Origin: a virus | DNA length: 41,101 nt | Reading direction: 5' to 3' (one strand) | Virus record (IMG/VR): IMGVR_UViG_3300050821_013813 | Span: 1 to 41,101 of that record | Shown here: piece by piece, positions 1 to 41,101 of the stretch | Layout of the letters: each line of letters starts with the position of its first letter | How positions within the stretch are numbered: position 1 is the first letter of the stretch | Made by a program: the position numbers and the translations under genes | The notes under the pieces: generated by a model | Databases searched by the model: none | Told to the model about the DNA's origin: nothing | The model's input: only the letters and a program-made list of their open reading frames with translations

Positions 1-2
1 AC

Positions 3-92
3 GCTAAATTCAATGCCCAACGGCTTTTAACTTTAGGCCTTATTTTGAGCGCGATCGCACAAATTATTACTGTATTAGTTTTGCACAAATGA
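3..92 (+). CDS. C-terminal half of a small coiled-coil/membrane protein (partial)
   Basis: This is an open frame entering from the left edge and stopping at TGA 90-92. It encodes a short polar stretch (AKFNAQ) followed by a hydrophobic helix of about 20 residues (LLTLGLILSAIAQIITVLVL) and a final HK, so it ends in one membrane segment. The gene truncated at the right edge (41007-41101) ends in the same DARFNALDARL pattern that would continue naturally into this one, so the two are probably one gene cut by the linearisation point. Its stop overlaps the ATG at 89 (ATGA). The function is unknown; a holin-accessory or membrane-anchored coiled coil is possible. Confidence 0.6.
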   Translation, partial: AKFNAQRLLTLGLILSAIAQIITVLVLHK

Positions 93-109
93 AAGGCGGC
101 GCACGCAAA
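88..109 (+). repeat. 22-bp direct repeat, copy 1 (duplicated gene start)
   Basis: The 22 bases at 88-109 are identical to 314-335. They include an ATG (89-91) and the first seven codons (MKGGARK) of the gene at 315. Here the frame hits TGA at 110-112, leaving an abortive 7-codon peptide. The arrangement looks like the original start of the 315 gene, interrupted by the segment that carries the 109-318 gene. Confidence 0.8.
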
Positions 110-318
110 TGAAAAACGAAGAAATCGAGGGCAAGTCACGCGCTATCCATCGCCTACAATGCGAGATAAATGCTAGCTGGGTGCAGATCGGCAAGCACGG
201 GGATGTCCGATGTTCGGACGGGAAAATGCTAAGCGTACGCGCCCGGGAGTTGGAAGAGGAATTGTCTAAGCTTTTCCGGGATTTGGAGAAGCTTCTGCAT
301 TTAGGAGACCCGCAATGA
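109..318 (+). CDS. Small hypothetical protein, 69 aa
   Basis: A charged, probably helical protein rich in Glu, Lys and Arg, with no recognised domain. It starts at ATG 109, which overlaps the stop of the abortive MKGGARK frame (ATGA), and ends by ATGA overlap with the next gene at 315, so it is translationally embedded between two copies of the same gene start. The middle part (SWVQIGKHGDVRCSDGK) resembles a short beta hairpin and the C-terminal 25 residues look like a coiled coil. It belongs to the rightward set of small genes that begins near 40 kb if the genome is circular. No function can be assigned. Confidence 0.6.
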   Translation: MKNEEIEGKSRAIHRLQCEINASWVQIGKHGDVRCSDGKMLSVRARELEEELSKLFRDLEKLLHLGDPQ

Positions 319-335
319 AAGGCGGCGCACGCAAA
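314..335 (+). repeat. 22-bp direct repeat, copy 2 (intact gene start)
   Basis: Second copy of the repeat at 88-109. Here the reading frame continues past the seventh codon into GAGRP, giving the intact small DNA-binding protein. Confidence 0.8.
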
Positions 336-494
336 GGAGCCGGCCGACCGGCCACTGGTAAGACCGGGCAGCTAACCAACTTTTACCTGTCCCGCGCCAC
401 GGTGGCCGAGCTGCGCCGGGTACCGCGCGGGCAACGCAGCAAGTTCGTCGAGGCGGCAATCGTCGCGGCGCTCCTCATCGAGTCGCCAGGATAA
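315..494 (+). CDS. Small RHH-like DNA-binding protein, 59 aa
   Basis: The N-terminus MKGGARKGAGRPATGK is the KGGARxGAGRP-type basic arm seen in many short phage and plasmid regulators. It is followed by a strand-helix-helix pattern (LTNFYLSRATVAEL, then SKFVEAAIVAALL) compatible with a ribbon-helix-helix fold. It is coupled by ATGA to the 109-318 gene and its last 20 bases overlap the convergent leftward gene ending at 475. DNA binding is inferred from the basic arm and predicted fold. Its first seven codons are duplicated at 89-109. Confidence 0.6.
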   Translation: MKGGARKGAGRPATGKTGQLTNFYLSRATVAELRRVPRGQRSKFVEAAIVAALLIESPG

Positions 495-621
495 CCTTGG
501 TAATGTGCCGGATCGCTTTGACTAAATGCTCGCGCAGGTCCGTTCGCCTGGAACTGTGGTAAAACACTTTGCTCGCGTTAGCTAACTGTTTCTGAGCATC
601 CCGGATATGTTGGCGAGTCAT
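475..621 (-). CDS. Small basic hypothetical protein, 48 aa
   Basis: A short leftward gene starting MTRQHIRDAQKQLANASK. It is basic and largely helical, with no recognised domain. Its ATG (619-621) overlaps the TGA of the upstream 61-aa gene (ATGA), which supports translation as the last cistron of the leftward run that begins with the ParB-like gene. Its 3' end overlaps the convergent rightward gene at 315-494 by 20 bases, and no terminator is visible between them. Confidence 0.5.
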   Translation of the reverse strand: MTRQHIRDAQKQLANASKVFYHSSRRTDLREHLVKAIRHITKVILATR

Positions 622-803
622 ATCTGCGGCTGCCCACCAAAGAGCGACATCACCATCTGCCAGGCTTTCTCGTTCATGGCCGGCAATCCCTCAGCTAGAC
701 GCCCTTGGAGCCCGTCATCTTTGTGATCGATATTGACCACCGTGCCGGTCATGCTGCTCCAGAAATAGCCTGACTGACTCTGGATTTTATCTTCCTCACT
801 CAT
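618..803 (-). CDS. Hypothetical protein, 61 aa
   Basis: A small acidic/neutral protein (MSEEDKIQSQSGYFWSSM...) ending in LFGGQPQI. It is linked by ATGA overlaps to the putative small terminase upstream (800-803) and to the 48-aa gene downstream (618-621). No domain is recognised. Its position in the terS-like cluster suggests a packaging or DNA-modification accessory, which is inference only. Confidence 0.55.
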   Translation of the reverse strand: MSEEDKIQSQSGYFWSSMTGTVVNIDHKDDGLQGRLAEGLPAMNEKAWQMVMSLFGGQPQI

Positions 804-1201
804 GGCGAGTGGTGCTCCCCGTTACCGTTGCCGCCGGCCTCAAGTAGCGCCTCGCGCCGGAGGAGGGCGTGCATCTCGCTCAGGCGTCGTTTGGTCTCGT
901 CGGTCACGGTGACCGCCGTTTGCGAGACGTTTACAACTGTCTGGGGCTCTTCCTTGAGCCCCAGATAAACCTTGCCCAGGAAGACGAGTAACCGCGGATC
1001 ACCCTTGATCGCGTGACGGAACATGGCGCTGCGCAATCGCACGTGACACTTTTTGGTCCCCCGCTTAAGGATCGGACCACAACGCCTCTTTAGCGTCATC
1101 TCACCGATGCCGAGCTCGGCGGCGATCTCTTCCTGCGAGCAGCCGATCGAGGCGAGTGCCTCGACCTTAGCGAAATCAATCGGGACTTTGGGCCGGCCCA
1201 T
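800..1201 (-). CDS. Probable terminase small subunit (HTH protein), 133 aa
   Basis: Residues 11-40 form a clear helix-turn-helix (AKVEALASIGCSQEEIAAEL, then GIGEMTLKRR), as in phage small terminases and Hin-like HTH proteins. Residues 60-82 (MFRHAIKGDPRLLVFLGK...) match the conserved small-terminase pattern in which an ALxxxAxxGxxxxxxxxL helix follows the DNA-binding domain. It would recognise pac/cos DNA and load the large subunit. terL lies at 38384-39796, so on a circular map this gene is just upstream of it, separated by the short rightward gene block. It follows the glycosyltransferase gene by 5 bases. A plain HTH regulator is the alternative. Confidence 0.6.
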   Translation of the reverse strand: MGRPKVPIDFAKVEALASIGCSQEEIAAELGIGEMTLKRRCGPILKRGTKKCHVRLRSAMFRHAIKGDPRLLVFLGKVYLGLKEEPQTVVNVSQTAVTVTDETKRRLSEMHALLRREALLEAGGNGNGEHHSP

Positions 1202-1206
1202 AAAAA

Positions 1207-2073
1207 TTAGCGTGTCAACTTTTCGAGCGTCATACCGTAGTTATCAACGCTGTCGACGATCTCTACGCCTTCTTTACGCACAAGCTTAAGGTGATCAAAC
1301 TTCCGATAATTAGCGTGATGGTGTATGCGCCCGAATCGGCGAGTTAAGCGGCAGATGTCGGGATGCATCGCGACGATCATCTGCGATTTTACAGCTGTAC
1401 CTTTCGCATAGAGCTCGTCCGTATTGCCGCCTTTCATCTTCATTGTCGGCCCTTTGTCTTGCAAAAAAGCTCCGAACGAGACAGTACACCACCCAGCTTT
1501 GAGCATGCGGATCGAAAGGTCTGTATCCTCATTGTACCGACCTCTCCATCGCATCTGGACATCGTTCCGTATCAGAATACACGAATAGATCCTAGTGTTG
1601 AGCACGAATGGAGGTACCTTTTCCTTGCGTTTGACAAATTCATCGTAGGTCGGTCCGCCCTGTGCTACGTTGCTATATCGGTTGCAAAAATCTTCCATAC
1701 ATCTAAAGATCGTCCCGTCAGCAACCTTAAATTTCAGATTCTGACTTAGGCGCATAAATACTCTGATGTTGTCGTCAACGATCCAATGCCAAGAAGCGCC
1801 TTCCGATATAGCGTGATCCCAGACGAAATTCCGCGCTGGTCCCGAACCTTTGGACTGGCCTTCTGCTAGTACACAGCACGGATCATAGTCAGCTTGATAC
1901 TGCTTCTCGAGCACGAGAATTTTAGCCGGATCGATCACTTGGGAATAATTGCCGTATTCTTGCTCTTCGACGACAATACGGTACGGCACCTGCATTCGCT
2001 CGAATGCTTTGCTCGTCATCCGACTTTCCCAGCGTCCTTTCGAGATAATATAGACTGGATGCTTCGGATTCAT
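1207..2073 (-). CDS. TET/JBP-associated-type DNA glycosyltransferase (TAGT family), 288 aa
   Basis: The sequence shows the motif series I associate with the phage TET-associated glycosyltransferase family: YIISKGRW (8-15), ARNFVWDH (80-87), WIVDDN (97-102, the likely metal/sugar-nucleotide DxD equivalent), RGRYNEDTD (177-185), KGGNTDELY (214-222) and RIHHH (249-253). Members are predicted GT-A enzymes that add sugars to oxidised 5-methylpyrimidines in phage DNA. Its ATG overlaps the stop of the ParB-like gene (2070-2073), so the two are co-translated. No TET/JBP dioxygenase or cytosine-C5 methylase is recognisable in the window, so the acceptor base is unknown. Family assignment is strong; the target is inference. 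Confidence 0.8.
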   Translation of the reverse strand: MNPKHPVYIISKGRWESRMTSKAFERMQVPYRIVVEEQEYGNYSQVIDPAKILVLEKQYQADYDPCCVLAEGQSKGSGPARNFVWDHAISEGASWHWIVDDNIRVFMRLSQNLKFKVADGTIFRCMEDFCNRYSNVAQGGPTYDEFVKRKEKVPPFVLNTRIYSCILIRNDVQMRWRGRYNEDTDLSIRMLKAGWCTVSFGAFLQDKGPTMKMKGGNTDELYAKGTAVKSQMIVAMHPDICRLTRRFGRIHHHANYRKFDHLKLVRKEGVEIVDSVDNYGMTLEKLTR

Positions 2074-2690
2074 TCTGTTGACCTATAAGCCCTGTCAGCG
2101 TAATGCTCGCTCTCGGGTTTTGGGAACCAGATAAATCGCGTCTTTTCAGTAAGAGCCATCTGGAGTTTGGCTACGAACTCATCTACTGCGCCCTGATCTT
2201 TAAAGTGGACTACGATCGATCGGAAAGCCGTTTTATCCTGCTGATCAAATTCCGGCATCCCGAGCCATTCTTGGTTCGGATCATCACCGCTAAGCGCTAA
2301 AAACGAAGCCAATTCGCGCTCGTCGAAGCCGGTAAACGCGAGCTCGAGGTCAAGATCAGCTAGTTCGAGCTTTAAAGCTTCAAAATCCCAGTCAGAATCG
2401 AGGGTCAACCGGTTATCGGCGATGCGATAAGCGCGTTTCTGGGCGCTTGAAAGCCCCGGGATGCGTAAACATGGCACCTGAGGCATCAAAAGCGCCCTGG
2501 CGGCCAGCAGGCGGCCGTGTCCGGCCAATACGGCGTTCTCTTCGTCGACCAAAATCGGGGTGGTCCAGCCGAACTCTTTTATGGAAGCGACCAGCTTAGC
2601 GACGTTGGCCTCGGGATGCGTTCGGGGGTTGCGCGGATAAGGCGCGACTGAATCGATGGGGAGAAACTCAACTACCTGGTTCTCTTTCAT
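2070..2690 (-). CDS. ParB/Srx-fold nuclease-like protein, 206 aa
   Basis: Residues 10-100 carry the ParB N-terminal fold: PIDSVAPYPRNPRTHP, PILVDE, VLAGHGRLLAARAL (54-67, the GxxRxxA nucleotide-binding loop) and RIADNRL (89-95). There is no KorB-type HTH after it, so this is not a complete partition ParB. The C-terminal part (from about 140, EWLGMPEFDQQDKTAFRSI...) is a conserved tail seen in phage ParB-domain proteins. It heads the leftward operon with the DNA glycosyltransferase and terS-like gene. Proteins of this type co-occur with base-modification genes, so a role in DNA modification or its targeting is more likely than segregation. Confidence 0.8.
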   Translation of the reverse strand: MKENQVVEFLPIDSVAPYPRNPRTHPEANVAKLVASIKEFGWTTPILVDEENAVLAGHGRLLAARALLMPQVPCLRIPGLSSAQKRAYRIADNRLTLDSDWDFEALKLELADLDLELAFTGFDERELASFLALSGDDPNQEWLGMPEFDQQDKTAFRSIVVHFKDQGAVDEFVAKLQMALTEKTRFIWFPKPESEHYADRAYRSTE

Positions 2691-2705
2691 GGCGATGAAG
2701 AGTTC

Positions 2706-2796
2706 GAGCTGCGCCTTCGGAAGCTTCTCTTTGGGTGTTATCTCAAATCAAGTCACAAGCTCTCTGTGGTCCACTTCCAGACTGAAGGCGCAGCTC
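2706..2796 (-). promoter_or_regulatory. 13-bp perfect inverted repeat in the ParB-gene leader
   Basis: GAGCTGCGCCTTC at 2706-2718 is the exact reverse complement of 2784-2796, with 65 bases between. The arms lie 15-105 bases upstream of the ParB-like ATG, so a leftward transcript could fold into a stem just before the gene. The interior holds smaller pairing options (GGAAG with CTTCC). It could be a structured 5' leader or an operator pair; no known riboswitch was recognised. Confidence 0.5.
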
Positions 2797-2838
2797 AGGG
2801 TTAAGGTGTGATGAGGGAGCGAAGGTGTCGAGCGATTT

Positions 2839-2854
2839 TGTTCCACGTGGAAAA
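2839..2854. promoter_or_regulatory. parS-like site
   Basis: TGTTCCACGTGGAAAA matches the bacterial chromosomal parS consensus TGTTNCACGTGNAACA at every defined position except the next-to-last base. It contains the perfect 12-bp palindrome TTCCACGTGGAA. No other site of this kind was noticed in the window. It sits in the gene-free stretch between the helicase and ParB-like genes. Binding by a host ParB is the natural hypothesis, because the local ParB-fold protein lacks an HTH. Confidence 0.6.
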
Positions 2855-2873
2855 TGCTGTTGATGCCAATAAA

Positions 2874-3021
2874 GGTTATGACCCCAGATAGGTGTGAAAA
2901 GACCGTGGGTTCAAAACCAAATACCAGAGAGCCGTAGGCTCTGGTTTTGGACCCGCGGTTTTGACACTGGGGCCATAACCAAGTTTTGGACGTAGTTTTG
3001 AACCTTTTGGACCTTTTGAAC
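2874..3021. other. Candidate replication origin: long imperfect inverted repeat plus iteron-like repeats
   Basis: The left arm 2874-2933 pairs with the right arm 2937-2980 around a GTA loop. Matched blocks are GGTTATGRCCCCAG, TGTSAAAA, CCGYGGGTYCAAAACC and CCAGAG..CC, with small bulges on the left side. Overlapping and following it are six direct TTTTGRAC-type units at 2945, 2959 (shortened), 2984, 2996, 3005 and 3014, with alternating GGAC/GAAC, plus one inverted unit at 2909-2919. The block lies immediately 3' of the RepA-like helicase gene. Iterons beside a helicase are typical of phage and plasmid origins. A weak 98-aa frame across it (2748-3044, -) is not believed. The whole gene-free stretch is 2691-3027. 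Confidence 0.55.
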
Positions 3022-3027
3022 CTGAAG

Positions 3028-4053
3028 TTAGGGAGGAGTGGCATAATTACCGGTTGCTATCGATTTAAAGAGAAGTTTTCGGTTAAGTGCCTGGGTGAGA
3101 TAACGTTTAGCGGTGCTTTCGGAAATTTTAAGGATAGTGGTGGTACGCCGCATTAAATCTGCATGAGAGAGATCCTCATCGGAATTGATGCAGGCCACAA
3201 ATTTTTCTAAGGAGGTCGCTGTTGGGCGCCCACCACCGCGGGATTGTCTGAGTTCTTGCGGGTCAGCATCGCCATCGGAATAAAAACGTGGGTGCTCCCA
3301 GCGAATGACGAAATCGGCGGGTTTGGCAAAAGAGCGGACGTCGACCGTAACGGTGTAATGATCCTCGAGTTGGTGGGGGGTCAGAGAGATTAAGCCATCC
3401 GGATCACGTGCCCAGACGCCGGAGCCGCTGGCGCGGTCGATTGCTTCCTTGGCAGCGGCGTCGCCTTTAGCGAAGTGGTGATTGATGACTGCGGCCGCGT
3501 CGAGCTCAGTGGCGAAAGCTTCGATGGAAGCCAGGAGTTTAGTGATATCGCCGGAATCATTTTCGCGCAGGCCAGCCAGGAGTTTGTAGGCTGGGTCGAG
3601 GCCGGCGAGAACGTATTTCTGGCTGCCGGCGTCTCTGGAAATAACGGTGAGCTCCTCATAGCGGAACTGGGTACCGCGCAAGTTGATAACATCGATTTTG
3701 CTAAAGTCCCCAGCTTTGTAACTGGCTTGGATCATCTCAAAACGGGCGCGAACTTCCCAGGGCATGAGCTCAAAATTGAGTAAAAGAACGTGTCCGGTAG
3801 GCACGGTTTTCCCCCACCAGAGGAAGCCATTGGCACAACAGTAAAGCAGCTCGAAAATCAGGAAACTTTTACGCGATTTACTGGGTGCGCTAATCAGGAG
3901 TTTACCGCCTTGATAAAGAAGGCCTTGAATCACGACGGGTGGCGGATGGCAGGGGAGTTCTAAGATTTTATGGGTAAGGAAATGGCGTTCCTGATTTTGG
4001 CTATTGGTTTTGGCTTTCTCATATTCCTGCTCAAAGTTGAATCCTGTAGCCAT
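3028..4053 (-). CDS. RepA-like hexameric helicase / AAA ATPase, 341 aa
   Basis: A RecA-fold replication ATPase of the AAA_25/RepA type. The P-loop is a variant, SAPSKSRKSF (55-64), where the usual Gly of GKS is Arg, as seen in the SKSxKT/S subgroup. The Walker B region is YVLAGLDPAY (147-156), followed by the sensor-like VINHHFAKGD (189-198) typical of this family. Residues 285-335 form a winged-helix-like C-terminus (SHADLMRRTTTILKISES...). Expected role: unwinding or helicase loading at the phage origin, in keeping with the iteron-like repeats directly downstream. No separate primase was recognised. Confidence 0.75.
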   Translation of the reverse strand: MATGFNFEQEYEKAKTNSQNQERHFLTHKILELPCHPPPVVIQGLLYQGGKLLISAPSKSRKSFLIFELLYCCANGFLWWGKTVPTGHVLLLNFELMPWEVRARFEMIQASYKAGDFSKIDVINLRGTQFRYEELTVISRDAGSQKYVLAGLDPAYKLLAGLRENDSGDITKLLASIEAFATELDAAAVINHHFAKGDAAAKEAIDRASGSGVWARDPDGLISLTPHQLEDHYTVTVDVRSFAKPADFVIRWEHPRFYSDGDADPQELRQSRGGGRPTATSLEKFVACINSDEDLSHADLMRRTTTILKISESTAKRYLTQALNRKLLFKSIATGNYATPP

Positions 4054-4066
4054 GTTAGGGGGTTGG

Positions 4067-4336
4067 TCATGGTGCTTTAGTGATGTGGAGCCTCAAGATT
4101 TTTTGGCCATTTGAGTCAAAGCCCCAATTGGCGCTCACCCTGAAGTGGACATGGCCTACTGTGGTTTTGCCGATGAACGCCGGTCCTGGTTTCAGGTTTG
4201 TGGGGTAAAGCTCGACGGAGATGGGTTCGTAGCCGCCGTTAAAGCGGAGGCGTTCGACTTCTTCGGTGATGATCTTGTGCCAGAAATTGTATTCGGCGAG
4301 CCAATGAGCTTCGGGGGACTCGGTTGATTCAGGCAT
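4067..4336 (-). CDS. Hypothetical protein, 89 aa
   Basis: Starts at MPESTESPEAHWLAEYNF; the frame is open upstream to 4480 but that extension runs through an inverted repeat and is unlikely to be coding. The second half is beta-rich (GYEPISVELY, VGHVHFRVSANWGF, ILRLHI), and the N-terminal half is an amphipathic helix. The stop lies 13 bases before the helicase ATG, so both probably share a transcript. No family was recognised. Confidence 0.5.
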   Translation of the reverse strand: MPESTESPEAHWLAEYNFWHKIITEEVERLRFNGGYEPISVELYPTNLKPGPAFIGKTTVGHVHFRVSANWGFDSNGQKILRLHITKAP

Positions 4337-4383
4337 AACAAGACGCTTCTGTTTTTGCCCCGGGTCTATTGGGTGTCCGCACG

Positions 4384-4469
4384 AGCCCCTTGCCAGGGCT
4401 GCGTGATTGTGAAAGGAGGTGCCAAGCAAACGAAAGAAGCTCGGGATCCTAAAAACCTGGCAAGGGGCT
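4384..4469. repeat. 14-bp perfect inverted repeat with extended imperfect arms
   Basis: AGCCCCTTGCCAGG (4384-4397) is exactly repeated in inverse at 4456-4469, with 58 bases between. The similarity continues outward for about nine more bases with a few mismatches (GTCCGCACG against the inverse of TGTACGGGC). No T-tract follows, so it is not a simple terminator. The size fits a small structured RNA, a MITE-like insert or a regulatory hairpin. It lies in the 4337-4582 gap between the 89-aa gene and the XRE gene. Confidence 0.55.
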
Positions 4470-4582
4470 TGTACGGGCACAGTTCACGGCAGCGGGGTGA
4501 TCTTAGCACTTAGTGCCAGCGAACGGCAAGCCAATTTGAGGCGCGTTTGCCGTGCCTCCGCCGTATTGACTCACTGAAAGCC

Positions 4583-4906
4583 TTAAACGCGTTCCTGGTG
4601 GCGCCTGGACGCGGCAATGGGGATGTCTGGGGTTGGTTCAACCAGATAATGATAAAATTCTATCATCGGTTCGAGTTGGCGCTTAAATTTAATGCAAGTC
4701 TCTGCCGAGAGAAATTCCCTGGGCTTGGTTTTGAAGATGATACAAATCCGAAGAGCCAGTTTCACGCTCATTGGCAAGAGGCCGTTTTCAATTTGCTGGA
4801 TAGTTACCCCACTGACTCCGATTCGAGCACCAAAAGCCGGCTGACTCAATCCGAGCGAAGAACGGAAATTGCGCAACGGATGATAATAAGTCGGAGGCCG
4901 TGGCAT
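4583..4906 (-). CDS. XRE-family HTH regulator, 107 aa (paralogue of 38041-38376)
   Basis: A Cro/CI-type HTH lies at about residues 14-50 (FRSSLGLSQPAFGARIGVSG, then VTIQQIENGL), followed by a helical body (KLALRICIIFKTKPREFLSA). The start MPRPPTYYHPLR is chosen because it matches the paralogue at 38041. The two are nearly identical in protein over residues 1-85 and clearly alignable at DNA level, so this is a recent duplication. The C-terminal 18 residues (VEPTPDIPIAASR...) differ completely from the paralogue. It lies in an early leftward cluster; the function is presumably transcriptional control. Confidence 0.75.
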   Translation of the reverse strand: MPRPPTYYHPLRNFRSSLGLSQPAFGARIGVSGVTIQQIENGLLPMSVKLALRICIIFKTKPREFLSAETCIKFKRQLEPMIEFYHYLVEPTPDIPIAASRRHQERV

Positions 4907-4910
4907 AGTT

Positions 4911-5075
4911 TCATAGACGTAATTTGATCTCCAGGGCTTGGAGCATGGCAAGCCTGGCCCGGGTTGCCGGCGTCGATTTGGCGTTGCCGGCCAGGAGCCG
5001 GTAATACTCCAGGTGCGCTTTCATGAGCCCGAGCAGGTAACCGGTTTCGTCAGGCGAGAGTTCAACGCTTTTCAC
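4911..5075 (-). CDS. Hypothetical protein, 54 aa
   Basis: Starts at GTG 5075 (MKSVELSPDETGYLLGLMKA), which overlaps the stop of the upstream coiled-coil gene as GTGA. The longer frame to 5204 is a shadow of that gene. It is a small helical protein with the pattern DETGYLLGLMKAHLEYYRLL followed by TRARLAMLQALEIKL, a common shape among short phage early proteins. No function is known. Confidence 0.6.
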   Translation of the reverse strand: MKSVELSPDETGYLLGLMKAHLEYYRLLAGNAKSTPATRARLAMLQALEIKLRL

Positions 5076-5326
5076 TCTGCGGCCTTTCGCAGTTCGGTGA
5101 TCAGTTCCCGATGCCATCCAGGCCCTCGCAAATCCTCTAACGCATCCGCCGCACGGATGATTAGCCTCTGCATGTCTGCTATCGTCGTACCCCGTTTCAA
5201 GCACTCTCGCTGAAGATCCGTGTTCGCCGCCTTCAGCTGCGCGATCTCGGCATCTTTCAGTTTGATCGTTTCCGCGTAGGCGCGCAGCATTTCCTGGTCA
5301 TCCACAACAGGTGTTACCTCGCTCAC
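5072..5326 (-). CDS. Coiled-coil hypothetical protein, 84 aa
   Basis: Residues 10-60 form an almost continuous heptad pattern (RAYAETIKLKDAEIAQLKAA), a likely parallel coiled coil, followed by a short C-terminal region with GPGWHREL. It overlaps the next gene by GTGA. It is acidic at the N-terminus, has no membrane segment and no recognised family, and sits within the run of short early genes. Confidence 0.6.
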   Translation of the reverse strand: MSEVTPVVDDQEMLRAYAETIKLKDAEIAQLKAANTDLQRECLKRGTTIADMQRLIIRAADALEDLRGPGWHRELITELRKAAE

Positions 5327-5344
5327 TAGAGACCGCCTTCCTTT

Positions 5345-5545
5345 TCATGAGAATCGTTCTAAAAGCGCTTCGCCCCGCGCGATCTTGGCTTGGTGATTGG
5401 CAAGGTGTTCAGGCGTCGCAAAGCGTTCCATTAACGGGGTCCGGGTCCGCAGATCGGTCTGATACTTGAGCAGGGCGCAAACCAGCAAATCGATTTCATC
5501 GTGGCTAAAGGAATAGGGCAACGTTTCCATTGGTTTAAGTGACAT
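5345..5545 (-). CDS. Hypothetical protein, 66 aa
   Basis: A helical protein (MSLKPMETLPYSFSHDEIDL...) ending in ARGEALLERFS. The ATG at 5545 lies inside the last codons of the frameshifted HTH gene upstream, in the same overlap style as neighbouring genes, which supports the start. A second in-frame ATG (METLPYS) is possible. No domain is recognised. Confidence 0.55.
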   Translation of the reverse strand: MSLKPMETLPYSFSHDEIDLLVCALLKYQTDLRTRTPLMERFATPEHLANHQAKIARGEALLERFS

Positions 5546-5691
5546 CTTTGTAGGTTGAATAGGCTAAAATCTGATGCACGGTGTTGCGGCTCGCCGAACA
5601 GCTTGGCCAGGTAGCGGCGGCTAAAGCCTTGCCGGCGCATCTGGCGCAGGCGCCTGACCTGGTAAGGCTGGAGTTTGCGCGGGTACCTCAT
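5535..5691 (-). pseudogene. Frameshifted small HTH protein
   Basis: The first frame from ATG 5691 reads MRYPRKLQPYQVRRLRQMRR followed by QGFSRRYLAKLFG, a Hin/resolvase-type HTH. A second frame then reads ASRNTVHQILAYSTYKDVT and stops at 5535-5537, completing the recognition helix and ending. The two halves fit together as one protein of about 53 aa if two bases are missing near 5595-5600 (GGCGAGC where GGCGNNAGC is needed). The ATG overlaps the stop of the VRR-NUC gene (ATGA). It is either a genuine 2-bp deletion or a sequencing error. The unshifted frame runs on to 5431 and overlaps the next gene, which is implausible. Confidence 0.55.
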
Positions 5692-6098
5692 AACCCGAAG
5701 AACTCGAGCACCGCACGCGTGGCGCTTTCGTAATCGTAACAGCACAGACACGGGTTGTCCTGGCGCGCGGCCATCGCGAAAAACTCCTCTTGCGCCCCCG
5801 AGAGCTTGTTGGGGTAAACCTTGAACTCGATCCCCAAGCGCCGGCTCCTGCGACAAATAAGAAAATCAGGCCGGCCTTTGCGCGCTCGGGTCGAGCGATG
5901 CGGGTTGGAATATTCCACGTCCTCAAACCCGTTCCGACGCAGGAAACTCCAGAATTGCGTATGGATCTCGAGCTCAAGTTGGGAAATGCGTTTTTCTTCG
6001 GCTTCGGTCGCCGTGAGCCCGGCGTTGCCGCCCGGCCGCTCAGCCTTTGGCATCCGTTTCAAAATGCGATCCGGTAAAGCTTTAGAGTCCCAACCCAT
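5688..6098 (-). CDS. VRR-NUC domain nuclease, 136 aa
   Basis: A stand-alone PD-(D/E)XK nuclease of the VRR-NUC type. After the N-terminal helix EIHTQFWSFLRRNGF come GRPDFLICRR (catalytic Asp), LGIEFKVYPNKLSGAQEEFF (the E-x-K pair and the conserved LS-x-x-Q), and a C-terminal hydrophobic strand/helix. Such phage proteins cut branched or flap DNA during replication and recombination. It is coupled by ATGA to the frameshifted HTH gene downstream. The N-terminal 35 residues are low-complexity and basic. Confidence 0.8.
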   Translation of the reverse strand: MGWDSKALPDRILKRMPKAERPGGNAGLTATEAEEKRISQLELEIHTQFWSFLRRNGFEDVEYSNPHRSTRARKGRPDFLICRRSRRLGIEFKVYPNKLSGAQEEFFAMAARQDNPCLCCYDYESATRAVLEFFGL

Positions 6099-6106
6099 AA
6101 GCTAAG

Positions 6107-6217
6107 CTAATCCTCACCATCGTCCCCGCCGTAAGAGCCCCGTAAAAAGAGGGACAGCAATACCACCCCCGCGAACCAAAGAACAACCAGAAGCAGACAA
6201 CCGCCGGCCAAGTTCAT
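6107..6217 (-). CDS. Small membrane protein, 36 aa
   Basis: Starts at ATG 6217 (MNLAGGCLLLVVLWFAGVVL), overlapping the stop of the upstream TM protein gene by ATGA. It is one hydrophobic helix of about 23 residues followed by an acidic tail (GGDDGED). A longer frame to 6463 is only the shadow of two upstream genes. The function is unknown. Confidence 0.5.
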   Translation of the reverse strand: MNLAGGCLLLVVLWFAGVVLLSLFLRGSYGGDDGED

Positions 6218-6396
6218 TGCCATTGGACATTTTGGCGTTGAGCCAGCGCGTGGAGCCGTTTCCATCGGCGCACGGCCTGCCGTTCGGTATCCAGCTCCCT
6301 GGCTAGTCTGCGGAGCCGCCAGGTGGCCCACAGCAGGACCGCGCTCCAGAGAAACAGGATCAGGGCAGCGATACCGGCTAAGTGTTCCAGAATCAT
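6214..6396 (-). CDS. Single-pass membrane protein with basic helix, 60 aa
   Basis: The N-terminal hydrophobic segment ILEHLAGIAALILFLWSAVL runs on into WATW (about residues 2-25) and is followed by an Arg-rich amphipathic helix (RLRRLARELDTERQAVRRWK). Topology by the positive-inside rule is N-out, C-in. It resembles o-spanin-like or Rz-type small proteins in shape only; it is far from the lysis genes. ATGA overlaps couple it to both neighbours. Confidence 0.55.
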   Translation of the reverse strand: MILEHLAGIAALILFLWSAVLLWATWRLRRLARELDTERQAVRRWKRLHALAQRQNVQWQ

Positions 6397-6593
6397 AGCA
6401 AGTTCTCCTCACGCCGCCCGGCTGCCTGTAAGAGGTGCTCGAGAATTTTCGCCATGCAGGCAATCTCGTGGTCAGCCTTTTGCTGGCTGATGCGCTCCTC
6501 GGCCACCCATCGCGGATAAAGCCGTTTGCGCATCAGGAGCTCACGTTTGGCGCAGCCGATCATGTCATCCCAGGAAATGAAGCGTTCACTCAT
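6393..6593 (-). CDS. Hypothetical protein, 66 aa
   Basis: A helical, charged protein (MSERFISWDDMIGCAKREL...) with no recognised domain. It is coupled by ATGA to genes on both sides (6393-6396 and 6590-6593). The family looks like the short DUF-type proteins common in phage early regions. Confidence 0.6.
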   Translation of the reverse strand: MSERFISWDDMIGCAKRELLMRKRLYPRWVAEERISQQKADHEIACMAKILEHLLQAAGRREENLL

Positions 6594-6913
6594 TTGTTCT
6601 TTAGGTTAGCGAGCTCTCGTTCCAGCTCAGCGATCCGTTGCCGCGCCCGGCCTAGCTGCTCATCCTCAGCCGCGGCGCCAAGCTCCGGCTCGTGCTCGGC
6701 CCATTGCCCTTTGCTTGCCTCGATAAATTCGTACATTGCTCTGACGACGTCGACCCGCTCAGCGTTCGCTATGTAATTCATCCGGCCGCCGGCCCCGAAC
6801 GGAAACGCCAACACGACAAAACCCCAGCCGTAAGGAAGCTGGCTATCAACTAATCGTGCGAGCTTTTGTAGATCGGCCCGGACCTTGGCGTCTTCTTTTT
6901 GTTGTGGTGTCAA
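6590..6913 (-). CDS. Hypothetical phage protein, 107 aa
   Basis: Residues 15-65 contain the pattern LPYGWGFVVLAFPFG, then GRMNYIANAERVDVVRAMYE, which I recognise as a recurrent small phage protein of unknown function, with a mixed alpha/beta body. The C-terminal 30 residues (GRARQRIAELERELANLKNK) are a coiled coil. Its stop overlaps the next ATG. It lies within the early leftward run. Confidence 0.65.
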   Translation of the reverse strand: MTPQQKEDAKVRADLQKLARLVDSQLPYGWGFVVLAFPFGAGGRMNYIANAERVDVVRAMYEFIEASKGQWAEHEPELGAAAEDEQLGRARQRIAELERELANLKNK

Positions 6914-6944
6914 TTAGTTATTCCTAAACAAAATCGTTCGCTCA

Positions 6945-7175
6945 TTAATTGTTCTCCGGTGCGGCGCCGCCCACTTGGTCACCGTACTCGCTCAAAAACT
7001 TTTGCTGTGACCGGCGTAATTCGACATACGCCTCCTCGACCAGTGCCCGTTGAACCGGCGAAAGCTCGGTTTGGCTTAACGCCGTGATTAAGACAAAGAG
7101 GGTTCCATGCATGGTCGCCAACTCGCCAGCTAACTCTCCAGCCGCTAGCTCAAACTGCTTTTCAAGGTTGATCAT
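6945..7175 (-). CDS. Hypothetical helical protein, 76 aa
   Basis: All-helical (MINLEKQFELAAGELAGELA), ending with an acidic, flexible GGAAPENN tail. The ATG overlaps the stop of the upstream gene (7172-7175). No domain is recognised. Confidence 0.55.
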   Translation of the reverse strand: MINLEKQFELAAGELAGELATMHGTLFVLITALSQTELSPVQRALVEEAYVELRRSQQKFLSEYGDQVGGAAPENN

Positions 7176-7438
7176 TTGCGTTTGACTCCCCGCGCCTCGA
7201 TCGGCAGCTCGGTTTGGGCGGTGTCGATTGATTCCTCGATCTCGTCCGTTACGTGACGTGCGAAACGGATCACGGTCTTAACCGTCCGCCGGTTGCCATC
7301 ATAGCTTAAGGCGTGGTTAAAGCCGATCTTGATTTCGCCGCCATCGATAAAATCCCGAATATCGGGCCAATGATTCTGGAGCAGAAGCCGGGTCTGGCCG
7401 GCGATCAGCTCGATTAAGACTTCGGGTTCGGTGCTCAT
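7172..7438 (-). CDS. Hypothetical protein, 88 aa
   Basis: Starts MSTEPEVLIELIAGQTRLLL; the centre is beta-rich (EIKIGFNHALSYDG, RRTVKTVIRFARHV), resembling the small phage proteins that accompany recombination modules. It overlaps both neighbours by ATGA. The function is unknown. Confidence 0.6.
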   Translation of the reverse strand: MSTEPEVLIELIAGQTRLLLQNHWPDIRDFIDGGEIKIGFNHALSYDGNRRTVKTVIRFARHVTDEIEESIDTAQTELPIEARGVKRK

Positions 7439-7530
7439 TTTGTCTCCGGGGGTGCTTCTTTCGGTGGCCGCGGTGGTCGGCGCGGAGTCGCCGGCTTAGG
7501 GAGTGGCGGCGTTTCGGTGGGGGTGGTCAT
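7435..7530 (-). CDS. Proline-rich micro-protein, 31 aa
   Basis: ATG 7528-7530 is preceded by a strong AGGAGG a few bases upstream and the frame ends by ATGA overlap with the 88-aa gene. The peptide (MTTPTETPPLPKPATPRRPP...) is one-third proline, thus unstructured. It may be a real micro-protein or serve as a translation-entry leader for the next gene. Confidence 0.45.
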   Translation of the reverse strand: MTTPTETPPLPKPATPRRPPRPPKEAPPETK

Positions 7531-7562
7531 CATTCCTCCTCGGGCGCTTGGGGGGGCGGGGC

Positions 7563-8141
7563 TCATGGGTTATTTAGGCTATCAGTTAAGCGAAATTTTT
7601 TACCTATTTCTTCCCAAAACATTTTTCGCTCTCGAGCACTTAGCTTTTTCCAAACGGCGCGGAGATGACCAAGTTCTCTTTGTTTACCGCATTCGAGCAT
7701 ATGGGCTGCGGAATCTTCACGAATCTGCAGCAGTTTTTCAGCCCATTGTTTTGGGGTCATGATCGTGAAATCAGTCTCCCATTTCGGCGATATCTGTTTG
7801 ATTCTAAAAGCTTCAATATCTTCAATTTGAAACTTCTTCACGGTTGGATTCATCGTCTTACTGATTTTATAAAGGACGAGAAAAACCGGAATAGGGGGAT
7901 AGATTCTCTGAGCTAATTTAAACGTGACAGTCACCGGTTTGTAATCTTGGCCCACATCAATAGCTGTTTCGATCAACACTAAAACCTCAGACCAGTCATC
8001 ATGGTATTCGGCGCAATCAATATCGATATAGCTCATGGTTTCGACCTTCTTGGGATCGTTGATAAAACGAACCATCGAAGCTGGCCTATGCCATTCCGAA
8101 TAAACGAGATTTCTTTCGCCGCGGATTTCCTCTAGCGACAT
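7563..8141 (-). CDS. Probable restriction-nuclease-fold protein of unknown role, 192 aa
   Basis: Residues 1-95 (RGERNLVYSEWHRPASMVR; YIDIDCAEYH; VLVLIETAIDVGQDYKPVTV; IPVFLVLYKIS) match a recurrent small phage/bacterial protein built on D...E-x-T(A) and K positions, like a PD-(D/E)XK core. The C-terminal half (about residues 110-190) is helical, with KLSARERKMFWEEIGKKF. The gene starts at the base after the methyltransferase stop (8142), so the two are tightly coupled and may form a modification/nuclease pair. Nuclease activity is inference; the catalytic Lys is not certain. Confidence 0.5.
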   Translation of the reverse strand: MSLEEIRGERNLVYSEWHRPASMVRFINDPKKVETMSYIDIDCAEYHDDWSEVLVLIETAIDVGQDYKPVTVTFKLAQRIYPPIPVFLVLYKISKTMNPTVKKFQIEDIEAFRIKQISPKWETDFTIMTPKQWAEKLLQIREDSAAHMLECGKQRELGHLRAVWKKLSARERKMFWEEIGKKFRLTDSLNNP

Positions 8142-9425
8142 TTAAGCAACCTTCCAAAGGATGATCTCTCGCGTTAGAACCAAACAGCGTTTGTTTGCCT
8201 TCGCCCATTCGACCATTTGCGCGTTGCACTGCTGGCTTTCGTAAGGAACACTGAACCGCATTTCGATCAGCAATTTCGACAATTTGACCAGCCGCAACAT
8301 GTCCCGAACGTGGTCCGTGAACTGGCGCTCCGGCGCATTCCATTGCGTTGGTTGAATAATTAGCGCGATGTAGGCATCGCTGAGTTTTCTGGCAAAGCTA
8401 GTAACCAGCGAAACTAGCCTTTTATTAAATTCCGGCAATTCCATGTTGCCAAAATCTGTCGGATCCTTGCTGTATTGGCCTTTGGCTTGATGCCAGTAAG
8501 GGGGATCGAGATAAACTAGCTTGACGTCTTTCCAATTGTGCAGTTTCGGCAGACCATCGGTCACATCATGCAACCTGATATCTTTTTCGCGCTCCGGCTC
8601 AATCTTACGGTCACTTACCCAATAGCGGCGCATTCGTTTCTTACACAAGTCGATCGTCGAACCGCCGCCAGCGAACGGATCAACCACGATGTCGAACGGT
8701 TTCGTGTAGAGATACAGCAGGTTATCGAGCCAACGGACCTCGCTATTGCCGAAGTGATTGGAACCATTGGACTTCTTTTGCTGCTTCCAGACGTTATAAA
8801 GCGGCACCTCAAACCCATCCTCTTGATGCAAAGCAGTAGGTTTTAGTGATTTTTGCAAATCTGCATTTTCCACTAAAACCTCGCTAACCGTATGCTGATC
8901 ACACCCGCACTCCTCGGCGATCTCTTCCTGGGTCCGGCAGGCGAGCCAAAGTTGGAAGATCCGTTTATTGCGCGCTGCTTTGCTATCCTTATCAATCCGA
9001 CCCAACCAATCATAGATTGTTCTTTCGCTGACAGATAAGATTTTCGCTAGATGCGCTTTTTTCCCTTCTCTTTCTTTAGCTGGCGTGCTGTTATAAATCT
9101 TGCGCGCTAAGTCAGCTTTCTCATCTGGGCTTAGTTGAAGCCCATGCTTTGCATTACGGACAATCGCCAGCTCTAAAATGTGCGCATCACTCTTTGTCTT
9201 AGTGACCTTTACGCGAATTGTCGGAACCCCTGCTTTTTTATGCGCCAGCCAGCGGTGCTTGCCATCAATTGCCTCATTATGCTGGTTAATTTCGATCGGC
9301 GGCAGAACATCCAGATCAGCCGCATATTTTTGTACAGTCAACACATCGATTTCGTGCCGCGGATAAACATCCTCACGGAACACAACGCTCTCTATCGCAA
9401 GTTCGTGCGTGCCATTTGATTCCAT
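8142..9425 (-). CDS. ParB-HTH-DNA methyltransferase fusion, 427 aa
   Basis: Residues 10-95 are a ParB-like domain with DGKHRWLAH (54-62). Two HTH segments follow, one at about 122-144 (KKAHLAKILSVSERTIYDWL) and one at 162-184 (RTQEEIAEECGCDQHTVSEV). The C-terminal half is an N4-cytosine/N6-adenine methylase with the SAM motif DPFAGGGST (249-257) and the catalytic DPPYW (307-311). The SAM motif precedes DPPY, the alpha/gamma-like order rather than the beta order. No C5-cytosine motif is present. It modifies phage DNA, probably as protection or as a regulator. It precedes the nuclease-like gene with no gap. Confidence 0.85.
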   Translation of the reverse strand: MESNGTHELAIESVVFREDVYPRHEIDVLTVQKYAADLDVLPPIEINQHNEAIDGKHRWLAHKKAGVPTIRVKVTKTKSDAHILELAIVRNAKHGLQLSPDEKADLARKIYNSTPAKEREGKKAHLAKILSVSERTIYDWLGRIDKDSKAARNKRIFQLWLACRTQEEIAEECGCDQHTVSEVLVENADLQKSLKPTALHQEDGFEVPLYNVWKQQKKSNGSNHFGNSEVRWLDNLLYLYTKPFDIVVDPFAGGGSTIDLCKKRMRRYWVSDRKIEPEREKDIRLHDVTDGLPKLHNWKDVKLVYLDPPYWHQAKGQYSKDPTDFGNMELPEFNKRLVSLVTSFARKLSDAYIALIIQPTQWNAPERQFTDHVRDMLRLVKLSKLLIEMRFSVPYESQQCNAQMVEWAKANKRCLVLTREIILWKVA

Positions 9426-9458
9426 TCTGGCCGGTCCTCCTTGTGACTAAGTGCTATT

Positions 9459-10589
9459 TCACGGCAACTCCAGCGTGACCAGTTTCGGTTTGCCGCTCAC
9501 CCGTTTGAGCGAGGCGCTGTTTTGCCGCTCCTCCACGAGGCCTTGCAGAATCGTGTTCATCCGCTCCTTGAGCTCTTTGCCGCGAAGCCCGAGTTTCTTG
9601 CCCAGTGCCTTTTCCAGGTCGCCAAGCCGGTAATTGGCCGCGCCGTTGATCTCATCCAGCTCGAGCCACTCTCCCAACCTCTGGCGTGCAATGTCCCAAT
9701 CGGTCACCTCGCGTCGCACAACTCCTGGCACCATCGCATAGTTGGTAATCCGGTAGGTAGGATCTGTGGTCAGCCGCTCAGCGTAGAATTCTTTTACGGA
9801 CTGAAAGACGCCTTCCAAAACCGCGATCTCATCCAAAAGCTTGGCCGCGCGATCCGGATCATCCGGCAACGTGGCCGTCTGGAACTTGGTCGGTGGACTG
9901 AGTAGGTCGCGGCAGGGTTGACAAATCATGGCAGCCGGGCAGTAGCGACATTGCTCAACGCCAGGGGTTAATGGCGCATTCGGCGCCTCGATCGCGCGCA
10001 GAGTTTTGCTAACATCCCGATAGGCTTCGGCCAGATTCTCAATGAAGAAACGTCGCTCAGAGACTCCAAAGTAAACGCTTACTATTTGCGTCACGATTTC
10101 TTTAACTTTCGGTAGCGCCAGACCAACGACGACTGCCAAAAATTTGAGCTGTGCTGAAATCTCAGCTTCTTGAGGCTCTGCATGGCCCGACTTAAAATCT
10201 TGGACGAGCGCAAGCTTGTCATTGTAAACGCAGCGGTCAAACTTGCCGCTGGCTAGCTTGCGTCCGTCACGGATGAACCAGAGGCGCTTTTCGTCCAACT
10301 GCTGCCAAGGCTCCTCGCCGAAGATCCGCGCTACTTGGTCCTGGCTTCGCTCCTGCAGAAAATCGGCGGTGCGCTGTTCGTCCTCGTTGAGCTCGATTGG
10401 CTTACCGTCTTCATCGACAACACCAGCTAAAGCAGCATGAATTCGCGTACCACGCTCCGCCGCCGGGCTGTCCTGGTGCGCCAACTGGCCTAATCGGCGT
10501 GCCTCCTGCTCTAATTGGAACGCTCCGTAACAGCGTTCATATCTTGGCCATTGTGATGCAGTTGGTAAATTTTGTCTGTCGTCAGTCAT
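9459..10589 (-). CDS. Fe-S PD-(D/E)XK exonuclease (Cas4/RecB-like, DUF2800 type), 376 aa
   Basis: C20 in RYERCYG, GTRIHAAL (47-54), GKFDRCV (115-121, catalytic Asp), VQDFKSG (129-135, the D-x-K pair), the QLKFL helix, and a C-terminal cysteine cluster C214-x2-C217-x5-C223-x2-C226 are all visible. One N-terminal plus several C-terminal cysteines is the Cas4/AddB-type iron-sulphur staple. In phages this protein resects ends for annealing-type recombination. It is grouped with the SSB-like and Sak4-like genes, making a complete recombination module. Confidence 0.85.
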   Translation of the reverse strand: MTDDRQNLPTASQWPRYERCYGAFQLEQEARRLGQLAHQDSPAAERGTRIHAALAGVVDEDGKPIELNEDEQRTADFLQERSQDQVARIFGEEPWQQLDEKRLWFIRDGRKLASGKFDRCVYNDKLALVQDFKSGHAEPQEAEISAQLKFLAVVVGLALPKVKEIVTQIVSVYFGVSERRFFIENLAEAYRDVSKTLRAIEAPNAPLTPGVEQCRYCPAAMICQPCRDLLSPPTKFQTATLPDDPDRAAKLLDEIAVLEGVFQSVKEFYAERLTTDPTYRITNYAMVPGVVRREVTDWDIARQRLGEWLELDEINGAANYRLGDLEKALGKKLGLRGKELKERMNTILQGLVEERQNSASLKRVSGKPKLVTLELP

Positions 10590-10771
10590 TGTAGTATCTT
10601 GGCTCTCTTGGCGGAGTAACGAAGGAGCGCTTCATCCAGCCGCGCAAAATAGTTAGCTGCTTCGTGTCCGTTGGTCTCGCCAACCTGGACTGCTTCCAAT
10701 TGTTCGTGATCCAGCTCGCGCAGAAGGCCAGCCACCACCTGGATCATTTCATCGGAGAGTTCAATTTGCAT
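10586..10771 (-). CDS. Hypothetical protein, 61 aa
   Basis: An acidic helical protein (MQIELSDEMIQVVAGLLREL) with a basic C-terminus (RYSAKRAKILQ). It is coupled by ATGA to the exonuclease gene and follows the SSB-like gene by 6 bases. The position suggests a recombination accessory; no domain is recognised. Confidence 0.6.
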   Translation of the reverse strand: MQIELSDEMIQVVAGLLRELDHEQLEAVQVGETNGHEAANYFARLDEALLRYSAKRAKILQ

Positions 10772-10777
10772 AAATTA

Positions 10778-11293
10778 CTAGAAAGGAATGTCGTCTGGTT
10801 CTATATCGCCCCCACCCGCTGCGGCTTGAGCGGTTTTGCTAGCTTGCGCGACCTCTTCGGGGCTATAGCTCTGGCGCGGCGGCTCAGCGCTCGGCCCGAC
10901 TTGCTTAGGCGCATGGAACCAGCCGACTTTGTTAACCTCTTTACCGGCCAGTTTACCTATTTGGGCAATTTCAACTTTCAGCCGGCAGCGGCCGCGTGAC
11001 CCAACTATCTTTGTCCAAGCCGGTTCACTGCCGGGTTTCGGTGCCCGGTTGCACGAGACCAGAAATTCCGCGATCCCATCCCGATCTTCGCCGTTCTTAT
11101 CGACACCCGACCATGGGTTGGCGAAAACAGTTTGACCACTCGGTTGAACGGCTAGCTTGACCGCCAGGACCCAATTACCGCTATCTTTCTGGTACGGTTC
11201 ACCGCATTCGGAGACCGTATAGGAGTAGTCACCCTCCGGGAGGGCGCCGAAGACGCGTTGCTCAGGTTCGCCACGATAAATATAGCTGCTCAT
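10778..11293 (-). CDS. Single-stranded DNA-binding-like protein, 171 aa
   Basis: The N-terminal 115 residues are beta-rich (YSYTVSECGEPYQKDSG, NWVLAVKLAVQPSG, RCRLKVEIAQIGKLAGKEV), an OB-fold pattern like phage DUF669-type SSBs. An unstructured Gln/Ala/Gly linker and the acidic tip DIEPDDIPF follow, equivalent to the SSB C-terminal tip that recruits partners. The start at 11293 is set by ATGA overlap with the ATPase gene; the longer frame from 11335 is rejected. Confidence 0.75.
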   Translation of the reverse strand: MSSYIYRGEPEQRVFGALPEGDYSYTVSECGEPYQKDSGNWVLAVKLAVQPSGQTVFANPWSGVDKNGEDRDGIAEFLVSCNRAPKPGSEPAWTKIVGSRGRCRLKVEIAQIGKLAGKEVNKVGWFHAPKQVGPSAEPPRQSYSPEEVAQASKTAQAAAGGGDIEPDDIPF

Positions 11294-12138
11294 TTGTCGT
11301 AAAAACGGTTGATTCCGTCCTGTAATGCCGCCCAACTGAACTCCATCGGGCTTTCCAGGTCATAGCGGTTCTTGGCTTCGATCCCCGTCGTCGGCTGGGT
11401 GTACATTTCGCGGTCGCCGCTGACTAGCCCGCGACCTTTACGCGCCTTGGGCGTATCCTTGGCAATCGCCGTCGTCAATCTGGCGAACAGCAGGAGATCG
11501 ACGGATTGCTTGATCAGCTCAGCACTCTTCTGCTGCACCTTCAGTTCGTATACGTCGTAGGCACTTCCCAGCATCGGGTCATTGACTGCACGTAAATGCG
11601 TGTGTGCGATTAAGAGCACATTCATTCGCTCGCTAAGCGCCGTCAGCCGATTGAGCAGCCGTGCCCAATACTCGCGGCACCGGGTCCAACCTTTGCCGTA
11701 ACCACCCCCGAAATCCTCGATGGAACGAACCTTGCCCTCGGCCAAAACCGCGTCAACGATCAAGAGCTCGAGCGCATCCGCTGTGTCAATCACCAGTGTC
11801 TTATAATCATGATCTTCCTCATCGATCGCTTTTAAGTAGCTGCCGAATTCCGCCAACGTCTTTGGCGTAGGGAATTTATTAGTGGTAATCTGATCGAGCC
11901 CGCGTTCAGTCGGAATGAAAATCGGGTTATCGGCTTCACTGGCAAAGGAGCTTTTGCCGACGCCGCTAGGACCACCCAAGACGCCAAAGAACGGTCGGCG
12001 CCGGCGCTGCCTAGTAATCAGCGAGAGCGCGCTAGCTTTCTTTGGCTTAACGGCCTCCTGCGCCGCACGCTCGGCGAACGGATTAACCTCGGGGGCCGGC
12101 GGCATTTGGATGACGGTAGTTTGATTATCGTTATTCAT
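11290..12138 (-). CDS. Sak4-like RecA-fold ATPase (AAA_24), 282 aa
   Basis: Walker A GGPSGVGKSSF (55-65) and Walker B TLVIDTAD (114-121) lie in a RecA-like core, followed by LLIAHTHLRAV, the sensor region. The N-terminal 45 residues are a flexible, basic leader. Phage proteins of this type (Sak4) promote single-strand annealing with SSB, and here the SSB-like gene follows directly by ATGA overlap. The leader 12139-12180 carries a 19-bp operator-like element shared with the RHH gene start. Confidence 0.8.
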   Translation of the reverse strand: MNNDNQTTVIQMPPAPEVNPFAERAAQEAVKPKKASALSLITRQRRRRPFFGVLGGPSGVGKSSFASEADNPIFIPTERGLDQITTNKFPTPKTLAEFGSYLKAIDEEDHDYKTLVIDTADALELLIVDAVLAEGKVRSIEDFGGGYGKGWTRCREYWARLLNRLTALSERMNVLLIAHTHLRAVNDPMLGSAYDVYELKVQQKSAELIKQSVDLLLFARLTTAIAKDTPKARKGRGLVSGDREMYTQPTTGIEAKNRYDLESPMEFSWAALQDGINRFYDK

Positions 12139-12157
12139 GATATTTTGGTTACTACTG

Positions 12158-12176
12158 AATACGACTAAATCGTAAC
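12158..12176. promoter_or_regulatory. 19-bp operator-like element, copy 1
   Basis: AATACGACTAAATCGTAAC here is the exact reverse complement of 12385-12403. It has TACGA/TCGTA arms around a 5-bp centre. It sits 20 bases upstream of the Sak4-like ATG, and the flanks add a GGTTAC/GTAACC inverted pair. It is a likely operator for a local regulator; the RHH protein encoded between the two copies is the obvious candidate. Confidence 0.6.
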
Positions 12177-12180
12177 CAGC

Positions 12181-12408
12181 TTAAAGATTTTCAACGTTTA
12201 TCTCGTCATTCACGAGCCGCCGAACGTATTGGGACACAGTTAGGTGCAGTTGTTCGGCTCTTTCCCTGATCAGCGGTCTCATATCAATTGGCAGACTTAT
12301 CGAAATTTTTGAGAAAAGGGGCCCACCAAAGAGAGCGTGTTCCTTCTCGCCGATGGCTTGGATTGGCACTTTTTTCTTTTTCACGTTACGATTTAGTCGT
12401 ATTGTCAT
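12181..12408 (-). CDS. Ribbon-helix-helix regulator, 75 aa
   Basis: A basic N-terminal arm (NRNVKKKKVP), then the RHH strand KISISLPIDM and two helices (RPLIRERAEQLHL, TVSQYVRRLVNDEI). It probably represses its own region: one 19-bp element overlaps its first codons and an identical inverted copy precedes the ATPase gene just downstream. The start lies three bases from the divergent GTG at 12412, so promoter sequences must overlap coding sequence. Confidence 0.75.
   Translation of the reverse strand: MTIRLNRNVKKKKVPIQAIGEKEHALFGGPLFSKISISLPIDMRPLIRERAEQLHLTVSQYVRRLVNDEINVENL
12385..12403. promoter_or_regulatory. 19-bp operator-like element, copy 2, with rightward -10-like sequence
   Basis: GTTACGATTTAGTCGTATT is the inverse of copy 1. 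Read rightward, GTCGTAT lies nine bases before the GTG start of 12412, the same spacing as in the right-end promoter at 40198-40213. The element therefore may be both an operator and part of a leaderless promoter. It overlaps codons 2-8 of the RHH gene on the other strand. Confidence 0.55.
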
Positions 12409-12411
12409 GAT

Positions 12412-12627
12412 GTGACTCGAGAAGAATTAGAACAGTGGATGAGCGATGGGGGATTTAATCCGTTCGTAGTAACGGCTTTTGACGGCTTCGCGTTGCCGGT
12501 CACCAGCCCCAGGCAAGTGCTGGTCGGGATCTCGATGCTCGTTATCAAGCACACCGACGGCCACATTTATCATATTCCCTTCCGCTCGATTGCCCATATC
12601 AGCGAAAAAGGAAAGGACCTCGGCTAA
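12412..12627 (+). CDS. Small hypothetical protein (FxPF-type), 71 aa
   Basis: GTG start; REELEQWMSDGGFNPFVVTA, then DGFALPV, PRQVLVGISM and HIYHIPFRSIAHI follow the pattern of short beta-barrel-like proteins (FxPFxxxxxDGxxxxVxxPxxxxVG) found in several bacterial phyla; the function is unknown. There is no ribosome-binding site upstream and the -10-like TATTGT is only six bases away, so translation may be leaderless. An internal ATG at 12438 is an alternative. The stop abuts the next ATG. Confidence 0.55.
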   Translation: MTREELEQWMSDGGFNPFVVTAFDGFALPVTSPRQVLVGISMLVIKHTDGHIYHIPFRSIAHISEKGKDLG

Positions 12628-12864
12628 ATGACGACCAAGAAAATCGCCGGCCGTACCTATGCTTCCTTGTCTTTCAGCTGTCCCCCGGAAATGGAGCATG
12701 CCATCAACCGGCGCACCGTTGAACTGGGGTTCCATTCGCGCAGCGATTATCTGCGGCGACTCTTTGAACGTGACCTGGCCGCCGCGGGGCTCTATGACCC
12801 CAAGAACCTTGGCGGCCAAGCACCGCCCCGAATCAAACGGGGCCAGAAACCAAAGAAGAAGTGA
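12628..12864 (+). CDS. Ribbon-helix-helix protein, 78 aa
   Basis: An RHH-type fold (YASLSFSCPPEMEHAI, then SDYLRRLFERDLAAAG) with a very basic C-terminal tail (RIKRGQKPKKK). It starts immediately after the preceding stop (TAA-ATG), so the two are one rightward operon. It is a candidate immunity or lysogeny regulator together with the divergent RHH gene. Confidence 0.65.
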   Translation: MTTKKIAGRTYASLSFSCPPEMEHAINRRTVELGFHSRSDYLRRLFERDLAAAGLYDPKNLGGQAPPRIKRGQKPKKK

Positions 12865-12911
12865 GCTGCTCATTCGACTCTCCAAACGCGATAGAACTCA
12901 GTCATAAATTT

Positions 12912-13121
12912 TTATCTTTTGCCTTGTTCGGCCCACCATTTTTCCAGGATGCTCCTCCTGAAACGCCATTGGCCACCAGGCTTGCGCTGGAAACCTCCTG
13001 GGATTGCGCCGCTTCTGGCGTCCCGGCGCACCGTTTCCGTATCGAGATCGAGAGCTTCAGCAACCTCGGCGATCGATAAGGTTTTCCGGGCATCAAGCGG
13101 AGAAAGTAAGGTGTCGCTCAT
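12912..13121 (-). CDS. Excisionase-like HTH_17/MerR-type protein, 69 aa
   Basis: TLSIAEVAEALDLDTETVRR, followed by IPGGFQRKPGGQWRFRRSIL and EKWW, is the winged-helix excisionase signature (Xis/AlpA-like). It is clearly related to the gene at 15400-15627, including the shared DTLxSPLDxRKTLS N-terminus. It lies away from the integrase; it may act as a second Xis or as a transcription factor of the control region. It is convergent with the 12412-12864 operon. Confidence 0.75.
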   Translation of the reverse strand: MSDTLLSPLDARKTLSIAEVAEALDLDTETVRRDARSGAIPGGFQRKPGGQWRFRRSILEKWWAEQGKR

Positions 13122-13191
13122 AAAAAAGCTCTTTTAAGCGCTTGGTTTAAGCATGAGGAGTTTGCGCTCTTTGTGGATAGATGGCGGAATT

Positions 13192-13482
13192 TTAGGTTGG
13201 CTTTTTACGCGAAGGGCGTTTCCGGGGCGTTGTTGGGCTATTTTGGCCCGATTCAGGGGCGGTTTTTGGCGCTTTATTCCCCTTGATTTTTTGCAAGCGT
13301 TTCCTAGCGCCGCTTCCGGTGATCCCCAAGGCGCTCGCAGCGCTTGCTGGAGTTACCTCGACGCCAAACTCCTGGGCAATATGAAAGCCAAGTTCTTTCG
13401 CCCCACCGTAGGCTGCGATAAAGCTGTCGCGGACAGCTTTATCCAGCTCGATGACCTTAAGATAGAATTCGCGCTCGTCCAC
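13192..13482 (-). CDS. Hypothetical protein with possible HTH, 96 aa
   Basis: The first half is helical (MDEREFYLKVIELDKAVRDS); the centre ASAASALGITGSGARKRLQK could be a helix-turn-helix. The C-terminal 30 residues are Pro/Lys/Arg-rich and disordered. It sits alone between the excisionase-like gene and the palindrome-rich intergenic region, so it is probably a regulator. A competing 126-aa rightward frame was rejected because it has no ribosome-binding site and atypical composition. Confidence 0.5.
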   Translation of the reverse strand: MDEREFYLKVIELDKAVRDSFIAAYGGAKELGFHIAQEFGVEVTPASAASALGITGSGARKRLQKIKGNKAPKTAPESGQNSPTTPRKRPSRKKPT

Positions 13483-13543
13483 TTCGGTGAAGTGCTGCGC
13501 ACTAGATTGCGAATCCAGTGCGTTATTGCATAATGCAGGACGC

Positions 13544-13591
13544 TTAAGACGTATAAACTAAGTCAAAAGTAGCTGATATAGAACGTCTTAA
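13544..13591. promoter_or_regulatory. 9-bp inverted repeat, 30-bp spacing
   Basis: TTAAGACGT (13544-13552) and ACGTCTTAA (13583-13591) are exact inverse copies about 60-110 bases upstream of the 96-aa leftward gene. This is typical of paired operator half-sites or a loop-forming regulator site. It is part of the gene-free stretch 13483-14016. Confidence 0.5.
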
Positions 13592-13656
13592 TTTTTATCG
13601 ATTCCTATGGAATTACGCGCAAGCGTAGAGGAAAAGGCTACGACTTGTTATTTTTC

Positions 13657-13680
13657 CACTTGAATAATCACTTGAATAAT
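13657..13680. repeat. Tandem 12-bp repeat (2 copies)
   Basis: CACTTGAATAAT occurs twice in immediate succession (13657-13668, 13669-13680) in the gene-free region. It may be an iterated binding site; each copy includes TTGAAT and TAAT, promoter-like hexamers. Confidence 0.55.
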
Positions 13681-13739
13681 AGCAAAGATTCGTCGTAATA
13701 ACAGAGTGCGGGGTCCATACAAAGTATGTGCGCCGTAAG

Positions 13740-13754
13740 GTTTGGTAACCAAAC
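13740..13754. promoter_or_regulatory. 15-bp perfect palindrome
   Basis: GTTTGGTAACCAAAC is palindromic around a single central base (7-bp arms). It lies directly before the terminator hairpin, so it may be an operator or a second stem of a structured transcript. Confidence 0.5.
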
Positions 13755-13759
13755 TTAAA

Positions 13760-13800
13760 GAGCGACAAAGATCTCGTACATCTTTGTCGCTCGCTTTTTT
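13760..13800 (+). terminator. Rho-independent terminator
   Basis: GAGCGACAAAGAT (13760-13772) pairs perfectly with ATCTTTGTCGCTC (13780-13792) across a 7-base loop and is followed by GCTTTTTT. The stem is 13 bp without mismatch. Its T-tract serves rightward transcription, although no rightward gene lies just upstream; that suggests an untranslated RNA from about 13.6-13.8 kb. On the other strand the tract is weaker (CTCTTTAAGTTT), so it might also stop leftward integrase transcripts. Confidence 0.85.
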
Positions 13801-13917
13801 CTGGGGATTCAAGTTTCGGGTTTCATGTTAACGGTATCTGCTGGCAGGCCATCCAAGCGTCTAATGCAACTTATTACTAAGCAACAAAAAACTCGCTCAG
13901 AACAGGGATTTCTTTAG

Positions 13918-13946
13918 TTATCGCACTGACACGCTCTGTGCGATAA
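13918..13946. promoter_or_regulatory. 9-bp perfect inverted repeat upstream of the 14017 gene
   Basis: TTATCGCAC (13918-13926) and GTGCGATAA (13938-13946) flank an 11-base centre. A TTGACA hexamer follows at 13970-13975, so the palindrome is placed as an operator for a rightward promoter toward 14017. The rest of 13801-13917 shows nothing recognisable. Confidence 0.5.
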
Positions 13947-14016
13947 ACGTCTTTCGTAAGGATACCATGTTGACACATTTTCAAAAGCAGCGATGTATCC
14001 ACGGGAGAAACAAAAT

Positions 14017-14253
14017 GTGAATCTCACGATTAGATGCGGGCCAGATGAAAGAGAAAGGATTCACAAAAACTGCGATGATTGGAGCCTGCTCTTGGAGAAG
14101 AGTTTGGGACGCGAGACGAGCATTTCTGAGATCGTGCGTCTTGTTTTTAGGGATATCGATCAAAAACTCACCAGAGGCGAACAGATCGAATGGCCGCCTC
14201 GCGTTGTCTCCAAACCTAAAAAACGTAAGCGGCCTAAACGGCCCAAGCGATGA
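14017..14253 (+). CDS. Small basic putative DNA-binding protein, 78 aa
   Basis: GTG 14017 is preferred over ATG 13993 because GGGAGA lies about 9 bases upstream, and because a TTGACA at 13970 would place its -10 over the earlier ATG. The protein (NLTIRCGPDERERIHKNC...) has an RHH-like strand-helix-helix pattern with TSISEIVRLVFRDID and a strongly basic tail (KPKKRKRPKRPKR). It converges on and overlaps the integrase 3' end by 20 bases. It is likely a regulator, perhaps of integration. Confidence 0.5.
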   Translation: MNLTIRCGPDERERIHKNCDDWSLLLEKSLGRETSISEIVRLVFRDIDQKLTRGEQIEWPPRVVSKPKKRKRPKRPKR

Positions 14254-15403
14254 TCTTGCTCCTTGTGCTTGGCCGGATATCGAACCAGGCGCGGCCGAGA
14301 TCGGGATCGTCGACGCCTGCGTCGACATAGAAACGCTTAATCGTGATCTCAAGGTCGCCCATAGCCCGTGCTACGTCGCCTAACCCGCGAAACGAAGCCG
14401 CATAGGATGCGTAAGAATTGCGCAAACAGTTATCGGGCACTTTGAGCCCCAATTCATCTAACAAGATTGCCTTTTCGCGTTGTAAGGTTGATTGAGAAAT
14501 TGCGATCACCGGACCTTCTGTCTTGGCCACCATGGCCAGCCATTCACGCGCAGCCGGCTCGAGCGGGATAGTCCGCTGACGGTCGTCCGCCAGGGTCTCC
14601 TTGGCAACCTCGTGACGGATCCGGATCTTGTTTTGCTTGAAATTGATATCGGACCATTCAATGCGCGGATCCTGTTCGATCGGTTGCGATGAAAGCATCT
14701 CGCAACGACGTAAGCCAGCTAGACCCCCAAGCACGAAATAGGGAAGCAGCCGCGGATACTTGTTGGCACAAGCCAGCAGAATTCGATGGAAATCCTCAAT
14801 CGCAAGAAAACCCTTCTTGGATTTCCATTTGCCGAGTCGCTCGGCATTGGCCAAAGGATGAGTGCTGAGGTAGCCCTTTTTTATCGCCCATTTGAAAAAA
14901 GCGTGAAGATTCGACCATTGCGATTTGCGGGTCCCGACAGTCTTGAACAGCTTGAAAAAGTCTTCCGTGATCATTTCCTCGGTGACCTCGACGATTGGCA
15001 AGTGATGGCCGACCATGAGACAAAAACGATTCAGGGTTGAACGATACTTTCTCCGAGTCACTGGGTGCTTCCCGGTATCCTCTTGGAAAGCCTGGAAAGC
15101 CAAAGCAACCTCATGAATAGTTGCGCCAGGCTTTTTGAGAGACAGAACGGTCTTCTCGTAATGCTTTAAGGCGTCCAAAAATTGATTTTCAGAAACGCCA
15201 AGTTTTTTAGCGAGTACTAATGCCGCTTGTTGCGTTTCGCTGATCTCCGGTTGCAAGCCGCCATCTCGCATAACTTTTCGTGCGGCCGCTTCTGCTGCGA
15301 CTTTCGATTCAAAGAACCGCACTTGCCTTTTACCTGTGTCGCTCCATCGCGCTGGAATGATGAAACGATAGCGGTTTCGTGGACGATAAAATGTGACCTT
15401 CAT
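14234..15403 (-). CDS. int: Tyrosine recombinase integrase, 389 aa
   Basis: An N-terminal arm-binding domain (MKVTFYRPRNRYRF...), a SAM-like core-binding domain, then the catalytic domain. Box I Arg is in LAGLRRCEM; the box II region reads DNCLRNSYASY, where the usual His of H-x-x-R is Asn. The third position (MGDLEITIKRFY) has Asp instead of His/Trp, and the nucleophile is Tyr in KRFYVDAG. Altered box II residues are tolerated in some families, so activity is likely but not certain. The start at 15403 is set by ATGA overlap with the excisionase gene. It mediates integration at the tRNA-derived site at 15769-15814. Confidence 0.9.
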   Translation of the reverse strand: MKVTFYRPRNRYRFIIPARWSDTGKRQVRFFESKVAAEAAARKVMRDGGLQPEISETQQAALVLAKKLGVSENQFLDALKHYEKTVLSLKKPGATIHEVALAFQAFQEDTGKHPVTRRKYRSTLNRFCLMVGHHLPIVEVTEEMITEDFFKLFKTVGTRKSQWSNLHAFFKWAIKKGYLSTHPLANAERLGKWKSKKGFLAIEDFHRILLACANKYPRLLPYFVLGGLAGLRRCEMLSSQPIEQDPRIEWSDINFKQNKIRIRHEVAKETLADDRQRTIPLEPAAREWLAMVAKTEGPVIAISQSTLQREKAILLDELGLKVPDNCLRNSYASYAASFRGLGDVARAMGDLEITIKRFYVDAGVDDPDLGRAWFDIRPSTRSKIIAWAV

Positions 15404-15627
15404 CCTAATGACGCCCACCAAAATTCCAACTGTTTACGTTTAAACCTCCAGGGAGCGCCCTTCTTTACTTGGAAAGCGCCTGGGATATCGCCATGCATGG
15501 CATATTTCCGGAGCGTCTCATCATCAAAACCAAGAAGTTCCGCAACTTCCGGTAACGATAGAGTTTTTCGCCCATCAAGGGGTGAAATCAGCGTGTCATT
15601 TCTAGCAGTGTTGCACTTATTGCACAT
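15400..15627 (-). CDS. Excisionase-like HTH_17 protein, 75 aa
   Basis: TLSLPEVAELLGFDDETLRK, then IPGAFQVKKGAPWRFKRKQL and EFWW, is the same winged-helix family as the 12912 gene. It is coupled to int by ATGA overlap and lies beside attP, so it is the likely Xis directing excision. The first codons are built from the TTGCAC repeats, and no other start is in frame. Confidence 0.8.
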   Translation of the reverse strand: MCNKCNTARNDTLISPLDGRKTLSLPEVAELLGFDDETLRKYAMHGDIPGAFQVKKGAPWRFKRKQLEFWWASLG

Positions 15628-15646
15628 TACCGTTGCACTGTTGCAC
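15611..15646. promoter_or_regulatory. Four TTGCAC direct repeats at the excisionase start
   Basis: TTGCAC occurs at 15611, 15620, 15633 and 15641, three of them within GTTGCACT, and once more at 15896 near att. They overlap the xis ATG and its upstream region, as expected for an autoregulating Xis or for integrase arm sites. Confidence 0.55.
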
Positions 15647-15768
15647 TGTTGTTGAACAAAACAAGAGCGAAAAGAGCAAAACGAGCGTTTCGAGCAGCCT
15701 TAAAGCGCAATTCTGATTGGGTGAAATATCTCTCGGAGAGCCTTTACTAGAGCTATTTCCGAGGGGAA

Positions 15769-15814
15769 CTACCGCGCATGGATTCGAACCATGAATAACG
15801 CCTCCAAAGGGCGT
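15769..15814 (-). other. Attachment site core: 3' part of a tRNA-Gln(TTG)-like gene
   Basis: Read leftward: anticodon stem ACGCC, loop CTTTGGA (anticodon TTG), stem GGCGT, variable TATT, T-arm CATGG-TTCGAAT-CCATG, then acceptor strand CGCGGTA and discriminator G. The A at position 72 fits the U1-A72 pair of tRNA-Gln. No matching 5' half (acceptor TACCGCG or D-arm) lies upstream, so it is not a working tRNA. A 3' tRNA fragment beside int/xis is the classic attP core, which rebuilds the host tRNA on integration. The 15628-15981 stretch holds this, operator repeats and nothing else recognised. Confidence 0.8.
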
Positions 15815-15981
15815 ACTTCGTAGTTTGTAAGTGACTTATACTTAGCGTGTTTGCGTTGTATTGCAGCGGAGGTACACTTTTAGTGCACCGATCGATTGCA
15901 CAACGCCCTGTTAAGGCGCTGTGTCAGGCTCACTTTTTCGGGCTCGGACATTTTGCCGATAACGCACTTTTTCGACTCCCA

Positions 15982-16719
15982 TCAACATGGAACCGCTGGA
16001 TTTTGCACCACGTTCACGGTGATACCCGGCGGCACGTCAATCGTGATCGTCACGACAAGTTCGCTTGGCGGCACCGGCGCCGGTCCCACTCCGCTCGTCC
16101 ATTCCGCAGCGAGTTCGTCCGGTGCACCGTCATAATGATTGCAGTCGATGCCATCCGGCGAGCATCCGTCGACCGTGTGCGGCTCGGGTCCGTAGGCGCC
16201 ATCGGTATATTGCCAGAGCCAATAATGATCCCAGCTCGCCTGGCAGACGCAACTATTGCCGTACTGCGCCACCCAGAGTCGGTGGGCTCCGAAGAACGGA
16301 TCTTTCCGATTGCCAAGAAACTCTTTGGCGGTGTTGCCTGAATACACGACACATTCATTGACTCGTCCAAGCTCTTGCTCACAGAGTTCGATAAACCGGC
16401 GGGCGCCATCCAGTTTCATCTGGCTGGAGGCATTATCTTCCCAGTCCAGGCTAAAAAGCGTCTGATCATCGATCTGGGCATAGCTTAGGAAATTATCGAC
16501 CTGCTTTTGCGGGTCGCTCCCGTCACCGAAATGATACGCACCCCAGAGCAGGCCGGCCTTGAGCGCTGCCTGACGTTGCTTGAGATAGGTGCTATCGCGG
16601 TATCCGGTGCCTTGAGTCGCCTTGTAAACGACTCCACAAACGCCGGCTGCTTTGACTTGGGCATAATCCTCGGCCGGATCCCAGTGGGAAAGATCGACAA
16701 CGAGTAAATTGATATTCAT
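15982..16719 (-). CDS. GH25 muramidase endolysin, 245 aa
   Basis: A glycoside hydrolase 25 domain: VVDLSHWDP (catalytic D9), VVYKATQG (30-37), GAYHF (60-64), and the catalytic pair in SLDWED (90-95, D92 and E94). It has no signal peptide, so it needs a holin, consistent with the membrane proteins encoded directly upstream. After the TIM barrel (to about 205) a Pro-rich linker leads into a short beta segment (ELVVTITIDVPPGITVNVVQ), perhaps a wall-binding or oligomerisation tail. It cleaves peptidoglycan glycan strands at lysis. Confidence 0.9.
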   Translation of the reverse strand: MNINLLVVDLSHWDPAEDYAQVKAAGVCGVVYKATQGTGYRDSTYLKQRQAALKAGLLWGAYHFGDGSDPQKQVDNFLSYAQIDDQTLFSLDWEDNASSQMKLDGARRFIELCEQELGRVNECVVYSGNTAKEFLGNRKDPFFGAHRLWVAQYGNSCVCQASWDHYWLWQYTDGAYGPEPHTVDGCSPDGIDCNHYDGAPDELAAEWTSGVGPAPVPPSELVVTITIDVPPGITVNVVQNPAVPC

Positions 16720-16722
16720 GGT

Positions 16723-17049
16723 TTAGTCGCTTCGTTTGGAGGGTTGTTTTGGAATTGGAGGTGAAATCTGTGGGGGAGGAAAAGAGCGCGGAGTTTGCGG
16801 CTGCACTGGCCGAGTTTGTGACTGTACCGGGCGACGGTCCCAGCTGTTGAGACCAGCCAAGCCAAAAACGAGTGCCGTAATCGTTTGGTACACAAAACCG
16901 AGACCCTTAAATTCGGCCCAACGTTCTTCAACCTGCCAACCGCGTTCGATAGAAATCAGATGCATAACAAAGAGAACCAACGGCATAGAAAAAAACATGA
17001 TCACCGCTGACCAATTCAGCACTGTTCGCCATTTAGGTTCGTAATTCAT
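16723..17049 (-). CDS. Holin-like two-TM membrane protein, 108 aa
   Basis: Two hydrophobic helices (VLNWSAVIMFFSMPLVLFVM and FVYQTITALVFGLAGLNS), then a long Pro/Gln-rich tail ending in PKQPSKRSD. It ends three bases before the endolysin start. It is clearly related to 17213-17425 (shared W..FF.P..LF..H and TITA...LAG.N patterns). A pair of related membrane proteins before the endolysin suggests holin and antiholin; this is inference. Confidence 0.65.
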   Translation of the reverse strand: MNYEPKWRTVLNWSAVIMFFSMPLVLFVMHLISIERGWQVEERWAEFKGLGFVYQTITALVFGLAGLNSWDRRPVQSQTRPVQPQTPRSFPPPQISPPIPKQPSKRSD

Positions 17050-17216
17050 CCGCGCAAAATGAATGCATTAACTGCCGCCTCGGCTGTGGCCTGCCAAACC
17101 CCTTTAGCTCGGTCACTCAGTTCTTCCCATTCTTGAAAGACAACCCCGGTCACCAAAGCGATTTCAAATGAATGTTTGACGTAGGCTTCATAAGCGACTT
17201 GTCCAAGGGTCTTCAT
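17046..17216 (-). CDS. Small AYEAY-type phage protein, 56 aa
   Basis: MKTLGQVAYEAYVKHSFE..., with a WEEL and a VWQATAEAAV motif, is related to the 59-aa protein at 39793-39972. This short family (xxGQxAYEAYxx...W..L......W.AAA.A) is frequent in phages; its function is unknown. It is coupled by ATGA to holin-like genes on both sides. Confidence 0.65.
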   Translation of the reverse strand: MKTLGQVAYEAYVKHSFEIALVTGVVFQEWEELSDRAKGVWQATAEAAVNAFILRG

Positions 17217-17425
17217 TTTTTGAACAGCTCCACTGTGTTAAATCCTGCTAACGAAATGATGATGGCGGTGATGGTGCGCAGGTATTCGCCCAGCCATCGA
17301 AATTCAACACTGAAGCTAGGATCCTTATCCACGAAATGAAAAATGTGGATGACAAACAGGATGACGGGCGTCACAAAAAAGGCGACCAAAGAAAGCCATG
17401 CTAAGACCAGCTTCCAAATTGCCAT
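17213..17425 (-). CDS. Holin-like two-TM membrane protein, 70 aa
   Basis: Two hydrophobic helices (ILAWL-type region LVLAWLSLVAFFVTPVILFV and LRTITAIIISLAGF) separated by a polar loop with FSVEFRWLGE; ends in VELFKK. It is a paralogue of the 108-aa protein downstream. It starts the lysis group behind the structural genes and is probably a holin. Confidence 0.65.
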   Translation of the reverse strand: MAIWKLVLAWLSLVAFFVTPVILFVIHIFHFVDKDPSFSVEFRWLGEYLRTITAIIISLAGFNTVELFKK

Positions 17426-17439
17426 TCAATTTTCCTTTG

Positions 17440-17763
17440 TCAGTCGAACTTGATCGAGCCAGCGGCAATGGCATTGGCGAAATAGTCAACCAGCCCGTTG
17501 ACGACAAACTGGATATCGCCATCGGCGGCGTTGTCGCCCTCAGCTTGAATGGTTGGATTCTGAACTAACATTGACATCTCCAGACTCATCATCCGTTCGG
17601 GCCACGCGAGCGTGTCATTAGTCCAGAGAATCCGATTAGCATGATTAGGTGTACCCGGATCTTCGTTGAGAACGTTGTACGCCGCATTGCAGATCGCGAT
17701 CTGGGTTCTGGTTCGCAGATCCGAATGCCTGTATTGCAGGTCATAAATTCCGAGATAATCCAT
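17440..17763 (-). CDS. Hypothetical phage protein, 107 aa
   Basis: Starts MDYLGIYDLQYRHSDL one base after the fibre stop; a start three codons earlier would overlap that gene. The body contains RTRTQIAICNAAYNVLNEDP and NRILWTNDTLAW, a pattern I have seen in phage structural regions without a function. It is conserved-looking and soluble. It lies between the tail fibre and lysis genes, so a fibre accessory or chaperone is possible. Confidence 0.6.
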   Translation of the reverse strand: MDYLGIYDLQYRHSDLRTRTQIAICNAAYNVLNEDPGTPNHANRILWTNDTLAWPERMMSLEMSMLVQNPTIQAEGDNAADGDIQFVVNGLVDYFANAIAAGSIKFD

Positions 17764-17764
17764 T

Positions 17765-20413
17765 TTAGGCAATTCCTTTTACTGTAAGATGCAGATTAAT
17801 GATATTTCCACTAGCTGGGAAAAATTTGAGCGCTGTCACAGGACCCGCAACACCAAGCGACCCGAAATAATTGTACATTTGTTCAAAAGATCCAGTGTTA
17901 TAAAAATAACCTGAATTAACAAACCAGGAAGGTCTCTCTCCTAAACCTGGATGAAGGCCCAATCTATTTATTCCCAAAGGTAAAGCGGTCGCAAGCCATC
18001 CTAAAAAACCAGCGGTAGCAGATCCATTATAAGCCGCAACTACCGCGGTCGTTGAACTATTATTCATTTGCAAATTTATATAGCCGGATGTAATCCAGGT
18101 ATTACCTCCGTCTGTCGATAACTGAAAATTAAAAGCGATATCAGATGCAGAGCATTGCCCGGCAGCAAATTCGAATTCAAATAGTCGGAAACCTGATGGA
18201 AGCAAAACAGTTCCACTAGCAGTAGCGCTACTGATATCTTGCGTACCAAGGACAAGTATTCGTTGTTTTCCAAATGTCCGCCAGTTAGTGCCGTCACAAA
18301 TGAGCAGGCACTCCTGTTGTGGAAGTAAGGGAATCGAAGCCGCCCCGTCAATGGTTCCAGCCGCTGGCTGCAAGGTGATGGTTCCGGTCGTTCCGCTGAT
18401 CCCCATGTCGTTGCGGACGTTGAAACACAATCCCGCTGAAGCCGCAGGAAGGGTCAACGTCCAATTCCCACCTGAACAAATGATGTATTTGTTTCGATCG
18501 GCCAGAGTCAGCGTATAAGCTGCCGTTTTGCTGACGAATCCATTGATGCCGCCAGGCGTATAAATAAGACTGTCACTACCAAGCTTGGATTGGTTGCCGG
18601 CATCGGTACTTACGCCACCGCCGCCGCTCACTGCGACAAGTTTTCCACCAGTAACCTTAATTGTGGTATTATCAACCGGCGGACATAACCCTTGAGCCGC
18701 AGCGCTGGCCAATGGGATCGGGTCTGAGCCCCCATTATGCGTAGTTTGATGGGTCGTTGGCGTCCGCGCATTGGTCAGTTGCGGATCATCGCCGGAAACG
18801 GTTTGTGCGTGCGTTGTGGCCGCTACGCCCGCCGCAGTGCCTTGAACCAAGATGAGCGAATCCGTCCCGACCGTCGCTTTGTTGTTGGCGTTCGCGCTGA
18901 TGGACGATGGGCCAGCAGGACCTTGTGGCCCAGTCGCGCCAGTAGTGCCGGTCGCACCTTGAGGCCCAGTCGCACCCTGCGGCCCGGTAGCACCCGCAGC
19001 GCCCTGTGGTCCAGTTGCGCCCGTCGCGCCTTGCGCAGCCATCAGATTCCAGTGGGTCGTGTCGATTGCGGGGTCATTGCCCGTATTGGCGACCGTACAG
19101 ATATAGCTTTGATTCGTGCGATTAACGGCATCGTTGACGGCGTAAGCCGTTGAACCTGACCACGTCCCGCGCCAAGTGATCGATACCCCAGCTGGCCCTG
19201 TGGCCCCTGTCGCGCCTGCCGGACCCGTAGGGCCAGTTGCTCCTTGCGGTCCTTGCGCCCCGGTCGCCCCAGTGTTGCCTATTGGGCCTTGCGGACCAGT
19301 TGCGCCAGTGTTACCGATCGGCCCTTGAGCGCCCGTCGCACCAGTCGCCCCCTGCGGCCCAGTCGCGCCGGTCGCACCAGTGTTACCTTGTATCCCCTGC
19401 AATCCCTGCGGCCCTTGCGCCCCTTGCGGTCCAGTAGCGCCGGGAGGTCCTTGGATCGGTCCGACATTGACCCATGCAGTCCCATTCCAGACATAACCGT
19501 CACCGTTGCTCTGAACAACCCACATATCGCCCTGCGTGTTGCCGGTCATCGGCAAATCGGCCGGAGTCGCAACGGTGCCTTTTAAAAGAAGACCTGTCCC
19601 TGGTGCCCCGGTGGCCCCCTGAATACCTTGAACCCCTTGCGCTCCTTGTGGCCCAGCCGGTCCAGGCGGTCCTTGTGCCCCAGGCGGGCCTTGACCGCCG
19701 GTTGCCCCAGTCCCACCTTGCGGACCTTGCGGACCCTGTAATCCTTGCGCACCAGTTTGTCCCTGTGGCCCGGCCGGCCCCGTTAACCCAGTTCCACCCG
19801 TAGCACCAGTCGGCCCCGGCGGCCCTAAAGGACCCTGCGGACCAGTTGTCCCGGTCAACCCGGTTGCACCAGTCGCCCCCTGCGGCCCAGTCGGCCCCGT
19901 CGCGCCCTGCGGCCCAGTTGAGCCAGTCAGTCCGGTTGCACCAATCGGCCCAGTCGGCCCCATCGGTCCTGTCCCGCCAGCCAGGGCGATAAGTTGCCAA
20001 TGCGCGCCACCATCGGTTACCGGGTTGTTACCCGTATTGGCCACAATACAAACGTAAGAATTGCCGCCTTGCGCAACCGTGTCGTAGGGCACATAGGCAA
20101 AGGTGCTGATCCAGTTTCCGCGCCACGTGTAACCCTGACCCGTTGCCCCAGGTGGACCGGTAGCTCCCGCCGGTCCCTGTGAACCAGTTGGGCCGGTTAA
20201 GCCTTGTGGACCAGTAGGACCAGTTAGCCCCTGCGTTCCAGTAGCACCCGCAGATCCTTGTGGCCCCGACGGTCCCGCAATCCCCTGATGCCCGTAATTG
20301 ACATCGATCTGGGACGACGAATAGAGCGCGACGTCGATACTCGAGGAAGGCAAAAGCGTTACCGCGATCGGTGTCGGCGCCAGGTCAACCGTGCAATCAA
20401 TCGAAATGCTCAT
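17765..20413 (-). CDS. Collagen-like tail fibre, 882 aa
   Basis: Long Gly-X-Y stretches ([13 protein letters not shown] type) make up most of residues 40-540 and should form a triple helix. Inserted modules are two aromatic carbohydrate-binding-like domains ([20 protein letters not shown] and [20 protein letters not shown], each ending in a W) and one [15 protein letters not shown] module. The C-terminal 300 residues are a beta-rich knob region. It is a trimeric receptor-binding fibre. The GC-rich repetitive DNA at 18.9-20.3 kb invites slippage and phase variation in length. Confidence 0.85.
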
Positions 20414-20823
20414 GAGCTTGGGACCAACCGCTGACCGACACTGGGGTTAAGGTAAACCGTGCCGGCTAGGAGCTCAGCCGGATCGGTCGAAGGCGGCACG
20501 ATCGCCCGCAAATCCCAGTAATACACGAACTTGGCCTCGATTGAATTGATAGTTGCCGCCGGCACGGACCAAGTAGCTTTGCCGTTAGTGCCCGCTCCAG
20601 CCGCAATCAGCCAATCATGCGTATAAACCGCCTGCGCATCGGCATCAGTTATGTTCTTTTTGACCGTGAACATGAAATGCCAAAGGCTGATATCGTGTGG
20701 CGTACCAGTCACCGGCGGCACTTGAGTCGGGTCGGGCGGCACATCCCAGAAGGTCACGCTGAAGGGGAGCGCCGCGCCCTGAAACGCGTTGCGAATCGTG
20801 ATTGAATAGGGATCAGAGGTCAT
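20410..20823 (-). CDS. Tail/baseplate-type protein, 137 aa
   Basis: Beta-rich ([57 protein letters not shown]), a layout like small phage baseplate or fibre-base proteins that carry an aromatic YWDLR strand. It is placed between two fibre genes and overlaps the downstream one by ATGA. Its exact role is unknown. Confidence 0.6.
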
Positions 20824-20829
20824 AGCTTT

Positions 20830-23277
20830 CTAAGTTCCCAGATAATCCAATTGAAAGAGCGGGCCGACCGGAGACTGTGCAGCGGCAGCTTCATAGATCA
20901 GCGCGTTAGGAACGGTGCCGCTCTGGTTAGAGGGGGTTACTTCCACATAATCGCCTGCGTTCAATTTTAAAATGCCACTAATCGTTTGATTAGTCGGGGT
21001 GAATAATGAAGCAACGATGAGCGCCATATTTCCTAGTCTGGGATGAGTCGACCCATTTACCGTCACGTTGACATTAAGATAAGTCGTTGATCCTCCGGCA
21101 CCGCCCCAACTTAATTGCACAGTGACCAGATAATATCCTGCCGCGACAACAGTTAATCTAGAAGGAGTACCGCTCGCCCACTTGCTATCGGTATCCCAGG
21201 TAACCCCGGTCCAGGGAATCACGGTATTATCCGCGTAAGTCCAGTTACTGGTCCGCACGGCCTGCGTGTGATTGGTTGCTCCACCGCCCCCGCTACCGGC
21301 CGGTCCTTGCGGACCAGTGGCTCCTTGTAAGCCCGTCGAGCCAGCGGGAGAAACCTGCGCCCCAGAAGCAATCACGGTGCCCGAGACAACGTTACCAGGC
21401 ACCCCGGAATTGGTCAGGACAACATGGGTACCATCAGTAACTGCCGATACGCTGAAATATCCAGCGCCAGCCACATAGAGATTTTGGCCCTGGGCAATCC
21501 AGGCGCTTGAACCAACAGCGACTGTCACAGGCGAAGCGGCCGCAGGCATCGTAAAAGAAGCCGTTGTCGTCGTAAAAGCATCGGTGCCAGCCTTGCCGGC
21601 CAGACCCCCGGGAGTTACGGCAATCGTTGAACCGCTGATCACTGTCGCCGCAGGTGCCGCATTGCCGGTATACCCCAGATTGGTGACCACCGCATCAGTC
21701 AAATCGGTAATCGAATTAACCGAGTAATAACCACCGCCCTGCACAAAGATGACCTGCCCAACTGCCATCCACGCGGTCGTACCGACATTAATCGAGACGG
21801 TAGCGTTTACCGCAGGCTGCGTGAAATTAGCCGCTAAGTTCGTAAACGCGTTCTTGCCAGCCCCACCGCTTCCGGTAGCTCCGATTAAGCCACCCGCCGA
21901 TACCTTGGACCCGCTCGCGATCGTTCCGCCAGCGCTAGCGTTCCCCGGATAGTTCAGGTTGGTAATCAATGCCTGCGTGGCACTGGAAATCGATGCGATC
22001 TGGAAATAGCCCGCGCTCGCGATATAGATCACTTGGCCTGTCGCCATCCACGCCGTATTGGCAATCGCTATTGTGACGTTCGCCGCCGCGGCTGGCATCA
22101 CAAAAGAACTTGCCAAAGCGTCATAAGCCGATAATGCCGCGCCTGGCGCGCCCGCTGCTCCGGCCGGGCCCGCAGGACCACCTGGCGTCACCGTCGCGCC
22201 GGATGGCACCGTGGTGCCGGCAATCGCGTTACTCGAGCCGCCCGTATTAGTCAATACAGCATGCGTCGCGTCAGTAATCGAGTTGACCGCGTAATAGCCA
22301 GCCCCGGTAATGAAAACGTAAAATCCGGTACCACCCATCCAGTCGGTATCAACCAACGGCACCGATACAGTTGCGCCAACCGCCGGCACAACGAAACTTG
22401 CGCTTGTCGTCGTGTACGCGTCCTCGCCTGGGGCACCACCCCCGCCACCTACTACCGTCAATTTACCGCCGCTGACCGCAATCGTTGTACCGTCAACCGG
22501 CATCTCAGTCCCCTTAAGCAGCCCGCCTCCATCCAACCCCGCGTATCCGTTAACGACATCTTTATGGGTCGTAACCTCGATAATGCTCGGGTCCGGATAC
22601 GCCTGGAGCACGTTGACCGGCGCAATCCCAACCGCGGTCCCGCTCGGAATCGTGGTACCGCTCGCCGCGTTGCTGGCACCCCCGAGATTCTTCGCGACAA
22701 AATCCGTGACATTTGTAATCGAGACCACCTGATAAGCGCCAGCGCCCCCAGCAATGCTGATATTCAAACCCGCGCTCAGCCAACCGGTGTTGTTGATCCG
22801 CACAGTCACGTTGGCACCGACCGCCGGTGTGACAAACGCCGCGATCAAGTTGTCCATCACGGTTTCGTTCAAGAGCGACCGGACTACCGTAAAATCAATG
22901 TCAGCCGTGCGCGCAATCGTTCCGTAGGTCGTCTGGTAACGGATCTCGCCGATAACAGAAAGCTGCGGCTGGCTCCCGATCGCCGCTTGCATCTGGACGG
23001 TGTTAAAGTTCGGGTACGCCACATAAACCGTGCGTGCCAGGTTATCGGTCGTGCGGGTAAAGGTGTTCTGTTGAACCAGCGGATTCGGATTGCCGGCCAC
23101 GTAAACCCCGAACCTTAATCCGGGCGACGTCCCGAGATCATAGGTCACGTTCCCACGCACGAAATAGAGCGCGACCGTCGGCGTATCCTGACTTTTGACT
23201 TGGTAAGGCAATGCCGGTTGACGGGAGCCGAACCCCTGGACCGCCTGCTGCAGATCTAAATCGATGATGATGTTCAT
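20830..23277 (-). CDS. Modular tail fibre with five repeats and a C1q/TNF-like tip, 815 aa
   Basis: The N-terminal 140 residues (MNIIIDLDLQQAVQGFGSRQ...) are a probable tail-attachment domain. Five repeats of about 75 residues follow; each reads roughly F..PA...V.V....W...GQ....GAGYY.V.SI.D..HAV.TN.G..GNA..GT.I.SG. They are separated by short collagen-like or Gly-rich linkers. After [16 protein letters not shown] the last 140 residues (VIPWTGVTWDTDSKW...YLVTVQLSW...GDYVEV) are a jelly-roll of C1q/TNF type. It is a receptor-binding fibre whose repeats could change number by recombination. Confidence 0.85.
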   Translation of the reverse strand: MNIIIDLDLQQAVQGFGSRQPALPYQVKSQDTPTVALYFVRGNVTYDLGTSPGLRFGVYVAGNPNPLVQQNTFTRTTDNLARTVYVAYPNFNTVQMQAAIGSQPQLSVIGEIRYQTTYGTIARTADIDFTVVRSLLNETVMDNLIAAFVTPAVGANVTVRINNTGWLSAGLNISIAGGAGAYQVVSITNVTDFVAKNLGGASNAASGTTIPSGTAVGIAPVNVLQAYPDPSIIEVTTHKDVVNGYAGLDGGGLLKGTEMPVDGTTIAVSGGKLTVVGGGGGAPGEDAYTTTSASFVVPAVGATVSVPLVDTDWMGGTGFYVFITGAGYYAVNSITDATHAVLTNTGGSSNAIAGTTVPSGATVTPGGPAGPAGAAGAPGAALSAYDALASSFVMPAAAANVTIAIANTAWMATGQVIYIASAGYFQIASISSATQALITNLNYPGNASAGGTIASGSKVSAGGLIGATGSGGAGKNAFTNLAANFTQPAVNATVSINVGTTAWMAVGQVIFVQGGGYYSVNSITDLTDAVVTNLGYTGNAAPAATVISGSTIAVTPGGLAGKAGTDAFTTTTASFTMPAAASPVTVAVGSSAWIAQGQNLYVAGAGYFSVSAVTDGTHVVLTNSGVPGNVVSGTVIASGAQVSPAGSTGLQGATGPQGPAGSGGGGATNHTQAVRTSNWTYADNTVIPWTGVTWDTDSKWASGTPSRLTVVAAGYYLVTVQLSWGGAGGSTTYLNVNVTVNGSTHPRLGNMALIVASLFTPTNQTISGILKLNAGDYVEVTPSNQSGTVPNALIYEAAAAQSPVGPLFQLDYLGT

Positions 23278-23281
23278 GCGA

Positions 23282-23437
23282 TTACCATTTCTTTAGCGGA
23301 CATTGCGCACTACGAACCCAAAGTTTCCGGTTCAGATCGCAAGCGCATTTGCGGCAACCCATGCCATCCATAAACTCGCAACTTTGACAGATCACCAGCC
23401 GCACATCACGTTCAGTTGGATTAAGTAATGCATTCAT
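23282..23437 (-). CDS. Small zinc-ribbon protein, 51 aa
   Basis: A short frame starting MNALLNPTERDVRLVICQSC with cysteine pattern C17-x2-C20, C28-x2-C31-x-C33 and C46, a compact zinc-ribbon. It lies between two tail genes. The start is at ATG 23437. It may be a small structural or regulatory protein; similar Cys-rich mini-proteins occur in fibre regions of many phages. Confidence 0.55.
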   Translation of the reverse strand: MNALLNPTERDVRLVICQSCEFMDGMGCRKCACDLNRKLWVRSAQCPLKKW

Positions 23438-23455
23438 GACTTAAGGGCATAACCA

Positions 23456-23929
23456 TCATTCTACGTTCCCTGTCCATCTAGCTTTGCTCGATACATCGGT
23501 AATGCCTCCAGATTCAGAATGAAAAAACAACTTCACTGTGGTGATATCCAACGTAGCTAAAGTTGTGGTGCTGGATGTGGACGTGACATTAAATAACAAT
23601 TGATCCGATCCGCTAGGGAGCCATCCTGCCATAGCGTTAAGGTAAGTTGACGCCAATGGACAAGGAACTGAAACGCTACCCGAAGTGCCTGTAGTATTAA
23701 CGCTTCCACCAGGGCTAAGAATAGGTCCGACAAATGGACGGTAGATGCCTTGAAGAATTATGTTGGCAGTAATTCTAACCGGGAACTCAGGAAATGAGAT
23801 TATGCTTCCACGAGCATAGCACAAGGCATTCGTCCCAAGATAATTTCCGACAATCTCTATGTTGCCCCTGACCACTTTACAAGGATCACAGGGATCGCCG
23901 GGGCACCAACTCATTACCATCTGTGTCAT
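23456..23929 (-). CDS. Hypothetical tail-region protein, 157 aa
   Basis: The start MTQMVMSWCPGDPCDPC (ATG 23929) is set by ATGA overlap with the upstream gene. It is Cys-rich at the N-terminus, then an extended Thr/Ser/Gly-rich beta protein (GTSGSVSVPCPLAS, SDQLLFNVTSTSSTTTLATL). It looks like an exported or particle-surface beta-sandwich. No family is recognised. Confidence 0.55.
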   Translation of the reverse strand: MTQMVMSWCPGDPCDPCKVVRGNIEIVGNYLGTNALCYARGSIISFPEFPVRITANIILQGIYRPFVGPILSPGGSVNTTGTSGSVSVPCPLASTYLNAMAGWLPSGSDQLLFNVTSTSSTTTLATLDITTVKLFFHSESGGITDVSSKARWTGNVE

Positions 23930-24318
23930 GTGGTTGGTTTCTCCAGGAAAGTTGCCGATGACTGGGCGCACGTTGCCGGATCAACCAAAATGACCGACAG
24001 CCAAACTGTTGTAATCGGCTGCGGCGTACCGCCCCAAACCCAGTGTTGTGTGATCGACATCGTTTGCGGGTCAAAGCTTCTGACTGAATGCCAATCCGCC
24101 GTCTCGCCATCAGGCGTGATTTTCCAAGGTGTCGGATCAGTTGGGTCAGTGCCTGGCTGCGTTTGTTGCGTGCTAATCAGCTTTAAAAGCGTCCCGTTCG
24201 GTGATTCTTCGACGGCAATAGTGGCGCTTGGCAACGGTTTCTGCCGGTTAATCTCATCGATCAGCGCGTTAAGCGCCTTCTCCAGCCACAGCCATCCACT
24301 TGAGATTCGGTTTAACAT
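23926..24318 (-). CDS. Hypothetical tail-region protein, 130 aa
   Basis: Starts MLNRISSGWLWLEKALNALI at ATG 24318, four bases after the preceding stop; the longer frame to 24384 would overlap that gene. A helical N-terminus is followed by a beta-rich part (WHSVRSFDPQTMSITQHWVW, TTVWLSVILVDP). The tail position is clear, the function is not. Confidence 0.55.
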   Translation of the reverse strand: MLNRISSGWLWLEKALNALIDEINRQKPLPSATIAVEESPNGTLLKLISTQQTQPGTDPTDPTPWKITPDGETADWHSVRSFDPQTMSITQHWVWGGTPQPITTVWLSVILVDPATCAQSSATFLEKPTT

Positions 24319-24322
24319 TGGT

Positions 24323-25297
24323 TTAGTAAGGCAACAATGAAGATGTTGACCCAGAGTCAAGAGCATTAACCTGACTCTCCCCACCCATCATGACATTGGC
24401 ATATGCCTGGCCGGGTGGAGTTAAATACCAACCTGGATCGATCCCGGTTTGGTCCGCGGTATTGGCCGCTGTTGAGCCGGGCTCAGTCGTAGTCTGCAAG
24501 GTGGCATCCTGCGATTGAGCCATCGCTTGCGCACCACCTCGAGTCTGGTTACTCTGGCCCTGTCCAACGCTATTAAGCGATCCGTACCAATCCGCACCGC
24601 CAAAGAGCGGAAACGGCCCGTAAATGGTCATCGGGCCTTGCTTCTCAGCTGGTTTAGATGGTCCGCCTCCAGTCACGCCACCAATACTTTCTCCTGGGTA
24701 CATTCTGCTCTGATAGGTCTCAGTTACCCTGTACCAACCGTCGGCTTTATCGTCGACCTTTACATCCGTACAAGAAAGCTTCGTAATCGGTGGCGCAATG
24801 ATTACCGTGCTCGCCCCAAAACTGGTCACCTGATCCCAGACATTGGTGAACCCCAGAAATTCCTGGGCTAGCCCGATATTGGTCGGGTTGCCACTCGGGC
24901 GCCGGTTGGTCAGGTAATCAATCTGCACGCACCGCCCTGTGTACCTGCGCGAAATCGTAGTGCCACCAGAACCCATTGCCACCTCGCCCTCGGCCCAATG
25001 CTGACTAATCGTCGGCACACTGGTATACTGAGCCGCCCCGTAATTATCCAGTTTGCCGTGGTACTCAATCGTTACTTCGCTGACGAACATCGGCAGCCGC
25101 TTGATACCGGTCGAGATCACCGTCATCAAGCTAAAGTCCGGGTGCGCGGTCCCGATTGGCGGCACGAAGGTGTCTTCCTGCGCGCTTGGCCCCGTCCAGA
25201 CCTCCGAAAGCGTATCCAAGTCATCACGCTTAACCCGTTTCTTGGTCCGCTCGGGCTGGATGACAAACTGGGTAATGGAATTGAAGATCAGGGCCAT
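24323..25297 (-). CDS. Tail protein following the tape measure, 324 aa
   Basis: Residues 1-210 are beta-rich with few helices (MALIFNSITQFVIQPERTKK, RLPMFVSEVTIEYHGKLDNY, GWYRVTETYQSRMYPGESIG); the C-terminal 110 residues are low-complexity Gly/Gln/Thr-rich. Being directly downstream of the tape measure it is a good candidate for a distal tail or tail-tip protein. No specific family is recognised. Confidence 0.6.
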   Translation of the reverse strand: MALIFNSITQFVIQPERTKKRVKRDDLDTLSEVWTGPSAQEDTFVPPIGTAHPDFSLMTVISTGIKRLPMFVSEVTIEYHGKLDNYGAAQYTSVPTISQHWAEGEVAMGSGGTTISRRYTGRCVQIDYLTNRRPSGNPTNIGLAQEFLGFTNVWDQVTSFGASTVIIAPPITKLSCTDVKVDDKADGWYRVTETYQSRMYPGESIGGVTGGGPSKPAEKQGPMTIYGPFPLFGGADWYGSLNSVGQGQSNQTRGGAQAMAQSQDATLQTTTEPGSTAANTADQTGIDPGWYLTPPGQAYANVMMGGESQVNALDSGSTSSLLPY

Positions 25298-25302
25298 GTT
25301 CT

Positions 25303-26808
25303 TTACGGCGTGCCTTTACCAGTAAGGGCATCAGCTATCGTCTCGGTATTTCTCGCCGTTTTGGCGATGTCATCACTGGCCTGTTTCGGGAAATACTCTT
25401 TCATTATCGCTTCCCATCCTCTCTGGAGATCCTTAATCCCCATAATATTAGAAAAGAAGTCACCAAGATTGAACGGCTTTGACGCATCAGCGGCACTCGG
25501 TCCAGATAGTTCCGGCTGCTGAAGACTTTTACCCATCCAGCCGAATGCTTTTTCAATGGCTGCGCCAATCTTTTCAATCGCGACAGCTATTTTCAAATAA
25601 ACCTCTAAATGATCGGATAAATCCTTGGCAAACTTCTCAAGGAGCGGGTCCGATTCTTTGATAAGCTTAACGAAACCTTCAATAGCCGCATCAAACTCTG
25701 GGCCCAGCTTGCTCCAATCCTGTTTGCTTAGGGCAGTAATTAGGGTGTCAAACGCATGGGTTAAAGCCGGGCTAAAGGCCTCGTTTACCTTCTTCGCTAT
25801 GCCGTCGAAGAAGTTTTGTATCTTTAGGTAGGTCTCCTGGCTAAAGGAGGCATTAATCTTATTAATAATGGCCTCGAAAGGCCCCAACTCAACGGAGCCG
25901 ATGCCACGCATAATATTCTGAAACTTGTCCAGCAAGGTGCTCCAGCCACCAATTGCAGTCTGGCCAAACTGGGCAGCTGCCCCCGCATACTTACCACCCG
26001 GGGCAGTCTGCTGTTCAAAGAACTCCTGCAACCAAGTGGATGGGATCCGCCCCCCCCTCACAGCCTTGCGCAGTGCCGTCAGGTTCTCTTCGCTCATCTC
26101 GGTCCCTACTTCACCCAACTCCCCAGGCTTAACACCCATTCTCTGCTCAAGAAAAGGCCGTATGGCCACACCTTCACGCTCCAACGGATAGATCGCACGC
26201 TCCAGCAATGCCCCGCCTTTAATGGCCTGATTGAAGGTCGTCATCAGCTCTGAGAAATGCTCCGATGGGCTTTTACCAGCAGGCGTAGTAGCGGCAGCGA
26301 CATCCGTGATGTGTTGAATCATCTCGTATGCCTTATCAGGAGTGTAACCTGTAGCAACAGTCTGGCGGAATGCCTCCACCACTGCGTTCAGCTGAGTAGT
26401 AGTGGTATCCGAAAAATATTGCAGTTTATTGACCCAGTTAGTGACTACCTCCTTCGAAGCCGCGACGCCCCCGGCCCCTAACTCAATGCCGAGCTGGATC
26501 TTCATCTGTTCCATCGATGCCGCCTGTTTCCCGGCATCGATTAAAGCATCCTTTAACTTCTCGGCTCCCTCGATGGCAATGCGGAAGAAATCCTGGGCGA
26601 TACTCACCGCAAAGACGCCACCCATGGCCGATTTCACCTCGGACATAAAGTTTTGAAACTTAGAAGCATGTCCGGTAGCCTCCGCAAACCCTTGTTGAGC
26701 CGATGAACCTACGCCACTAAATGTCTTGGTCAGCGCAGTCTGAAGCTCAGCCAGTTTGGCTATCGCGGTTGAATCCTCGACCGTGATACTAATCGTTAGA
26801 TCAGCCAC
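25303..26808 (-). CDS. Tape measure protein, 501 aa
   Basis: The N-terminus ADLTISITVEDSTAIAKLAE and long helical stretches with alternating hydrophobic segments (SAMGGVFAVSIAQDFF, GAEKLKDALIDAGKQAASME, LQYFSDTTTTQLNAVVEAF) are typical of tape measures. GTG 26808 is preferred (GGGG about eight bases upstream); GTG 26817 is the alternative. It is encoded just after the frameshift chaperone pair, the usual place. A length of about 500 residues predicts a short tail for the class. The C-terminal region may form the tail-tip plug. Confidence 0.85.
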   Translation of the reverse strand: MADLTISITVEDSTAIAKLAELQTALTKTFSGVGSSAQQGFAEATGHASKFQNFMSEVKSAMGGVFAVSIAQDFFRIAIEGAEKLKDALIDAGKQAASMEQMKIQLGIELGAGGVAASKEVVTNWVNKLQYFSDTTTTQLNAVVEAFRQTVATGYTPDKAYEMIQHITDVAAATTPAGKSPSEHFSELMTTFNQAIKGGALLERAIYPLEREGVAIRPFLEQRMGVKPGELGEVGTEMSEENLTALRKAVRGGRIPSTWLQEFFEQQTAPGGKYAGAAAQFGQTAIGGWSTLLDKFQNIMRGIGSVELGPFEAIINKINASFSQETYLKIQNFFDGIAKKVNEAFSPALTHAFDTLITALSKQDWSKLGPEFDAAIEGFVKLIKESDPLLEKFAKDLSDHLEVYLKIAVAIEKIGAAIEKAFGWMGKSLQQPELSGPSAADASKPFNLGDFFSNIMGIKDLQRGWEAIMKEYFPKQASDDIAKTARNTETIADALTGKGTP

Positions 26809-27411
26809 AGTGCGCACCCCACGCTTTCTTGAGCCGCGCTAATAACGGCCACGAGGCACGCTCAACCACCAAGTCCCGGCCCTGCATCTGCAGCCAAATC
26901 AGCTGCATCTGTAACGCGATCGCGACCGGTAACTGCCACAGGATTTCGTCAAGCTTCATACCGGTTAAAGGCGCTATACAGGCGGCTATTTCTAGGGCAC
27001 CGCTGGCCCGCCAACGTTTTTTGGCGCTTCCCCATCACTGGAAGAGCTACGTACCTGCACCTGCGTGCTGGCGCTAAGCTCACGATTTAGCCGCTCATAA
27101 AGCTCTAAGATAGGTTCGTAATTAGTCAGCGAATACCCTCGCGCCTCGGCCCATTCAAAAGCCCGTAACTGAGCTGTTGGAATATCTCCATGCACCGCTA
27201 GCGCTTCGGATGGTTTCAAAGTACAAACCCAGACCGTCATGATCGCATTGAAAAAGACTGAACTGCTACGCCGGCACAGATCTATCGCGATCACCTGGCG
27301 CATTAGGCTGAATGGCTCGAGTTCCAGCTCACCGACCCGCTTGGGCATCAACGCTGAAATGAGCGCCGCCTCGCTCGTCATGTCCATTTCTTCGTCTTGC
27401 TCCGGTCTCAT
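26801..27411 (-). CDS. Tail assembly chaperone, -1 frameshift product (gpGT-like), 203 aa
   Basis: After the heptamer A AAA AAC at 27016-27022 the -1 frame reads RWRASGALEIAACIAPLTGM and on through KLDEILWQLPVAIALQMQLI to a stop at 26801-26803, with no stop in between. This gives a 203-aa fusion of the 139-aa upstream protein to a helical C-terminal extension of about 77 residues. In lambda the same design (gpG and gpGT) binds the tape measure and tube protein during tail assembly. An independent start at the ATG in LTGMKLDE would give a 52-aa protein, but the frameshift is favoured. Confidence 0.75.
26992..27411 (-). CDS. Tail assembly chaperone, unshifted product (gpG-like), 139 aa
   Basis: A helical protein (MRPEQDEEMDMTSEAALISA...) ending, after the slippery site, in VGGPAVP. 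It is translated most of the time, with the frameshifted form a minor product. It is coupled by ATGA to the upstream 151-aa gene. Position between tail tube and tape measure, plus the heptamer in correct phase (CCA AAA AAC), identify it rather than sequence similarity. Confidence 0.75.
   Translation of the reverse strand: MRPEQDEEMDMTSEAALISALMPKRVGELELEPFSLMRQVIAIDLCRRSSSVFFNAIMTVWVCTLKPSEALAVHGDIPTAQLRAFEWAEARGYSLTNYEPILELYERLNRELSASTQVQVRSSSSDGEAPKNVGGPAVP
27016..27022 (-). promoter_or_regulatory. -1 frameshift slippery heptamer A AAA AAC
   Basis: Read leftward the zero-frame codons are CCA AAA AAC, exactly the X XXY YYZ pattern. It lies 25 bases before the zero-frame stop. GC-rich sequence follows (GTTGGCGGGCCAGCGGTGCC), capable of a short stem that could stimulate slippage. 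Confidence 0.8.
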
Positions 27412-27863
27412 ACCTTGGAGAGAAATTCAGCCCGCAATTCGTTACTCGCGTTCTTGCCTAGCCGCACATCGCCGATCACATCCCACTTGGCGTGATCCAT
27501 CGCGAACAGTAGCCCGACCAACAGTTGACCGGCCGTAACCACTTCGCGGAAAATATCAAGCGCTAGAACCGCTCTAGGCCGGTCATCCTTGGTCAGCAGT
27601 TCTGCCACCAGCTTGGGAAACGCCTGCTTATCATTTGACTCGTAAGCCGCCGCCAGATCTCGCAAAAACTTGGTGGCCACGAAATTGAAACTGATGATGC
27701 GCCGCGGCGCCGATTCGCGCTCCACGAACGCGTCAACATCGCGCCACACATCATCCCACCCGATCGGTGTCTCACGACAAAGCTGACCGCCAAACGCCAG
27801 CAAAATCACCGCCAGGCGCTTATTGGCTGTCCAGAGCACTTCGGAGTGATGAGAAACAGCCAT
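27408..27863 (-). CDS. Hypothetical tail protein, 151 aa
   Basis: Starts MAVSHHSEVLWTANKRLAVI at ATG 27863; a TTG-initiated longer form would overlap the tube gene. It is mainly helical (FVATKFLRDLAAAYESNDKQ, RAVLALDIFREVVTAGQLLV), and no family is recognised. It lies between the tail tube and chaperone genes, so an assembly role is likely. Confidence 0.6.
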   Translation of the reverse strand: MAVSHHSEVLWTANKRLAVILLAFGGQLCRETPIGWDDVWRDVDAFVERESAPRRIISFNFVATKFLRDLAAAYESNDKQAFPKLVAELLTKDDRPRAVLALDIFREVVTAGQLLVGLLFAMDHAKWDVIGDVRLGKNASNELRAEFLSKV

Positions 27864-27867
27864 TGCC

Positions 27868-28257
27868 TCAAGCCGATACAAGTGGGTAGAAAGTCGCCGT
27901 CATCCTGATCTGCTGATTCTTGGCCCGGCCTTTGGAAGTCTGGATCTCGCGCAGAATCGCCAGCCCGACCGGCGGCGTTGTCCCGTAATATTTCAGGTAC
28001 AGGTTAGTAAACGTAAACGATTGACCGACCGTCGCCGTGATCAGTGCCCCGTTGACCTCGCCTGAGCAGGTGATCTCAGAGCGCGGGTTATGCGTCACAA
28101 CCTCAATGACTTCGCCCTGACCGTTTTTCTGTTCGTAATGATCGGTCTGGTCGCGTTGTTCGTAAGTGTCAACGCTGATCCCAGTTTCATCCGTGCTGCC
28201 GAAAATGTAACCAGTCGCTGCCGGAAATTTTGTTACGTAAGTTGTTGGTGCTGCCAT
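27868..28257 (-). CDS. Major tail tube protein, 129 aa
   Basis: A compact beta protein (MAAPTTYVTKFPAATGYIFG; EVIEVVTHNPRSEITCSGEV; GQSFTFTNLYLKYYGTTPPV; IRMTATFYPL) of the size and beta-sandwich layout of tail tube proteins. Position after the tail terminator-like gene and before chaperones and tape measure supports it. Assignment rests on layout more than on a signature. Confidence 0.7.
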   Translation of the reverse strand: MAAPTTYVTKFPAATGYIFGSTDETGISVDTYEQRDQTDHYEQKNGQGEVIEVVTHNPRSEITCSGEVNGALITATVGQSFTFTNLYLKYYGTTPPVGLAILREIQTSKGRAKNQQIRMTATFYPLVSA

Positions 28258-28264
28258 AGATAAT

Positions 28265-28759
28265 TTATCCTGTTAACTTCACATGAGCTTGAAATGATAC
28301 CGTGTAATGGATCGGCGGTCCTTCATTAGCCAATGCCAACGGCCGTTTAATCCCAATAAAGCTTGGGCCATCCTGATCGCCCGGATCGGTAGGCAAACCG
28401 GTCGGTAAATGGTGGAGCACGGCTAGAACACGCTGCGCTAACGCGATTGCCCGAATCTTGGTGCCGCCGTTACCTTGATTGACCGGCACATCCTCAAACA
28501 CGCTCACCATCATCAACGCCCAGCCGCTCAAGTTCGGCAGAAGTTCGTTGAAGAACTCCATTAGCGGCGTCATCACCAGCGCACAGATCCCGACTTGGCC
28601 CAGCGCCGTTTCGATCTGGGTAATAATATCGCCTTTGTGCTCCTCAATGATCGGTACACTCACCCCGTTAGCGGACAGCGTACCGTCAAACATCGGGTCG
28701 GCCCCGAGCGCGGTCACCGCCACGTCCTGCAACTGCTCGAGCATGGAAACGGAGTTCAT
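28265..28759 (-). CDS. Tail terminator/completion-like protein, 164 aa
   Basis: LQDVAVTALGADPMFDG, then QIETALGQVGICALVMTPLM, WALMMVSVFEDVPVNQG and a C-terminal IHYTVSFQAHVKL strand fit the alpha/beta layout of gpU-type tail completion proteins. The start at ATG 28759 overlaps the stop of the preceding gene (ATGA). It lies directly before the tail tube gene, the usual place for a terminator. Confidence 0.6.
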   Translation of the reverse strand: MNSVSMLEQLQDVAVTALGADPMFDGTLSANGVSVPIIEEHKGDIITQIETALGQVGICALVMTPLMEFFNELLPNLSGWALMMVSVFEDVPVNQGNGGTKIRAIALAQRVLAVLHHLPTGLPTDPGDQDGPSFIGIKRPLALANEGPPIHYTVSFQAHVKLTG

Positions 28760-28980
28760 AAGGTCTCCATCACCTTCTTGAAGAGCGCTAATTTCCCTTC
28801 CGCTGTCGCCTTGCTGCGAAGCAGTTCCTCAATCAAATCGAGCGTGCCTTGGTTCACTACCGGCACGTCAGGACATGCTTTCATTGCCTCTTGCGCCCCT
28901 GGTTGATCGGCGACGATAAAGACCCGATCGAACATGAAATAGTAAGCCGGTCCCATTTCCTGAGGATATTGAGTGCTCAT
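28756..28980 (-). CDS. Small AYYF-type phage protein, 74 aa
   Basis: MGPAYYFMFDRVFIVADQPG, followed by AQEAMKACPDVPV, is clearly related to 37567-37758. Its C-terminal half is an amphipathic helix (LDLIEELLRSKATAEGKLAL). The family is unnamed to me. It overlaps the neighbours by ATGA on both sides. The paralogue lies beside a TIG-domain gene, as this one lies near another. Confidence 0.6.
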   Translation of the reverse strand: MSTQYPQEMGPAYYFMFDRVFIVADQPGAQEAMKACPDVPVVNQGTLDLIEELLRSKATAEGKLALFKKVMETL

Positions 28981-29546
28981 GTTTGCCTAGCAATTGCCCG
29001 GATCTGTTTGCGCACCGAATCGCTGAACACCTGCTTGATCTCGTCCTGTTCCGGCATCGCTCCAGGCCACGGAGCCTGGGTGACTGACTCTTTGAGCGCG
29101 TAAATGCCCTCCAACCGTTTACCGATCCGGCGCATCAACGCGTTGCCAACTCTGAAAAGCGGCGTGCCTTCCTCGGCCACAAACTCCGCCGCAGACAGTC
29201 CCTTAGCCTCCGGCACCAGTGGTATCGTCAGCATCTTCGCCGTTTTCGGCGTAATGGTGCCCCCGGTCGTCTTCCATTTGAGCAAGCCGAACGTATTGGT
29301 GATCGTTACCCGTTTGCCGCTTACGACCGGATCCTGCCAGCCGGCCACAACCTGTTGCCAGAAAAGGTTGCTCCGCGGCCCCGCCATGTACCGGTCGCCC
29401 TGCCATTTCTGCCGAAACCGCGTATGATAGCGGCGCAGATAATCGGCCGTGTCCCGGCCAGCCTGCATCATGACAATATCGCCGAGGCTGCTTAGCTCGG
29501 CCAGTTTGCGCCGAAACGCTGCGCTTTCTTTGACGGTGATCTCCAT
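28977..29546 (-). CDS. Minor tail / head-tail joining protein (gp10-like), 189 aa
   Basis: The start MEITVKESAAFRRKLAELSS is chosen because the longer frame overlaps the upstream stop. It is basic, with conserved-looking SNLFWQQVVAGWQDPVVSGK, TITNTFGLLKWKTTGGTITP and a helical C-terminus, matching the DUF6441/HK97-gp10 style of tail-completion proteins. It sits between the DUF1320-type connector and the AYYF gene. Confidence 0.6.
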   Translation of the reverse strand: MEITVKESAAFRRKLAELSSLGDIVMMQAGRDTADYLRRYHTRFRQKWQGDRYMAGPRSNLFWQQVVAGWQDPVVSGKRVTITNTFGLLKWKTTGGTITPKTAKMLTIPLVPEAKGLSAAEFVAEEGTPLFRVGNALMRRIGKRLEGIYALKESVTQAPWPGAMPEQDEIKQVFSDSVRKQIRAIARQT

Positions 29547-29548
29547 AA

Positions 29549-30022
29549 TTACCAGTAAGGCCAAGCCGGGGTCTGCGGTTGCCAGAACGGGTAAGTACCA
29601 CCGTAATCTTCGCCGCCATCCGTATCGGCTTTCTTCTGCGGAATCGTCCCGCCGGGAGCCTGCGGTGTGGCCGGCGAAAGGATAATCAACTTGCCGCTAG
29701 CTATCTGGTCCAACTCCGATAACGCTTGTGTGTTCTCAGCCTCACGCCATTTGGTAATCAGCTGAGTGCCCGGCAAATGCGTCAGAAACTTGTACCGCGC
29801 AATAGCAATCGCCGACCCATAGGTCTCTTCCGGGATCGTCCCAGCCGGCCCAGCATACGCCTGGTTCGGTTGCCAAGAGTTCACCTTTCCCCTTACGAAG
29901 CTGACTACACTCGAGACAATCTGGGCCAGGTCAGCGGCCGAGCTCGGATCCGTCATCTGGTTTTGCTCGGTCGCCGACAGGCTGTTTAAGACGTCGTCAG
30001 TAATTAATGGGAGCCAAGCCAA
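29549..30022 (-). CDS. Head-tail connector (Mu gp36/DUF1320-like), 157 aa
   Basis: MAWLPLITDDVLNSLSATEQ begins with the WxPLITxDDVxxxLS pattern of DUF1320 proteins; a helical body (QIVSSVVSFVRGKVNSWQPN; AIAIARYKFLTHLPGTQLIT) and a Pro/Gly-rich tail follow. It joins the head to the tail. Together with the gpI- and gp29-like genes it shows a Mu-type head module. Confidence 0.75.
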   Translation of the reverse strand: MAWLPLITDDVLNSLSATEQNQMTDPSSAADLAQIVSSVVSFVRGKVNSWQPNQAYAGPAGTIPEETYGSAIAIARYKFLTHLPGTQLITKWREAENTQALSELDQIASGKLIILSPATPQAPGGTIPQKKADTDGGEDYGGTYPFWQPQTPAWPYW

Positions 30023-30034
30023 TTGAACCTCCTC

Positions 30035-30496
30035 CTAAGTTATCGTAAATGACAGGGCTGGACTGGTTTGCCCATCGGCATTACGAACAGAGACCTGCAC
30101 CGTTCTAGCCGTATTGATCCAAACCGATTTAACTGCGCCTACTAAAGAATTTGCATCGACGAACGTCGTCGGATTAATCACGTTCCCATCAAATATAATC
30201 GAGGCACCGTTAAAGAAACTTTGCCCGATGGCCTGAAGATTGAAAGCCGCACCACCATGAGCAACCGCGTTGGGAGCCAAAGCAACCAAATTAGATGAAG
30301 CAAGCGGCGTAACGCCAGCCGCGATCCTCTGATAATTATATGCTACGACGTATCGATCATGGCCGTCCTCCTGAAAATATAGACGATAGTTTGCGCGTAA
30401 AACGCTAAAAAGCGTCTCCCAATGCACACCCGGATTGGTCCTCTTTGCTTCCGCAATGAGCGAGGTCTGTTCAGCAGTAGGATCGAAATCAGACAT
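30035..30496 (-). CDS. TIG/Ig-like domain structural protein, 153 aa
   Basis: The N-terminal 50 residues (NPGVHWETLFSVLRANYRLY...GHDRYVVAYNY) match the N-terminus of 37107-37574. After it is an IPT/TIG Ig-like fold (IGQSFFNGASIIFDGNVINP...VQVSVRNADGQTSPALSFTI). TIG domains on virions typically decorate the capsid or tail surface and bind glycans. The ATG shares one base with the preceding stop (TAATG). Confidence 0.65.
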   Translation of the reverse strand: MSDFDPTAEQTSLIAEAKRTNPGVHWETLFSVLRANYRLYFQEDGHDRYVVAYNYQRIAAGVTPLASSNLVALAPNAVAHGGAAFNLQAIGQSFFNGASIIFDGNVINPTTFVDANSLVGAVKSVWINTARTVQVSVRNADGQTSPALSFTIT

Positions 30497-30645
30497 TAAG
30501 ACTTCTTCTTCGGAATCTTAGCGCCGCTTTCCCGCGCCTTATTGAGCGAAGCGGCCACAGCCTGTTTCTGACTATGGCCAGCCTTGACCATCTCGGAAAT
30601 ATTGCTCGAAATGGTCGCCTTACTTTTGCCTGCTTTTAAAGGAAT
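30496..30645 (-). CDS. Conserved small phage protein (MPLxxGKS type), 49 aa, ATT start
   Basis: The reading PLKAGKSKATISSNISEMVK, then AGHSQKQAVAASLNKA, is a short phage protein whose members normally begin MPL and carry KSK..IS.NI....+.G..QKQAVA.AL.KA. The only plausible initiator is ATT at 30643-30645, eight bases after a perfect AGGAGG; no ATG/GTG/TTG is in frame nearby. It is strongly basic. If translation starts at ATT it is a rare natural case. The function is unknown. Confidence 0.65.
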   Translation of the reverse strand: MPLKAGKSKATISSNISEMVKAGHSQKQAVAASLNKARESGAKIPKKKS

Positions 30646-30662
30646 CGCGTTACCCTCCTTTC

Positions 30663-30827
30663 CTAGAGTCCGTACACCCTGATGATGTCGTGGACCGCCC
30701 AGGTCGGGAATACTGCGTCAGGGATTGTGTGATCCCCTTTAGTCTTACAATCGTGCTTCGGCCAGCATATCACCTCTCGCCGGGTCAAGGTGACCGGCGC
30801 CGCTTGCACTTCCACTTGATCCGCCAC
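30663..30827 (-). CDS. Hypothetical protein, 54 aa
   Basis: A GTG start at 30827 with AGGAGG a few bases upstream. The protein (ADQVEVQAAPVTLTRREVIC...) has two cysteines (CWPKHDC) and a conserved-looking FPTWAVHDIIRVYG end. It lies between the major capsid gene and the ATT-start gene. It may be a small head-associated protein. Confidence 0.55.
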   Translation of the reverse strand: MADQVEVQAAPVTLTRREVICWPKHDCKTKGDHTIPDAVFPTWAVHDIIRVYGL

Positions 30828-30841
30828 TGGGTCACCTCCTC

Positions 30842-31735
30842 TTAACTGACCGTAAACCGATACGCCGTTGCCTGCCCAGTGAGCTTAATCTTCTGGAAGA
30901 AGCTCGCTTTGTATTTGTCTGAGCTTGTGTCCTCATCCCGCCAGCTCCGGATCCGGGTGAACCGCCCCGCCACGTTAACAAACGTTTTCATGAAACTCGT
31001 GTCGTACTGACTCGGACCATCCTGACCGAAGAAGACAATCGCATCACTGAACACCCCGCCTTCGTACAACGCCCCCTGGTTGACTTTCGCCGCCATCGGC
31101 ACGTTCCACAGTTGGACCGTGTTCTCGGGCGTCACAGATTGCACCAAGACACCTTGGAATCTTCCTCTGACATTGGGGTTATTTTGATACTTGACCCAAG
31201 CGCCCGAATCGAAATAAATCCGGTTAGGCACCACCCCGTAATTGTCGGCAATATATTTGCAGGCCAAGTTGATCTCGTTAACCGGATCAACCGTAGTTGT
31301 CGACCAGGCGCCAGGAGTCGCCACCGTAGGCAACGCCACATTCGCCGTCAGCGTGCGCGCCAAGGCCAACACCAGGTACAGGTTATTGTTCATGACCGTG
31401 TTGACGAGGTCCGTGAGCTTGCGCTGTTCCAAGATCGCGATATTGGCCGGATTATTCTCCCGTTCCTGATCGTCAATGAACGTCGCCAAACCGTACTCAG
31501 TGTTAATGTCTTGCAGGTCATTGACACTCAGGTGCAGCATCTTGGTCGCTCCACCCACCGCCCGCCGCATATCGATCGGCGTAAACGCGTTGCCTAGCCC
31601 ATAATCTTTGTAATGATAAACGCCGCCGCCGACGACAACCTCGGGCGCCAAAAAAGAACCAATTTGATTCTTTTTCTCGTAATCGGCCACCACGCCTTGG
31701 CTGAAGGTTAGTAACTGGATATGATCTTTGTACAT
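30842..31735 (-). CDS. Major capsid protein, 297 aa
   Basis: A mid-sized head protein with no signal or membrane segment (MYKDHIQLLTFSQGVVADYE...; GGGVYHYKDYGLGNAFTPID; CKYIADNYGVVPNRIYFDSG; WRDEDTSSDKYKASFFQKIK). The layout, an N-arm, then an alpha/beta core, and the place after the decoration and protease/scaffold genes, identify it as the HK97-fold capsid subunit. The N-terminal 20 residues may be trimmed by the protease. Confidence 0.85.
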   Translation of the reverse strand: MYKDHIQLLTFSQGVVADYEKKNQIGSFLAPEVVVGGGVYHYKDYGLGNAFTPIDMRRAVGGATKMLHLSVNDLQDINTEYGLATFIDDQERENNPANIAILEQRKLTDLVNTVMNNNLYLVLALARTLTANVALPTVATPGAWSTTTVDPVNEINLACKYIADNYGVVPNRIYFDSGAWVKYQNNPNVRGRFQGVLVQSVTPENTVQLWNVPMAAKVNQGALYEGGVFSDAIVFFGQDGPSQYDTSFMKTFVNVAGRFTRIRSWRDEDTSSDKYKASFFQKIKLTGQATAYRFTVS

Positions 31736-31768
31736 AACAATTTTTCCTTATTACTTAGTGCTAACCAT

Positions 31769-32182
31769 TCAGAACAAAAAGAAACCCACCTCGATGTTGC
31801 CCAGTGAATCGGGTTTGCCGCTCACCGCCCAGCCCACGATAGAGTTAGTACCGACAACTGCGGTCACCCGGCTGAAGTCGGTCGAATCCTGATAAACGAT
31901 TGAGCCCTGTTGAAACGTCTGGCCAGCAATCGGCGAGCAACTCATCGTGTAGCCGCCTTTAACCCCAACCGGTACATAATTGAGGCCCGGAGTGGTGATA
32001 TCCGAATCACTTAAGGCTATCCCATAGACCTTATTGGCCCCAGCTGCGGCAGGCACTATCGCGTTCCCATCCGCCCCAGCTGCGCCAGGAGTAAAAGAGA
32101 CCATCTGTCCTCGCAAAATCGAGTTCGTGGTCGGCAAGGGCACGATCCCCGGATCCCTTACCAGTGTTCCTACTGTTGACAT
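31769..32182 (-). CDS. Capsid decoration/stabilisation protein, 137 aa
   Basis: MSTVGTLVRDPGIVPLPTTN, GQMVSFTPGAAG, and the beta segments YGIALSDSDITTPGLNYVPV and IVGWAVSGKPDSLGNIEVGF are the DUF2190/gpD-like layout of small capsid cement proteins. It lies between scaffold and capsid genes. All-beta and Gly/Ala-rich. Confidence 0.7.
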   Translation of the reverse strand: MSTVGTLVRDPGIVPLPTTNSILRGQMVSFTPGAAGADGNAIVPAAAGANKVYGIALSDSDITTPGLNYVPVGVKGGYTMSCSPIAGQTFQQGSIVYQDSTDFSRVTAVVGTNSIVGWAVSGKPDSLGNIEVGFFLF

Positions 32183-32237
32183 CTTATTTTAACCTTCCGT
32201 TGTTATTTTGTTTTAGATTGAATTGTTAGGAGTGTTT

Positions 32238-32765
32238 TTATGCTTCGACAGGAAATATTTCCGGATGCTCGCGCCTGGCCTTGTTAAAGGCATCCGTGTA
32301 ATTCAAGCCAGGGTGGGCTTCCTGTACCTCGGCAATCGCCAGATGCTGCGCCTGGACCAAGTCGGCCGCGCTCGTTCCGCCGGCTACCCGCTTGGTGTCG
32401 CTCACCTTGACGTCGATCACCTTTTGCAAGAGCGGATTAGCCGGCATCGAGGCCAACACCTTCTTGGTTGTCTCAGGCGAGGCAATCAGTTGCGCCGTGA
32501 AAAAGGCAATCGAGTCTTTGTCTTTGGATCCGATCTTGCCCTCGGCAATTGCCGCCTCGATCACACTCGTCGCCTCGGCCTTTTGCACATCAGCCACCTT
32601 AGCCTGCAACGCTGTGTTCTCGCTCACCAACCGCGCGTTAGCCGCCTGCGATAGGCCAAGCGCCTCGTGCATGCCGACCACTGCATTGATTACCAGAGCC
32701 TCATCGTCCGCCTGCTCGGCGGTGATGACCTCTAGTTCCACTAGCTTCTCAGCTACTTTTATCAT
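32238..32765 (-). CDS. Scaffold protein from internal start, 175 aa (nested)
   Basis: In-frame with the protease. ATG 32763-32765 has GAGG eight bases upstream within the coding strand (AGTGAGGAAAATACGATG). The product begins MIKVAEKLVELEVITAEQAD and is helical throughout, as scaffolds are. A nested scaffold start is known for Mu and lambda; this one is inferred from the ribosome-binding site. Confidence 0.5.
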   Translation of the reverse strand: MIKVAEKLVELEVITAEQADDEALVINAVVGMHEALGLSQAANARLVSENTALQAKVADVQKAEATSVIEAAIAEGKIGSKDKDSIAFFTAQLIASPETTKKVLASMPANPLLQKVIDVKVSDTKRVAGGTSAADLVQAQHLAIAEVQEAHPGLNYTDAFNKARREHPEIFPVEA

Positions 32766-33548
32766 CGTATTTTCCTCACTTTTATCGTCATCCGCCGACG
32801 CTGCGATTTTCATTTTTCGTTCTCGAAAAGCCGGATTATTGGTTAAGGAACCGACTTCACCCGTCTTCGGTAACCCGGCAATCTGGCCTTTGTCGTTCAA
32901 AAGAAACGTCGGGGAAAAATAACTGTGTCCGCGGCCTTGCACAGCTTCCTCGCCCGGCTTAGTCCAATCCACTTCCAGAATCACCCCACGCTCTTCGTCC
33001 CAACGAAATTCCTTAGGCAAAAACGAAGCGGCGCCTACCTTGTGATCGAACCCAGCATACGGCCGAACCGGATCATCGAGTCGTTTGGCTAAGTCTCCCT
33101 GCAGAGCTTCCGCGACGCTCGCGTCAACCTTCAACGTAACAGCTTTAGCTTTGCCGCCGACCATCGGCGTAATCGTCACCGAATCAGCTTTCGGCATGTA
33201 GACAATCTCAGAGGGCGTTTCCCCACCAAGGTCAATCGGCACACTGGCGTAGACTAGGGCAGATTCAGCTTTATCCTTTTCGCCGCCATCGCCATCGTCG
33301 CTAGTCCCGATCCCTAGCTTCTTAGCCGCCGCACGGATCCGCCCACCAATCGTCTTTTGATCTTCCGCCGAATACTTATCCCGATTCTTGGCTTGACCCC
33401 AGTAGCTGAGCGCTGCGCGCACATGGGCCTCGGTGTCGATGGGGTATTTCTTATTCTTCTCGTCGGCAAATTTCACATCACCATATTTGCCCTTCCCTTC
33501 CCCTGGCGAAGTGTCCTCGCGCTTTTCGATTGCCATTACCGTTTTCAT
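32238..33548 (-). CDS. Mu gpI-like protease/scaffold protein with N-terminal DUF6582-like segment, 436 aa
   Basis: The N-terminal KYGDVKFADEKNKKYPIDTE, then AHVRAALSYWGQAKNRDKYS, is a DUF6582-like module. The middle (YAGFDHKVGAASFLPKEFRW, VDWTKPGEEAVQGRGHSYFS, PTFLLN) is a Mu gpI-type capsid-maturation protease. The C-terminal 175 residues, helical and Glu/Ala/Lys-rich (MIKVAEKLVELEVITAEQAD...), are a scaffold. An internal ATG at 32765 preceded by GAGG could make scaffold alone, as Mu makes gpZ from gpI. Confidence 0.8.
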   Translation of the reverse strand: MKTVMAIEKREDTSPGEGKGKYGDVKFADEKNKKYPIDTEAHVRAALSYWGQAKNRDKYSAEDQKTIGGRIRAAAKKLGIGTSDDGDGGEKDKAESALVYASVPIDLGGETPSEIVYMPKADSVTITPMVGGKAKAVTLKVDASVAEALQGDLAKRLDDPVRPYAGFDHKVGAASFLPKEFRWDEERGVILEVDWTKPGEEAVQGRGHSYFSPTFLLNDKGQIAGLPKTGEVGSLTNNPAFRERKMKIAASADDDKSEENTMIKVAEKLVELEVITAEQADDEALVINAVVGMHEALGLSQAANARLVSENTALQAKVADVQKAEATSVIEAAIAEGKIGSKDKDSIAFFTAQLIASPETTKKVLASMPANPLLQKVIDVKVSDTKRVAGGTSAADLVQAQHLAIAEVQEAHPGLNYTDAFNKARREHPEIFPVEA

Positions 33549-34054
33549 TTCTGTTTATCCTTTAAAGTTTTACTGATCCCCCGAAGTTTAGCCCGCAACT
33601 CAATCACAACGCGCACAGCTTCATTAACTTCCAGATCGCCTATAAGCTCATCGATGGCCTCGTGAAGACTCTTTGGATAATCTTTGCCCCATTCAGGATT
33701 ATTGAGAACCTTCCGACAATGAGTCTCGTATTCGAATCGGGTATAGGGCGTTTCATAGTCCCGACTGCAGACCCATGAATGCGATTCAGTGTTCCAGCAC
33801 GCGCCTAAAAAAACTTCTAAATTTTCCCGATCGACATCATTCAACACGCGCCGATTAGCCTCAATCGCCGCAATGGCTACGTTTGGAATTCTTGCAGCAT
33901 CAGCAAACTTACGTACCGAAATTTGTTTAAATCTTTTGCCCAAAATCTGGCGCAATTGACGTAGTTGACTTGAATAATCGTCATTCTTAATGGGGTCTGC
34001 CTGATCGCCAAATGGCGTGGGAACGATATTTAAGGCTGTGTTGGCGTGTTTCAT
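33545..34054 (-). CDS. XRE-like HTH protein within the head genes, 169 aa
   Basis: Residues 25-85 (SSQLRQLRQILGKRFKQISV, RKFADAARIPNVAIAAIEAN, RRVLNDVDRENLEVFLGACW) resemble the Cro/CI HTH layout of the 4583 and 38041 proteins, with additional C-terminal helices (SLHEAIDELIGDLEVNEAVR). ATGA overlaps link it to genes on both sides, so it is transcribed with the late operon. A third XRE-type gene among structural genes is unusual; a regulator of late expression is possible. Confidence 0.55.
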   Translation of the reverse strand: MKHANTALNIVPTPFGDQADPIKNDDYSSQLRQLRQILGKRFKQISVRKFADAARIPNVAIAAIEANRRVLNDVDRENLEVFLGACWNTESHSWVCSRDYETPYTRFEYETHCRKVLNNPEWGKDYPKSLHEAIDELIGDLEVNEAVRVVIELRAKLRGISKTLKDKQK

Positions 34055-34293
34055 CTTTTCGTTACCTTGATTCTTGCCGCCGGCCCCGCCTCTTTGACCT
34101 CTTCAACCGGAGGTGAAATCCGCTGTTCCAACCGAGCAGCCAAAAGACCGCTCTCCACGTAATGCAGCATCGCGTTCAACCCGTCGGTTAGGGCCAACAC
34201 CGCGGCGGCAGGGTCCCCGTGGTCAATCTCACTGATCGCCTTAGCGATCTGCTGTGTGATTTTAGCTCGCTGTTCCCATGGAGGAGTTCTCAT
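34051..34293 (-). CDS. Hypothetical protein, 80 aa
   Basis: Starts MRTPPWEQRAKITQQIAKAI at ATG 34293, coupled by ATGA to the 33-aa gene before it; a longer frame to 34479 is only portal shadow. It is helical with a Gly/Ala-rich C-terminus (VEEVKEAGPAARIKVTKR). No family is recognised. Confidence 0.55.
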   Translation of the reverse strand: MRTPPWEQRAKITQQIAKAISEIDHGDPAAAVLALTDGLNAMLHYVESGLLAARLEQRISPPVEEVKEAGPAARIKVTKR

Positions 34294-34391
34294 GCTCGTT
34301 TCCGTTTCGCCGCAAACCAAAGAACAAGCTGGTAATTGAGCTTTTCCAGAGCTAATTCCAGGGCTCGGCCACGTTTTAAGTTTCGTTTCAT
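34290..34391 (-). CDS. Basic micro-protein, 33 aa
   Basis: MKRNLKRGRALELALEKLNY, then QLVLWFAAKRKRA: a short amphipathic basic helix. ATGA overlaps join it both to the portal stop (34388-34391) and to the next start (34290-34293), so it is translated or at least serves coupling. The function is unknown. Confidence 0.5.
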   Translation of the reverse strand: MKRNLKRGRALELALEKLNYQLVLWFAAKRKRA

Positions 34392-36355
34392 CGCTTTGGC
34401 TTACTAACAAACCGCCCCGTCTCCGGGTGATGATGCGGGTTGCCGCTCTTGGTCTGATGGAAAATGTTTGTCCCGCCATATACCGTCTTGTACTCGTTGC
34501 TGCATCGGCAATTGGGGTGATGCGGCGGATTCATCGAGTAGCCCAAATACTCCTCATCGATCGGGATCCAACCCTCTTCACAGATATCTTTGCAGGCCTG
34601 GCAAACCTTATTGTCCTCCATGGTCTGACTATGTTTGCACATCAGCCCGACCTCAGGCATCGGTTCCCCGCGCTTGACGCCAACCTTGCGCTTAGGCGGC
34701 TTTGCCGGCGGTGCCGGGATAAACCGACCGGTCTCCGGGTGCCGATGTTCGTGGCGCGCCTCCACATAATTCTTTCCCGGCAGACCTGGAACACCTTTTT
34801 CTCCTTGCGGACATCCATGATGTTCATGGCGCGCCTCAATTAAACCGAAGTCGTCGGGATCATCGTCATCGTCCGGGTCGCCGTTACTGGCCCCAACCCG
34901 CTCAACGATGTTCGGCTTAAGCGCTGCCGGTTGATTCCCGTTCGGCGCGTGTTCGGGCTGCGGCTTAACGCCATCGGGTTCCGGCTGCACACCAAATGGC
35001 GATTGCTTGGGCATTGCCTGTAAGGGTGTCGCCGGCGGCACATAAACATCATCGCCTTTATCCGGCTTGGTAAACTCGATCCGTTCATAGAGCTCCTTGT
35101 TCAAGACCGGCACCTGCATCTGGTTAAACAAGATATTGTAGGCCTGCGCCAGGTTAAACAAATCGACTGGATCCTTAACGACCGGTGCCAAGGTCGGCAA
35201 TTCATCGATCGATCCGAAGTTGTACTGAATAATGCCCGGAATCAGCTGGGTACTAAGCACCTTGGAAACGTAGCGTGAAGCCGCCTCCAAAATTTCATCC
35301 ATGATTTTGTGGTGCACCATCCCGAGCGCCCGGTTACCGCCACTCTCGCGCACCTCGGTCGTTAGCGTCTGGCCCAGTAACATGATGTCGCAGACCTTGT
35401 CGGCCTCATCGATAAGCCGTTCCTGCGGCATGTGCGCGCCCGCGCCGCCGGCTGTCCCTAACACCTCGACCTTGGTATTGACCGGGTAAACGCCCCAGGT
35501 CGCCGTGGCGCTATTACGCATCATCTGGACCAGCTTCTGGTAAACCACATCGTCCCCGGGCTGATAGTAAGCAATCCGTTGCGGGATCCCGAACAGCTGC
35601 GCATAGCTCATGAACCATTCCAGCCCGAACCGCGACGCTAGCCACCACGCCGTTAGGCACCGCATAGGCGAGGTAAACACCGGGTGATTGGCGTGGCTCT
35701 GCTTCACGCAGACCAGGAATTTGTACGGCGGAAAATCGACCAACTGCGTGCCGCCTAGCATCCCGCTCGGATTAAGCATCAAGCGGTCGATGTCGTCGAG
35801 TACGTAAGGATAGCGGTAGTAACGCGCCGGTAGCCACCGAGTACACTGCGGCATGATCCCGCCATCGCGAGCCTCCCAGTAGACTTCCATCACGGTGAAC
35901 CCGGCAATCAGCGAGTCGACAATGTCCTCAAGCGTCTGCTCAAAGTCGTGCTCCTGACGCGCGACATCCCCGTGCATCCCGAATAGTGCATTCTCAACAA
36001 AATCGGCTTTTTCCTGGGCGCTACTCGTCGGCTCCTCGTCGCCCTCGGTGAACGGATGGATTGCGTATTCCATCGAGCTGACTGCCTGCTTGAGCTTGCC
36101 AAGGTTAGTCTGGAGCCGCGGCCAGGTATCGACCATCAAGCTCCAGAGCTGATCCTGCCAGTAAAGGTCGCCGACAATAGCCGAGTAAAGGATACCCTCG
36201 ACGTCACTGGGAAACAGGCGTCGTTTAAGCTCCCGAAGCAAACGGTCCTGGACTTCGACGTTGATCATCGGCTCGGTCACAGGGGTATTGGCCGTGTCCG
36301 GTATCGGCGGCGTACCGGGCACATTCAGGTTTAGCACCTCTGGGTTCTCAGCCAT
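34388..36355 (-). CDS. Portal protein (Mu gp29/DUF935-like) with C-terminal minor-head-like extension, 655 aa
   Basis: Residues 30-430 are the portal (LKRRLFPSDVEGILYSAIVG, GDLYWQDQLWSLMVDTWPRL, GFTVMEVYWEARDGGIMPQC, YQLFGIPQRIAYYQPGDDVV-type region, GQTLTTEVRESGGNRALGMV). After a low-complexity acidic linker (DPDDDDDPDD) come two ARHEH repeats, HPETGRF twice, a collagen-like GEKGVPGLPG bit and CxxC pairs (VCQACKDIC). It ends with GYSMNPPHHPNCRC, the end motif of Mu gpF-type minor head proteins. Portal and minor-head tail are thus fused. It is the DNA entry and exit channel of the capsid. Confidence 0.8.
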   Translation of the reverse strand: MAENPEVLNLNVPGTPPIPDTANTPVTEPMINVEVQDRLLRELKRRLFPSDVEGILYSAIVGDLYWQDQLWSLMVDTWPRLQTNLGKLKQAVSSMEYAIHPFTEGDEEPTSSAQEKADFVENALFGMHGDVARQEHDFEQTLEDIVDSLIAGFTVMEVYWEARDGGIMPQCTRWLPARYYRYPYVLDDIDRLMLNPSGMLGGTQLVDFPPYKFLVCVKQSHANHPVFTSPMRCLTAWWLASRFGLEWFMSYAQLFGIPQRIAYYQPGDDVVYQKLVQMMRNSATATWGVYPVNTKVEVLGTAGGAGAHMPQERLIDEADKVCDIMLLGQTLTTEVRESGGNRALGMVHHKIMDEILEAASRYVSKVLSTQLIPGIIQYNFGSIDELPTLAPVVKDPVDLFNLAQAYNILFNQMQVPVLNKELYERIEFTKPDKGDDVYVPPATPLQAMPKQSPFGVQPEPDGVKPQPEHAPNGNQPAALKPNIVERVGASNGDPDDDDDPDDFGLIEARHEHHGCPQGEKGVPGLPGKNYVEARHEHRHPETGRFIPAPPAKPPKRKVGVKRGEPMPEVGLMCKHSQTMEDNKVCQACKDICEEGWIPIDEEYLGYSMNPPHHPNCRCSNEYKTVYGGTNIFHQTKSGNPHHHPETGRFVSKPKR

Positions 36356-36464
36356 TCGAGTTTAACCAATTCCAGATCCAGCAACATATCAGCCCGACAA
36401 AGCCGATCCCGGCCACCGCCCACAACAGAATATAAAGAATCGGATGATCATTAAAGCTCGTCAT
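36348..36464 (-). CDS. Small membrane protein, 38 aa
   Basis: MTSFNDHPILYILLWAVAGI, then GFVGLICCWIWNWL: one membrane helix ending in NSNG. ATGA overlaps the upstream gene (36461-36464) and its 3' end overlaps the portal start by eight bases. Small TM proteins scattered here may be lysis or superinfection proteins; the function is unknown. Confidence 0.55.
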   Translation of the reverse strand: MTSFNDHPILYILLWAVAGIGFVGLICCWIWNWLNSNG

Positions 36465-36736
36465 CCGGAAAAGCCCTCCTGCGGTTCGAGGCCTCTGCTG
36501 ATGCGCAAAGCGGTATCAGCTTTACGACACACAGCAAGGACTAAACCCCACTTTTTCACCAAAAGGTTCCGCTGCTTCGCGGACAGATGGTCCATGCTAC
36601 TGTGCGAAGGTTTTGAGTCATCTGAGTTACTAAAGCCGTGGAACTCGACGCCCATACTCATAGCTAACGTCCGATAGTCATCCATGGCTTTCATTTGTTT
36701 ATTAAAGGCTTCCAAAAACAACACGATGTTTTTCAT
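36461..36736 (-). CDS. Hypothetical protein, 91 aa
   Basis: Starts MKNIVLFLEAFNKQMKAMDD at ATG 36736 (ATGA with the upstream gene); the longer frame to 36901 is a shadow. Helical, with a Ser/Asp-rich middle (FHGFSNSDDSKPSHSSMDHL) and a basic end. No family is recognised. Confidence 0.55.
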   Translation of the reverse strand: MKNIVLFLEAFNKQMKAMDDYRTLAMSMGVEFHGFSNSDDSKPSHSSMDHLSAKQRNLLVKKWGLVLAVCRKADTALRISRGLEPQEGFSG

Positions 36737-36921
36737 CGCACCCCTCCGAAATGAATCCCGGCCAGCGGCAGGAACAAAAAGATAAGGGACAAAACGATGA
36801 TCACTACGCAAACCACCATCACCACCTTCATGATCGGCGGCGGAGCGAACTGGCTTACTACCCAATAGAGGAGACAAACGACGATAACCAGGACTAACCA
36901 TTGGATGAGGGCCACGATCAT
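36733..36921 (-). CDS. Two-TM small membrane protein, 62 aa
   Basis: MIVALIQWLVLVIVVCLLYW, VVSQFAPPP, then MKVVMVVCVVIIVLSLIFLF: two hydrophobic helices with a short Pro loop, the shape of a class II holin or of the Thivi_2564-like small membrane family. It sits among head genes rather than with the endolysin, so a holin role is unproven. Confidence 0.6.
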   Translation of the reverse strand: MIVALIQWLVLVIVVCLLYWVVSQFAPPPIMKVVMVVCVVIIVLSLIFLFLPLAGIHFGGVR

Positions 36922-36923
36922 TT

Positions 36924-37106
36924 TTAGGTCACCGTAAAATCCAGGCGCCTCAACCAATCGCGCAGTACGCGTTCCAGACAGAACCGCTCGGCATTGTTCG
37001 AATCATAAATCGACGTTTCAGGCATCCCGCAATTCCGGCAGAAATAGTCTAGCGGGCTTATGTCATGCATAAACCACAAGCCGCAGATTCGATGTTTCAG
37101 TTTCAT
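36924..37106 (-). CDS. Small zinc-finger-like protein, 60 aa
   Basis: MKLKHRICGLWFMHDISPLD, YFCRNCGMPETSIYD... has C-x2-C and further Cys/His residues. The protein ends LRRLDFTVT, and its last 20 bases resemble the end of the preceding TIG gene (LDFTVT), so the 3' end may be a recombination junction. It starts one base after the TIG gene stop. Confidence 0.55.
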   Translation of the reverse strand: MKLKHRICGLWFMHDISPLDYFCRNCGMPETSIYDSNNAERFCLERVLRDWLRRLDFTVT

Positions 37107-37574
37107 TTATGTCACCGTGAAATCCAGCGCGTTGCTCATTTGCCCGTCCGAGTTCTGCACGCTCACCGGCAAAACACCGGGATAGGCAATGTGCGCTGTA
37201 CCACTGAAAAGCACGGTCAAATCGGTTGGCGCGGAACTAGTCGGAACCAAGCTATGGGCAACGCCAACATTAACCGTTGCTCCCCCATCGAACCCCGTAC
37301 CGGCAATGGCGACCGTGATGTCAGCTCCGGCCAGTCCGGTAGCTGGGTTCAATGCGGTGATCGTCGGCGCCTCAGTCGGTGGCGGCCCCGGTACGCCCGC
37401 GTAATGATTGGCCACCACGTACACATCGTGATCGTTATCAGTAAAATCCTCCGGGTAACTACTGCGCAGATGATTGTACACATGGCTCCAATGCGCCGTA
37501 GGCATCAAGGCTTTCATCGCAATCATCGCCGTCTTTTGGGCTTCGGTCGGGGCAAAGGCAAATTCGTCACTCAT
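37107..37574 (-). CDS. TIG/Ig-like domain structural protein, 155 aa
   Basis: The N-terminal 50 residues (AHWSHVYNHLRSSYPEDFTD, NDHDVYVVANHY) match 30035-30496. The C-terminal IPT/TIG domain is clear: PTITALNPATGLAGADITVA, GTGFDGGATVNVG, and IAYPGVLPVSVQNSDGQMSN. It is likely a virion surface protein. It overlaps the AYYF-type gene by eight bases, so the TIG and AYYF families travel together here as in the 29-30 kb region. Confidence 0.75.
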   Translation of the reverse strand: MSDEFAFAPTEAQKTAMIAMKALMPTAHWSHVYNHLRSSYPEDFTDNDHDVYVVANHYAGVPGPPPTEAPTITALNPATGLAGADITVAIAGTGFDGGATVNVGVAHSLVPTSSAPTDLTVLFSGTAHIAYPGVLPVSVQNSDGQMSNALDFTVT

Positions 37575-37758
37575 GGTTTCCTTTCACTAGGCCTAAGTCG
37601 CTTCGCTCTCCAATCGCTTCCCATTCCTTTAATGTCTTTGTGGGTAATTTCGGGTGTTCCTTGATTGCTTCAGCGCCCCCCGAAGCATCGGAAATAATGC
37701 CGATCTCGCCGTAGTAAAAATAATAACAGGCAGGTTGAGTTATCATTGAATCGTCCAC
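37567..37758 (-). CDS. Small AYYF-type phage protein, 63 aa
   Basis: TQPACYYFYYGEIGIISDAS, followed by GGAEAIKEHPKLPTKTL, matches 28756-28980. The true start may be M5 (MITQPACYY). Small, alpha/beta, of unknown function. It ends inside the TIG gene start. Confidence 0.6.
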   Translation of the reverse strand: MDDSMITQPACYYFYYGEIGIISDASGGAEAIKEHPKLPTKTLKEWEAIGERSDLGLVKGNHE

Positions 37759-37772
37759 TAGGTTTTTGGGGG

Positions 37773-37931
37773 TTATTTTTCGATTGGGGCCGATTCGGAA
37801 CTTGCAAAGCTCCCCACTGCCGGAGCAGCAGTTTCCTTGATCTCTTGGCGCACGGTGATCTGCCGCTGCTCGATGCGCTCCAGCCGCGCAATGATGTCGG
37901 CGAGCTTAGCTAAGATTTCTTGTTCGCTCAT
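37773..37931 (-). CDS. Coiled-coil micro-protein, 52 aa
   Basis: Starts MSEQEILAKLADIIARLERI at ATG 37931. It forms a heptad coiled coil to about residue 35 and then an Ala/Ser-rich tail. The longer frame to 38075 enters the operator palindromes and is rejected. The function is unknown. Confidence 0.55.
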   Translation of the reverse strand: MSEQEILAKLADIIARLERIEQRQITVRQEIKETAAPAVGSFASSESAPIEK

Positions 37932-37978
37932 TTTCGGGGCAGGAGACTCTTGCTCCCGACATTGGCTTGCGACAATAT

Positions 37979-38031
37979 GCGCCAAATTGGCGCTTGACAA
38001 GCAGGAAAAGCACTCAGTGCCAATTTGGCGC
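37979..38031. promoter_or_regulatory. Pair of 15-bp palindromic sites
   Basis: GCGCCAAATTGGCGC (37979-37993) and GTGCCAATTTGGCGC (38017-38031) share one core, with centres 38 bp apart. They lie in the gap between the XRE gene and the coiled-coil gene. A TTGACA lies between them at 37994. This is the usual form of a dimeric repressor's two operators; the neighbouring XRE protein is the natural candidate. Confidence 0.55.
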
Positions 38032-38040
38032 CTACGCGCT

Positions 38041-38376
38041 TTATTCCTCCTCGCCTTGGAAGGTGACCGGCTCAAGGCGTTGCCCCGGCTCGTCGGTGAG
38101 TGCCTCCCCGTCCAGATAATGATAAAACTCTATCATTGGTTCGAGTTGGCGCTTAAATTTACGGCAAGTCTCTGTAGAGAGAAACTCCTTTGGTCGGGTT
38201 TTAAAGACGATACAAATGCGAAGAGCCAGTTTCACGCTCATTGGCAAGAGGCCGTTTTCAATTTGCTGGATAGTCATCCCACTGACTCCAATTCGAGCAC
38301 CAAAGGCCGGTTGACTCAATGCGAGCGAAGAGCGGAAACTGCGCAATGGATGATAATAGGTTGGAGACCGTGGCAT
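38041..38376 (-). CDS. XRE-family HTH regulator, 111 aa (paralogue of 4583-4906)
   Basis: Starts MPRSPTYYHPLRSFRSSLAL. Residues 1-85 are nearly identical to the 4583 protein, including the HTH (LSQPAFGARIGVSGMTIQQI) and KLALRICIVFKTRPKEFLST. Its last residues RLEPVTFQGEEE copy the TerL C-terminus (QLEPISFQGDEEGE), and the DNA of the two ends is similar too. It lies seven bases after terL. It is probably a mobile or duplicated regulator cassette inserted at the terL 3' end. Confidence 0.75.
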   Translation of the reverse strand: MPRSPTYYHPLRSFRSSLALSQPAFGARIGVSGMTIQQIENGLLPMSVKLALRICIVFKTRPKEFLSTETCRKFKRQLEPMIEFYHYLDGEALTDEPGQRLEPVTFQGEEE

Positions 38377-38383
38377 AATAGCT

Positions 38384-39796
38384 TTACTCGCCCTCCTCAT
38401 CGCCCTGGAAACTGATCGGCTCAAGCTGTCGCCCGACGTTAAATTCGTTGTGCGGCAGGTAAATGCCCGCTAACTGTTCCCGGGTCACCCCGCCCAGCCC
38501 GCGGCAGTACAGCGCGCCAAAGATCGCATCCGCACGGTCCGGCGACTTGAGCCCGCGAGCCGCCATCTTGTCTTTCGACTCAGCCATCAGCCGCATTTTG
38601 CTGTCGTAATCGCGCCGGCGCGTGGTCGCCTGCCGAAAGAAAATCGCGTCATCCGGCAGGATGATTTCCCTCTTTAAGATTCGTTTGGCGCATGAATACC
38701 AAATCTCGCTGCCCCGATTGCAATAGTGATCCTCGTCAGTTGCCGGTGCGCCGTTGTTAACCGCCGTAATCCGCCAACCCATTTCGGCCAAGTAAGAAAT
38801 CATCACTGTGCCCAGCCCACCTTCATCGCCGTGAATCTCTGCCGGCACTAAACGCATCCTCTGAAATTCAGTGATGAAATCCTTACATGCCCGGATCGGG
38901 TCGGTATCGCGCCAGCACCGAATTAGGTCGACCTTGTTGCCATCGGCAATGGCAATCACGTTCTCATCGCCACCGGCCGCAAAGTCGCAGAAGGCCGCAC
39001 GGCTCGCTGGCTTGTGTTCAATCTGAGCCTCCAGACACGCGCGTAATGAGCCAGCCGTGATAAGCAGCCCTGGGCCGTCCTCGTCCATGAACTCGCTGAA
39101 ATGCATGGACCGGAAATCGGGATCGTCCTGTGGGTAAAGGCGGCAATCGCGCTCGTACTTTTCGCGTAAGTGCGGACACTGGCCGCTGGTCACCCGCCGC
39201 GTGAAATACTCCCCTGAGAGCGAATGGAAACATTCAAAGAACCGGCCAAACGGACCGCCAGCACTCGAACAGATAAACCGGTACTGCGCCGTACACCGGT
39301 CACTGGCCGTGTAAATGCCGTCATCGACCCCTTTGCCCTCGTCGATGATGTACATGCAGGGGGCCTCAGGCGTGCCGTGGTTGCCTTCCGCGCGCCGGCT
39401 ATCGTTGGTGCTGAACAGGAACGCGCGGCCGCCTTCCGGCGTATGGATCCGCATCGCAGGCCAATCCCAGCTCGGGAACCTGGCCTGATGCTCTAACAGC
39501 GCTGGCCAAAGCTGCTGCTCGAGCTGGGTCCAGCTGCCGCTTGTCACCGGGACCAACCCACGTGGGAAGTAGAACAACAGCCACAAAATTGCCGGTGCCA
39601 CGATTTTGCGGGTCTTGCCGCTGCCGTTTGCCGCGGCTAGCGCGGTCGGGATGCCCTGGCCGATCGCTTGGAGGGTCAATGCCTGCCACGGATAAAGATC
39701 CACGCCCAGAAAGGCAATGGCGAACTCCCAGGGGGATATTACGCCGGGCGGGTACTGGAAGTTGAGGTCAAGCCGGCGCGCGATCGACGTGGTCAT
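38384..39796 (-). CDS. terL: Terminase large subunit, 470 aa
   Basis: The ATPase has AANGSGKT (55-62, Walker A) and MYIIDEG (148-154, Walker B). The RNase-H-like nuclease has CDFAAGGDE (270-278), HGDEGGLG (322-329) and SPDRADAIFGA near the end. The start MTTSIARRLDL at 39796 is chosen because the previous small gene's TGA overlaps it as ATGA. It packages phage DNA into the portal. The probable small subunit is at 800-1201. Its C-terminal QLEPISFQGDEEGE is duplicated in the XRE gene. Confidence 0.95.
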   Translation of the reverse strand: MTTSIARRLDLNFQYPPGVISPWEFAIAFLGVDLYPWQALTLQAIGQGIPTALAAANGSGKTRKIVAPAILWLLFYFPRGLVPVTSGSWTQLEQQLWPALLEHQARFPSWDWPAMRIHTPEGGRAFLFSTNDSRRAEGNHGTPEAPCMYIIDEGKGVDDGIYTASDRCTAQYRFICSSAGGPFGRFFECFHSLSGEYFTRRVTSGQCPHLREKYERDCRLYPQDDPDFRSMHFSEFMDEDGPGLLITAGSLRACLEAQIEHKPASRAAFCDFAAGGDENVIAIADGNKVDLIRCWRDTDPIRACKDFITEFQRMRLVPAEIHGDEGGLGTVMISYLAEMGWRITAVNNGAPATDEDHYCNRGSEIWYSCAKRILKREIILPDDAIFFRQATTRRRDYDSKMRLMAESKDKMAARGLKSPDRADAIFGALYCRGLGGVTREQLAGIYLPHNEFNVGRQLEPISFQGDEEGE

Positions 39797-39972
39797 GGCG
39801 TTTTTTGGCTGGCGGCGTCCGTCTGTTCCAGCACTGCGCGAGCCGCAGCCTCCCAAGCTAACTGGATATGTCCGGGAGACTCCTCCCAAGGCGGCAGATC
39901 ATAGCCCTGAAAACTGGTCCAGTTGACACAAGGACAATACGCTTCGTAAGCGATTTGGCCGGGAGTTTTCAT
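39793..39972 (-). CDS. Small AYEAY-type phage protein, 59 aa
   Basis: MKTPGQIAYEAYCPCVNWTS, then GYDLPPWEESPGHIQLAWEAA, is a paralogue of 17046-17216. It is the first leftward gene and precedes terL by ATGA overlap. It starts four bases from a copy of the right-end 21-bp element, so its promoter is shared with or divergent from the rightward genes. Confidence 0.65.
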   Translation of the reverse strand: MKTPGQIAYEAYCPCVNWTSFQGYDLPPWEESPGHIQLAWEAAARAVLEQTDAASQKTP

Positions 39973-39975
39973 TTT

Positions 39976-40020
39976 GAAAAAGTAGTTTAAGTTTATTCAA
40001 GACTGGTCGTATATAAAGGT
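39976..40020 (+). promoter_or_regulatory. Right-end promoter element, copy A
   Basis: 21-bp element beginning GAAAAAGTAGTTTAAG (39976-39996, one change from copies B-D), then GGTCGTATATA with a -10-like TATATA at 40010-40015. The ATG at 40021 is only five bases further on, so the transcript would start at the AUG. The opposite strand may drive the late genes. Confidence 0.6.
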
Positions 40021-40143
40021 ATGAACAAAATTCCAAGTAAAGCGCAAATCGAAGAAGCCAAAAAAGCGGGATACTCAGTCCGAATGATTGGCGGTAACCT
40101 TATTTATAAAAGGATCGAAGTCGAAGGAAAAGCCCGCCAATAG
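40021..40143 (+). CDS. Small protein, 40 aa (leaderless candidate)
   Basis: MNKIPSKAQIEEAKKAGYSV, then RMIGGNLIYKRIEVEGKARQ. A small alpha/beta protein of unknown function. It has no ribosome-binding site; the -10-like element lies five bases before the ATG. ATGAACAA is shared with the next gene's start. Confidence 0.55.
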   Translation: MNKIPSKAQIEEAKKAGYSVRMIGGNLIYKRIEVEGKARQ

Positions 40144-40167
40144 CCGGCTCCTGCCGGTAGCATTATT

Positions 40168-40213
40168 GAAAAAGTTGTTTAAGTTTATTCTGAATAGGTC
40201 GTATAATATGAGT
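40168..40213 (+). promoter_or_regulatory. Right-end promoter element, copy B
   Basis: 21-bp element beginning GAAAAAGTTGTTTAAG (40168-40188), then GGTCGTATAAT with a perfect -10 hexamer TATAAT at 40202-40207. Six bases later is ATG 40214, so leaderless transcription is expected. The -35 is weak (TTTAAG at 18-bp spacing), so an activator at the 21-bp element is likely. Confidence 0.7.
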
Positions 40214-40384
40214 ATGAACAACTTCTCTTCTTTCCCTTACTCGACAGTCGAAGTCCTAAACGGATACGCTATCCTACGCCTCATTGGCACTAGGGGCGGG
40301 TTTACATGTTACACGGTCGGAATGGGCGGTAAATCTTTCCAAACCCTAAAAGCCGCACGCACCTTCGCAAGGAGGCTGCGCTAA
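40214..40384 (+). CDS. Small protein, 56 aa (leaderless candidate)
   Basis: MNNFSSFPYSTVEVLNGYAI, with GTRGGFTCYTVGMGGKSFQT and a basic helix at the end (LKAARTFARRLR). The start at 40214 follows the shared ATGAACAA pattern; the upstream ATG 40208 overlaps the -10 and is rejected. A rho-independent terminator follows. Function unknown; a small regulator is possible. Confidence 0.6.
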   Translation: MNNFSSFPYSTVEVLNGYAILRLIGTRGGFTCYTVGMGGKSFQTLKAARTFARRLR

Positions 40385-40398
40385 ACGGCGCGCAAAAC

Positions 40399-40424
40399 GG
40401 GCTACTTCGGTAGCCCTTTTTTTT
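40399..40424 (+). terminator. Rho-independent terminator with UUCG loop
   Basis: GGGCTAC (40399-40405), loop TTCG, GTAGCCC (40410-40416), then eight T. This is a textbook terminator that ends the 40214 transcript and isolates the next gene. Confidence 0.9.
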
Positions 40425-40436
40425 GGTTTAATTTCT

Positions 40437-40484
40437 GAAAAAGTTGTTTAAGTTTATGGGGAGCCGGTCGTTATGGATAGTACA
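40437..40484 (+). promoter_or_regulatory. Right-end promoter element, copy C
   Basis: The same 21-bp element (40437-40457), followed by GGTCGTTATGG; the -10 is weaker than in copy B. It precedes ATG 40485 of the signal-peptide gene. Confidence 0.55.
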
Positions 40485-40865
40485 ATGAAATTCTTGATTA
40501 TCTTCAGCGTTATTATGTGCGGTGTCGCAACTTACCAACTACACGCCGAGCCGGTTAAGGACGGGGCAAAAGTTATCGAAGAGGCGGATACACCTTTCTT
40601 CTTTAAGGAAGCAGACCTCGTCGCCTACTACAGCAAAAATTTTTACTTCGTCAAAGGCGACGCTCAAGGCCTCAAATCGTTCGAAGCTTTCGGAATGCGC
40701 ATTCGCTGGACCTCGAAGGCCTACGAGGTGACGGTTATCTCGCAAGATGCCACCCATCGCGCCGCCTTAATCCAATTCGACAAAGATTTTACCCCGGTCT
40801 GGGTAAACACGGATTGCCTCGATAATCCGGAAACGGAAGAAACGACCGGCACCATTACCGATTGA
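40485..40865 (+). CDS. Secreted/periplasmic protein, 126 aa
   Basis: The start ATG 40485 gives a clear signal peptide (MKFLIIFSVIMCGVATYQLH, with cleavage near HA-EP). ATG 40473 would add MDST in front and fits the promoter spacing less well. The mature part (DTPFFFKEADLVAYYSKNFY, FGMRIRWTSKAYEVTVISQD, PVWVNTDCLDNPETEET) is a small alpha/beta domain of unknown family. An exported protein with its own promoter is a typical lysogenic-conversion or superinfection-exclusion gene; that role is inference. Confidence 0.65.
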   Translation: MKFLIIFSVIMCGVATYQLHAEPVKDGAKVIEEADTPFFFKEADLVAYYSKNFYFVKGDAQGLKSFEAFGMRIRWTSKAYEVTVISQDATHRAALIQFDKDFTPVWVNTDCLDNPETEETTGTITD

Positions 40866-40867
40866 CC

Positions 40868-40954
40868 ATGAACATCAAAATACCTGATCCTATCGCCGCC
40901 CTTCTTTACGCCACCGTAATGCTAGCTGGCTTGGGCTTGGTGTTTCTCAAATGA
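40868..40954 (+). CDS. Membrane micro-protein, 28 aa
   Basis: MNIKIPDPIAALLYATVMLA, then GLGLVFLK: a single membrane helix following the secreted protein gene by two bases, probably co-transcribed. Function unknown. Confidence 0.5.
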   Translation: MNIKIPDPIAALLYATVMLAGLGLVFLK

Positions 40955-40973
40955 ATAAACCGGTTGCTTCTTT

Positions 40974-40994
40974 GAAAAAGTTGTTTAAGTTTAT
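40974..40994 (+). promoter_or_regulatory. Right-end promoter element, copy D
   Basis: Fourth copy of the 21-bp element (identical to B and C). The GTCGTAT part is absent; an AT-rich TTTTAAATAA follows before ATG 41007. Confidence 0.55.
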
Positions 40995-41006
40995 TTTAAA
41001 TAAGCA

Positions 41007-41101
41007 ATGACACCTGAACAAGTTAACGAACGGCTCGATCTGGTCTTGGACCGACTGGGAAATAAGATCGACGCGCGTTTTAATGCGCTTGATGCGCGCT
41101 T
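41007..41101 (+). CDS. N-terminal half of the junction coiled-coil/TM protein (partial)
   Basis: MTPEQVNERLDLVLDRLGNK, then IDARFNALDARL, runs off the right edge. It is a heptad coiled coil, and joined with the left-edge frame (AKFNAQRLLTLG...) by two missing bases it would give a protein of about 58 aa with one C-terminal membrane helix. The two halves look like one gene. Confidence 0.6.
   Translation, partial: MTPEQVNERLDLVLDRLGNKIDARFNALDAR

Follow-up and report, generated by a model that had tools for sequence, protein, structure and literature searches.

Phage DNA is reportedly hypermodified by systems that pair a TET/JBP enzyme with a glycosyltransferase of the TAGT family, as set out by Iyer et al. 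in 2013 and by Pyle et al. in 2024. TET represents one of the known routes to glycosylated cytosine in phages. Others pass through hydroxymethylcytosine (hmC) or 5-hydroxycytosine, both produced by enzymes of the ThyA superfamily (PMC13390438); in the 5-hydroxycytosine arabinosylation system of Mosigvirus, the acceptor derives from a 5-hodCMP synthase of this superfamily, and the sugar-modifying genes are clustered (PMC13390438). The characterized member of the TAGT family, from phage T6, acts in a TET-free pathway in which it transfers glucose onto DNA hmC that is already glucosylated (PMC13216743), and the "TET-associated" in the family name is a Pfam label only. The family itself and the counts of its solitary members are already known: TAGT occurs without an alpha- or beta-glycosyltransferase (GT) in 288 of 753 phage genomes, where its function was left open (PMC13216743).

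Here we analyze a TAGT locus in a 41,101-bp phage record (IMG/VR record IMGVR_UViG_3300050821_013813; this whole stretch is termed the window), whose main genes lie on the minus strand. Its TAGT resembles the T6/T2 beta-glucosyl-HMC-alpha-glucosyltransferase in family (PF20691/phrog_842), in its GT-A fold, and in being phage encoded, but it is paired with a ParB-like protein bearing an adaptor domain, here called MPEF, and the window shows neither the ThyA-type hydroxymethylase nor the alpha-GT that together supply the T6 enzyme with its substrate, alpha-glucosyl-hmC. The TAGT family enzyme is shared with TET/JBP-TAGT systems, whereas TET/JBP and C5-methylase are lacking from the window; probable phage DNA glycosylation and clustered sugar-modifying genes are points of likeness to Mosigvirus, from which the locus differs in having no 5-hodCMP synthase. 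We favor, if guardedly, the view that these genes form a late, ParB-recruited glycosyltransferase module that probably modifies phage DNA around packaging. A large part of the solitary TAGTs, those of Rac prophages included, now has a defined architecture: the enzyme is partnered by ParB, has its own adaptor domain, and neighbors the terminase. The link among ParB, TAGT, and terminase was not found in a literature search; the key TET-TAGT papers (Iyer 2013, Burke 2021, Pyle 2024) lay outside the scope of that search, so an earlier mention is possible.

The ParB-TAGT-terminase cluster

An earlier note on this DNA had described three coupled genes, encoding a ParB-fold protein, a TAGT, and a terminase-like protein, and both their coordinates and their coupling hold. 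In order of transcription, the cluster comprises a ParB-like gene (2690 to 2070; 206 amino acids [aa]), the TAGT gene (2073 to 1207; 288 aa), a TerS-like HTH gene (1201 to 800; 133 aa), and an open reading frame (ORF) of 61 aa (803 to 618), all on the minus strand. The ParB-like and TAGT genes overlap by 4 nucleotides (nt) (ATGA), 5 nt separate the end of the TAGT gene from the start of the TerS-like gene, and the latter overlaps the 61-aa ORF by 4 nt.

Assignment of the second gene to the TAGT family, as the note had it, is borne out by PF20691 (E 2e-41; 142.4 bits against a cutoff of 27.5; profile positions 2 to 205 of 205) and by phrog_842, which is annotated as beta-glucosyl-HMC-alpha-glucosyltransferase (E 1.9e-43). 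No Pfam family other than PF20691 matched the protein, and a search of PDB sequences returned chance matches only. Structure prediction, which the note had proposed as a check, produced an AlphaFold2 model with a GT-A fold (pLDDT 93; pTM 0.91) that matches GT-A enzymes, among them GalNAc-T2, GnT-I, cellulose synthase, and hyaluronan synthase, at VIA Z values of up to 14.7. Residues D100, D101, N102, D183, R249, and H252 are invariant in 68 homologues. By analogy with GT-A enzymes, D100-D101 (in WIVDDN; 1771 to 1776, minus strand) would form a DxD-like metal/sugar-nucleotide motif; by analogy with GT2 enzymes, N181-E182-D183 (1525 to 1533, minus strand), in which N181 and D183 are invariant and E182 is present in 95% of the 68 homologues, is the probable catalytic ED motif. 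The best fold-level matches include the protein O-glycosyltransferases GalNAc-T2 and ColGalT1, so the fold cannot decide between DNA and protein as the acceptor.

The ParB fold of the first gene product is likewise upheld, by phrog_620 (E 4e-47) and by a Foldseek match to CDP-bound ParB (6sdk; E 4e-8). Profile comparison with Spo0J gave E 2.6e-11, and the match of this protein to ParB_N (E 1e-4) falls just below the Pfam cutoff. The putative CTP-site residues of ParB_N (N21, R23, G57, R60, and N93) are conserved, but the GERR-type motif reads GHGR in this protein.

The third gene product, the terminase-like neighbor of the note, matches phrog_309 at E 2e-4 and scores 68.5 bits against a profile of the ORFs that lie between TAGT and the terminase large subunit (TerL) in related loci. 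By ORF reading and tblastn, TerL itself, on which the note is silent, was identified at 38384 to 39889 on the minus strand (Walker A, AANGSGKT; Walker B, MYIIDE); over 85%, it is 41.7% identical to TerL as annotated in Akkermansia phage Chambord. It was not matched by two profiles built from the terminases of related loci, and the possibility that TerL is missing from the record was rejected on this identification. A Mu-type portal protein (34388 to 36355, minus strand), a protease, and the major head protein are encoded downstream of TerL. TerS and TerL thus lie on the same strand at opposite ends of the record and are joined only across those ends. Circular permutation of a nearly complete phage genome is the probable explanation; in IMG/VR the record has the class linear, no end repeats were found, and we infer the joining of the ends.

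The MPEF domain and its association with TAGT

The last ~65 residues of the ParB-like protein (residues ~141 to 205; 2076 to 2270, minus strand) form a separate, non-ParB domain, passed over in the note, with the motif W.GMPEF...F...F...T.KT..IWFP. This domain has no match in Pfam, NCBIfam, or PDB sequences (chance matches only in PDB), and no C-terminal adaptor was found in plasmids. By blastp, it resembles the N-terminal extensions of the TAGTs of phages phiAS5, 1.124.O, 1.076.O, and PTm1, and profile-profile comparison with TAGT N-terminal extensions gave E 2.5e-19. A search profile built from ParB C termini alone and run over 1,368 reading frames (E ≤ 1) matched the N-terminal TAGT extensions of phiAS5, PTm1, 1.124.O, 1.076.O, and Kuja, a stand-alone MPEF domain on a small ORF directly upstream of an unannotated TAGT in henriette 12B8, and a second MPEF copy on a small ORF just after the TAGT of phiAS5 (all at E 7e-14 to 2e-7), with no further match among these reading frames. 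MPEF is thus fused to TAGT in phages of Vibrio (1.124.O and 1.076.O), Aeromonas (phiAS5), and Tenacibaculum (PTm1), and locus L079 is a natural ParB-adaptor-TAGT fusion. Because MPEF occurs on either the ParB or the TAGT chain, it constitutes a fusion link between both proteins. The TAGTs of phiAS5, 1.124.O/1.076.O, and PTm1 are 46 to 47% identical to that of the window and carry the same adaptor domain, but theirs is fused to TAGT with no ParB_N on that chain, and phiAS5 and PTm1 have much larger genomes with a ThyA-family gene. A 127-row alignment to L079, intended for joint structure prediction, was dropped because MAFFT had aligned fragments of ParB with the TAGT portion.

Among 25 viral contigs found by TAGT alone, MPEF is encoded directly upstream in 24, the remaining contig being cut at that end. 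The reciprocal search gave the same picture: in 79 of the 80 contigs found by MPEF alone (the top-ranked 80 among at least 515, with distant copies only partly covered), TAGT lies downstream, and the remaining contig ends there. These 79 loci of the top-ranked 80 include 3 fusions, 68 adjacent pairs, and 8 pairs with inserted genes. The TAGT-found and MPEF-found sets have at least 7 contigs in common. ParB_N was recognized in 20 of the 25 TAGT-found loci and in 70 of the 80 domain-found loci (top-ranked 80 among at least 515; in L096, one of the 70, ParB_N was matched at another place in the locus). Recurrence of the ParB-TAGT linkage in about 100 related loci indicates that it is not due to chance. 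In each of four whole bacterial genomes, MPEF is present as a single copy, inside the TAGT prophage. As judged from these sequence searches, MPEF is specific to TAGT. Mirror-tree codivergence with TAGT was weak for the adaptor (r about 0.16) and no stronger than for ParB_N (about 0.15).

Packaging genes and the Rac-type sister module

The terminase follows TAGT in at least 63 of 102 loci: a TerL belonging to one of two sequence groups is encoded within 5 ORFs downstream in 63, and others have a GpA-type TerL or end too soon. The TerS types in TAGT loci vary (Terminase_4, Terminase_2, and Sf6-like), and the packaging link, taken in the earlier note as a hint that packaging may read the modification, proves to be general, extending to many phages with unrelated terminases. 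A Pantoea prophage carries, in sequence, lysis genes, an MptE-like gene, a GT9-like gene, a methylase, ParB-adaptor, TAGT, TerS, and TerL (with the lysis and later genes partly assigned by eye), which would place TAGT among the late genes.

Given that the module immediately precedes the terminase genes, TAGT is probably made late, and the sugar would be added to the phage's own DNA after replication, near packaging. The ParB_N part would bring TAGT to phage DNA, and the small C-terminal domain would serve as a dedicated adaptor that docks TAGT, whether it is carried on the ParB or the TAGT chain. DNA glycosylated in this way may be hidden from restriction and other nucleases.

Not all ParB partners of TAGT carry MPEF. 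A sample of 395 genomes from a single bacterial order yielded five matches to PF20691, of which four are true TAGTs by a TAGT profile; the fifth was rejected as a different glycosyltransferase. All four true TAGTs are immediately preceded by ParB_N, which is joined to MPEF in three cases and to another C-terminal domain in one (L147). In the sister module, the adaptor at the ParB C terminus has the motif Y.P.G..P...LMEDSALVIID. Escherichia phage vB_EcoS-666R9 encodes, in order, ParB (ynaK), TAGT, TerS, and TerL, and its annotated genes RecE, RecT, RalR, Kil, and TrkG are those of the Rac prophage; in Lactobacillus phi jlb1, the order is ParB, TAGT, TerS, TerL, and portal. The sister module is also present in phiLdb, Nocardia NTR1, and the haloarchaeal virus HHTV-2, and the terminase follows TAGT in the Rac-type phage, phi jlb1, phiLdb, and NTR1. 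As in the window, ParB_N lies directly upstream of TAGT in the Rac-type pair, phi jlb1, NTR1, and HHTV-2, with the terminase next in most, but their ParB adaptors are of the other type and their TAGTs fall in a clade distant from that of the window. The ParB_N parts of the window and Rac proteins are 47% identical over 107 aa while their C-terminal adaptors differ, suggesting that a single targeting domain is combined with an adaptor matched to each clade.

At least 80% of the Rac-type ParB-TAGT pair is present in 885 of 5,426 complete E. coli genomes, which makes the question of the TAGT target testable in E. coli; DNA of a clade-I TAGT (L126) had no DNA match in E. coli genomes. An intact Rac-type ParB (ynaK)-TAGT pair lies at L151:20903-22619. 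In K-12 MG1655, only a ynaK stub of 87 aa persists (L154:1378-1641; NC_000913.3 1425377-1425640), annotated as a ParB-like nuclease; K-12 YnaK is the first part, a truncated remnant, of the Rac ParB-adaptor protein. This reduction of the K-12 Rac pair, together with the annotation of the phiLdb TAGT in two pieces, would fit the view that the ParB-TAGT pair is a decayed remnant or a moron with no current activity in the window phage. We regard this as very improbable, given that both window genes are open and translationally coupled and retain all invariant residues, and that phages only very distantly related to one another have retained the pair.

Acceptor routes and the target of the module

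Profiles for TET/JBP (PF12851), C5-methylases (PF00145), and the ThyA family (PF00303, including dCMP hydroxymethylase and 5-hodCMP synthase) matched nothing in the window at E values of up to 10, in agreement with the earlier note as regards the first two. TET/JBP was also absent from all 75 related records (25 + 50) and from four whole host genomes (Pantoea, Erwinia, Xenophilus, and an FCB-group MAG); the TAGT of the window is TET-free as the note had stated, but what had been presented as an oddity of this phage is the rule for the clade. A T-even-like route was not seen either: no ThyA-type enzyme was found in 69 metagenomic records or in the two near-complete 47-kb Vibrio phages, 1.124.O and 1.076.O, and the ThyA family is present only in four large phages, in which the gene may be a plain thymidylate synthase. 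C5-methylase (PF00145) occurs in 3 of 25 related records. Among the scanned window ORFs, which include part of the small ORFs, no alpha- or beta-GT for a first sugar was matched in Pfam. Many of the records are fragments, so each absence is weak alone; taken with the window and the Vibrio phages, the absences are consistent. If DNA is modified, the acceptor group would come from neither TET nor a ThyA-type hydroxymethylase or hydroxylase.

One version of the favored reading, not exclusive of it, is that the hydroxyl on DNA is made by a phage enzyme that the profiles missed or that is encoded outside the record. Several window ORFs of 130 to 195 aa have no family match, and the record is linear, with no end repeats found; an HxD...H pattern scan of the unknown window ORFs gave two weak matches only, and TET is absent from the two 47-kb Vibrio phages as well as from the four host genomes. 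Moreover, no upstream gene is common to more than 12 loci, so no shared acceptor-making enzyme is seen. We judge this version to be possible, though somewhat doubtful.

In keeping with the favored reading, sugar-related genes lie between or beside the ParB-TAGT pair in several loci, including an NDP-sugar epimerase (L062 and L082), an FkbM methylase (L066), class-I methylases (L064 and L126), GT9-like (L126) and GT4-like (L132) genes, a cytidylyltransferase (L114), and a radical SAM gene (L083). An accessory gene of L126 is weakly MptE-like. The MptE-like domain also occurs in flagellin-glycosylation proteins.

These MptE-like and GT9-like genes, as arranged in the Pantoea prophage, bear on the main rival to the favored reading, namely, that the sugar acceptor is a protein of the virion or the packaging machinery (capsid, portal, or terminase) and that ParB_N and the adaptor are protein-binding scaffolds. 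The late-gene position adjoining terminase and portal and the fold-level matches of TAGT to protein O-glycosyltransferases are compatible with such a target, and the missing acceptor route, with no source of a DNA hydroxyl found in searches of the window, related records, and host genomes, keeps it alive. Against it, the characterized member of the TAGT family works on DNA, ParB_N is a DNA-partition fold, and the terminase is the only further protein gene conserved alongside the pair, leading us to consider a protein target unlikely. DNA is instead the probable target, on the grounds that TAGT shares its family with the T6 enzyme (PMC13216743), that its partner has a ParB fold, and that the genes are linked to packaging. 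Were the target a protein, both the name and the assumed function of the TAGT family would be wrong for many small phages; were it DNA, the acceptor chemistry would be new.

The broadest form of the DNA reading, offered only tentatively, is a self-sufficient, packaging-coupled DNA glycosylation by ParB_N, a clade-matched adaptor, and TAGT that needs neither TET nor a premade hydroxymethyl or hydroxyl base and works through unknown acceptor chemistry in phages of Gram-negative and Gram-positive bacteria, archaeal viruses, and Rac prophages.

Two further arrangements were observed among the related loci. A GT32-like glycosyltransferase domain is fused to ParB-adaptor or TAGT at L011:4478-6004 and L105:3717-5202 (the latter being the TAGT fusion), hinting at disaccharide addition. 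A radical SAM enzyme, a candidate for unusual sugar or base chemistry, is encoded between ParB-adaptor and TAGT at L083:665-1708 and L130:1541-2584, an occurrence that extends to a contig assigned by binning to a methanogenic archaeon.

Elsewhere in the window, a single protein encoded at 8142 to 9425, absent from the note, combines an N6/N4 amino-methylase domain with HTH segments and a region weakly similar to ParB, representing a second ParB-type modification gene of the same phage, and an 882-aa tail-fiber-like protein with collagen repeats (many Gly-x-y) is encoded at 17765 to 20413. An HTH regulator gene occurs twice near the record ends, at 4583 to 4951 and 38041 to 38424, the repeated segments (4642 to 4907 and 38112 to 38377) being 90% identical over 266 bp. 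Between 39962 and 41002, four ~43-nt repeats with the core TTGAAAAAGTTGTTTAAGTTTATT, at 39962, 40154, 40423, and 40960, are possibly operators or iterons upstream of TerL.

Follow-up and report, generated by a model that had tools for sequence, protein, structure and literature searches.

A second copy of the terminase tail at the end of an XRE regulator gene placed behind terL in a tailed phage

Some elements, e14 in icd among them, enter a protein gene at its 3' end by att recombination and leave the end of that gene doubled. Additions of other kinds are outlined in PMC3029335: in that account, morons are typically an open reading frame (ORF) with a flanking promoter and terminator, and MPME1 is a 439-bp element with inverted repeats and a 6-bp addition.

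We analyzed the IMG/VR record IMGVR_UViG_3300050821_013813, a stretch of 41,101 bases from a tailed phage whose portal and protease genes are Mu-like (hereafter the window, meaning the whole stretch). In it, the gene of a small helix-turn-helix (HTH) regulator, XRE-1, lies directly behind the gene of the terminase large subunit, terL, and ends in a second version of the TerL C-terminus (Table 1). As in elements of the e14 type, there are two versions of the gene end, and an equivalent of the original ending remains on the target gene, but here the insertion measures 343 bp and is devoid of an integrase, and the inserted gene reads in frame into the second tail. XRE-1 is the sole gene of the insertion, which encodes no recombinase, and an integrase-like gene is found elsewhere in the phage (14234-15421). 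Like the morons outlined in PMC3029335, XRE-1 is one extra ORF between conserved genes, absent from the same place in a relative and, in our case, of deviant GC content; in contrast to that outline, its core starts at the ATG, has neither promoter nor stop of its own, and is accompanied by a duplicated end of the neighboring gene. The resemblance to the mycobacteriophage elements MPME1 and MPME2, described in the same account, lies in a very small insertion facing an empty relative. The differences are that terminal inverted repeats on the XRE core are not above chance (scores of 6 and 8, against shuffle maxima of 10 and 11) and that its two copies in the window are 10% apart; a target duplication is present at terL and absent at the site of the second copy. 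No published case of a terL tail copied into a regulator emerged from a literature search covering titles and the beginnings of abstracts. We regard the finding as the mosaic insertion of a gene that comes with a doubled target end and an unusual captured tail, a fairly ordinary kind of phage gene shuffling.

Table 1. Positions in the window of the two XRE genes, terL, the tail copies and the neighboring promoter elements
Feature	Position	Strand	Description
XRE-1	38041-38376	-	HTH regulator, 111 aa
XRE-2	4583-4906	-	XRE-1 paralogue, own 19-aa tail
Core common to both XRE genes	38112-38377 / 4642-4907	-	266 nt, 90% identity
terL	38384-39796	-	terminase large subunit, 470 aa
Proximal terL tail copy	38384-38434	-	GRQLEPISFQGDEEGE stop; TerL end; contiguous with terL body
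Distal terL tail copy	38041-38085	-	GQRLEPVTFQGEEE stop; present XRE-1 C-terminus
Linker between core and tail copy	38086-38111	-	GC 0.73; residues DGEALTDEP
Promoter-operator block (putative)	37972-38031	-	TTGTCA-17-TATTGT plus palindromes; homologous block behind L003 terL without XRE
Palindrome GCGCCAAATTGGCGC	37979-37993		in block behind XRE-1
Palindrome GTGCCAATTTGGCGC	38017-38031		in block behind XRE-1
GCACTCAGTGC	38010-38020		in block behind XRE-1, 21 nt from XRE-1 stop
GCACTTAGTGC palindrome	4506-4516	.	67 nt behind XRE-2

The two XRE genes share a core that starts a single base ahead of the ATG and runs through codon 88, with 79 of the 88 residues identical as read off the alignment, and with 16 synonymous and 11 non-synonymous changes (dS 0.325, dN 0.056). 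An earlier note on this DNA had described the proteins as nearly identical over 85 residues. Outside the core, the DNA on either side of XRE-1 is unrelated to that around XRE-2, and XRE-2 has a different tail (VEPTPDIPIAASRRHQERV), as that note had also stated. The third-position GC content of the cores (0.46 and 0.49) contrasts with that of terL (0.72). The Pfam families HTH_31 and HTH_3 match XRE-2 above their curated cut-offs (E 4e-7 and 5e-6) and XRE-1 slightly below them (E 3e-5 and 6e-4), and XRE-1 joins XRE-2 in the XRE/HTH_3 domain group through its 90%-identical core; XRE-1 also matches phrog_8, a transcriptional regulator family, at E 7e-5. AlphaFold2, run on XRE with a two-row alignment, returned five helices at a mean pLDDT of 50, with residues 93-111 without structure, a model of insufficient quality for comparing folds. 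No confirmed XRE relative and no further copy of the core were found in viral_contigs, either by single-protein or by two-row alignment queries, or in genome_contigs. Tblastn gave a best E of 4e-3 among the best 20 of 82 phage records, and seven plasmid records were matched with a best E of 7e-4 at 39%. The XRE profile had no match in PDB at E≤0.01, a weak HTH match only was obtained in PADLOC, and distant blastn searches of phages with the DNA of the whole insertion gave no match.

Both genes follow closely on another one: 7 nt separate the XRE-1 ATG (38376) from the preceding TerL stop (38384), the spacing reported in the earlier note, and XRE-2 starts 4 nt behind the stop of its upstream ORF. 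Given these gaps, XRE-1 is probably translated along with terL, and XRE-2 along with the ORF preceding it. An AGGAGG within the proximal tail copy precedes the XRE-1 ATG.

The final 15 codons of XRE-1 correspond to the end of TerL. At the DNA level, the two tails align without gaps over 38394-38434 (TerL) and 38045-38085 (XRE-1), with 33 of 41 nt identical, so that the correspondence already seen in the earlier note stands, although the stretches that it aligned, 38384-38423 and 38041-38077, need a slight shift. Tails this short and of skewed composition, both acidic, might in principle resemble each other by chance or convergence, and the RQLEP motif within XRE itself scores no better than chance (8, against a resampled mean of 7.8). 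However, the tail alignment score of 25 was equaled by none of 5000 codon shuffles (maximum 23) and by none of 2000 Markov resamplings of the 151-nt flanks; when the TerL tail was scanned over both strands of the whole window, the XRE-1 tail was the best non-self match, followed by the next independent one at 17. The distal tail and the promoter block behind it moreover form a contiguous 130-nt homology to the terL end of a related phage, L003 (record IMGVR_UViG_3300046375_000049), where the XRE gene is missing, and we consider a chance resemblance to be wholly implausible. Within the insertion, GC content changes in sharp steps: it is 0.46 in the XRE-1 core, 0.73 over the 26 nt of the linker, and 0.60 for the tail copy, the latter being also the value of terL.

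The search of viral_contigs with TerL gave five loci, and an alignment query six, one of which was new (L021). TerL is 91% identical to that of L003 and 71% identical to that of L004, and its nearest annotated relatives by tblastn are terminases of Akkermansia phages (35-42% identity). These matches are only a hint of a Verrucomicrobiota host, and a search of genome_contigs with terL for a host found nothing. The annotated neighbors of terL in two Akkermansia phages include no named regulator.

In L003, a single TerL tail (GRQFETVSFQGEEE) leads straight, without an XRE gene, into a promoter block homologous to the one behind XRE-1. Window positions 38393-39782 match 3716-2327 of L008, the first part of the L003 record, at 85%, and positions 37947-38075 match 3813-3685 at 82%, so that both window tails map onto the same L003 tail. 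Judged from these alignments, L003 is the empty site, and, with homology on both sides, the stretch in between is a gain of the window lineage that consists of the XRE core and a second TerL tail, 343 bp from stop to stop; the stop codon of XRE-1 is, on the same comparison, the former stop codon of terL. Seen against this natural empty site, the case indicates how an essential packaging gene can take up an extra gene at its end and lose nothing: the target tail exists in two copies, and the newcomer obtains from it a stop codon and a C-terminus. The earlier note had proposed just such an insertion, and had counted a relative with a single terL tail and no XRE gene as evidence to the contrary; L003 is a relative of this kind, and also the empty site that an insertion predicts. 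The tail copy may also, as the note further proposed, have restored the terL frame. Both copies are open and each is contiguous with its homologous flank, which for the distal copy is the former downstream DNA of terL, and either may be the new one.

The other relatives show different arrangements. L004 and L005 have terL tails of other types, and L027 has a different terL end with a methyltransferase gene directly behind it; the region on the 3' side of terL is thus frequently altered. An XRE gene was found in none of five terL relatives at E≤1 and in neither of two primase relatives at E≤10; these seven records, to which L021 does not belong, are or may be fragments, and an XRE gene elsewhere in those genomes is possible. 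For XRE-2, we found no relative of the upstream ORF that could provide an empty site. L024 and L025, considered for this role, have a related primase and no XRE, and were set aside for their non-homologous intervening ORF (BLASTP E 5.5). A search of phages with the promoter block and distal tail gave only two matches, both at E 0.5, which we attribute to chance.

The XRE core occurs twice in this genome, with the same boundaries in otherwise unrelated surroundings; each copy comes right after the stop of an ORF and ahead of one of the sole two exact GCACTNAGTGC sites of the window (at 21 and 67 nt). This might point to the core as a minimal mobile cassette that would move in trans, settle behind an ORF and before an operator promoter, and take its C-terminus from the target. 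However, neither inverted nor direct terminal repeats exceed those of shuffled sequences, no duplication flanks XRE-2 (score of 10, against a resampled mean of 10.1), the insertion is without a recombinase, and neither viral_contigs nor genome_contigs yielded a further copy. We consider such a cassette very unlikely, and a cassette that brings the tail along, or a transposon-like unit, finds no support in a core that lacks terminal repeats and a second site that lacks a duplication. The observation of the earlier note was right and its interpretation, partly supported, was right in outline. Since terminal repeats, a recombinase and a second-site duplication are all lacking, illegitimate or unequal recombination appears to be the simplest cause.

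We favor, as the probable course of events, an illegitimate or unequal recombination in the window lineage, later than its separation from L003, that placed the XRE core in the 3' end of terL. The core would have arrived as 88 codons without promoter or stop, and about 45 nt of the terL end would thereby have been doubled. The proximal copy would now be the end of TerL, and the distal copy, joined to the former downstream promoter block, would have become the C-terminus of XRE-1, with the old terL stop as its own. XRE-1 would be read with terL across the 7-nt gap, translation of the two probably being coupled, while XRE-2 would be read with the ORF upstream of it across the 4-nt gap. Tail homology, core homology, flank identities and the empty site are what we observe; the recombination route, the order of events and the mode of expression are what we infer from them.

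Concerning the order of events, 45 codon-anchored tail columns were compared, with L003 as the one relative whose tail is close enough. The proximal and distal copies differ from each other at 9 columns, the proximal copy from L003 at 6 and the distal copy from L003 at 11; four columns separate both window tails from L003, seven separate the distal copy and two the proximal one. Two of the four (ACG to CCG and TTT to TTC) are polarized by the outgroup L004, which by eye sides with L003 against the window copies, and they weakly suggest a duplication after the split from L003. The dS between the XRE genes amounts to roughly half of the value for the terL body in the comparison of the window with L003 (0.671), which also agrees weakly with a duplication after this split, both values being rough clocks with few sites.

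The same columns contain a difficulty for a duplication in place, as the proximal tail is nearer to L003 than to its supposed twin, and the 11 differences of the distal tail from L003 would also fit a tail from another phage. A possible though clearly less probable alternative is a fusion of two phages, in which a phage with terL followed by XRE and a second phage recombined at the 3' portion of XRE; the crossover would lie just upstream of the second parent's terL tail, and the distal tail would be the end of that terL. In addition to the greater distance of the distal tail from L003, such a fusion would agree with the conservative nature of its residue changes, with the presence of the GC-rich linker, and with mosaicism at this very spot, as in L027. 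On the other hand, we found neither a phage that carries this XRE gene behind terL nor any terL with the distal tail (DGEALTDEPGQRLEPVTFQGEEE), and a degenerate LEP.(S/T)FQG plus acidic pattern had no match in viral_contigs; the two columns that both window tails share, by eye, against L003 and L004 also speak against it. When the seven distal changes were simulated, residue changes this conservative had P 0.009 when scored with BLOSUM62 and P 0.09 when the changed residues were counted. Either the distal tail has been preserved at the protein level, or its divergence dates from its time in a terL, or this is small-sample chance.

All residue changes in the distal tail are conservative, which is compatible with a working TerL peptide in XRE-1. 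In other phages, the terminase tail may dock on the portal or procapsid. It is conceivable, though very improbable, that the TerL C-terminal peptide is still at work in XRE-1, so that the regulator would compete with the packaging motor or report its state; late transcription would then be linked to packaging through a shared terminase-docking tail. If the tail were functional, this would be a case of a regulator capturing the C-terminal peptide of a motor.

The exact pattern of the putative promoter behind XRE-1 matches only the L003 record in viral_contigs. Exact GCACTNAGTGC palindromes occur in the window only at the two sites downstream of the XRE genes, against 0.03 expected under a first-order Markov model, and none of 300 simulated sequences had two. 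Sites with one mismatch (three in the window) are not unusual, 7 of 100 shuffles having as many. Of the two GCGCCAAWTTGGCGC-like palindromes in the XRE-1 block, one is exact and one has a single mismatch; at up to three mismatches the window holds three, no more than chance. Among the relatives, GGCACTNAGTGC sites are present in four of eight records (L003, L004, L021 and L027) and absent from L005, L006, L007 and L025. An arrival of the palindromes together with XRE was considered and dropped, because XRE-free relatives have such sites. As L003 has GGCACTNAGTGC at the homologous place without XRE, that site at least predates the XRE gene and normally answers to another regulator. The placement of both XRE genes before such promoters suggests that they act on them, and our guess is that the XRE proteins are small Cro-like regulators of the palindrome promoters just behind them. 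No promoter or terminator belonging to XRE itself was identified: the minus-strand promoter-like match near XRE-1 lies behind the gene, and the sole terminator-like match in its vicinity is on the plus strand.

In L027, a GGCACTCAGTGCC palindrome (9174-9186, minus strand) stands just before TATTGT, upstream of the terminase genes, at the place occupied by GCGCCAATTTGGCGC in the window promoter; the two possibly belong to a phage-wide set of putative promoter operators. A promoter-like element, TGAAAAAGTTGTTTAAGTTTAT, occurs four times in the window (39962-40004, 40154-40196, 40423-40465 and 40960-41002), each copy ahead of a small plus-strand reading frame, and the L003 record matches some of them.

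Among the head genes, a 169-aa gene (33545-34054, minus strand) has an HTH-like stretch by eye and no Pfam or PADLOC match; its counterpart position in L003 holds a 92-aa ORF. A perfect 19-nt inverted repeat (12158-12176 and 12385-12403) surrounds a small gene, with its arms 208 nt apart. Finally, the gene at 1207-2073 (minus strand) encodes a TET-associated glycosyltransferase (TAGT, E 2e-41), adjoins a gene for a ParB-like protein and perhaps takes part in DNA base modification.
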